Below are positions 1-32,854 of a stretch of DNA of 32,854 bases, piece by piece. The notes beneath the pieces were generated by a model. That model was not told the origin of the DNA. It made no database searches and saw nothing but the letters and a program-made list of their open reading frames with translations. The position numbers and the translations under genes were made by a program. The first letter of the stretch is position 1. Every line of letters starts with the position of its first letter. The stretch lies in IMG/VR virus record IMGVR_UViG_3300013233_000439, positions 1-32,854 of that record, one strand, 5' to 3'. This stretch comes from a virus.

Positions 1-44
1 ATATTTATGATATTAAAAATAGTACATTTAATCAAATAGGGGTG

Positions 45-73
45 TTGACTTATTGGTGTTAATAGGTTATAGT
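45..73 (+). promoter_or_regulatory. sigma70-type promoter
   Basis: TTGACT at 45-50 and TATAGT at 68-73, separated by exactly 17 bases. It lies just upstream of the first gene and has the same form as the other promoters here (4890, 8053, 10073, 18204, 24884, 32819), which suggests a host-sigma70-dependent early or middle class. Confidence 0.7.
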
Positions 74-102
74 GCGCAAATGAAACCAAAATTCAAACAA
101 AA

Positions 103-327
103 ATGGAAAATCATTATGTTGCATTAGCAAAACATTGTGAACTTCCAATGATTCGGTGGTTGCCCACAGAAGAAAATCTGAGATGGTTGATCCGTTATGC
201 AGAAAAGCATAAAAATGGCAAGTATCATGAAATTGAAAATTTGGCAAAACAATTATGCCCTTATCGCCCTAAAACTTGGGGTGATAATTGGGAAGACGTA
301 CAATCAGTATTAGAAGGTAAAAAATAA
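103..327 (+). CDS. hypothetical protein, 74 aa
   Basis: A small soluble protein that I do not recognise. It has no signal peptide or membrane segment and is rich in Trp, with Trp-containing clusters in both halves (RWLPTEENLRWLI and KTWGDNWEDV). The gene sits about 30 bases downstream of a good sigma70-type promoter, and the YqeY-like gene starts one base after its stop codon, so the two are probably co-transcribed and translationally linked. The Shine-Dalgarno sequence before this ATG is weak, and an internal ATG at 151 is an alternative start. An in-frame TAG just upstream rules out a start at the ATG at position 79. Confidence 0.6.
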   Translation: MENHYVALAKHCELPMIRWLPTEENLRWLIRYAEKHKNGKYHEIENLAKQLCPYRPKTWGDNWEDVQSVLEGKK

Positions 328-328
328 C

Positions 329-754
329 ATGTTAATTGACGACGTTAAACGCGATCAAATAAATGCCCGCAAGGATCGAAATGCAGAACTTGCTACATTA
401 CTTACAACTTTTTATTCGGAAGCTGCTATAATCGGTAAGAACGATGGCGATAGGCAGACAACAGATAAAGAAGTTCAGGTAGTCGCACGCAAGTTCATCA
501 AGAACGCTCGTGAAGTAATACAAAATCTCGATGGTAATGACCCACGCAGTATTTCAGCTTTAATTGAAATTGGTGTAGTAAGTGAATATTTACCACAACA
601 GCTGGCCGATACAGAGTTACAAAATATAATTATGACTATCATTGAAGCCAACACCTATTCATCCATGAAAGATATGGGTAGTGTGATGAAGGAATTGAAA
701 GAAAAACACGATGGTCAATACGATGGTAAGACCGCAAGTAAACTCATTAAATAA
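329..754 (+). CDS. yqeY: YqeY/GatB C-terminal-like protein
   Basis: This 141-aa protein has the full length and order of conserved segments of the bacterial YqeY family: a basic N-terminal helix, a KEVQVVARKFIKNARE helix, the segment SEYLPQQLADTEL (family: EYLPxQLsexEL), the SMKDMGSVMKELK motif and the DGKTASKLIK tail. YqeY resembles the C-terminal tRNA-binding domain of GatB, the subunit of the tRNA-dependent amidotransferase; its own cellular role is poorly defined. Recognition of the family is confident; a role in handling tRNA is inference, though it fits the unusual density of tRNA-related genes nearby. The gene follows the 103-327 gene by one base. Confidence 0.85.
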   Translation: MLIDDVKRDQINARKDRNAELATLLTTFYSEAAIIGKNDGDRQTTDKEVQVVARKFIKNAREVIQNLDGNDPRSISALIEIGVVSEYLPQQLADTELQNIIMTIIEANTYSSMKDMGSVMKELKEKHDGQYDGKTASKLIK

Positions 755-761
755 CAATTAG

Positions 762-770
762 GATAAATAC
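762..770 (+). promoter_or_regulatory. T4-like late promoter box
   Basis: GATAAATAC. The core ATAAATA at 763-769 matches the T4 late consensus TATAAATA except for the first base. It lies about 32 bases upstream of the GIY-YIG pseudogene start. The same box recurs before other genes (16250, 17083, 22259, 25204; - strand 6605 and 24828). Confidence 0.45.
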
Positions 771-801
771 AACATAAAAGCTATTAAACTTTGGGGTATT
801 T

Positions 802-1700
802 ATGCTAATATATAAAATAACCAACACATTGAATGAAAAAATATATATTGGGAAAACAACAACCACAATTAATAAGCGATGGAAACTCCACGTAAGACAT
901 GCCGAATATGAACAAAGGACAACATATTTTTGAAAACGCTGCGAAAAAATACGGCAAAGAATCCTTCACGATAGAAATTCTACATGATAATATAAACACA
1001 GAAGCTGAATTAAATTCTCTTGAAATTGAATACATAACACAATATAATTGTACAAATAAACAAATTGGATATAATTTAACAAAGGGAGGCGATGGTGGGT
1101 TTACGGATGAAATGCGGAGATTGGCAACGGCAGCCTACAAGAGAAATGGAATATCACCATCACATCTTAAGGCACTGACAAAAGGCAGAAAATTGGCAGG
1201 ATATAATGTTACCGAAAAAACAAAAGTTAAAATTAGTAAAAGTATGAAAAAATATTATGATGATCACCCAGAGCACTTAAAAAAAATTACTGAAATAAAT
1301 CAAAAGAAAGCCCCCACGCGGCTGCAACCATCCATTTTTTGGTAAGCACCATACAGTAGAAGCCCGTGAAAAAATAACTCGCGCTCGTAAAGGAAAATCA
1401 TACGAAGAAATTTTTGGTAAAGAAGCTGCAAATGCGTTAATAAATAAAAAACAAAAATTGGTAGGAATTAAAAATCCTAATTATAGAAATATAAATGTTG
1501 AAATGTTACAATTGTTGTGTGAATCACCACGTATTACTCGACAGAAATTGTCTGAAGAGTTGTCGTGTTCTTTACCAACACTTAGTAAAAGATTCCACAC
1601 CATTTTGGGTATTTCCAACATACAACATTTGAGGAATAATAAGTCAGACAAAGAATTAATGTTGTTCTTTAAAAATAAATTGAGAGATTATCAATCATGA
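802..1700 (+). pseudogene. GIY-YIG/NUMOD3 homing endonuclease, two frameshifts
   Basis: Three overlapping reading frames make up one homing endonuclease. From ATG 802 the first frame gives the GIY-YIG start (MLIYKITNTLNEKIYIGKT) and then hits TGA at 931. The second, open from about 899, continues the nuclease domain (AAKKYGKESFTIEIL, then IGYNLTKGGDGG). The third, from about 1330, gives a NUMOD3-like DNA-binding segment (HPFFGKHHTVEAREKI), NPNYRNI and a helix-turn-helix-like C-terminus ending at TGA 1698-1700. The first junction is near 905-925, the second near a CCCCC run at about 1310-1315. A late-type promoter box precedes it and the RNA ligase start overlaps its stop. Either a decayed selfish gene or one with two sequence errors; as written no intact nuclease is made. 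Confidence 0.8.
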
Positions 1701-2875
1701 GTAGTTTTGAAGTTAAAGTATATAAAGTTAAAATTGAAGAGCACCCAAATGCAAATGCAATTGAATTGCTTCGCATTTGTGACTATGTGTCTATTGTCAA
1801 AAAAGGAGAATTTCATGAAGATGATTTAGTTGTTTATATACCAGAGGCAGCGGTTGTTCCTCGCACTGTACTTAAGCGCATTGGGATGTGGGATGATGAA
1901 AAAAATAAAGGTAGATTGGCAGGAAAAAATGGTGATCGTGTAAAAGCAATAAAATTGCGAGGGGTTTTATCGACTGGAATTGTATACCCCTTAGTATTCC
2001 GTACTGATGTTCATGACATGGACACTGGTGCAATTACAGACGACTGGGTTTTAACTTTCCCACGCAATGAATGTGAAGCAGGTCGTAAAGTTGTTGAAGG
2101 TGATGAAGTTTCTGAAATACTTGGTATTACTAAGTGGGAGCCACCAATTCCGTCATCTATGTCCGGTGAAGTTTTTGCTGCCTTTGGTAAAACATTAAAT
2201 TTTGATATTGAAAATATTAAACGATTCCCCGATGTTTTGGAAGATGACGAAGAAGTTTATATTACAGAAAAACTTCATGGCACGTGGTGCTGCTTTGGGT
2301 ATCATCCAAATATTGAACATCCTATTGTTACATCTAAAGGATTGTCTGGAAAAGGATTAGCTTTTAAGTTCAACGATATAAATAAGACAAATCTTTACAT
2401 GCAAATGTTTAAGCAGTACAATGGCACTGGTGATGGATATACTATGTTTGATGGTATAGCACATGTTAAATCATTAGCATATAACACACCAATTTATGTT
2501 TTGGGTGAAGTTTATGGTCAAGGGGTACAAGACCTTACATATGTAGATGACAATAAAAAATATTTCCGCATTTTTGATATATATGTGGGAGAACCGACGA
2601 AAGGTCGTTATTTACCACCCGATGAAGTAATAAAGATTGCTAGGGTACTTGACATAGATACCGTACCTCTGTTATACTCTGGTCCATATTCTAAGGAAAT
2701 CATTGAAGATTTAACGAATGGTAAGGAAACTGTCACCGGTAAAGAAATACATATGCGCGAAGGTGTTGTCATCCGTCCATTAAATGAAAGACGTGATGCT
2801 GAGATTGGGCGTGTTATATTGAAAAGTGTTAGTGATGCTTATTTGTTAAGAAAAGGCGGAACAGAACATAATTAA
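1697..2875 (+). CDS. RNA ligase, Rnl5 (DRB0094)-like
   Basis: A 392-aa ATP-dependent RNA ligase. The nucleotidyltransferase signature TEKLHGTW has the KxHG motif I, with Lys192 as predicted AMP-accepting residue. Motif IV is REGVVIRP near residue 355 and motif V is ILKSVSDAYL near 375. The first ~160 residues form a separate domain (EHPNANAIELLRICDYVSIV, VVYIPEAAVVP), as in the Deinococcus DRB0094/Rnl5 group rather than T4 Rnl1. Such enzymes seal RNA nicks; in phages ligases commonly repair tRNAs cut by host defence nucleases, which suits the nearby tRNA genes. Its ATG overlaps the stop of the broken GIY-YIG gene (TCATGA), so the endonuclease sits directly beside it. Family assignment is firm; the substrate is unknown. 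Confidence 0.88.
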   Translation: MSSFEVKVYKVKIEEHPNANAIELLRICDYVSIVKKGEFHEDDLVVYIPEAAVVPRTVLKRIGMWDDEKNKGRLAGKNGDRVKAIKLRGVLSTGIVYPLVFRTDVHDMDTGAITDDWVLTFPRNECEAGRKVVEGDEVSEILGITKWEPPIPSSMSGEVFAAFGKTLNFDIENIKRFPDVLEDDEEVYITEKLHGTWCCFGYHPNIEHPIVTSKGLSGKGLAFKFNDINKTNLYMQMFKQYNGTGDGYTMFDGIAHVKSLAYNTPIYVLGEVYGQGVQDLTYVDDNKKYFRIFDIYVGEPTKGRYLPPDEVIKIARVLDIDTVPLLYSGPYSKEIIEDLTNGKETVTGKEIHMREGVVIRPLNERRDAEIGRVILKSVSDAYLLRKGGTEHN

Positions 2876-2892
2876 ATTGAATAGAAAAACTG

Positions 2893-3621
2893 ATGAAAAA
2901 TATATTATTGACATTGTTATTATTTGTGCCACTTGCTGCCCTTGCTGATTCGGATCAAACTATTATGTTTGAACTTGGTATTGGATTTGGTGGTTCTGGT
3001 CAAGTAACCAAAACCAAAGAACAATTGGCGAATAAATTTAACAATAAATTCTGTTATCATCGTCCACAAGGTCGAATGATTTATGGTGCTATTCGCTATC
3101 GTTATGATGATGTAGAAACACACATAGCGCGATGGTTTAATGATACAGATACTACAAAATGTGATCGTGACTCGTGGGCGGTTGGACTTGGATATGTTCT
3201 CGATACACAAGATATTAATGCCAATGGTGTTGATTATTATGCAACATATACACCAGGTATCGCGTATACTTGGGGTAAAAATAAAAACTTCAACGTACAA
3301 GATAACACCAATACAAACTGGCGGTTAAAAGATAAATGGCAGATGTATAATCGCGTAGCTGTGGGTGATGGTAATAAAGATTGGATGGGTGAAGTAGCCG
3401 TTGTTCGTTATGGCTTGCATATAGTTGATTATGAACGTAATGGTGAAAACTTTTTAACAATAACAGCAGGCGCAAGAGATTGGGATTCTGAAAAACCAAA
3501 AAATGAAAACAATACCAATCTTACATTGATTATTAATGATACGCGTGATACTACGACGGTAACTGCACCTCCAGCTGTTGCGCCAACTACACCACCAGCA
3601 GATATACCACTTGGATTTTAA
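2893..3621 (+). CDS. secreted protein, possible outer-membrane barrel, unknown function
   Basis: A 242-aa protein with a clear Sec signal peptide: basic MKN start, hydrophobic stretch LLTLLLFVPLAALA, predicted cleavage after ALA near residue 18. The mature part has alternating aromatic and polar residues (YGAIRYRYDDVETHIARWFN, SWAVGLGYVLDT, EVAVVRYGLHIVDYE), typical of antiparallel beta-strands and compatible with a small outer-membrane barrel. The C-terminus is a Pro/Thr-rich tail (TAPPAVAPTTPPADIPLGF). It lies between the RNA ligase and another exported protein, so the pair may change the infected cell surface. I do not recognise the family; the barrel is inferred from sequence pattern only. 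Confidence 0.7.
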   Translation: MKNILLTLLLFVPLAALADSDQTIMFELGIGFGGSGQVTKTKEQLANKFNNKFCYHRPQGRMIYGAIRYRYDDVETHIARWFNDTDTTKCDRDSWAVGLGYVLDTQDINANGVDYYATYTPGIAYTWGKNKNFNVQDNTNTNWRLKDKWQMYNRVAVGDGNKDWMGEVAVVRYGLHIVDYERNGENFLTITAGARDWDSEKPKNENNTNLTLIINDTRDTTTVTAPPAVAPTTPPADIPLGF

Positions 3622-3634
3622 TAGGATATAAATC

Positions 3635-4354
3635 ATGAAAAAAATATTATTGGCAATATTAACAATTGTAGCATTTAATGTTAATGCTATTACTTTCAAT
3701 GAAAGTACTAACCCTGAGCTAGATAGTGTATTTCTTGATGCAGGACAATCGAATGTTGATACCACTACAGGATTGGAGTGGCTGTCATTTAAATCAAATA
3801 CTACTGCATACACGCTTGGATATTCAATTAATGAAGCGGCAAGTTGGTATGATAGCCAAGGTTGGGTAGTAGCAACAGAATCGCAAGTTTCTAACTTATT
3901 CGGTCTATTTTTTCCATCATTTTCGTCAAGTAGTAATGGTACGCAAACTATTGTCACTGAAGATTCTTCAAACTTATTGATTCAATCGTACAATAGTTGG
4001 ATTTTGGGATTTGGTCACAATGTAACTGTAGCTACAGATGGTATCGTTTCATTAACGAACAATAGTTTATATTCTACTGGTATGTATCTTAATGATAATG
4101 GTACTGTTGGAGTCGCGGGTGTTAAAGTTGGCGTAGATGGACTTAATTTAGTTACCACGTTATATGGTCCTGATTATGGTATAAGTAGTTTAACAACAAA
4201 TAGTGCATATAATAATCTTGGAGTATTTATGCTACGCCACTCGCGACATATAGATCCACCAGCACCAGTTGTTCCAATTCCAGCAGCAATATGGCTATTT
4301 GGCTCTGGTATTCTTGGTTTGGTTGGTGTATCCCGTCGGAAGAATATTGTATAA
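3635..4354 (+). CDS. PEP-CTERM-type exported protein
   Basis: A 239-aa protein with an N-terminal signal peptide ([18 protein letters not shown], cleavage near residue 18) and a C-terminal sorting signal: [13 protein letters not shown], a hydrophobic helix (ILGLVGV) and basic end SRRKNIV. This tripartite tail is the proteobacterial PEP-CTERM variant (VPLPAAvWLFGSGllGL..RRK) processed by exosortase. The middle part is Ser/Thr/Asn-rich and starts [13 protein letters not shown], with LEWLSFKSN near residue 48, a pattern common in bacterial PEP-CTERM proteins. The phage therefore appears to rely on a host exosortase. Such genes are host cell-surface genes, so acquisition from a host is likely. 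The stop overlaps the ATG of the bS21 gene (TAATG), implying translational coupling. Confidence 0.85.
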
Positions 4355-4587
4355 TGCCAAAAGTTTCACCAAAACATTATAATGAATCTTTCGAAGCCCT
4401 TCTACGTCGCTTTAAAAAAGCCGTAGATAGGGCTGACGTTATAAAAGATATACGAAAGAAAGAATACTTTGAAAAGCCTACAACTGAGCGAAAACGTAAA
4501 GCGGCTGCTGCGGTTAAGCGTTACGCGAAGCAGGAAGCGTTAGAAAGAAACAAATTTGTAAAAGCACCACACCAGCGTCGACGTTAA
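4354..4587 (+). CDS. rpsU: ribosomal protein bS21
   Basis: A 77-aa homologue of the small-subunit protein bS21. It has the family landmarks in order: [20 protein letters not shown], an [17 protein letters not shown] segment matching the cellular (R)REFYEKPTxERKR core, and an Ala/Lys-rich helix ([13 protein letters not shown]) with basic end HQRRR. Length fits cellular bS21 (about 70 aa). In Escherichia coli bS21 lies near the anti-Shine-Dalgarno site and helps initiation. Phage-encoded bS21 is known and is thought to enter host ribosomes and favour phage mRNAs. The start is fixed by TAATG overlap with the PEP-CTERM gene. The CUA tRNA follows five bases after the stop codon, giving a compact translation-related block. 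Confidence 0.93.
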
Positions 4588-4592
4588 TAGAT

Positions 4593-4663
4593 GGCTCTTT
4601 GGGGTATTGGTTGCCCATAGAATTCTAAATTTTATTAGGCCGGTTCAATTCCGGCAGGAGCCA
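4593..4663 (+). tRNA. tRNA with CUA anticodon (amber suppressor)
   Basis: A full cloverleaf: acceptor GGCTCTT/AGGAGCC (7 pairs, one G-U); T8; D-stem GGG/CCC with GG in the loop; anticodon stem TAGAA/TTTTA around loop TTCTAAA, so U33 and anticodon CUA; 4-base variable region; T-arm GCCGG/CCGGC with loop TTCAATT; discriminator A4663. CCA is not encoded (CTA follows). CUA pairs with UAG, so the product would insert an amino acid at amber codons. It starts five bases after bS21. Several genes here still end in TAG (8049, 9247, 21034, 22235), so suppression must be partial, timed, or useful only for genes elsewhere. The charged amino acid cannot be told from sequence alone. Confidence 0.88.
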
Positions 4664-4819
4664 CTAAATTTTTCCATCAATCACGATCAATGGTCTATAT
4701 TCATTAGTCTTATATGCATTAAATTTATCTTTTATATTTTCATATTCTTTATTATAACCATATGAAGACTTAATTTCAAAAAGGTGTTGACAAATTGAAA
4801 TATTTGTGTATAATACCAA
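4664..4819 (-). pseudogene. C-terminal remnant of a PD-(D/E)XK-type endonuclease
   Basis: Read on the - strand, a short open frame of about 50 codons between a TGA (4820-4822) and a TAG (4664-4666) encodes QHLFEIKSSYGY followed by NKEYENIKDKFNAYKT and RPLIVIDGKI. FEIKS has the E-x-K of PD-(D/E)XK nucleases, and the following helix and strand resemble the ends of phage homing endonucleases. It has no start codon of its own or upstream domain, and a + strand promoter runs through it, so it looks like a leftover. It ends flush with the CUA tRNA. Confidence 0.45.
4787..4814 (+). promoter_or_regulatory. sigma70-type promoter
   Basis: TTGACA at 4787-4792 and TATAAT at 4809-4814 with a 16-base spacer, both perfect consensus hexamers. 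It is the first of two strong promoters about 100 bases apart ahead of the large structured RNA region. Confidence 0.7.
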
Positions 4820-4824
4820 TCATC

Positions 4825-4845
4825 GACTAAGCCAACCATTTAGTC
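4825..4845 (+). terminator. short hairpin, possible attenuator
   Basis: GACTAA (4825-4830) and TTAGTC (4840-4845) form a six-pair stem, followed by ATTTT. It starts within a few bases of the expected transcription start from the 4787-4814 promoter, so that promoter may give only a very short RNA or a partly attenuated transcript. The stem is weak, so the call is tentative. Confidence 0.3.
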
Positions 4846-4889
4846 ATTTTAGAATTAGAAATTTATTTTTTAAATCTTGAAAATATGCA

Positions 4890-4917
4890 TTGACATTCTT
4901 CTAAAAGTGTGTATAAT
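4890..4917 (+). promoter_or_regulatory. sigma70-type promoter of the large RNA
   Basis: TTGACA at 4890-4895 and TATAAT at 4912-4917, 16-base spacer. No open frame of note follows for almost 1 kb. Transcription would start near 4924, at the left edge of the hairpin-rich region. Confidence 0.75.
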
Positions 4918-4923
4918 GTGTAG

Positions 4924-5905
4924 ACAGAATTTGACATGTACCGAAATTTGTATCGGCACCGTTTGAACCTTTGGGAACGAACCAAGTAAAATAGGATTAG
5001 ATTCCTATCATGTTGATGGTTTTAAGCTCGAATTAATAATCCGTGGTGACACGGGAAGAGGCGGTGACCTAACTATACCCGTCTACCTACTTCGGTAGTG
5101 TAAAATTGAGCAAGCCTCACCATCCCCGCGAGGGTGGTTTCGTTGACAAAAGCGACGGAACTAATGGCGAAGTATTAGTAAGGTAAAGAACAATTGCTTA
5201 TGTGCCAGCTTGTCTGGGCAACACATGTGATTGAAGAACGGTTGGTACCCGTCACCAGACACACCAATAATACGAACCACTAATGGTAAAAGGTAGAAAT
5301 AAAAGTCCAAATCAGCAAGTAAGGGCATTATTTCAGTTCAAAAGGTCTTTGGAATAGTCACCGCCCGCAAGGGCTTAATTAAGATGTCGTTCCAGAAGTC
5401 TTGAAGAACAGTCATTTCTCCGGCAGGAGATGACATTTGATGTGTAGCATTTTGTAATCCGAAAGGACTATGAACCTACTGGACGCACACGTCATCGTTA
5501 GTAAAAGTATAGCCAAGTTGAGAAGGCATCTGCCTTAAAAGCAGAAGATCGATGGTTCAAATCCGTCTATTTTTAAATAAAAATGCAAAGTTGCGTTCAG
5601 TGTAAAACGAAAATGACTTAATGCTACACACTTCGGTGAATGTACGCGCCCAGAAAGCTCGCAAGGCGATTTGGTTTTGAAACAAAGTCGCACGTTGGGG
5701 TCGAACCCTTCACAGTCCGATAGGATTGACGGTAGACAAAATTTCGAGTAGTTTTACAGTATAGTGTGCACGCAGGCACTTTAAATCTTGCAGTCATGTT
5801 TGACAACGCGATTAGATTGCGTGGAAAAGACTAGAACTTTAGCTGTCGCAGGCGATGAGATAATGAGTCGAAAGGTTAAAACGTCCCGTGTGTATTCTCA
5901 GCACG
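4924..5905 (+). ncRNA. large ornate structured RNA, ~1 kb (GOLLD/ROOL-like?)
   Basis: Almost 1 kb without a credible gene but dense with hairpins, many capped by stable tetraloops in + orientation: CTAC-TTCG-GTAG (5087-5098), a GCGA loop (5119-5138), GCCC-GCAA-GGGC (5363-5374), GTCA..TCTCC-GGCA-GGAGA-TGAC (5411-5434), a GAAA loop (5455-5470), a TTCG loop (5625-5644), CAGTCC-GATA-GGATTG (5713-5728). Other stems: 4991-5008, 5138-5160 (8 pairs), 5200-5226, 5482-5493, 5666-5691 and 5806-5822 (7 pairs). A tRNA-like fold lies inside (5503-5575). A perfect-consensus promoter precedes it. Large ornate RNAs such as GOLLD and ROOL occur in phages beside tRNAs and have this size; membership is inference. 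The 3' end is uncertain; a - strand gene ends at 5911. Confidence 0.7.
5503..5575 (+). tRNA. tRNA-Leu(UAA)-like, atypical
   Basis: Cloverleaf inside the large RNA region: acceptor AAAAGTA/TATTTTT (seven pairs, only A-U and G-U), T8-A9, D-stem GCC/GGC, anticodon stem TCTGC/GCAGA around CTTAAAA (U33, anticodon UAA, codon UUA), five-base variable region, T-arm GATGG/CCGTC with loop TTCAAAT, discriminator A. No CCA is encoded. Two features are odd: bacterial tRNA-Leu has a long variable arm, absent here, and the acceptor stem has no G-C pair. The D-loop also lacks the usual GG. It may be a diverged tRNA, or a tRNA-like domain of the surrounding RNA. Confidence 0.65.
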
Positions 5906-5910
5906 TATTA

Positions 5911-6564
5911 TTAACATTTCCATCCGAGACGCCAACCATTATTCAAAAAGTATTCCAAATCTTCTTTGGGGATAATTTTCTTTGCATTATTTTTACTTAC
6001 CCATGATTTATTTTGGTGATTCCCTCTTAAGCGTCCCTTATTCCATCCACAAGATAACCAATTTTTTAATTCAGAAGGCAATACCGCCTTGGTCACCTCA
6101 CCATTGTTAATGTAAATTCGTTTCTGGTTATATTTTGCATTTAATCTTCCATGCACAAAACCAGCAGAGATATATTGCTGTATATCTTTTTCTTTAACAC
6201 GTTTATTGATTTTACCATTATTAATCCATATTGTGTTTAACGTATGTTTACTTCCATCGCAATGAAAGGGACCAGTCGCAAATGTTTTATTATAAAACCA
6301 TACTGATTCTATAACATTAAATGCTACTTGATATTCATTTTCTCTATTTAACAAATCCTGCACATCATTAAATTCCATTTTTTCTAAAATAATTTTAGAA
6401 AAATTATCAATACCAAGATTCTTTATATCGCTTTTAATATATTTGCTACTTCCCCAATAACCTTCCATAAGTTCTATATCTTTTTTTGAACCAATATAAA
6501 ATACGGGTGTTTTACCATTTGTTAGATGTTTTTTATTAATTATTAGATAAACTGCACCAATCAT
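5911..6564 (-). CDS. GIY-YIG homing endonuclease
   Basis: A 217-aa - strand gene. The N-terminus AVYLIINKKHLTNGKTPVFYIGSK carries the GIY-YIG elements (YLI ... FYIGSK), followed by GYWGSSKYIKSDIKNLGIDNFS and an ExE-type region (LLNRENEYQVAFNVI), as in phage free-standing nucleases. The C-terminal half has three short repeats around a WINNG/YINNG/SKNN motif, each followed by a basic helix and GW or GF-x-x-G-R, which probably bind DNA. The start has AAGGA six bases upstream. A late-type box (6605-6612) and a 13-pair hairpin lie upstream. It is convergent with the large RNA region and may have homed to it; nothing shows the target. Confidence 0.8.
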   Translation of the reverse strand: MIGAVYLIINKKHLTNGKTPVFYIGSKKDIELMEGYWGSSKYIKSDIKNLGIDNFSKIILEKMEFNDVQDLLNRENEYQVAFNVIESVWFYNKTFATGPFHCDGSKHTLNTIWINNGKINKRVKEKDIQQYISAGFVHGRLNAKYNQKRIYINNGEVTKAVLPSELKNWLSCGWNKGRLRGNHQNKSWVSKNNAKKIIPKEDLEYFLNNGWRLGWKC

Positions 6565-6577
6565 ATTATATTTCCTT

Positions 6578-6612
6578 ATACTTGAGACTACCTATAGTCT
6601 CAAGTATTTATA
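6578..6612 (-). promoter_or_regulatory. late promoter box plus 5' hairpin of the GIY-YIG gene
   Basis: On the - strand, TATAAATA (6612-6605) exactly matches the T4 late box, followed by a perfect 13-pair hairpin with loop at 6591-6594 (arms 6578-6590 and 6595-6607). The hairpin would sit at the 5' end of the mRNA, 14 bases before the start codon. A leader hairpin is a known way phages limit homing endonuclease translation from early read-through. The stem could also act as a terminator. Confidence 0.5.
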
Positions 6613-6640
6613 CAAATTACAAAAATAAATTAAATACTCC

Positions 6641-6669
6641 TTGACAAAAATACAAATATGTTATATAGT
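6641..6669 (+). promoter_or_regulatory. sigma70-type promoter
   Basis: TTGACA at 6641-6646 and TATAGT at 6664-6669, 17-base spacer. It drives the 6842 gene after a leader of about 165 bases. The leader holds a 12-codon ATG-led frame (6715-6753, MNYERIRDFPHT) and a GGTAC-ATC-GTACC hairpin at 6752-6764, so leader control is possible but unproven. Confidence 0.65.
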
Positions 6670-6841
6670 ACATAAAGCAGTGAATTAATTTTAACACAAT
6701 GATATATACTATTATGAACTACGAAAGAATAAGAGATTTCCCCCACACATAGGTACATCGTACCAACTGTCATGATCCTCCCTGACTGTTTTGCCTTAAC
6801 TTAATATTTTATAGTCAAAACAAACAACTTAGGAGAATATC

Positions 6842-7345
6842 ATGACTAACACATTTTTTAATTCAAAAGAAGATTATCTATTATTCCGTAGCAATTTCGC
6901 AGCGGCGGTTAATCACAAAAACGCAAAATCAAAACTAACCCCTTGTGACGAATGGATCAGAGAAACTGATACATTTTTAGATGGCACTGGACAACATCGT
7001 GAAAAAGGATGGATGACTGGAGCACATTTCTTATTCTTGAACATAGTGCGTGGTCGGGAAATACACAAAGGGTTCACCCCAATAACAAACAAGACAAAAC
7101 TTCAAAATAGTAGTACAATCTGGAATGGATTAGACATTGCTGTTGACAATTTACACAATATTGTATCCATTGCCCACAAGTTAAATAGTGGACATAGTGT
7201 AAGTGACTGGGAACGTAAAGACTTGGACAAATTCCTTGAACCATTACTTGGAGATAATGATAAAAACAGCGAAATTTATGACATGTACCTTGCTGTTTTG
7301 AGAAAGATGATAATTACGAAAAATACCATACAGACTTTGGAATAG
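6842..7345 (+). CDS. conserved-looking phage protein, unknown function, frameshifted end
   Basis: 167 aa as read; no family recognised. It is soluble, with segments such as DEWIRETDTFLDGTGQHREKGW and ahead of it FRSNFAAAVNH. A strong Shine-Dalgarno (TTAGGAGAATATC before ATG) fixes the start. The last 13 codons probably are not the natural C-terminus: in the -1 frame coding-like sequence continues (TDFGIGLKIAKEMVKNSY, then YDEFMKIVKDIG) to a TAA at 7432-7434 that overlaps the next ATG as TAATG. The shift falls close to GAAAAAT at about 7318-7324. The full protein would be about 196 aa, either by -1 ribosomal slippage or because one base is missing from the A run. Confidence 0.65.
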   Translation: MTNTFFNSKEDYLLFRSNFAAAVNHKNAKSKLTPCDEWIRETDTFLDGTGQHREKGWMTGAHFLFLNIVRGREIHKGFTPITNKTKLQNSSTIWNGLDIAVDNLHNIVSIAHKLNSGHSVSDWERKDLDKFLEPLLGDNDKNSEIYDMYLAVLRKMIITKNTIQTLE

Positions 7346-7433
7346 GCTTAAAAATAGCCAAAGAAATGGTAAAAAATTCATATAAACCAACAAATTATGA
7401 CGAATTTATGAAAATCGTCAAGGATATAGGATA

Positions 7434-8051
7434 ATGCATACCAAAAAAGATTTTTTTAGGCTGCTTAGTGTAAAACATGAAGCAGACAGTTATATTATAT
7501 CAGTTTTTCGATATTGGCAGAAGGATAATGGTGTAGAAAAACCACCATATTATAAAACAGTGTCAATTGTTGGTTATCCGAAGGATGATTTAATAACTTT
7601 GCGGTTCGATAATAACGAAGAACTGGAATTTTCGCTTCCAGTCTCTTCTTTTCACGATAAAGATGATACCGAACACGCTGTTATGTTATGGTATAGTGAC
7701 TATTATGACGGTCCGATATCAGGACTTGCTGAATATAAAGGTAAAAAGGTATGGTACGAGTGGAATGGTAATACATTAGAACCATTAACTGACATGCGAA
7801 TTTATGACTTTTATGAACTTTCTTACGAAGAAGTTGTATATGAAGAAAGCTGGCATCAATTCTTCAGAGATAATGTTGGCCATCATTGTGATTTTGTTAA
7901 AGGAATGCACGGTAAGACAAACTATACAGAAGAATCTTTTGATAAATTTTACAAGGAAATGGAAAAAGAAGAACCACGCGACTATACTAAAAACAAAATA
8001 GTTGTAACCTTAGATGAAACGTTTATAGATCGTGGATATTCGAAGAAATAG
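7434..8051 (+). CDS. hypothetical acidic phage protein, 205 aa
   Basis: A 205-aa soluble protein rich in acidic and aromatic residues (MLWYSDYYDGPISGLAEY, KKVWYEWNGNTLEPLTDMR). No family recognised and no signal peptide or membrane segment. The central region looks like a small beta-rich domain; the end is charged (EMEKEEPRDYTKNK). Its ATG overlaps the TAA of the upstream gene when that gene is read through its frameshift, suggesting translational coupling. It ends in TAG, and a perfect promoter begins two bases later. If the phage CUA tRNA acts here, the protein gains 27 residues up to TGA at 8136-8138. Confidence 0.65.
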   Translation: MHTKKDFFRLLSVKHEADSYIISVFRYWQKDNGVEKPPYYKTVSIVGYPKDDLITLRFDNNEELEFSLPVSSFHDKDDTEHAVMLWYSDYYDGPISGLAEYKGKKVWYEWNGNTLEPLTDMRIYDFYELSYEEVVYEESWHQFFRDNVGHHCDFVKGMHGKTNYTEESFDKFYKEMEKEEPRDYTKNKIVVTLDETFIDRGYSKK

Positions 8052-8052
8052 G

Positions 8053-8119
8053 TTGACATAACCCATAAATCCATATATAATCCCATGATGCTAAATATAG
8101 TAAACATATATAGCATCAT
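8053..8119 (+). promoter_or_regulatory. consensus sigma70 promoter with 5' stabilising hairpin
   Basis: TTGACA (8053-8058), 17-base spacer and TATAAT (8076-8081) match the full sigma70 consensus. The transcript would begin near 8088, within a nine-pair stem (8085-8093 with 8111-8119). A 5' terminal stem followed by AAGGAG (8121-8126) eight bases before ATG is typical of stable, highly translated phage mRNA. Confidence 0.8.
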
Positions 8120-8134
8120 AAAGGAGAAATTGAA

Positions 8135-8722
8135 ATGACAAATGCAAGAGAATTCCCATCTATTTTACAATTAGATATCGGTGGTAATCCACAAAATTGG
8201 ATTACATACGAAGACGCGTGTTATCATGAAGCAAAAGATAATATAGCATGGTCTATGGGTGCTGTTGAATTTGATGTTTATGGTGGTACTTGTGCTGCCA
8301 CAGGTGAACGCAGCGTATTGACTATCAATACAATTATTGCTGTTCGTGGTGAAATGAATGACAAGGCAATGAAGCACTATAACCGTGTTCCATTAACAAA
8401 CAAGACCTTGTTCCGTCGTGACCAAAATATTTGTGGTTACTGTGGTGATCATTTCCACAAAGATAAGTTAACGCGTGACCACATTATTCCATCATCTCGT
8501 GGTGGTCCTAATAAGTGGCAGAACGTTGTAACTGCCTGTGAAGGTTGTAACAAACGCAAGGATAACCATCTTCTTGAAGAAATTAATATGGAATTGTTAT
8601 ATGTTCCACATGTACCTAACCGTGCAGAATGGTTGATTTTGAGAAACCGCAAGGTTTTGGCAGATCAAATGGATTTCTTAATGAAGCGTATTCCTAAAGA
8701 TTCGCGTTTACACGAAATGTAA
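8135..8722 (+). CDS. HNH endonuclease family protein
   Basis: A 195-aa protein with an HNH/treble-clef domain: NICGYCGDHF gives the first zinc pair, then LTRDHIIPSSRGG with the catalytic DH, WQNVVTACEGCNKRKDN with the Asn and second Cys pair. It resembles the widespread free HNH proteins of cyanobacteria, proteobacteria and phages, not the NUMOD-bearing homing nucleases elsewhere here. The N-terminal ~85 residues form a separate domain (SILQLDIGGNPQNWITYEDA; AATGERSVLTINTIIAVRG). It has its own strong promoter and a very good Shine-Dalgarno sequence, unlike the homing genes, so a phage housekeeping role such as host DNA degradation or packaging is plausible. The exact function is unknown. Confidence 0.85.
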   Translation: MTNAREFPSILQLDIGGNPQNWITYEDACYHEAKDNIAWSMGAVEFDVYGGTCAATGERSVLTINTIIAVRGEMNDKAMKHYNRVPLTNKTLFRRDQNICGYCGDHFHKDKLTRDHIIPSSRGGPNKWQNVVTACEGCNKRKDNHLLEEINMELLYVPHVPNRAEWLILRNRKVLADQMDFLMKRIPKDSRLHEM

Positions 8723-8727
8723 GTTGT

Positions 8728-8751
8728 ATTATGGGGATTTGTCCCCATAAT
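8728..8751 (+). terminator. hairpin after HNH gene
   Basis: A perfect ten-pair stem (arms 8728-8737 and 8742-8751, loop TTTG) three bases before the serine-anticodon tRNA. There is no U-tract, so it may be a weak terminator or an RNA-processing signal separating mRNA from tRNA. Confidence 0.5.
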
Positions 8752-8753
8752 TA

Positions 8754-8836
8754 GGAAGATGAAGTCGTAGTGGTATGACACCTGTCTCGAAAACAGGGGA
8801 TCCTTCGTGGTCAGGGTTCGACTCCCTCATCTTCCT
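8754..8836 (+). tRNA. tRNA-Ser(CGA), 8/4 Sec-like (allo-tRNA) architecture
   Basis: The acceptor pairs best as eight base pairs, GGAAGATG (8754-8761) with CATCTTCC (8828-8835); the T-stem then has only four pairs (AGGG/CCCT around TTCGACT). The D-stem can form six pairs (GTCGTA/TATGAC) around a GTGG loop. The anticodon arm is CCTGT/ACAGG around CTCGAAA, anticodon CGA (codon UCG). The long variable arm (GATC/GGTC around a UUCG-type loop) is that of tRNA-Ser. Read as ordinary 7/5, U8 would be missing and the T-stem would have a C-C mismatch. An 8-pair acceptor with 4-pair T-stem and 6-pair D-stem resembles tRNA-Sec and allo-tRNAs. Discriminator T, then CCG rather than CCA. Confidence 0.85.
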
Positions 8837-8859
8837 CCGATAATAAGAGATAAAATATA

Positions 8860-9249
8860 ATGAATAACGAAATTATAGTCGATGGTGATTATGAAGTTGT
8901 CGATGAAGATGAAGAAGTTTTAGTTAGTAGTTGTGGTCGTGAAGTTTTAACCACAGCCGATTTATCCGATGAAGATCTTGCGTTATTAGAAAAAACAGAA
9001 ATGTCCGAAGATCATGAAGATCTTAATATTGAATTAGATAAACCAAAAGGCAAGATGACGCAAAAAGAAGTCATAGATGCCATTAATGCAGCCGCGAAGA
9101 ATGGATTGATAAGTTCTAAACAAAAAGCTAAACTGAAGAACGAATTGGGTGTTCAGAAGTCTAACTTCACACACAAACAAGAAAGCAAATCTTCTAAGTC
9201 AAAAAAGCGCAAGCAACAGAAGACTGCCCGTAGAAAAAATAGAAAATAG
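8860..9249 (+). CDS. charge-segregated hypothetical protein, 129 aa
   Basis: The first ~70 residues are strongly acidic (DGDYEVVDEDEEV; LSDEDLALLEKTEMSEDHED). A middle helix, MTQKEVIDAINAAAKNGLI, resembles a small winged-helix or SAM-like piece, and the last ~40 are almost purely basic (SKSSKSKKRKQQKTARRKNRK). Such polarity suggests nucleic-acid or ribosome binding through the tail; that is inference. No family recognised. It lies between two tRNA genes: 23 bases after the serine-anticodon tRNA and five bases before tRNA-Arg. The stop is TAG directly upstream of a tRNA gene, so here amber is a true stop. Confidence 0.65.
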   Translation: MNNEIIVDGDYEVVDEDEEVLVSSCGREVLTTADLSDEDLALLEKTEMSEDHEDLNIELDKPKGKMTQKEVIDAINAAAKNGLISSKQKAKLKNELGVQKSNFTHKQESKSSKSKKRKQQKTARRKNRK

Positions 9250-9254
9250 AATAT

Positions 9255-9330
9255 GCCCCCGTAGCTCAAAAGGTAGAGCGAGTCTTTCCTAAAGATTCAG
9301 ATGCAGGTCCGATTCCTGTCGGGGGTTCCA
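9255..9330 (+). tRNA. tRNA-Arg(CCU)
   Basis: Canonical 7/5 cloverleaf: acceptor GCCCCCG/CGGGGGT (first pair G-U), T8-A9, D-arm GCTC/GAGC with GG in the loop, anticodon stem AGTCT/AGATT around TTCCTAA (anticodon CCU, codon AGG), five-base variable region, T-arm GCAGG/CCTGT with loop TCCGATT. Unlike the other tRNAs here it encodes CCA (9328-9330). AGG is usually rare in bacteria, so it may support rare-codon decoding. Confidence 0.92.
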
Positions 9331-9332
9331 AA

Positions 9333-9435
9333 AGTAGATGCTTTGCACAACAAAGAAGAATAGTGTCACTGGTTGCCCTTTTTAAGGGATGCTAGACCAT
9401 GAATAAATTGCAGATGTGATGATCCGCCATCTACT
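9333..9435 (+). ncRNA. 103-nt structured RNA of unknown family
   Basis: Two bases after the tRNA-Arg CCA begins an element closed by a perfect eight-pair stem, AGTAGATG (9333-9340) with CATCTACT (9428-9435). Inside are a CTTTG/CAAAG hairpin (9341-9355), a helix CACTGGT/ACCATG with one bulged base (9367-9373 with 9396-9401) and a CCCTT/AAGGG hairpin (9376-9388). It does not form a standard tRNA. Its 3' segment ATCCGCCATCT followed by ACTA resembles the tmRNA acceptor end at 24969-24985. It is probably co-transcribed with tRNA-Arg and released by tRNA processing. The function is unknown. Confidence 0.6.
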
Positions 9436-9473
9436 ATATTTTATAATACATAATAATAAGAAAGAGGAATAGT

Positions 9474-10049
9474 ATGTCTATATTAAGCGACTATATCAAA
9501 GGTGCCGTTAGCACCGAAAGCACAATACCAGAAGTAAAAGTAAATACAGAAATCCTATCAAACGTCATCGCAATGCACATAGCATCGGGAAACGTTCTCG
9601 ACCAAATAAAAAAACATGCTTTTTATGGTCGCGAGTACGACTACAATAAAATAGATGATCATTTGGTAGAAATAGCACAAAGCTTACAATCCTTAGTATC
9701 TTTTACATTTGAAGATCTTGAAAAAGAAACAATATTGGATATTGACCCCCGCGTATTTCATGCAATATTAGGTACTGCTACAGAATCTGTTGAATTGTTG
9801 GAGGCGCTGGAGTATACTGGTGGTGAAATGGACTTAATAAACATTGGTGAAGAATACGGTGACCTTAATTGGTACCAAGCAATTTTTTGTGACGCGGTTG
9901 GTGTTGAATGGGAAGTTATCCTTGATACAAACGCAGAAAAATTATTTAAAGCGAACAAAGCGCGTTATAAGGATGGTTTTACCAATAACGACGCCAATAA
10001 GCGAAATCTTGATGGTGAACGTGACGTATTATCGAGTAACCTAAAATAA
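9474..10049 (+). CDS. MazG-like NTP pyrophosphohydrolase
   Basis: A 191-aa all-alpha NTP-pyrophosphohydrolase-type protein. The predicted metal-binding helices are TATESVELLEAL (E-x-x-E-x-x-E pattern) near residue 103 and INIGEEYGDLNWYQAI (EE-x-x-D) near 124, followed by the phage-typical ending NAEKLFKANKARYKDGFTNNDANKR. Such enzymes remove pyrophosphate from (d)NTPs or related nucleotides; in phages they may remove modified nucleotides or lower alarmone levels. The N-terminal 80 residues are extra relative to minimal MazG. The start has AGAGG upstream (AAGAAAGAGGAATAGT before ATG). It is followed by the promoter of the PrkA operon, so it ends a unit. Confidence 0.75.
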   Translation: MSILSDYIKGAVSTESTIPEVKVNTEILSNVIAMHIASGNVLDQIKKHAFYGREYDYNKIDDHLVEIAQSLQSLVSFTFEDLEKETILDIDPRVFHAILGTATESVELLEALEYTGGEMDLINIGEEYGDLNWYQAIFCDAVGVEWEVILDTNAEKLFKANKARYKDGFTNNDANKRNLDGERDVLSSNLK

Positions 10050-10072
10050 ATGAAGAGTAACTTAAAAAGTTA

Positions 10073-10101
10073 TTGACTTATTTTTTTAATTATAATATAG
10101 T
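10073..10101 (+). promoter_or_regulatory. sigma70-type promoter of the PrkA operon
   Basis: TTGACT (10073-10078), 17-base AT-only spacer, TATAGT (10096-10101). It gives a leader of about 35 bases before the PrkA start. An alternative -10, TATAAT at 10091-10096, would leave a spacer of only 12. Confidence 0.7.
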
Positions 10102-10142
10102 TTTTTTGAAATAAATTTTAATCGTAAAAAGAAGAGGCTGAA

Positions 10143-12107
10143 ATGAGTATTTTCCAAAAGTATCAAGAACGATACGAAGACAAGCAAGCAGAAGAGATGT
10201 CCTTAGTAGAATATCTTGAACTTTGCAAAGAGGACAACGGCGGATACGCATCCGCAGCCGAAAGACTGTTAATGGCAATCGGCGAACCAACCGTAATAGA
10301 CACAAGAAACGATGAACGCCTAAGTAGAATCTTTTCTAATCGAAAAATAAAAACATACAAAGCATTCGAAGACTTTTATGGCATGGAAACTGCTATTCAG
10401 CAAATCGTTTCATTTTTGAAACATGCAGCACAAGGTCTTGAAGAAGAAAATCAAATCTTATACTTACTCGGTCCAGTTGGTGGTGGTAAGTCATCTTTAG
10501 CAGAACGCCTTAAAGAATTAATGCAGAATATTCCAATTTATGCACTTAAGGCATTCAATCCAAATGCAAAAGATGGACAGGGTCAATGGGAAATTTCACC
10601 ATTATATGAATCGCCACTTGGTTTGTTTGATATAGCAAAAGACAGTCAAGAACTGGCAGAAACCTATGGGGTTCCAAAACGTTACTTGAAATATATTCCT
10701 TCCCCGTGGGCAGTAAAACGTCTTCAGGAAATGGAAGGTGATATAACAAAATTTAAGGTCGTTAAGATTTGGCCAGACATTTTACAACAAGTTGGTATTA
10801 CTAAGGTAGAACCTGGCGATGAGAATAATCAAGACATTTCATCTTTGGTTGGTAAAGTAAATATCAGTCTACTTGATGAATTCGACCAGAACGATCCAGA
10901 TGCATATAAATTTGTTGGTGGCTTAAACGTTGCTTCACAAGGTATGATGGAATTTGTGGAAATGTTTAAAGCGCCATTGAAAATGTTGCACCCACTGTTG
11001 ACTGCTACACAAGAAGGTCACTACAATGGTACTGAACAATTTGGTGCTATTCCCTTCGGCGGAATCATCCTTGCACATAGCAATGAATCCGAATGGACAA
11101 CATTCCGAAATAACAAAAACAATGAAGCGTTCTTAGACCGTGTTAATATTGTTAAGGTTCCGTATTGCTTACGTACGACGGAAGAAACGGAAATTTATAA
11201 TAAACTAATCACAAAATCCGAATTAGTAAAAGCGCCTTGTGCACCAGGCACAGTGGAAATGATGGCGCAGTATTCTGTTATGACGCGATTATTGAAACCA
11301 GAAAACAGTTCCACATTTTCCAAGATGGAAATTTATGATGGTAAAAACTTAAAAGACAAAGATCCACAAGCTAAGTCTATGGAAGAATACAAAGACATGG
11401 CTGGTGTAGCAGAGGGAATGTCTGGTTCATCTACACGTTTTGCTTTCAAGATTTTGTCAAAAGTGTATAACTATGATTCAGAAGAAATAGCCGCAGACCC
11501 TATACATTTAATGTATATTCTCGAACAGCAAATTCTTCAAGAACAAATGAGTCAAGAAGAAGAAGAACGTTGTATTTCATTCATTAAAGGTGAATTGCAA
11601 CCACGCTATGCAGAATTCTTAGAAGATGAATTGCAAAAGGCATACTTAGAATCCTACCACGACTTCGGTCAGAATTTATTTGAACGCTATATTCAATTAG
11701 CAGACTTCTGGATTCAGGATAAGGATTACCGTGACCCTGACACTGGTACAATGTTTAATCGTGATATTCTTAACGAAGAACTCGAGAAAATTGAAAAACC
11801 AGCTGGTATTGGCAATCCAAAAGATTTTAGAAATGAAGTGGTAAACTTTGTGTTGCGAGCAGTAGCTAACAATGGTGGCAAACAGCCAGATTGGACAAGC
11901 TATCAAAAACTTTGTGAAGTAATTCAGAAGAAAATGTTCGCCAATACCGAAGAACTGTTACCTGTAATTTCATTCAGTAAGAAAGCCTCTTCTAATGAAG
12001 AAGAAAAGCATGAAGATTTTGTTTCCCGTATGATGGATAAGGGTTATACTGAAAAACAAGTTCGACGTGTGGTTGAATGGTTCCTCCGCTTTTCTAAAAA
12101 CAATTAA
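10143..12107 (+). CDS. prkA: serine protein kinase PrkA (YeaG)
   Basis: A 654-aa protein of full PrkA length. The N-terminal AAA+ module carries Walker A GPVGGGKSS (residues 110-118) and typical PrkA stretches (SIFQKYQERYED; DRVNIVKVPYCLRTTEE; GSSTRFAFKILSKVYNY). The C-terminal part is the kinase-like region, ending VRRVVEWFLRFSKNN. In enterobacteria YeaG forms an operon with YeaH and is induced under nitrogen starvation and stationary phase; in Bacillus PrkA affects sporulation. Here it is first of a complete three-gene set with YeaH and SpoVR under one promoter. A strong GNRA hairpin covers the stop codon. Phage copies may adjust the starved-cell programme, which is inference. The family call is firm. 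Confidence 0.95.
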   Translation: MSIFQKYQERYEDKQAEEMSLVEYLELCKEDNGGYASAAERLLMAIGEPTVIDTRNDERLSRIFSNRKIKTYKAFEDFYGMETAIQQIVSFLKHAAQGLEEENQILYLLGPVGGGKSSLAERLKELMQNIPIYALKAFNPNAKDGQGQWEISPLYESPLGLFDIAKDSQELAETYGVPKRYLKYIPSPWAVKRLQEMEGDITKFKVVKIWPDILQQVGITKVEPGDENNQDISSLVGKVNISLLDEFDQNDPDAYKFVGGLNVASQGMMEFVEMFKAPLKMLHPLLTATQEGHYNGTEQFGAIPFGGIILAHSNESEWTTFRNNKNNEAFLDRVNIVKVPYCLRTTEETEIYNKLITKSELVKAPCAPGTVEMMAQYSVMTRLLKPENSSTFSKMEIYDGKNLKDKDPQAKSMEEYKDMAGVAEGMSGSSTRFAFKILSKVYNYDSEEIAADPIHLMYILEQQILQEQMSQEEEERCISFIKGELQPRYAEFLEDELQKAYLESYHDFGQNLFERYIQLADFWIQDKDYRDPDTGTMFNRDILNEELEKIEKPAGIGNPKDFRNEVVNFVLRAVANNGGKQPDWTSYQKLCEVIQKKMFANTEELLPVISFSKKASSNEEEKHEDFVSRMMDKGYTEKQVRRVVEWFLRFSKNN

Positions 12108-12137
12108 TCGGTAGGGGGCGAAAGCCCCACGATTAAT
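12103..12137 (+). other. intercistronic GNRA hairpin
   Basis: A long stem, ATTAATCG (12103-12110) with CGATTAAT (12130-12137), continues as GGGGC/GCCCC capped by a GAAA tetraloop; four unpaired bases (GTAG) sit opposite one A. It overlaps the prkA stop codon and lacks a U-tract, so mRNA stabilisation or differential expression within the operon is likelier than termination. Confidence 0.65.
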
Positions 12138-12151
12138 ATTAGGATTTAAAT

Positions 12152-13441
12152 ATGGCTCATATAATTATAGACCGTAGAAAGAATTCGAAGGGCAAGAGTA
12201 CCACTAATCGCCAACGATTCTTGAAGCGTGTTAAAAAACAAGTAAGTGAAGCAGTACGTGATACTATTCGTGATGGTAAAGTCGGCGACATAATCAATAG
12301 CAAGGATAAGAAGATAAAAATTCCAGGCAAAGGATTAAGTCAACCAACTTTCAACCACGATTCAAAAGGCGGTATTCGTGATTCTGTTCGCCCAGGTAAC
12401 AAAGAATTTAATCAAGGCGACAGGATAAAACGTCCACCTGAAGGTGGTGGGGGTGCTGGCACCGATGGTTCACCAGATGGCATTGGCGAAGATGATTTTT
12501 CATTCCATTTAACCAAAGAAGAATTCCTTGATTTATTTTTCCAAGATCTTGAATTGCCAGATATGGTTAAAAAGGATATTGCCAAGCTAGACGAATGGGC
12601 ATATCAACGTGCAGGATTTTCCGTAGACGGCAATCAAAGTCGCCTCAATATTTTACAATCAATGCGTCATGCTGTTGGTCGTAAAATTAGTCTACGTGCA
12701 CCCAAGACCAAAAAGTTAAAAAAATTACGAAGAGAATTGGCTTCGTTGGAAGAACAACAACCAAAAAACGAAGAAACAAAAACACGTATTTTGGCAATCA
12801 ATGAAGAAATTGAAATTTTGTTACGCAAAATAAAAGCTATACCATTCTTAGATGATATGGATTTACGCTATAATCGTTGGGAAAAAGTACCAGTACCAAC
12901 TACACAAGCAGTTATGTTTGGTATTATGGATGTATCTGCATCTATGGGTGAATGGGAAAAAGAAATGGCTAAACGTTTCTTCATGTTGATGCTTTTATTC
13001 CTACATTACAATTATGAACGCGTTGATATAGTTTGGATTCGTCATCACGTTCAAGCAAAAGAAGTTGATGAAGATGAATTCTTTCATTCACAAGAAACTG
13101 GTGGCACTATCGTATCCTCTGCATTAACAATGATGCATGAAATAATCAAAGATCGGTATCCTACTAATGCGTGGAATATTTTTGGATGTCAAATATCGGA
13201 TGGTGATAACTGGCGCGAAGATAATATTGAAGCTTGTGAAATATTAAAAAATAATATTTTACCACTAAGTCAATATTTTGCTTATGTTGAAGTTGATCGT
13301 CGTCGCACTGCTGGTCAAAGTGATTTGTGGCAACCATATGAAGGTATTAAAGATTCTACCAAAAATATGGAAATGGCAATGATCAATGATGTGACAGAAA
13401 TATATCCTGTGTTTAGAACCCTATTTGAAAAAAAGGAATGA
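12152..13441 (+). CDS. yeaH: YeaH/YhbH family protein (DUF444)
   Basis: A 429-aa protein, length typical of the family (about 420). It has the conserved start (IIIDRRKNSKGKSTTNRQRF), a Gly-rich linker near residue 98-105, the FHLTKEEFLDLFFQDLELP segment and a von Willebrand A-like domain with metal-site motif DVSAS (residues 260-264, DVSASMGEWEK). The end (IYPVFRTLFEKKE) is also typical. In cells it works with PrkA/YeaG and SpoVR/YcgB, though the biochemical role is unclear. The start has AGGA in ATTAGGATTTAAAT before ATG. It stops four bases before the SpoVR ATG, and the SpoVR Shine-Dalgarno sequence lies within its last codons. Confidence 0.93.
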   Translation: MAHIIIDRRKNSKGKSTTNRQRFLKRVKKQVSEAVRDTIRDGKVGDIINSKDKKIKIPGKGLSQPTFNHDSKGGIRDSVRPGNKEFNQGDRIKRPPEGGGGAGTDGSPDGIGEDDFSFHLTKEEFLDLFFQDLELPDMVKKDIAKLDEWAYQRAGFSVDGNQSRLNILQSMRHAVGRKISLRAPKTKKLKKLRRELASLEEQQPKNEETKTRILAINEEIEILLRKIKAIPFLDDMDLRYNRWEKVPVPTTQAVMFGIMDVSASMGEWEKEMAKRFFMLMLLFLHYNYERVDIVWIRHHVQAKEVDEDEFFHSQETGGTIVSSALTMMHEIIKDRYPTNAWNIFGCQISDGDNWREDNIEACEILKNNILPLSQYFAYVEVDRRRTAGQSDLWQPYEGIKDSTKNMEMAMINDVTEIYPVFRTLFEKKE

Positions 13442-13445
13442 TAAT

Positions 13446-16196
13446 ATGAAAGTAACATCATGTGAAGATTGGTCGTTTGATAAAATTGAAGACATCTACC
13501 TTGAAATACAAAAGGTTGCGGATGAATTTGGTATGAATTATTATCCAAATCAATTGGAAATTATTTCTTCTGAACAAATGTTGGATGCCTATTCGTCTGT
13601 GGGATTGCCCATATACTATCATCATTGGTCGTATGGTGAACGTTTCATAAAAGAACTTGAAGCTTACAAGCGCGGACGCATGGGATTGGCATATGAAATT
13701 GTCATAAACTCAAGTCCATGTATTGCATATTTAATGGAAGAAAATTCTATGCTTATGCAAACTTTAGTGATTGCACATGCTGCCTTCGGACACAACCATT
13801 TCTTTAAAAATAATTACCTATTTAAACAATGGACAGATGCTGAAGGTATTTTAGATTATCTTTCTTTTGCTAAAAAATATATTCGTAAATGTGAAGATAA
13901 GTATGGTGAAGCTGAAGTAGAAGCAATATTAGATGCCGCACATTCACTTAAACATTATGGTGTTGATAAATATAAACGACCACCAACAATATCCGCTGCC
14001 AAAGAAGAAGCACTTCGTAAAGAACGCGAAGCTTATAACCAATCACAGATAAATGTTATTTGGAGTACTATTCCTACTACCAAAAAGGAAAAAGAAGAAG
14101 CTGAAGAACATTTTCCGTCTGAACCACAAGAAAACATTTTGTATTTCATAGAAAAAAATGCACCAAATTTGGATGAATGGAAACGTGAAATAATTCGTAT
14201 TGTGCGTAAAATATCACAGTACTTTTATCCACAGAGGCAATCACAAGTTATGAACGAAGGCTGTTTAGTTGAAGGTAGTAAAATAACTACAGAACATGGC
14301 TTGATGGATATTAAAACATTAATAGAAATTAAATATTCTGGGAAAGTTTGGGATGGTGATAAATGGGAAACTGTGTATGATTGGTTCACACATGAAAACA
14401 AACCTCGGGTACGAATTGTTACGAACAAAGGCTATGAAATACATGGCGGAGCAGGTCATAGGATAAAGATTGATAATGTATGGAAATCTATATCGGACAT
14501 AGATGTTGGTGATGTAATTGATGTATCGCCATTATCTTCACATCAGTGGAATGTAGACGAACCAAAATTGGACTTCCCCAAAACCATTAAATATATTACA
14601 GAAGAAACAGCATGTAAAATGTTTAATGTTGGTGTTACCACATATTGGAGATTTTTAAGAGATCCAGCATACGCGGATATTATGGTTAATGATAATGCAG
14701 AAAAATGTCGAGCAGTACAAGAATTGTTAGATAGTAATGGTGATCGCTCTAAAATGCAATCAAAGCGCGTAATACCATTATTCCCATCTAAAATGACCCC
14801 AAACCTAGCAAAATGGTTGGGGTATTTAATTGGCGATGGAAATGTATCAGCAGCAAATAGGGTAATATGTCTTACATCTGGTGATTATAGTATGGTAACC
14901 GACTTTGAGATGCTAACCCATTCTATTTTTGGTGAACACATAAATGTTGCCATTAATAAAGACGATAATAGATATAGGGCTACCATAAGCAATCAAGAAA
15001 TTTTATCGTTTATTGCAACTGAATTGAACATCAAAATAGGTAAGTCGTCTAGTGTTAAAGAAATCCCAGAACAGATATTTCATGCCACAAAAGAATCAGT
15101 GGTGAATTTTTTGCAAGGTTATTTTGATGCTGATGGTTGTGCTACGAAGGATGGAAAAGTAATCCTCGTATCTAACTCCAAAAAGTTAGTATCTGGAGTA
15201 CAAGATTTGTTACTACATTTTAATATTTTTTGTTCATATAGATTGCAAAAAGACAACACTTACCATCTAGTTGTTGATGGTATAAACGCATTATATTATA
15301 GGGAAACTATAGGTTTTGGATTAGAACGCAAACAATCAAGACTATCCATACTGAACGATATGAAGTTTTTACAAAGAAAAACAAAATGTGTTGTTGAACG
15401 AATAGAAATAGATAATGGAACAACATATGACTTTTCTGTTGAAAATTCACATCAATATTATCACAAAGGGATAGTTAACCATAACTGTGCAACGTTTTTC
15501 CATCATAAAATTATGCACAAATTACATGATAAAGGAATAATATCTGATGGTGCAATGTTAGAGTTTTATACTTCTCACACCAACGTTGTGTATCAACCAG
15601 ACTTTGATAGCAAACGCTTTAGCGGAATCAATCCATATGCTTTGGGTTTTGCTATGTATCAAGATATTGAACGCATATCAATGGAACCTACTGATGAAGA
15701 TCGTGAATGGTTTAAAAACCAAGAATGGGTTGGTAATGGAGATTGGCACAAGAACATAAAATGGGCTATAGAAAACTTTAAAGATGAAAGTTTTATTAAA
15801 CAATTTTTATCACCAAAATTGATGCGAGACTTTAGAATGTTTGCCATTCACGACGACGAGGAAGATCCTAAGTTAGAAATTTCTGGCATACATAATTCAC
15901 AAGGTTATGTTGAGGTTCGAGATGCACTTTCCAAACAATACAATATTGGATATAAGATACCAGACATCCAAGTATATAATGTTGATCGTTGGGGTGACCG
16001 TTCTATGCAATTGCGACATTATATGGTGAATAATGTTCCACTCGACAGGGAATCAACTATAGATACTTTGCGGTTCGTATCTTATATATGGGGGTATGAT
16101 GTTAAATTGGAATCTGTAGATATTGATAATAATGCAAGATCTTCATATCAAAATATTGATTCTGAAATGGCATTGGATATATTTTTAGAAGATTGA
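13446..16196 (+). CDS. spoVR: SpoVR/YcgB family protein with intein
   Basis: 916 aa in total: SpoVR N-terminal part (residues 1-272), intein (273-680) and C-terminal part (681-916), giving a 508-aa spliced protein, the normal SpoVR size. N-extein landmarks: FGMNYYPNQLEIISSEQM and HHWSYGERFIKE, AHAAFGHNHFFKNN. C-extein: ATFFHHKIMHKLHDKG and INPYALGFAMYQDIER. The intein splits the conserved NEG-CATF motif, so unspliced protein should be inactive. SpoVR is required for spore cortex formation in Bacillus and occurs with PrkA and YeaH in non-sporulating bacteria. The start at 13446 is chosen because AAGGA lies eight bases upstream; the frame is open back to 13425 inside yeaH. Confidence 0.93.
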   Translation: MKVTSCEDWSFDKIEDIYLEIQKVADEFGMNYYPNQLEIISSEQMLDAYSSVGLPIYYHHWSYGERFIKELEAYKRGRMGLAYEIVINSSPCIAYLMEENSMLMQTLVIAHAAFGHNHFFKNNYLFKQWTDAEGILDYLSFAKKYIRKCEDKYGEAEVEAILDAAHSLKHYGVDKYKRPPTISAAKEEALRKEREAYNQSQINVIWSTIPTTKKEKEEAEEHFPSEPQENILYFIEKNAPNLDEWKREIIRIVRKISQYFYPQRQSQVMNEGCLVEGSKITTEHGLMDIKTLIEIKYSGKVWDGDKWETVYDWFTHENKPRVRIVTNKGYEIHGGAGHRIKIDNVWKSISDIDVGDVIDVSPLSSHQWNVDEPKLDFPKTIKYITEETACKMFNVGVTTYWRFLRDPAYADIMVNDNAEKCRAVQELLDSNGDRSKMQSKRVIPLFPSKMTPNLAKWLGYLIGDGNVSAANRVICLTSGDYSMVTDFEMLTHSIFGEHINVAINKDDNRYRATISNQEILSFIATELNIKIGKSSSVKEIPEQIFHATKESVVNFLQGYFDADGCATKDGKVILVSNSKKLVSGVQDLLLHFNIFCSYRLQKDNTYHLVVDGINALYYRETIGFGLERKQSRLSILNDMKFLQRKTKCVVERIEIDNGTTYDFSVENSHQYYHKGIVNHNCATFFHHKIMHKLHDKGIISDGAMLEFYTSHTNVVYQPDFDSKRFSGINPYALGFAMYQDIERISMEPTDEDREWFKNQEWVGNGDWHKNIKWAIENFKDESFIKQFLSPKLMRDFRMFAIHDDEEDPKLEISGIHNSQGYVEVRDALSKQYNIGYKIPDIQVYNVDRWGDRSMQLRHYMVNNVPLDRESTIDTLRFVSYIWGYDVKLESVDIDNNARSSYQNIDSEMALDIFLED
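14262..15485 (+). other. class 1 intein with LAGLIDADG endonuclease (in SpoVR)
   Basis: A 408-residue intein. It begins with Cys1 (CLVEGSKITTEHGLMDI, block A), has a block-B-like GYEIHGGAGHRIKI, two LAGLIDADG motifs, LGYLIGDGN and LQGYFDADG, then block F (TYDFSVENSHQYYHKG) and ends VNHN followed by Cys+1. Cys1, penultimate His, terminal Asn and Cys+1 all present, so class 1 splicing should work. Both endonuclease Asp residues are kept, so it may still be mobile. Confidence 0.92.
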
Positions 16197-16202
16197 ATGT
16201 AA

Positions 16203-16230
16203 GGGGGATGCGGATTGCAGCCCCCTTTTT
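16203..16230 (+). terminator. rho-independent terminator of the PrkA operon
   Basis: GGGGG (16203-16207) pairs CCCCC (16221-16225); an inner TGC/GCA stem caps it around GGATT; five T follow (16226-16230). It lies seven bases after the SpoVR stop codon. Confidence 0.88.
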
Positions 16231-16248
16231 GTATTTTGCTTAAGTAAC

Positions 16249-16256
16249 CATAAATA
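16249..16256 (+). promoter_or_regulatory. T4-like late promoter box
   Basis: CATAAATA directly after the operon terminator and 42 bases before the PhoH start. Confidence 0.45.
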
Positions 16257-16297
16257 GAAATGCATAGTTTATGTATTTACAATTTGGAGGCAAATGT

Positions 16298-17065
16298 ATG
16301 TCAAAGAAACGTCGTAATCATCGTCACACAGATGATCTGGCAGCATCACACTTAGCATTAGTCAATAACGGTAAAGCAATGGAGGAAGGAAGAAAAATCA
16401 AACACTGGACAACCCACGATATAAAGTCAATCAGAGCATTGACTCCCACACAAGAAGATGTATTTCATAGTTGGTATGAAAATGAACATTTATGCTTACA
16501 CGGTTCAGCTGGAACTGGCAAAACATTCTTAGCACTATATGTTGCTTTGGGTGAAATACTTCAAAAAAATCAAAATAAAATCATTATAGTCAGATCGGCT
16601 GTATCCACCAGAGAGATAGGGCATTTACCAGGTACCTTAGAAGAAAAGATAGCGGAATATGAACATCCTTATGAAGATATTCTTCATGATTTGATGGGCA
16701 AAGCATCAACATACAGCGATATGAAAGATGCTGAAATTATTGAATTTATGACAACATCATTTATTCGTGGTCTGACTTGGGATAATGCAATTATAATTAT
16801 TGATGAAGGTGAAAACTTAACTTTCCATGAAATCAATTCTGTGATGACTCGCCTTGGCAAAAATTCAAGAATTATCTTCACTGGTGATATTATACAAACC
16901 GACCTTGATGGTAAGAAACATGGAACAACTGGAATGATAGAAGCCATGAAAGTATTTAATATTATTGAAGATTTTAATTGTATTGAATTTACAACAGACG
17001 ATATAGTAAGAAGTGATTTCGTAAAATCTTGGATAGAGGCATCTGAAGAAGTACATAGAAGTTAA
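16298..17065 (+). CDS. phoH: PhoH-like ATPase
   Basis: A 255-aa P-loop ATPase of the PhoH family: Walker A GSAGTGKT (residues 69-76), the family segment RSAVSTREIGHLPGTLEEKI, Walker B IIIIDEGENL (PhoH: DExQN) and FTGDIIQTDL. Basic N-terminus KKRRNHRHT. PhoH proteins are RNA helicase-like ATPases, common in phages as auxiliary genes, with uncertain role. The ATG at 16298 follows GGAGG by seven bases and is preferred over the ATG at 16271. It stands alone between the operon terminator and a second late-type box, so it seems to be its own unit. Confidence 0.92.
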   Translation: MSKKRRNHRHTDDLAASHLALVNNGKAMEEGRKIKHWTTHDIKSIRALTPTQEDVFHSWYENEHLCLHGSAGTGKTFLALYVALGEILQKNQNKIIIVRSAVSTREIGHLPGTLEEKIAEYEHPYEDILHDLMGKASTYSDMKDAEIIEFMTTSFIRGLTWDNAIIIIDEGENLTFHEINSVMTRLGKNSRIIFTGDIIQTDLDGKKHGTTGMIEAMKVFNIIEDFNCIEFTTDDIVRSDFVKSWIEASEEVHRS

Positions 17066-17081
17066 TTAAATTGTAAATTTC

Positions 17082-17089
17082 CATAAATA
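17082..17089 (+). promoter_or_regulatory. T4-like late promoter box
   Basis: CATAAATA, followed by CAATATACACG, 45 bases before the membrane-protein start at 17134. It has the same arrangement as the 16249 box. Confidence 0.4.
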
Positions 17090-17133
17090 CAATATACACG
17101 ATAATAGTGTATAATAATGGGATTTCAATAAAA

Positions 17134-17871
17134 ATGGATTTAATATCACTACATCTTTACATGGAAGTATTTTCTGCTGCATGTTTGTTTTTTATAGCAG
17201 GCATGAATATTGTTGAAAAAACCACAGGAAAATATTCATTATTGATCGCATCTGGTTGTTTTATATCAGGTATTATTGAATTAATTCATGGTATGGTACC
17301 ATATATTTACCCATGGATCATCAATGAAGAATGGATGGCAATATCAGGAAGCATGAGCAGGTTAACACTATGTATAATGTTGGGTTTGATGCTTTTGTGT
17401 TACGAAAAAGTAAAATGCAATTTTAAATTTTTAGTCATAGGCATGTTAATACCTATTATAATATCAATTTTACCATTATTATATCCCATAAATTTAAGTT
17501 GGACATATTCACAAATAGATATATTGTGGTTTACTGTAACAAGACCATTAGACGCTATATTGTTGGTTGTTTGGATTATTATTGCAATTAAATTAAAAAA
17601 TAAATCCCATGTGATTTTCCCCCCACATACTTATGGTTTGTTTATGATATTGGGTATATTGATTCATGCACTAATGGCATTTTCCATAAAATATGATTTT
17701 GACAATATGGTTTTTGTTGCGCATGCATTAAAAATCGCTCAATATTACAGCTTTATTTTAATATACCTCATATATAAGAACAATTTTGATAATACAAAAC
17801 ATCTTACTCGTAGAAATAAAAAGATAAATATTAATACCAACACAAATTATTTAATGAGTAATAAACGATGA
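17134..17871 (+). CDS. 7-TM MASE3-like membrane sensor protein
   Basis: A 245-aa protein with seven predicted hydrophobic helices, e.g. EVFSAACLFFIAGMNIV, LLIASGCFISGIIELIHGM, FLVIGMLIPIIISILPLLYP, LLVVWIIIAIKL, LFMILGILIHALMAFSI. Spaced His/Glu motifs, LHLYMEVFS at the start, ELIHGM after helix 2 and FVAHALKIAQYYSFILIY before the end, resemble the MASE3 sensor domain normally fused to histidine kinases or cyclic-di-GMP enzymes. Here no output domain follows, only a short Asn/Lys-rich tail. Start 17134 is the first ATG; a GTG at 17107 is the alternative. The stop overlaps the next ATG (ATGA). The MASE3 call is from memory of the family and uncertain; interference with host signalling is inference. 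Confidence 0.6.
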   Translation: MDLISLHLYMEVFSAACLFFIAGMNIVEKTTGKYSLLIASGCFISGIIELIHGMVPYIYPWIINEEWMAISGSMSRLTLCIMLGLMLLCYEKVKCNFKFLVIGMLIPIIISILPLLYPINLSWTYSQIDILWFTVTRPLDAILLVVWIIIAIKLKNKSHVIFPPHTYGLFMILGILIHALMAFSIKYDFDNMVFVAHALKIAQYYSFILIYLIYKNNFDNTKHLTRRNKKININTNTNYLMSNKR

Positions 17872-18200
17872 CATCAATGGAAGATATTAACAATAATGAT
17901 GCTAATGGATGGGGTGTGGATAAACGTGTTCCATTGACATTTATTTTTGTTGTAGTAGTTCAAACTATTGCAATTACTTGGGGAGCCGCCACCCTCGCCA
18001 GCGACGTTAAGAATTATGGTGCAAAAATTGTTAAATTGGAAAAGGATTTTTCTGATTTTGTAGATAAAGCTGATGTTAAATATGAATTGACATCCAATCA
18101 TAATGCCAAAGAATTATATTTTAATTCCACAATAAAAAATCTCCACAACGAAATTGTGGACTTAAAAGTGCGTGTTCGGGACTTAGAACTTAAAAAATAA
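17868..18200 (+). CDS. single-TM coiled-coil membrane protein
   Basis: A 110-aa protein: polar N-terminus ending GWGVDKRVP, one transmembrane helix (LTFIFVVVVQTIAITWGAATL, 21 residues, about 24-44) and a long helical C-terminal part with heptad-like hydrophobic spacing (DVKNYGAKIVKLEKDFSDFV; LHNEIVDLKVRVRDLELKK). The layout occurs in phage holin-associated or spanin-like small membrane proteins, but no lysis enzyme is adjacent, so function is open. It overlaps the 7-TM protein gene by four bases (ATGA), so the two are translationally coupled and may interact in the membrane. Confidence 0.7.
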   Translation: MTSMEDINNNDANGWGVDKRVPLTFIFVVVVQTIAITWGAATLASDVKNYGAKIVKLEKDFSDFVDKADVKYELTSNHNAKELYFNSTIKNLHNEIVDLKVRVRDLELKK

Positions 18201-18203
18201 TAC

Positions 18204-18232
18204 TTGACTTTAACCCAATAATTTGTTAGAAT
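18204..18232 (+). promoter_or_regulatory. sigma70-type promoter
   Basis: TTGACT (18204-18209), 17-base spacer, TAGAAT (18227-18232). It overlaps the alternative TTG start at 18223 of the following frame and so supports ATG 18259 as the real start. Confidence 0.65.
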
Positions 18233-18258
18233 CCCCTTATCTTAAAAGAGGATTAATT

Positions 18259-18774
18259 ATGCGAGCCTATTTCTTTGGCAATATGTACTTATCAAGCATT
18301 CAACAAGGCATACAAGCTCAACACTGTACAACCAATATGTTCAAGAAATACTTCCCACGACCAGATGTTGCTGGCGAGTGTTGCTTCGACGCGTCTGAAC
18401 AATCCGTTCAGTTAATGGAATGGGCGCACGATCATGAAACTGACATTCTATTGAATGGTGGTTACAGTGAAAACCTGCACGCATTGCACGACGCATTGGA
18501 AGATAATGACAACCCTTATGCTTATGCTAAATTCCACGAAGCAAATGAATCACTGAATAACGCCTTAACTTGTGTGAGTATTATCCTGCCAGAAGAAATA
18601 TATGAAGTGGCTTCAGAAGTCCGCCGTTCATTTGGTCGGGAAGGTCGTGAAGTAGTGGAAAGATTTAACCTATTTGGTGAATGGACTGCTACCTATGATG
18701 GCGAAGCACACACCTATACCAAATATCAAGTTTGGTTAATTAACGAAATTAATAACTATGGATTAGCAAAATGA
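18259..18774 (+). CDS. conserved-looking phage protein, unknown function
   Basis: A 171-aa soluble protein with start MRAYFFGNMYLSSIQQGIQA, a LMEWAHDHETDILLNGGYSEN segment and FNLFGEWTATYDGEAH near the end. I believe similar proteins occur in other large myophages, but I know no function. The start is set by AGAGG (18247-18251) eight bases before ATG 18259 and by the promoter just upstream. The stop overlaps the next ATG (ATGA), so the downstream membrane protein is coupled to it. Confidence 0.75.
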   Translation: MRAYFFGNMYLSSIQQGIQAQHCTTNMFKKYFPRPDVAGECCFDASEQSVQLMEWAHDHETDILLNGGYSENLHALHDALEDNDNPYAYAKFHEANESLNNALTCVSIILPEEIYEVASEVRRSFGREGREVVERFNLFGEWTATYDGEAHTYTKYQVWLINEINNYGLAK

Positions 18775-19034
18775 AAAATTTGAAACTATTACTTATTGGT
18801 GTGGTTGTTATTATTTTTGTTGTAGGTGCATTCGCCTATATCAAAAAGCAATATTTTGATGATGGATCATTCTTGACCACAAATACAATCAAAGCAGACA
18901 AAGCATCTCGAATATCTGCTGCTGGCGGTGACTTGCGTATGTATGAAACCACACCAGTAACTGCGCCTTACATGACATGTGTAACTATTGCTGGTGATTC
19001 TACTAGCTCCACTGATTGTTTTACAAAGAGATAA
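18771..19034 (+). CDS. small N-terminally anchored membrane protein
   Basis: An 87-aa protein: short basic start (MKNLK), one transmembrane helix (LLLIGVVVIIFVVGAFAYI) and a ~60-residue Thr/Ser-rich tail with two Cys (PYMTCVTIAGDSTSSTDCF) that could form a disulfide if periplasmic. Coupled by four-base overlap to the preceding gene. No lipobox is seen, so it is an anchored protein rather than a lipoprotein. Function unknown; an inner-membrane role in superinfection exclusion or lysis would be speculation. Confidence 0.7.
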   Translation: MKNLKLLLIGVVVIIFVVGAFAYIKKQYFDDGSFLTTNTIKADKASRISAAGGDLRMYETTPVTAPYMTCVTIAGDSTSSTDCFTKR

Positions 19035-19060
19035 ATCATTCTTTGGTAATCGTATGAATA

Positions 19061-19804
19061 TTGTCTGTAAATACTTTTATGATTATCGAAGATGTAGCTA
19101 ATTTACCAGTAAACACAAAAGTACTAATTGCTTGTGATAAATGCTCCAAAAAAAGTATGCGAAGGATATCAAGCATAAAAACACAAAGAGCAAAACATGG
19201 GGAAGATAAAGATTATTGTAGATCGTGTGCCTCACAAATATGTTGTAGTAAAAAACCACAATGCTCCAAGGATTTTTGGTTGACCAAGGAAAGAAAAGAA
19301 AAACATGGCATATCAATAAAAAATAGTGTATTATATAAAGAAGGTATAAAAAATAGGCAGTCGATTGTAGGTGAAAACAACCCAACGTGGGGCTTGAAAC
19401 ACAAACAAGAAACTAAAACAAAAATGTCTATTTCAAGAACTGGAAAAACTGGTGAAAATGCCACTGCATGGAAGGGTGGTAGAATGAGTATAGTGCGCAG
19501 GATAAAAAGTGCATTACAAAGGAAATATAAATGGTTTCATCGCGTAATGGATAGGGATAATTGTATTTGCCAGAAATGTACCGCATCTAAAAATTTAGAT
19601 GCGCACCACATAGTCCCGATTGCAAATATAGTCAAAAAGTTATTGAGTAATAAGGAGTTTTTAACAGAAGCGGAAAAAATGGATTGGTTGATAGTACAAC
19701 CAGAAATCGTAGACGATAAATTAACTAATGGGATAACATTATGCAGAAAATGCCACAAAGAAATACATCAAAATTGGGGGAGCCATGAACCGAAAGTCAG
19801 ATAA
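19061..19804 (+). CDS. HNH homing endonuclease with NUMOD3
   Basis: A 247-aa frame. N-terminal Cys-rich part (LIACDKCSKKSMRR ... DYCRSCASQICCSKKPQCS) forms a zinc ribbon; then a NUMOD3 segment, GENNPTWGLKHKQETKTKMS followed by GKTGENATAWKGG; then an HNH domain, RDNCICQKC, DAHHIVPIAN, NGITLCRKCHKEIH. The Cys pairs and HH core are intact. The start is unclear: TTG 19061 has no good Shine-Dalgarno, and ATG 19079 is the alternative, so the N-terminus may be lost. The end overlaps the Thg1-like gene by 20 bases. It is likely a free-standing selfish nuclease inserted just upstream of Thg1. Confidence 0.85.
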   Translation: MSVNTFMIIEDVANLPVNTKVLIACDKCSKKSMRRISSIKTQRAKHGEDKDYCRSCASQICCSKKPQCSKDFWLTKERKEKHGISIKNSVLYKEGIKNRQSIVGENNPTWGLKHKQETKTKMSISRTGKTGENATAWKGGRMSIVRRIKSALQRKYKWFHRVMDRDNCICQKCTASKNLDAHHIVPIANIVKKLLSNKEFLTEAEKMDWLIVQPEIVDDKLTNGITLCRKCHKEIHQNWGSHEPKVR

Positions 19805-20546
19805 TTTGGGAACACGCATGAAAGGGTATGAAAGGGTTTCTAAAACAAACCTTACTCGCCGGACACCAGTTATCATACGATTGGATGGTAAAGCATTCCA
19901 CACATGGACCAAAGTTTTACCTTATCTTGATGTATCTTTAGAAACATCACCGTTCAGTGGAATGATGCACGACTGTATGTCGAACACTGCGTACGATTTG
20001 GTAAATGCCATTCAAAATGCAATGATTTCATATACACAGTCGGATGAGATTTCTATATTGTTAAATGATTGGAAAGGTTTAAAGACAGATCAATGGTTTG
20101 ATGGTAACATCCAGAAGATCGTTTCTATTTCTGCTTCCATGGCAACCGCTTATTTTAATAGTAGAATACAGAAACATGACCGTGAAGCATTGCCAGAAGA
20201 TAGGCAGAATCTTAGTCCTGCATTTTTTGATGCACGGGTGTTTAATATTCCCAAGGAAGAAGTTGCTAACTACTTTGTTTGGCGGCAACAAGATGCTACC
20301 AGAAATAGCATAAATATGTTGGGGCAGCGTTATTTTTCACATAAACAATTGCAGAACAAGAACACAGACCAAGTCCAAGAAATGTTATTTACTGAACATG
20401 GTATAAATTGGAATGATATTCCAACATGGCAAAAACGTGGGTATTGTTCAGTGCAAAACAACTTTGACGATCATATCCCTATTTTCACGCAAGACAGGGA
20501 TTATATTGAAAAGCATTTGTTGTCTAATGAGGAAAAAGGTGTCTGA
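19785..20546 (+). CDS. Thg1-like 3'-5' RNA polymerase (tRNA-His guanylyltransferase family)
   Basis: A 253-aa protein with Thg1 landmarks: LGTRMKGYE at the start, RTPVIIRLDGKAFHTWTK with metal ligand Asp34, YTQSDEISILL with Asp87-Glu88, the FFDARVFNIPKEEVANYFVWRQQDA region and RNSINMLGQRYFSHKQL. Thg1 adds G to the 5' end of tRNA-His; bacterial and phage-type homologues (TLPs) rebuild truncated tRNA 5' ends in the 3'-5' direction. With the RNA ligase at 1697 it could form a tRNA-repair set protecting phage or host tRNAs; that role is inference. GGGGGAG lies just before ATG 19785. It overlaps the next frame by a few bases. Confidence 0.92.
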   Translation: MNRKSDNLGTRMKGYERVSKTNLTRRTPVIIRLDGKAFHTWTKVLPYLDVSLETSPFSGMMHDCMSNTAYDLVNAIQNAMISYTQSDEISILLNDWKGLKTDQWFDGNIQKIVSISASMATAYFNSRIQKHDREALPEDRQNLSPAFFDARVFNIPKEEVANYFVWRQQDATRNSINMLGQRYFSHKQLQNKNTDQVQEMLFTEHGINWNDIPTWQKRGYCSVQNNFDDHIPIFTQDRDYIEKHLLSNEEKGV

Positions 20547-20817
20547 TATAGATTGGAATAGCGTTATCCCACGGTTGTTGTATATGACTTCGACTTATGA
20601 AGCCGCACCAGCTTGGGCACTCACAATTAAGTTGAGTGAAGAAGTTGGCGAACTGAGTGAAATAATGTTGCATGAACTTGGGCATCTTCATCACAAAGAC
20701 AAAGAATGGGAAGATACACCAACAGAAGAAGCAGCCGATATAATAAATGTCTTGCTTGGTATGTTGGCTGTTCACTATCCAGAAAAACGTCAGATGAAAT
20801 CTCACACGAGCTTCTGA
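20539..20817 (+). CDS. MazG-like nucleotide pyrophosphohydrolase, frameshifted
   Basis: The frame gives DIDWNSVIPRLLYMTSTYE, then metal-binding helices IKLSEEVGELSEIM (EE-x-x-E) and TEEAADIINVLLGM (EE-x-x-D): a second MazG-type enzyme. The frame then runs into RQMKSHTSF and stops. In the -1 frame the sequence continues naturally as KTSDEISHELLTAMIKKG and GRVINAPAHLLK to TGA at 20883-20885, so the natural protein is about 115 aa. The shift falls at GAAAAAC near 20783-20789, as at 7318. The GTG at 20539 has GAGG six bases before it; ATG 20527 is an alternative. The enzyme probably hydrolyses (d)NTPs near ThyA and DHFR in the same cluster. Confidence 0.7.
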   Translation: MSDIDWNSVIPRLLYMTSTYEAAPAWALTIKLSEEVGELSEIMLHELGHLHHKDKEWEDTPTEEAADIINVLLGMLAVHYPEKRQMKSHTSF

Positions 20818-20844
20818 CAGCAATGATTAAAAAAGGTAGAAAAT

Positions 20845-21036
20845 ATGGAAGAGTTATCAATGCACCAGCCCACTTACTTAAATGATAATGTAGAAGTTAA
20901 GTTAACTGGTAGAGAAGCGAAACGAACCTTAAAGAATGATAAGATTGACGTTCGTGTTGAAATAACCCCTTCCAATCCAACGGAAGGATCTTGGAAAAAA
21001 TGGGTCAGAATGACTGACTTATATGAAATTGAATAG
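20845..21036 (+). CDS. small hypothetical protein, 63 aa
   Basis: A short protein (63 aa at most) with a lysine/arginine-rich middle (KLTGREAKRTLKNDKIDVRVE) and SWKKWVRMTDLYEIE at the end, which looks like a small beta-rich fold. No family recognised. The first codons overlap the frameshifted end of the MazG-like gene, so the real start may be ATG 20860 or later. It ends in TAG, and the next frame continues in phase at once; with the phage CUA tRNA, read-through would fuse it to the following protein. Confidence 0.5.
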   Translation: MEELSMHQPTYLNDNVEVKLTGREAKRTLKNDKIDVRVEITPSNPTEGSWKKWVRMTDLYEIE

Positions 21037-21045
21037 GTGAATATT

Positions 21046-21402
21046 ATGGCTGAACAAGGCACAGAAGGCGTAGGAGCTAACATCAATCACGAACAAGGCA
21101 CCGAAGGAAATTGTGGTGATGGATGTAATGGTTGTGGTACATGCAATACAGAAGACACTGCGGCAACAGATGAACCAATTGAAATACGGTTGGATCAAGA
21201 TGTGTTTGATTCTTTGATTGGGATTTATATCCGTGAAAATCTAATGCCGGAATCATTGCAGGTATTTGAAGAATATGTTGATAACGGTGCTACTGTAAAT
21301 GATTCAGCAGCAGCCGCTATCGTAAATGAAATGGCTAACATAGCACTAAAAGCAGAATTGGAACGAAATAAAAATGACGAAGAAGATAGTACACGACTAT
21401 GA
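21046..21402 (+). CDS. Cys-cluster hypothetical protein
   Basis: A 118-aa protein with a duplicated start motif (EQGTEGVGANINHEQGTEG), a Cys/Gly cluster CGDGCNGCGTC (four Cys in 11 residues), and an acidic helical C-terminal part (DQDVFDSLIGIYIREN; AAIVNEMANIALKAELERNK). The cluster could bind a metal, but no family is recognised. ATG 21046 is preferred because AGGTGA lies seven bases upstream; GTG 21037 would extend it by three residues. Its last 29 bases overlap the thymidylate synthase start, so the two are likely coupled. Confidence 0.65.
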   Translation: MAEQGTEGVGANINHEQGTEGNCGDGCNGCGTCNTEDTAATDEPIEIRLDQDVFDSLIGIYIRENLMPESLQVFEEYVDNGATVNDSAAAAIVNEMANIALKAELERNKNDEEDSTRL

Positions 21403-22237
21403 GTATTTGCGGCTTCTTAAAGATGTCTTAGATAATGGTGTTGTAAAGAAAGATAGGACAGGAACTGGTACATTAAGTGTATTTTCAAGAGAAATGCGAT
21501 TTGATTTGTCCGATGGTTCAATACCACTCTTAACTACCAAAAAGATGCATACAAAAAGCATAATTCACGAATTATTGTGGTTTTTGTCGGGCGATACCAA
21601 TATAAAATATCTCAATGATAATGGTGTTAAAATATGGAACAATTGGGCAAATTCCACTGGCGACTTAGGGCCAGTATATCCAGCAATGTGGCGCAGATGG
21701 AATTGTGGTAATGAATCTACGGAAAATATAGATCAAATATCAAATATAATAGAAACGCTTAAAATAGATCCGGATGACAGGAGACTTATAGTGGATTCGT
21801 GGAATCCCTCGTTACTTCCCGATAACAATAAGAGCTTTGAAGAAAATATAAAAAATAATAAACAAGCTCTTCCACCCTGCCACTATGCATTTCAATTTTA
21901 TGTAAGTAATGGTATGTTATCATTAAAACTAAATATGAGAAGCAATGATTTATTTCTTGGGAATCCATTTAATATAGCACAATATTCTATTTTGTTACAT
22001 ATGATATCTCATGTTACAAATCTAAAACCGGGAGAATTTATATATTCTGGTGGTGATATACATATTTATTTAAATCATATAGAACAATGCAAACAGCAGT
22101 TAATGAGAAAACCATACCCTTCACCCAAACTTTTGTTGAATGAGAATATAAATAATATAGATGAATTCAAATATAACGATTTTGAAATAATAGGATATGA
22201 GTCACACCCCACAATAAAGGCACCCATTTCAGTTTAG
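21374..22237 (+). CDS. thyA: thymidylate synthase
   Basis: A complete 287-aa ThyA: KDRTGTGTLSVFSREMRFDL at the folate/phosphate-binding start, IHELLWFLSGDTNIKYL, GPVYPAMWRRW, DRRLIVDSWNP, active-site Cys169 in ALPPCHYAFQF, LNMRSNDLFLGNPFNIAQYS, SGGDIHIYLNH and the typical end HPTIKAPISV. It methylates dUMP to dTMP with methylene-tetrahydrofolate in the cytoplasm; the dihydrofolate it makes would be recycled by the DHFR gene 750 bases downstream. The family-typical ending directly before TAG shows amber as a true stop here. Unlike T4 td it carries no intron, but a GIY-YIG/NUMOD remnant lies immediately downstream. Confidence 0.97.
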   Translation: MTKKIVHDYEYLRLLKDVLDNGVVKKDRTGTGTLSVFSREMRFDLSDGSIPLLTTKKMHTKSIIHELLWFLSGDTNIKYLNDNGVKIWNNWANSTGDLGPVYPAMWRRWNCGNESTENIDQISNIIETLKIDPDDRRLIVDSWNPSLLPDNNKSFEENIKNNKQALPPCHYAFQFYVSNGMLSLKLNMRSNDLFLGNPFNIAQYSILLHMISHVTNLKPGEFIYSGGDIHIYLNHIEQCKQQLMRKPYPSPKLLLNENINNIDEFKYNDFEIIGYESHPTIKAPISV

Positions 22238-22257
22238 ACCCGAATTAAGGCATACCA

Positions 22258-22265
22258 TATAAATA
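22258..22265 (+). promoter_or_regulatory. T4-like late promoter box
   Basis: TATAAATA, exact T4 late consensus, 20 bases after the thyA stop and just before the endonuclease remnant, for which AAGGAG (22275-22280) also survives. Confidence 0.5.
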
Positions 22266-22281
22266 CACTTTATGAAGGAGT

Positions 22282-22636
22282 GTATGCGGTGACAATTTAA
22301 CAAACCACCCACAAAAGGAAAATATTATAAAAAAAAATATCAAACTATAGAAGGACTTGTATTGGGGATAAAAATCCATTTTATGGTAAACACCATACAA
22401 ATGAAACCAAAGAAAATCTTTCCACACAAGCCAAAAAACGATTTATTGACACCAAACCAGAACAACGTTACGCGATTAATAACCAAATAAGAAAGGTATC
22501 AATAGATGGTAAAATGTATTTTGGTGTATCAGAGGCAGCGCGGCAACTCGGTGTTACCCCAGGAACCATATGTTATAGGATAAAATCCAAAAACGATAAA
22601 TTTAAAAATTACAAATATATTAATAGAACACAATAA
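22282..22636 (+). pseudogene. GIY-YIG/NUMOD homing endonuclease remnant
   Basis: Only the C-terminal part of a nuclease survives. One frame gives CGDNLTNHPQKE, typical of the linker after the GIY-YIG domain, and runs into a nine-A tract (22329-22337). After a +1 shift the frame gives GDKNPFYGKHHTNETKENLS (NUMOD3) and YFGVSEAARQLGVTPGTICY (NUMOD1-type helix-turn-helix), ending at TAA 22634-22636. The catalytic N-terminus is missing, so the gene is dead regardless of the shift. The 415 bases between thyA and the next gene are filled by it, with a late-type box in front. Confidence 0.75.
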
Positions 22637-22652
22637 AGATGGAAGTAGCAGT

Positions 22653-22991
22653 ATGAGCACATATAAACTTAAATCCACCAACGTAAATTCAAAATTTCTA
22701 CATACAGATATTGCCGATTTCATTGATAATATCATAACAGAATTTTCTGTATTGTGGGACAGTGATGTTTCTCGTGATGCCGTTCTTGAAGTTCTCGATG
22801 AATTCTTGGAAGAATTGGCGCAAGATGGTAAAATCACACAATGGAATGTAATCTGTGATGACAGGAACAACAATACATCACTTTCTGATAATGGTATAAC
22901 TAATCTTGAAGTATTCTATAAGCAAGATGATTGCTACAATACTACAAAGCTTGACTACACCATTTTTGAAGATGAAGAAGATTCGGATTAA
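22653..22991 (+). CDS. hypothetical phage protein, 112 aa
   Basis: A 112-aa acidic protein: MSTYKLKSTNVNSKFLHTD, a helix (AVLEVLDEFLEELAQDGKI), then QWNVICDDRNNN and LEVFYKQDDCYNTTKLDYTI. The helix-GKI-x-x-(W/F)-x-V-x-CD-x-x-NN pattern recalls the C-terminal domain of phage tail-sheath-type and related proteins, but this is only a resemblance. The stop codon directly abuts the DHFR ATG (TAAATG). No function assigned. Confidence 0.65.
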   Translation: MSTYKLKSTNVNSKFLHTDIADFIDNIITEFSVLWDSDVSRDAVLEVLDEFLEELAQDGKITQWNVICDDRNNNTSLSDNGITNLEVFYKQDDCYNTTKLDYTIFEDEEDSD

Positions 22992-23543
22992 ATGAATAAA
23001 AAAATGCAAATGGTGCCACTATCAATAATAGTGGCTGTTGATCAGGAGGGTGGGTTTGGTAAAGATGGAAAAATCCCATGGTACTTCACAGAAGATCTAA
23101 AACACTTCAAAAAAACCACAAAAAACAGTGTTTGCATCATGGGACGCAAGACTTATGAAGACATGCTTGAGATGGTCAACAAACGCAGTGACGAGCCGTT
23201 AGAAAGGGATAAATCGCCAATTTTGAAGGGTCGTGAATCGTATGTCGTGACAAGTAATAAGGATTTTGAAGCACCGGGTGCGACTGTTGTTCACAACATC
23301 AGAGCAGCAATTCAATCACTTGCGGAAGCAGACAAACGTGAGGTTTTTGTCATCGGCGGCGAGCGAATGTATATTGAGGCACTCGCTTATACAAATACGA
23401 TATATATGAGTATAGTTAAAGAAAAATCTTATGATTGTGATAGATTTTTCCCAATACAAGTTATAAATAAAAAATTCAAACAGGTGGACGGCTCTGAGAA
23501 TGACGACCTAATGTTTGTCAAATATATAAGGATAAAACCCTGA
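22992..23543 (+). CDS. folA: dihydrofolate reductase
   Basis: A 183-aa DHFR: LSIIVAVDQEGGFGKDGKIPW (substrate pocket; Trp of IPW), EDLKHFKKTTKNSVCIMGRKTYE (NADPH-binding GRKTYE), ESYVVTSN, VFVIGGERMYIEAL (IGG-x-x-x-Y) and a beta-rich end FVKYIRIKP. It regenerates tetrahydrofolate from the dihydrofolate made by ThyA. It is slightly longer than cellular DHFR (about 160) because of an insert after GRKTYE (NKRSDEPLERDKSP). The start directly follows the previous stop; TGATG overlap couples it to the next gene. Confidence 0.95.
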   Translation: MNKKMQMVPLSIIVAVDQEGGFGKDGKIPWYFTEDLKHFKKTTKNSVCIMGRKTYEDMLEMVNKRSDEPLERDKSPILKGRESYVVTSNKDFEAPGATVVHNIRAAIQSLAEADKREVFVIGGERMYIEALAYTNTIYMSIVKEKSYDCDRFFPIQVINKKFKQVDGSENDDLMFVKYIRIKP

Positions 23544-23749
23544 TGAGTACAGTCTGTTTTTGTGGATCAAGTGAACATATATATTATAGCATTATAGAAT
23601 CCGAAGATGGATATGAAGCAGAAGTAGACGACAGAACAAATAAGATACAGCACGAAGAATTTTCCAACTTTTTGAGCGCAAAATGTTGGATAATCAGAAT
23701 CATAAATGAGCACAAAAAGGAATCAAATGAAATTGATAGATATAACTGA
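23543..23749 (+). CDS. small hypothetical protein, 68 aa
   Basis: A 68-aa acidic protein starting MSTVCFCGSSEHIYY, with Cys-x-Cys near the start; the rest is helical (EEFSNFLSAKCWIIRIINEHKK). No family recognised. It overlaps the DHFR stop (TGATG), and the Acb1-like gene begins inside its last codons. Its tight coupling on both sides supports it being a real gene. Confidence 0.6.
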   Translation: MSTVCFCGSSEHIYYSIIESEDGYEAEVDDRTNKIQHEEFSNFLSAKCWIIRIINEHKKESNEIDRYN

Positions 23750-24236
23750 GAAAAAAGAAACCAAAGGCACCTATGCTGGTGTACGATTTAGCGATAAAAC
23801 CAAAGATGCTGTAAAGAAGTATATGAAGGATAACAAAATCCCAAATCCACTTCGTACGGAAAAGATGCACAGTACCTTGTTATACAGTAGGAAATATTGT
23901 CCAGACTACGAACCAGCAGGTGAAATGGAAGAAACCCTTATTGGGAAATCCGATTCATTTGAAAGTTGGGAATCGCAACCAGATGATGATGGCAATACAA
24001 GCAATTGTTTGGTATTGAAATACACCTGCGACGGTTTAAAAGACCGACACGAATCTTTAATGAAAGAACATGGTGCCACATTCGACTTTGATGATTACAC
24101 ACCCCACATAACATTTTCCTATGATGTAGGCGATTTAGATCCTAAGAAACTTCCCAAGTTTGAAGAGGATATAGAAATAGTCGAAGAATACGGGGAAGAC
24201 CTTGATTTGGATTGGGCAAATAAAAAGGACGCATAA
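23727..24236 (+). CDS. acb1: 2H phosphoesterase, Acb1-like anti-CBASS protein
   Basis: A 169-aa protein with the two H-x-T motifs of 2H phosphoesterases: KMHSTLLYSRKYCP (His48, Thr50) and YTPHITFSYDVGDL (His127, Thr129), with a start MKLIDITEKK..KGTYAGV. The context of both motifs resembles T4 57B (Acb1), which cleaves the cyclic oligonucleotide signals of CBASS immunity and so protects the phage; T4 Acb1 is of similar length. Generic LigT-like RNA 2',3'-phosphodiesterase is the alternative. ATG 23727 is chosen because AAGGA lies five bases upstream; ATG 23706 would add seven residues. The stop codon forms the loop of the terminator. Confidence 0.8.
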   Translation: MKLIDITEKKETKGTYAGVRFSDKTKDAVKKYMKDNKIPNPLRTEKMHSTLLYSRKYCPDYEPAGEMEETLIGKSDSFESWESQPDDDGNTSNCLVLKYTCDGLKDRHESLMKEHGATFDFDDYTPHITFSYDVGDLDPKKLPKFEEDIEIVEEYGEDLDLDWANKKDA

Positions 24237-24247
24237 GCGTCCTTTTT
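24222..24247. terminator. bidirectional terminator
   Basis: GGACGC (24227-24232), loop ATAA, GCGTCC (24237-24242), with five A before and five T after, so it works for both the + strand Acb1-like gene and the - strand gene at 24270-24767. The loop contains the TAA stop of the Acb1-like gene. Confidence 0.88.
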
Positions 24248-24269
24248 AATGCTTGATAATCTTTTCGGA

Positions 24270-24767
24270 TTATAATGCTAGTAAACCCAACCAAACGGCA
24301 CTTGAAGCACCAGCTGCTAGATTTGTTTCGGCAATTGCAATAGCATCAGTGGTACCTGCACCAGAAGCAACTACCAATTTCTTAGCAAATGCTGATGCAT
24401 TTATCGCATCTATAATGGTTTGGTTTGTATTCGCTACATTTGCAGCATCCAAAGTAACCACTATGTTATTTGGGGTTGCACCCTCTGTTACTACAGCACC
24501 GACAGTAGATACTACATCAACAACTTCTAATGTTATGTCGTTTCCTGTAGATCCAGGTACAACTGCTGTTAAGATTAAATCTGTGTTTAGTGTTATCGTA
24601 GCAGCTATGCGTGATACAACATCATCACCAACAGTACAAACTGCAATTACGCCATCAGTAGCACCATCAACCATTCGCATCTGACCGCGAATACCATTAT
24701 TGTCACCAGTTACTGGCAACACAGCAACTTGTGGGACACGGTTTCTATTTTCGTTCAATAAAGCCAT
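24270..24767 (-). CDS. probable virion/structural protein
   Basis: A 165-aa protein rich in Ala, Thr, Val and Asn and nearly free of aromatic residues. It contains VVPGSTGNDITLEVVD and ATPNNIVVTLDAANVANTN then IDAINASAFAKKLV, a beta-strand pattern (GxxGNxIxVxxVD..., then DAINA) common in phage tail and decoration proteins. No specific family recognised. It is one of two - strand genes, preceded by AAGGAG nine bases before ATG and an exact T4 late box TATAAATA on the same strand; both fit a highly expressed late protein. It shares a terminator with the convergent Acb1-like gene. Confidence 0.65.
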   Translation of the reverse strand: MALLNENRNRVPQVAVLPVTGDNNGIRGQMRMVDGATDGVIAVCTVGDDVVSRIAATITLNTDLILTAVVPGSTGNDITLEVVDVVSTVGAVVTEGATPNNIVVTLDAANVANTNQTIIDAINASAFAKKLVVASGAGTTDAIAIAETNLAAGASSAVWLGLLAL

Positions 24768-24827
24768 TTTTGTTTCTCCTTATAAGGTTAAAATTAGTTA
24801 AAATTATCGCTTTTGTATATACTATTG

Positions 24828-24835
24828 TATTTATA
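24828..24835 (-). promoter_or_regulatory. T4-like late promoter
   Basis: TATAAATA on the - strand, followed by CAATAGTATATAC, about 61 bases before the structural-type gene. It is an exact match to the T4 late consensus. Confidence 0.6.
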
Positions 24836-24883
24836 ACCTTTTGTTATTTTTTAAATAAAATATATGTTGAAGTTATTTATCAC

Positions 24884-24912
24884 TTGACATTTATATGGTT
24901 ATCTGGTATAAA
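24884..24912 (+). promoter_or_regulatory. sigma70-type promoter of the tmRNA
   Basis: TTGACA (24884-24889), 17-base spacer, TATAAA (24907-24912). The predicted start near 24919 is three bases before the first paired base of the tmRNA acceptor piece (24922). Confidence 0.8.
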
Positions 24913-24918
24913 TATATG

Positions 24919-25192
24919 TATCACTGTTTATAAAGATTGAAAATAAGCATTTCGGACGCGGAGGCAGTATCCGCCATCTCCACTAATTAGGTTATAAATT
25001 TGGGGATGACATAGTTTCGACGGGGTGTAGAAGATAAATCCACAGTGCGGTTAAGCAATCATCCGTAATTGAAAGAAACTTAAAGTAAACGCAAATGACG
25101 ATTACTATATGGATACTTACGCTTTAGCAGCGTAACCCATCGGGGGTAACGCCTTGTAACCCAATAGTAGGGACACTTCGGTGTCCCTTTTT
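24919..25192 (+). ncRNA. ssrA: circularly permuted (two-piece) tmRNA
   Basis: The tRNA-like 3' part comes first: P2 strand CACTGTTTAT (24922-24931), ATTTCGGAC, T-arm GCGGA/TCCGC (24958-24974), acceptor strand CATCTCC (24975-24981), discriminator A. After a ~20-base spacer comes the 5' part: GGGGATG (25002-25008) pairs all seven bases with CATCTCC (one G-U); TTTCGACGGG matches the tmRNA D-region; ATAAA..CAGTG (25034-25047) pairs the P2 strand with a four-base bulge. The resume codon GCA at 25091 opens the tag ANDDYYMDTYALAA, stop TAA 25133-25135. Processing would yield an acceptor piece and a coding piece that rescue stalled ribosomes and tag the peptide. The T-loop GGCAGTA is unusual (normally TTC-type), and CCA is not encoded. 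Confidence 0.95.
25169..25192 (+). terminator. rho-independent terminator of the tmRNA
   Basis: GGGACAC (25170-25176), TTCG loop, GTGTCCC (25181-25187), then five T. It ends the tmRNA transcript about 35 bases after the tag stop codon. Confidence 0.92.
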
Positions 25193-25202
25193 ACTCCCAA
25201 AA

Positions 25203-25210
25203 GATAAATA
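25203..25210 (+). promoter_or_regulatory. T4-like late promoter box
   Basis: GATAAATA five bases before the ATG at 25216 of the HNH homing endonuclease. With a start so close the mRNA would be nearly leaderless, so the box may serve an internal start or be fortuitous. Confidence 0.3.
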
Positions 25211-25255
25211 CTGATATGTTCATAGATAACAAATATACAAAACAGTATTATTTAA

Positions 25256-25879
25256 TTGTTAATGCTGCATTGCAGAGAAAAAACTATCACAGAAATGTAC
25301 ACAGAAAAACATCACATAACACCTAAATCTATGGGTGGTGACAATTTTTCACAAAACATAGTAATTTTAACTGCGCGTGAACATTTCCTATGTCATTGGT
25401 TATTAACGAAAATGTGTATGGATAAATCACATACAAATAAAATGATTTATGCGTTTCATTCCATGGGGATGAAAAATGGATTCACCACAAAACGACACAT
25501 AAATTCACGAGCTTATCAACACAACAAAGTAAAACTTAGTAAATTGATGAGTGACCGTATGAAAGAAAATAATCCAATGTCTGATTTAAAAGTAAAGAAA
25601 AAACACTTAAAAAACACAAAGTTGCGCGGGAAAACAAGAGGAACTACAGGATTGCAACACACATTAGAAACAAAACAAAAAATGAGTGAATCCGCCAAAG
25701 GAAGAAAGGCATCTAAAGCCACAAAAGAAAAACTAAGTAAAATAGTATCTTCTTATTGGGAAGAACAGCGAAAAAATGGCACAAATAAAAGACAGGCATG
25801 TAGTGAAGAAAAGAAAAGAAAAATAAGTGAAACTTTAAAAAGAACGTACGCCAAAAACAAGGAGAAGAAAAATGATTGA
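25256..25879 (+). CDS. HNH homing endonuclease with NUMOD3, frameshifted N-terminus
   Basis: The main frame gives YTEKHHITPKSMGGDNFSQN (HNH core with HH and Asn), LTAREHFLCHWLLTKM, GRKASKATKEKLSKI and other NUMOD3-like basic helices (NNPMSDLKVKKKHLKN; HTLETKQKMSESAKG). The family start, MFIDNKYTKQYYLIVNAAL, is found from ATG 25216 but in another frame; the switch lies between about 25275 and 25295, near a six-A run. As written, translation would begin at TTG 25256 or ATG 25295, giving a nuclease with a shortened N-terminus. It sits just after the tmRNA terminator. Its stop overlaps the next small gene. Decay, or a sequence error. Confidence 0.75.
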   Translation: MLMLHCREKTITEMYTEKHHITPKSMGGDNFSQNIVILTAREHFLCHWLLTKMCMDKSHTNKMIYAFHSMGMKNGFTTKRHINSRAYQHNKVKLSKLMSDRMKENNPMSDLKVKKKHLKNTKLRGKTRGTTGLQHTLETKQKMSESAKGRKASKATKEKLSKIVSSYWEEQRKNGTNKRQACSEEKKRKISETLKRTYAKNKEKKND

Positions 25880-25988
25880 AACAGCATTATACGTATTATT
25901 TGGTGCTATGCTGGGTTGGAATTTTCCACAACCGACATACGCTAAATGGTTACAAGATTGGGTCATGGACAAGATTCGCAGCAAATAA
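25872..25988 (+). CDS. very small membrane-associated protein, 38 aa
   Basis: A 38-aa protein, MIETALYVLFGAMLGWNF followed by PQPTYAKWLQDWVMDKIRSK: one short hydrophobic N-terminal helix ending in a Trp, then an amphipathic basic end. AAGGAG lies eight bases before ATG, inside the end of the HNH gene (eight-base overlap). The same hydrophobic-helix plus PQPxxAKxLQDWV layout is, to my memory, recurrent in large phages, but no function is known. Confidence 0.65.
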   Translation: MIETALYVLFGAMLGWNFPQPTYAKWLQDWVMDKIRSK

Positions 25989-25994
25989 TCCTAT

Positions 25995-26600
25995 ATGATC
26001 AATAAAAAACCAATTGCGGGCACTATCCTCATAGAGGAAGAAGATACGCAGACCCCCAAACCATACGAATACTTTGTCCAAACCCAATCGGCAAAAATTC
26101 ACCACTATTATCTGAGTGGGTACATAAGTGAACCCACAGATTATGTGAAAATGGTGCACGAAATACAAACCGCACCCGCCGAAGACACCATACACATACA
26201 CCTAAATACCCCAGGCGGCGACCTATCTACAGGCGTGCAGATAATAAATGCCATGAAATATACTGCCGCGTTGGTAATATGTAGTCTGGAAGGCGAAGCC
26301 CATTCTTTGGGTTCGTTGATATTCTTGGCAGCTGATCAGTTCGTAGTCCATGACAATGCCTTTATGTTAATACACAACTATACTGGTGGTGTATTCGGCA
26401 AAGCAAAAGAGCAAGAAATGGAAATGGAAGCAACCATTAAATGGTTCGCAGAAATAGCAAAAAAATATTATACCCCATTCTTAACTGATAAGGAATTGAA
26501 AGAAATCTTTGACGACAAAGATAAATGGTTACATTCCGAAGAAATCAGAAAACGACTTACCAAAATGGTCAGACTAAAAAAGAAAGAACTAAACGCTTGA
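25995..26600 (+). CDS. ClpP-like serine protease (S14 family)
   Basis: A 201-aa ClpP-fold protein: strand IHIHLNTPGGDLSTGVQIINAM with the oxyanion-loop TPGGD, catalytic Ser104 in EAHSLGSLIFLAAD and His127 in FMLIHNYTGG, with normal spacing. The usual acidic third residue would be in the DKELKEIFDDKDKW region. The family hydrolyses unfolded peptides with an AAA+ unfoldase; phage members also serve as prohead-type proteases, but no scaffold or capsid gene is adjacent. Here it sits between a small membrane gene and primase, an early replication setting, so proteolysis of host or regulatory proteins is more plausible. That assignment is inference. Confidence 0.88.
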   Translation: MINKKPIAGTILIEEEDTQTPKPYEYFVQTQSAKIHHYYLSGYISEPTDYVKMVHEIQTAPAEDTIHIHLNTPGGDLSTGVQIINAMKYTAALVICSLEGEAHSLGSLIFLAADQFVVHDNAFMLIHNYTGGVFGKAKEQEMEMEATIKWFAEIAKKYYTPFLTDKELKEIFDDKDKWLHSEEIRKRLTKMVRLKKKELNA

Positions 26601-26631
26601 TATTCTCACCATCATATGATATTATTCTTTG

Positions 26632-27639
26632 ATGGATTTAGAAGAACTAATAAAAAGACATGTCCATCTTCAACCACCCAGTAGAAAAGGTTGGCAATCA
26701 GTAAGATGTCACGTATGCAACGACCATACCAAAAAAGGTCTAAGGGGTGCATTCAAATTTGAAAATGGTGACATAGATTATAAGTGTTGGAATTGTGGAC
26801 ACAAATCCAGATACAATCCCGAAGTCAATGAATACTATTCTAAAAATATGTTAACAACATTGGATGCTTTTGGTATTCCAGCCGACGATTACAAAGCACT
26901 AATATTGGATAGTCCCGCGTGGAAGAATGGTTCCAAAGAAAAATCAGAAGATAATAAAAGGGTTATAAAAATAGAACCCAAAGTTTTGCAGATGCCAGAA
27001 CATTTCTATTATCTTAAAGATGCCATGGACGAAGACTTTGTTGCCACCGCCGCGAGAGAATATTTGGAATCGCGTGGCGTAGACCCAACATCATATCCAT
27101 TTATGTTATCACATAAAGCCGAAAATGAAAGGTTGCACAAATGGTTGGGTCGTGTTATAATGCCAATATATAAAAATAATGAATTGGTATACTACATCGG
27201 TAGGGCGTTATATGACGCCGTTAAAAAATATGAAACACCAGCAGTAACAAAAGACAATATAATCTATGGTTTTGACAAACTATTTGATTATGACGATAAA
27301 TCCCCCTTGTTGATAGTTGAAGGGTGGTTTGATGCCGAAGCTATTGATGGTATAGCATTATTGGGAAATATAATAACAGAACCGCAAGCTATATGGTTGG
27401 GTAAAAGTTCGCGAAAAAAAGTTTACATACCAGATAAGTTTGGTGATGGTAAACATGCGGCTCAACAAGCTTTAGAATTGGGTTGGAGTATATCGTTACC
27501 TGACGTTGGTAGTGATGGAAAAGATATGTCCGATGCAGTGTTAAAATATGGTAAAATGTATATATTAAAAACCATACACGATAATACGATAGATGACCCA
27601 GAGATAGCAGAAACATTATTAAACGATTACTGCGATTAA
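26632..27639 (+). CDS. DNA primase (T4 gp61/DnaG type)
   Basis: A 335-aa primase. The N-terminal zinc finger has Cys26 and Cys29 (RCHVCNDH) and Cys52 and Cys55 (YKCWNCGHKS). The middle resembles the RNA-polymerase domain of DnaG (WLGRVIMPIYKNNELVYYIGRAL). The TOPRIM domain has LLIVEGWFDAEAID with the catalytic Glu, followed by VYIPDKFGDGKHAA, which has one Asp-x-Phe rather than the usual DxD. It makes RNA primers for lagging strands, normally with a gp41-type helicase that is outside this window. The ATG at 26632 is used; a TTG directly before it adds one residue. No clear Shine-Dalgarno. Confidence 0.9.
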   Translation: MDLEELIKRHVHLQPPSRKGWQSVRCHVCNDHTKKGLRGAFKFENGDIDYKCWNCGHKSRYNPEVNEYYSKNMLTTLDAFGIPADDYKALILDSPAWKNGSKEKSEDNKRVIKIEPKVLQMPEHFYYLKDAMDEDFVATAAREYLESRGVDPTSYPFMLSHKAENERLHKWLGRVIMPIYKNNELVYYIGRALYDAVKKYETPAVTKDNIIYGFDKLFDYDDKSPLLIVEGWFDAEAIDGIALLGNIITEPQAIWLGKSSRKKVYIPDKFGDGKHAAQQALELGWSISLPDVGSDGKDMSDAVLKYGKMYILKTIHDNTIDDPEIAETLLNDYCD

Positions 27640-27682
27640 TCAATACCAAAAAATAATAATAAAAATAAAAAGGTATTATAAT

Positions 27683-28174
27683 ATGAAAGACTTAAAGGCA
27701 ATCTTTGCCGAGCGTGATAAATTCTTCTCTGATAAAACATTAGAAATATTTACTGAAATTGATACTACATTAGCCGTTGTCACTACATTTTTATCTGATG
27801 TGGATGATATGGTTTCACAAGGTACAATAATTTGGGAAGATGTCAGCTACATGGAAGAGCTTGTTGTTATAATTGGTGTTGTGCAATACGACATCGGAAA
27901 ATTTATAACTGTTGGGCAGGCTGAAATGGAAATAACCGCAGACAATGTGGAACAGTTTAATCGTGTTGTACATATGTCGATTCCTTACGAGTTGGTTCTT
28001 GGAGATGATCCTGAAGCTATTCTTGATTTCCTGTATACAATGGGAACCGATGCGGAACAAGAAACTATAGAAGCCAAAGCGCAAAGTGAATATCTCGACG
28101 CAGAATTTGATTTATCTGATTTAACAGAAGAACAAAGAAAGCAATTGGAAATGTTTGATAAGGGAAATAGCTAA
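27683..28174 (+). CDS. hypothetical acidic protein, 163 aa
   Basis: A 163-aa very acidic protein, mostly helical: FAERDKFFSDKTLEIFTEID, then MVSQGTIIWEDVSYMEELVV, and a tail DLSDLTEEQRKQLEMFDKGNS. No family recognised. It lies between primase and UvsY, separated from UvsY by two bases, so it belongs to the replication and recombination cluster and may interact with one of them. AAAAAGG lies nine bases before ATG; the leader has AATACC (27645-27650) able to pair GGTATT (27671-27676) over the ribosome-binding site, a possible translational control. Confidence 0.65.
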   Translation: MKDLKAIFAERDKFFSDKTLEIFTEIDTTLAVVTTFLSDVDDMVSQGTIIWEDVSYMEELVVIIGVVQYDIGKFITVGQAEMEITADNVEQFNRVVHMSIPYELVLGDDPEAILDFLYTMGTDAEQETIEAKAQSEYLDAEFDLSDLTEEQRKQLEMFDKGNS

Positions 28175-28176
28175 AC

Positions 28177-28635
28177 ATGAGTATGATTCGCAGTTTGGGA
28201 AAAGGGTACATCAATCTCCCCGACATATTAACACAATTTGAGAATGAATTGAAGGAAGCAGACACTCGCCTTGATAATAAAGGTAAGATGTTAGAAACTT
28301 GCTTAAGTGAAAATTCTGCGTTTATGCATTATTACGACCAAAGAAAGAACATGCTTCATACGTTAGTTAAATATTTTGAGATGGAAATTGATCGCATACG
28401 AAGTGAATTGTATGTGTCATACACAGAAAATTACAGCAAGTCATTGTCACATCAACAAGTCATGAAATATATTGACCATGAGCCAGCATACTTGACCGTT
28501 AAAGAAATATCACTTGAAGTAGAAGAAATATATGAGCAATATGTTAGTGCAGTAGACAACTTTAAAACGCGTGGCTTTGCATTGCAACATATAACTAAAT
28601 TGCGTGTAGCACAATTGGAGTTTACTGAAATATAA
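28177..28635 (+). CDS. uvsY: UvsY-like recombination mediator
   Basis: A 152-aa helical protein, close to T4 UvsY (137 aa). The C-terminal VDNFKTRGFALQHITKLR corresponds to the conserved UvsY end (AIKSRGFAIKHIQDMR), and the central region has the same helix-rich, charged character. UvsY loads the recombinase UvsX onto gp32-covered single-stranded DNA. Its stop overlaps the UvsW ATG (TAATG), the same uvsY-uvsW neighbourhood as in T4 although here the two are translationally coupled. Assignment rests on the C-terminal motif and gene order. Confidence 0.85.
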   Translation: MSMIRSLGKGYINLPDILTQFENELKEADTRLDNKGKMLETCLSENSAFMHYYDQRKNMLHTLVKYFEMEIDRIRSELYVSYTENYSKSLSHQQVMKYIDHEPAYLTVKEISLEVEEIYEQYVSAVDNFKTRGFALQHITKLRVAQLEFTEI

Positions 28636-31211
28636 TGAAAGAATGTAAAATAATATTGATAGATGAAGTAAATTGCGCATGTCTTGGATTGTCCCGCGAC
28701 CATGCTGCATATTTTTACGAAAAGTACGGCATCCATACAGAAAACTATTTTTTCAATCCTAAGTTTCAATTGGGATCATGGGATGGTAAGATTCGTTACT
28801 TTCATAAGACTGGAAAAACATTTATAACCGTATTGGATGAGATAGTACCAAGTATTATTGGATTGGGTTATGATATATCCGTGGAAGATAAGCGCGTGGC
28901 ACTTTCCATAGCACCACCACCAATTGATAAAGATTTCTTCAGTAATATTATTGGTAAGGATGGCGAACCATGGGAAGTACGTGACTACCAAGTAGAATTA
29001 GTTAATTCTTTATTGGTATCTGGAAATGGTATTGGTATTGCGGGTACTGGGGCGGGTAAAGCTCAACCACTCAATTCAAATATACTAACCCCAATGGGTT
29101 GGAAAAAAATGGGCGATATTGATATTGGGGGTATAGTTACTACGCCCAACAATAAAACCAGTACTGTTATAGGTGTTTTTCCTCAAGGACAAAAAGAAAT
29201 TTATGAAATAACTTTCCACGATGGAACCACTACAAGGTGTTGTAAAGAGCATTTATGGAAAGTAAACCACCCCGTTACTACATATAGAAACAATACAGAG
29301 ACGAGATTAGTAACTACTGGTGATATAATAGATTTTTTGGATAAGAAGTCCAAAGATAAAAAAATTCATAACAATATTTCTATCCCGTTGTGTGATCCTA
29401 TTGAGTTTTCATCTAATGAAGAATTAACCATAGAACCATATTTATTGGGTTTGTTACTTGGTGATGGTATGATTAGTTCTGGTAGTATAATAATTTCGTC
29501 CGCCGACGAAGAAATACTCGAAAGTGTAAAATCACTAGTACTATCTAATGACCTCCATCTAATTCAACACAACGAATATGATTATTCAATAGTGAAGCGG
29601 CAAAAACAAAATACTTGTCCTCCTTCAAAAAACATATTAATAGAACGTTTAAAAGAAATGGGGTTATATGGGAAGCATTCCTATGATAAATTTATTCCCA
29701 ATAATTATAAAAATGCATCTATTGATGATCGGTTCAATTTAATTCAGGGTTTGATGGATACGGATGGTACAGTATCTAAAGATATGGGGAGACCCTCATA
29801 TTCTACAACAAGCAAAAGATTGGCAGAGGGGGTGTGTGAAATTATCCAATCACTTGGGGGGATATGCACAATAACGTCCAGGATTCCATCATATACATAC
29901 AGGGGTGTAAAGAAACAAGGAAGATTGGCATATACTTGTCACATAGCACACCCCACCCCCAAAAAATTGTTCAGGTTGGAACGAAAACGCAAAAAAATGT
30001 ACGATAAGCACGCAGATGGACGTACAGAATTATCGCGCAGAATTAAAAGTATAGATGTTGTATCATCAGAAAATGCACAGTGTATATTATTAGATTCAAA
30101 AGATCATTTGTATATAACAGATAACTTTATTGTTACACACAACACTTCTATGTGTGCAGCATTAGCACTATCGTATGAACGTACTGGCGCACTACGGTCT
30201 TTAATTATTGTCCCAGATACTACCCTTACAGATCAGACAAAAGATGCTTACGCGTACTTTGGATTAGATGTGGGGGAATTTAGTGGTGAATTAAAAGACC
30301 TTGATCATCAGCATGTCGTTTCAACGTGGCAGACGTTGAAGAATGACCCTACGGTCATAACCCAATTCAAAATGGTTATCGTCGATGAAGCACAAGGATT
30401 GCGTGGTCCTGTCTTAAGTAAGCTAATGAATGAATATGGTAAACATATATCTTATCGGTTTGGTGTCACAGGAACATTGCCAGAAGGTGAATCTGATGCG
30501 ACGGCAGTCCGCGTAGCAGTAGGTTCTGTGCAATATGAAATACCTGCACACGTTCTTATAGAACAAGGTCATTTATCTACACTTAACATTGATATAATAC
30601 AATTAACCGTAAATTTAAAAAAAGAATATGAAAATTTCAAAGAAGAAGTAAAGGGAGATTCAGAATTATCTAAGATTACCTATGGTAAATTTAAAGATTC
30701 GTATTTTCCAGACTTCACCGCAGAAAAATCCTTTTTACATTCACAAGAGTCGCGACAAAAATGGATAGCACAAGATCTAATAAACAAAAGCACATTAAGT
30801 AAAGGTAATGTATTGTGTTTGGTTAATGGTGTGGCATTTGGTAAAAAATTGGCAGAAATGATCCCCGATGCTGTTTTTTTGCACGGTAAAGACAAGAAGG
30901 CTGTTAGAAAGGAGATATATAAAAGTTTCGCTGATAACGATAACCTAATTGTTATAGCAACAGTACATATCGCGGGTACTGGGCTGGATATTGAAAGGAT
31001 ATTTAATTTGGTATTTGTAGATATAGGAAAATCTTTTATTCGTGTAATACAAGCAATTGGGCGTGGGTTAAGAAAAGCGCACGATAAAGATCACGTAGAC
31101 GTTACCGACATATGCTCAGATTTGAAATATAGTAAACGACATGTAGCAAGAAGAATCAAACATTATAAGGATGCAAAATACCCATACAATAAAAGAAAGG
31201 TTGATTATTGA
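28635..31211 (+). CDS. uvsW: UvsW-like helicase with intein
   Basis: 858 aa in total, 497 aa after removal of the 361-aa intein, matching T4 UvsW (about 500). N-terminal substrate-binding part: YFFNPKFQLGSWDGKIRYF; Walker A GTGAGK-TS is split by the intein after Lys142; motif II VIVDEAQGLRG; motif III FGVTGTLPEG; motif VI QAIGRGLRKA. UvsW is an SF2 helicase/translocase that unwinds branched DNA and R-loops and drives the switch from origin to recombination-dependent replication in T4. An unspliced product cannot bind ATP, so splicing controls activity. It overlaps uvsY (TAATG), and a homing endonuclease follows directly. Confidence 0.95.
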   Translation: MKECKIILIDEVNCACLGLSRDHAAYFYEKYGIHTENYFFNPKFQLGSWDGKIRYFHKTGKTFITVLDEIVPSIIGLGYDISVEDKRVALSIAPPPIDKDFFSNIIGKDGEPWEVRDYQVELVNSLLVSGNGIGIAGTGAGKAQPLNSNILTPMGWKKMGDIDIGGIVTTPNNKTSTVIGVFPQGQKEIYEITFHDGTTTRCCKEHLWKVNHPVTTYRNNTETRLVTTGDIIDFLDKKSKDKKIHNNISIPLCDPIEFSSNEELTIEPYLLGLLLGDGMISSGSIIISSADEEILESVKSLVLSNDLHLIQHNEYDYSIVKRQKQNTCPPSKNILIERLKEMGLYGKHSYDKFIPNNYKNASIDDRFNLIQGLMDTDGTVSKDMGRPSYSTTSKRLAEGVCEIIQSLGGICTITSRIPSYTYRGVKKQGRLAYTCHIAHPTPKKLFRLERKRKKMYDKHADGRTELSRRIKSIDVVSSENAQCILLDSKDHLYITDNFIVTHNTSMCAALALSYERTGALRSLIIVPDTTLTDQTKDAYAYFGLDVGEFSGELKDLDHQHVVSTWQTLKNDPTVITQFKMVIVDEAQGLRGPVLSKLMNEYGKHISYRFGVTGTLPEGESDATAVRVAVGSVQYEIPAHVLIEQGHLSTLNIDIIQLTVNLKKEYENFKEEVKGDSELSKITYGKFKDSYFPDFTAEKSFLHSQESRQKWIAQDLINKSTLSKGNVLCLVNGVAFGKKLAEMIPDAVFLHGKDKKAVRKEIYKSFADNDNLIVIATVHIAGTGLDIERIFNLVFVDIGKSFIRVIQAIGRGLRKAHDKDHVDVTDICSDLKYSKRHVARRIKHYKDAKYPYNKRKVDY
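29061..30143 (+). other. class 3-like intein with LAGLIDADG endonuclease (in UvsW)
   Basis: A 361-residue intein in the Walker A motif (GAGK before, TS after). Residue 1 is Ala (AQPLNSNILTPMGWKKMGDI), not Cys/Ser. The Trp-Cys-Thr triad of class 3 inteins is present: Trp in EHLWKV (block B), Cys in AQCILLD (block F), Thr in VTHN (block G); +1 is Thr. LAGLIDADG motifs LGLLLGDGM and IQGLMDTDG are intact. In class 3 the block F Cys starts splicing. Confidence 0.88.
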
Positions 31212-32813
31212 ATGAAACGCCTCACCAGTTTAGAATTCATACAAATATCTTCAAAAATTCATAACGGCAAGTATGATTACTCTGAAATAGAATTTAAAAA
31301 TAAATCTTCCAAAGTAAAAATAAGATGCATAGAGCATGGAACTACCTTTTATCAAATTCCTAGATTGCATATGGCTGGGAGTACAGGCTGCAAAGAATGT
31401 ATAAATCATCGTCGTAAGATGACAAATCTTAAAAACCATGGTGTTGAATATCCTCTGCAATCCTCAAACATAAAAAATAAAGTTAAAAAAACATGTATAA
31501 AAAAGTATGGTTTTGATAATCCATCTAAATCCACAGTAGTTCGAAAAAAAATTAAAAATACTAATATGCAACGTTTGGGCGTAGAGCATCAATGGCAGTC
31601 TAAAAAAATTCAGGACAAAGTAAAAACAACGATGCGGAAGAGACATGGGGTCGATAATCCACAACAATCTAATAAAATAAAAGAAAAAACAAAAAAAACC
31701 AATATTGAGAAATATGGAATGTCGTGTCCAATCCACACGCCAGATAATATAGCCAAACGAAAATTGGAAAATATTAAAAAATATGGAAACGAACATCCAA
31801 GTCAGTCACATATCGATCCTGTGATAATAGATAAATTAAAAGATGAAAATTGGTTGTATGATCAGCATATAATTAACAAGCGCCCACTCTGTGTCATTGC
31901 AGATGATTTAGGAATAAATGAAAGTACTATTGGGAGATATTTGCATAATCACAACATAGAAACGCATAATTATTATAGATCTGCTGGTGAAAACGAAGTA
32001 GCGACTTTTATAAAATCATTAAATATTGAAATCATACAAAATACGAGAAAAATCATACCGCCATATGAATTAGATATTTATATACCAGAACACAAATTGG
32101 CAATAGAATATTGTGGTTTATATTGGCACTCTGAACAAGCAGGAAAGTCTGAAAACTATCACAGGAATAAGCTTGATATGTGCAATAAAAAAGGAATACA
32201 GTTAATAACTATGTTTGAAAGTGAATGGAAACAAAGACAATCGCAAATAAAGAATAAATTAAGATCTTTATTACATTGTAATTCTTCAGAAACTATTTAT
32301 GCAAGAAAAACAAATATTGTACATGTTACTAAAAAACAAAAACAGAAATTTTTTAATAACAATCATATACAGGCAGATGGTCCCGGATCTATTAATATTG
32401 GATTGATGTGCGATGATTTAGTGGCGTGTATGTCATTTATAAAAATAAATCGTGACTATGAATTGCGTAGGTATGCTACATCCTGCCACGTCCCTGGTGG
32501 ATTTACTAAATTGTTGAAATTTTTTATAGATTCGTATGAACCAAAATCTATAATCTCTTTTGCCGATCTTAGGTGGTCGAATGGTAATATGTATTTAAAA
32601 ACTGGTTGGGAAATTGATAAAATACTAAAACCAGACTATTATTATTCTCCTGATGGGAAAAATTTATTTCACAAATTTAATTATAGGCGAAAAAATTTGA
32701 GTAAATTATTGGATAATTTTGACGAATCTTTGTCAGAAAAGATAAATTGTGATAATAATGGAATATTGAGAATATGGGACTGCGGCAAAATAAAATTTAA
32801 AAAGTTAATATAA
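31212..32813 (+). CDS. EDxHD/Vsr-like homing endonuclease with repeats
   Basis: A 533-aa protein. Residues ~5-75 hold a zinc-ribbon-like domain (VKIRCIEHGTTFYQIP; GCKECINH). Residues ~75-205 contain about five repeats of the type K(T/N)-x-x-(R/K)(K/H)G-x-(D/E)(N/H)P-x-QS, e.g. MRKRHGVDNPQQSNKIK, which probably wrap DNA. A helix-turn-helix (VIADDLGINESTIGRYLHNH) follows. The nuclease domain SAGENEVATFIKSLN, YELDIYIPEHKLAIEYCGLYWHSE, GIQLITMFESEW has the E...D...H pattern of very-short-patch-repair-like (EDxHD) homing nucleases such as I-Bth0305I. The last ~150 residues are an extra GNAT-like region. It starts directly at the UvsW stop (TGAATG). Confidence 0.85.
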   Translation: MKRLTSLEFIQISSKIHNGKYDYSEIEFKNKSSKVKIRCIEHGTTFYQIPRLHMAGSTGCKECINHRRKMTNLKNHGVEYPLQSSNIKNKVKKTCIKKYGFDNPSKSTVVRKKIKNTNMQRLGVEHQWQSKKIQDKVKTTMRKRHGVDNPQQSNKIKEKTKKTNIEKYGMSCPIHTPDNIAKRKLENIKKYGNEHPSQSHIDPVIIDKLKDENWLYDQHIINKRPLCVIADDLGINESTIGRYLHNHNIETHNYYRSAGENEVATFIKSLNIEIIQNTRKIIPPYELDIYIPEHKLAIEYCGLYWHSEQAGKSENYHRNKLDMCNKKGIQLITMFESEWKQRQSQIKNKLRSLLHCNSSETIYARKTNIVHVTKKQKQKFFNNNHIQADGPGSINIGLMCDDLVACMSFIKINRDYELRRYATSCHVPGGFTKLLKFFIDSYEPKSIISFADLRWSNGNMYLKTGWEIDKILKPDYYYSPDGKNLFHKFNYRRKNLSKLLDNFDESLSEKINCDNNGILRIWDCGKIKFKKLI

Positions 32814-32818
32814 AATAG

Positions 32819-32847
32819 TTGACTATTGAAGTTTTATAGTTTATAAT
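32819..32847 (+). promoter_or_regulatory. sigma70-type promoter
   Basis: TTGACT (32819-32824), 17-base spacer, TATAAT (32842-32847). It points out of the window into a gene not included. Confidence 0.7.
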
Positions 32848-32854
32848 ACTATAT

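Follow-up and report, generated by a model that had tools for sequence, protein, structure and literature searches.

Surveys of phage genomes have catalogued tmRNA genes in some number. One survey from 2022 found them in 402 of 18,146 phage genomes, with two-piece forms accounting for 53 of 133 unique phage tmRNAs and 50 of these 53 coming from marine or aquatic phages (PMC9004378), while a second study lists 79 phage tmRNAs along with 11,946 permuted sequences overall (PMC11915505). The tmRNAs of mycobacteriophages and of phage G are also products of phage genes, although they are not described as permuted, and mycobacteriophage DS6A carries a tRNA-like domain only (PMC4131195). Despite this cataloguing, no purpose of phage tmRNAs has been demonstrated in the literature that we searched.

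Here we analyse a tmRNA gene in a viral record fragment of 32.9 kb (32,854 nt, the whole of which we call the window). As in the Methylophilales phage Melnitz and other aquatic phages (PMC9004378), the RNA is permuted, belongs to the alphaproteobacterial type and follows an early-type promoter. The surroundings differ, as the Melnitz ssrA gene adjoins a transcription coactivator gene with a glutamine riboswitch, whereas the window tmRNA lies between the genes for Acb1 and ClpP; no riboswitch was found in the window by Rfam search. A permuted phage tmRNA is not new as a kind, being already known in aquatic phages. The original prediction had called it unusual in a phage, which is an overstatement given the 53 published two-piece forms and the 116 viral contigs, some perhaps prophage or host flanks, that we found to match a single strict T-arm/acceptor pattern (with GGCNGTA).

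Architecture of the permuted tmRNA

When the whole of Rfam was searched, positions 24922-25135 matched RF04321 (tmRNA_permuted) with 121.2 bits against a cut-off of 47 (E 2e-23), and RF01849 (alpha_tmRNA) was matched with 84.1 bits against a cut-off of 50 (E 1.4e-21), scores that rule out a chance resemblance. The covariance model for the beta type (RF01850, beta_tmRNA) remained below its cut-off (66.4 bits versus 84), and ARAGORN does not detect the gene. Assignment to the alpha class is based on the score above cut-off together with a T-loop of the alpha type, GGCRGTA (here GGCAGTA). These results bear out the proposal of a circularly permuted tmRNA that is carried by a phage and has a promoter and a terminator of its own, every named element of which was located in the sequence.

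The acceptor half lies 5' of the coding half, and a seven-pair acceptor stem joins them. The acceptor (3') piece (24922..24985, + strand), delimited by the RF04321 and RF01849 alignments and by covariation, contains the 3' strand of P2, CACTGTTTAT (24922-24931), the T-arm GCGGA-GGCAGTA-TCCGC (24958-24974), the acceptor 3' strand CATCTCC (24975-24981) and A73 at 24982, which is followed by CTA in place of CCA. The gene itself thus supplies no CCA end (A-CTA), and CCA would need to be added after 3' trimming. Between the halves lies an intervening segment of 16 nt (24986..25001, + strand), which is predicted, by analogy with bacterial two-piece tmRNA, to be cut out when the RNA matures into its two pieces. 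The coding (5') piece (25002..25168, + strand), defined from the bases and the Rfam alignments, begins with the acceptor 5' strand GGGGATG (25002-25008) and includes TTTCGACGGG (25015-25024), the 5' strand of P2 (ATAAA at 25034-25038 and CAGTG at 25043-25047) and a conserved 3' element, GGGGGTAACGCCTTGTAACCCAATAGT, that recurs in two related viral records (G001 and G004 among our handles). Its open tag frame, ANDDYYMDTYALAA plus TAA (25091..25135, + strand; stop at 25133-25135), ends in the proteolysis signal ALAA immediately before the stop, and open tags are found in related phages as well.

The order of the halves, the GGCAGTA loop of the T-arm, the acceptor stem with the alanine identity pair G3-U70, the UCGAC motif and the tag ending in ALAA are all shared with the systems described by RF04321 and RF01849, from which the window tmRNA differs in being phage-encoded and in lacking an encoded CCA. 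Its T-loop had been singled out as non-canonical. This is correct in comparison with tRNAs but not with alpha-type tmRNAs, for which the Rfam consensus reads GGCgGUA and the pattern shared by the 116 viral contigs GGCNGTA, and we reject an anomalous T-loop because GGCAGTA is the loop of the alpha class.

A sigma-70 type promoter, TTGACA-17-TATAAA, lies at 24884..24912 (+ strand) and agrees with 11 of 12 consensus positions, its -35 box TTGACA (24884-24889) and -10 box TATAAA (24907-24912) being 17 nt apart; the -10 region may also be read as TATAAATA, resembling a T4 late promoter. The motif TTGACA-N16-18-TATAA occurs four times in the window, compared with 0.19 expected from shuffles, and sites agreeing at 10 or more of 12 positions are found just 5' of the tmRNA in five other records (G001, G006, G019, G025 and G037). 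A stricter built-in promoter scanner leaves the site at 24884-24912 unlisted because position 6 of its -10 box is A. The intrinsic terminator AGGGACAC-TTCG-GTGTCCCT (25169..25192, + strand) consists of a hairpin at 25169-25188 followed by TTTT.

Conservation, origin and predicted role

Across ten related phage tmRNAs, 98.6% of acceptor-stem cells are paired, compared with 83.5% in shuffles, and four of the seven pairs show compensatory changes, a number reached in 0 of 500 shuffles; the stem of G006, misplaced by the automatic stem search, was read by hand for this purpose. The G3-U70 pair is unvarying in all ten and is present in each of the 92 parsable permuted tmRNAs from other viral loci. 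Minimum-energy folding of the tmRNA alone is not significant (z -0.5), as is usual for pseudoknotted RNAs; structural support is drawn from the covariance models and covariation rather than from folding energy. Among the sister tmRNAs, three (L175, L170 and L173, of G001, G003 and G019) have T-arms of 16 nt that can be read as 5-bp stems with loops of six bases (TTCGAA or TTCGAC), and loops of this size are unusual in this set.

The tags of sister phages span 10-18 aa and end mostly in LAA, IAA or LVA. An ALAA end is the usual Clp signal, and LAA is the ClpX signal. The suggestion that an insert in the window tag might alter the fate of tagged peptides is not upheld by this comparison, and a special insert was rejected on the strength of the variable sister lengths.

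Taken from the sequence, these features make it very probable that the locus encodes a functional two-piece tmRNA that rescues ribosomes with the help of host factors. A single precursor would start at about 24919 from the sigma-70 promoter and end at the UUCG terminator, host tRNA-processing enzymes would cut it into the acceptor and coding pieces, and the acceptor stem and P2 would hold the two together. After CCA addition, host AlaRS would charge the RNA through G3-U70 and, with host SmpB, the phage tmRNA would free ribosomes that had stalled on broken mRNA. The nascent chains would thereby gain the tag A-ANDDYYMDTYALAA, whose ALAA end would direct them to Clp proteolysis. We infer that the tmRNA is expressed, processed, charged and used in this way in infection. 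The likely benefit would be to recycle ribosomes that stall when the phage or host defence degrades the mRNA, and the neighbouring phage ClpP may serve the same tagging pathway.

No phage SmpB was found in 24 related records, some of them over 300 kb, so SmpB would have to come from the host. The suggested replacement of host trans-translation during infection would likewise depend on at least this host protein. Sharing of the host protein is also what would be expected if the RNA acted as a decoy that titrates SmpB or inhibits the host tmRNA instead of tagging, for which the DS6A RNA with its tRNA-like domain only offers a precedent (PMC4131195; PMC11915505). A decoy would have no need of tags, however, and the full coding half of the window RNA, together with the open tags of its relatives, which mostly end in LAA, makes this reading improbable.

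As to origin, the tmRNA had been proposed to be taken from the host. Its DNA has no similarity match among 50,697 phage records, and its coding-half motif and tag pattern are absent from 84,980 bacterial and archaeal genomes in two exact-pattern scans, which diverged relatives would escape. Recent capture is thus not supported, while an old acquisition is compatible with the scans, and a long residence of the tmRNA in phages would fit them. Permuted tmRNA was detected in 13 of 27 records searched, and the gene keeps its position in phages with ClpPs only 40-60% identical to that of the window. In some sister records the tmRNA is missing from the locus, which indicates that it is dispensable in the lineage: in G005 both Acb1 and tmRNA are absent and DHFR is followed directly by ClpP, and in L186/G029 the order DHFR-Acb1-ClpP-primase is kept without tmRNA. 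Such absences, and the unencoded CCA, are what might be seen if a host gene had been captured and were now decaying or passively carried. Yet compensatory changes in the acceptor stem, the invariant G3-U70, the conserved promoter and the retention of the locus across divergent phages argue against such a relic, which we consider highly improbable.

Linkage of the tmRNA gene to phage ClpP

Upstream of the tmRNA lies a gene for an Acb1-like anti-CBASS nuclease (23706..24236, + strand; Pfam Acb1 1e-38), which is syntenic in G001-G004, G006 and G019. Downstream, a ClpP protease (25995..26600, + strand), which the original prediction had passed over, is identified by Pfam CLP_protease (2e-15; 57.5 bits against a cut-off of 20.2), phrog_1827 (8e-55) and matches to ClpP structures in the PDB, and its triad Ser104, His127 and Asp176 is invariant in an alignment of nine phage ClpPs. 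Next comes a DNA primase (26629..27639, + strand; phrog_47 and synteny), whose position 3' of clpP is conserved in the lineage, where the gene order is thyA-DHFR-Acb1-tmRNA-ClpP-primase-UvsW. Closest to the window are G001 and G002, with 69% identity in the primase, followed by G003 (363 kb), G004, G006 and G019 (PrkA 69-76%). RAS14 and XacN1, two cultured jumbo phages, likewise have their ClpP and primase genes side by side.

What lies between tmRNA and ClpP varies, with homing endonucleases and a small open reading frame present in some records and missing from others. In the window, this gap holds an HNH/NUMOD3 homing endonuclease (25256..25879, + strand; Pfam HNH_5 and NUMOD3, phrog_655) that is missing from the gap in G001 and most relatives. 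In G004, G006 and G019 (L171, L172 and L173), the gap encodes a small protein, putatively located in the membrane, and the three copies have the motif GWN[FI]PQP in common.

Exact peptides of the window ClpP were found in no viral contigs, and the ClpP search was carried out by alignment after this. L120 (Atu_ph07), which does not align as ClpP, forms a row in alignment A1 and is omitted from A4; the cross-record search used A1 including L120, and its weak matches were not relied on. A linkage survey, begun once the pairing was apparent in the first lineage, added 80 ClpP loci by alignment, and 49 of the records were searched for permuted tmRNA. Twelve of the 49 exceeded the permuted-tmRNA cut-off, and a thirteenth has a tmRNA truncated at the end of its contig (55.6 bits). 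In ten of these 13, the truncated one included, the tmRNA lies directly 5' of ClpP on the same strand.

Four of the ten (G022-G025) share the first gene context, that of the lineage described above, although the ClpP of G025 groups with those of RAS14, XacN1 and L186. Five others (G041, G042, G043, G047 and G053) form a second context within a tRNA array that contains none of the genes of the first, and G037 has other neighbours again. Together with G000, G001, G002, G003, G004, G006 and G019, this gives 17 viral records, one with its tmRNA cut by a contig end, in which a tmRNA immediately precedes ClpP on the same strand; three gene contexts are represented. ClpP starts 76-310 nt beyond the modelled end of the tmRNA, except in two records where a homing endonuclease intervenes and the gap is about 0.9 kb. 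In G022, G025 and G037 (L178, L182 and L195), the ClpP-adjoining tmRNA exceeds the beta-type cut-off (108-117 bits), but in the window and G003 (L170) it exceeds that of the alpha type, as if RNA classes had been exchanged at one locus.

We tentatively suggest that tmRNA and phage ClpP form a linked tag-and-degrade cassette in several lineages of large phages, selected to stay together, in which the phage would supply both the tagging RNA and the proteolytic core, with the host providing SmpB, an unfoldase (ClpX or ClpA), RNA processing and charging. This idea, possible but the less probable outcome, extends the explanation by a functional tmRNA and does not exclude it. In its favour are the repeated placement of the tmRNA directly 5' of ClpP in three contexts, the invariant Ser-His-Asp triad and the persistence of the adjacency through homing-endonuclease insertions. 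On the ClpP tree, the adjacency requires five changes, of which supported branches force at least four. The second and third contexts are separated from the first by a branch with 100/100 support and a length of 0.97. By our own arithmetic, for one record per context (records within a context are not independent), the chance of a same-strand placement within 1 kb 5' of ClpP is about 0.0014 (363 kb), 0.005 (102 kb) and 0.011 (44 kb).

Against such linkage, most phage ClpPs have no tmRNA nearby. Permuted tmRNA was not found in 35 of the 49 ClpP records searched, many of which are fragments, and no annotated tmRNA adjoins ClpP in eight cultured-phage neighbourhoods (T5-like, V5-like, Alteromonas and Vibrio phages). 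Both genes are present but far apart in XacN1, G030, G057 and G059, while in G055 the tmRNA is of the one-piece form and lies about 3 kb from ClpP. Conversely, no ClpP was found in the available stretches of the 116 pattern-matched tmRNA contigs, nor any ClpX/ClpA-type domain (PF10431) in 16 records, and a terminator-like hairpin separates tmRNA and ClpP in the window, G001 and G004. If the cassette is real, it would keep ribosomes free and redirect proteolysis in infection. We found no published description of the pairing in the open-access literature, and its recurrence yields a testable idea, namely that stalled nascent chains may be tagged and degraded through a pathway of the phage's own.

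Xanthomonas phage XacN1 and other features of the window

XacN1, a cultured jumbo phage of Xanthomonas citri (AP018399.1), resembles the window in having a permuted tmRNA and related ClpP and primase genes. Its tmRNA is present at 37231-37530 and 356026-356325, one copy per terminal repeat, in an unannotated stretch of a tRNA cluster, and encodes the tag ANANTFDYALAA; the paper on XacN1 makes no mention of a tmRNA. With 123 bits for RF04321 and 107.8 bits for RF01850, the XacN1 RNA is of the beta type and lies about 50 kb from the XacN1 ClpP, whereas the window tmRNA is of the alpha type and lies upstream of ClpP. XacN1 offers a cultured isolate in which expression of a permuted phage tmRNA can be sought. 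Two annotated tRNA-Sup genes are located near its tmRNA, and a GOLLD RNA (227 bits) lies about 1 kb away.

A giant GOLLD RNA may also be present in the window at 5435-5904, where the score of 147.7 bits is just below the cut-off of 150 and a tRNA-Leu(TAA) lies inside. A tRNA with a CTA anticodon at 4593-4664, classed as Pyl by ARAGORN, is perhaps an amber suppressor. The region 10143-16196 contains host-like PrkA, YeaH and SpoVR genes, SpoVR being apparently interrupted by an intein; the PrkA shares 65% identity with YeaG of an Enterobacter phage record and 56-60% with sequences of uncultured phages of about 635-642 kb. At 28635-31211, a UvsW-like helicase is split by a LAGLIDADG intein, its 858 aa comparing with about 500 aa in G001, G003 and G004, as if these were intein-free.
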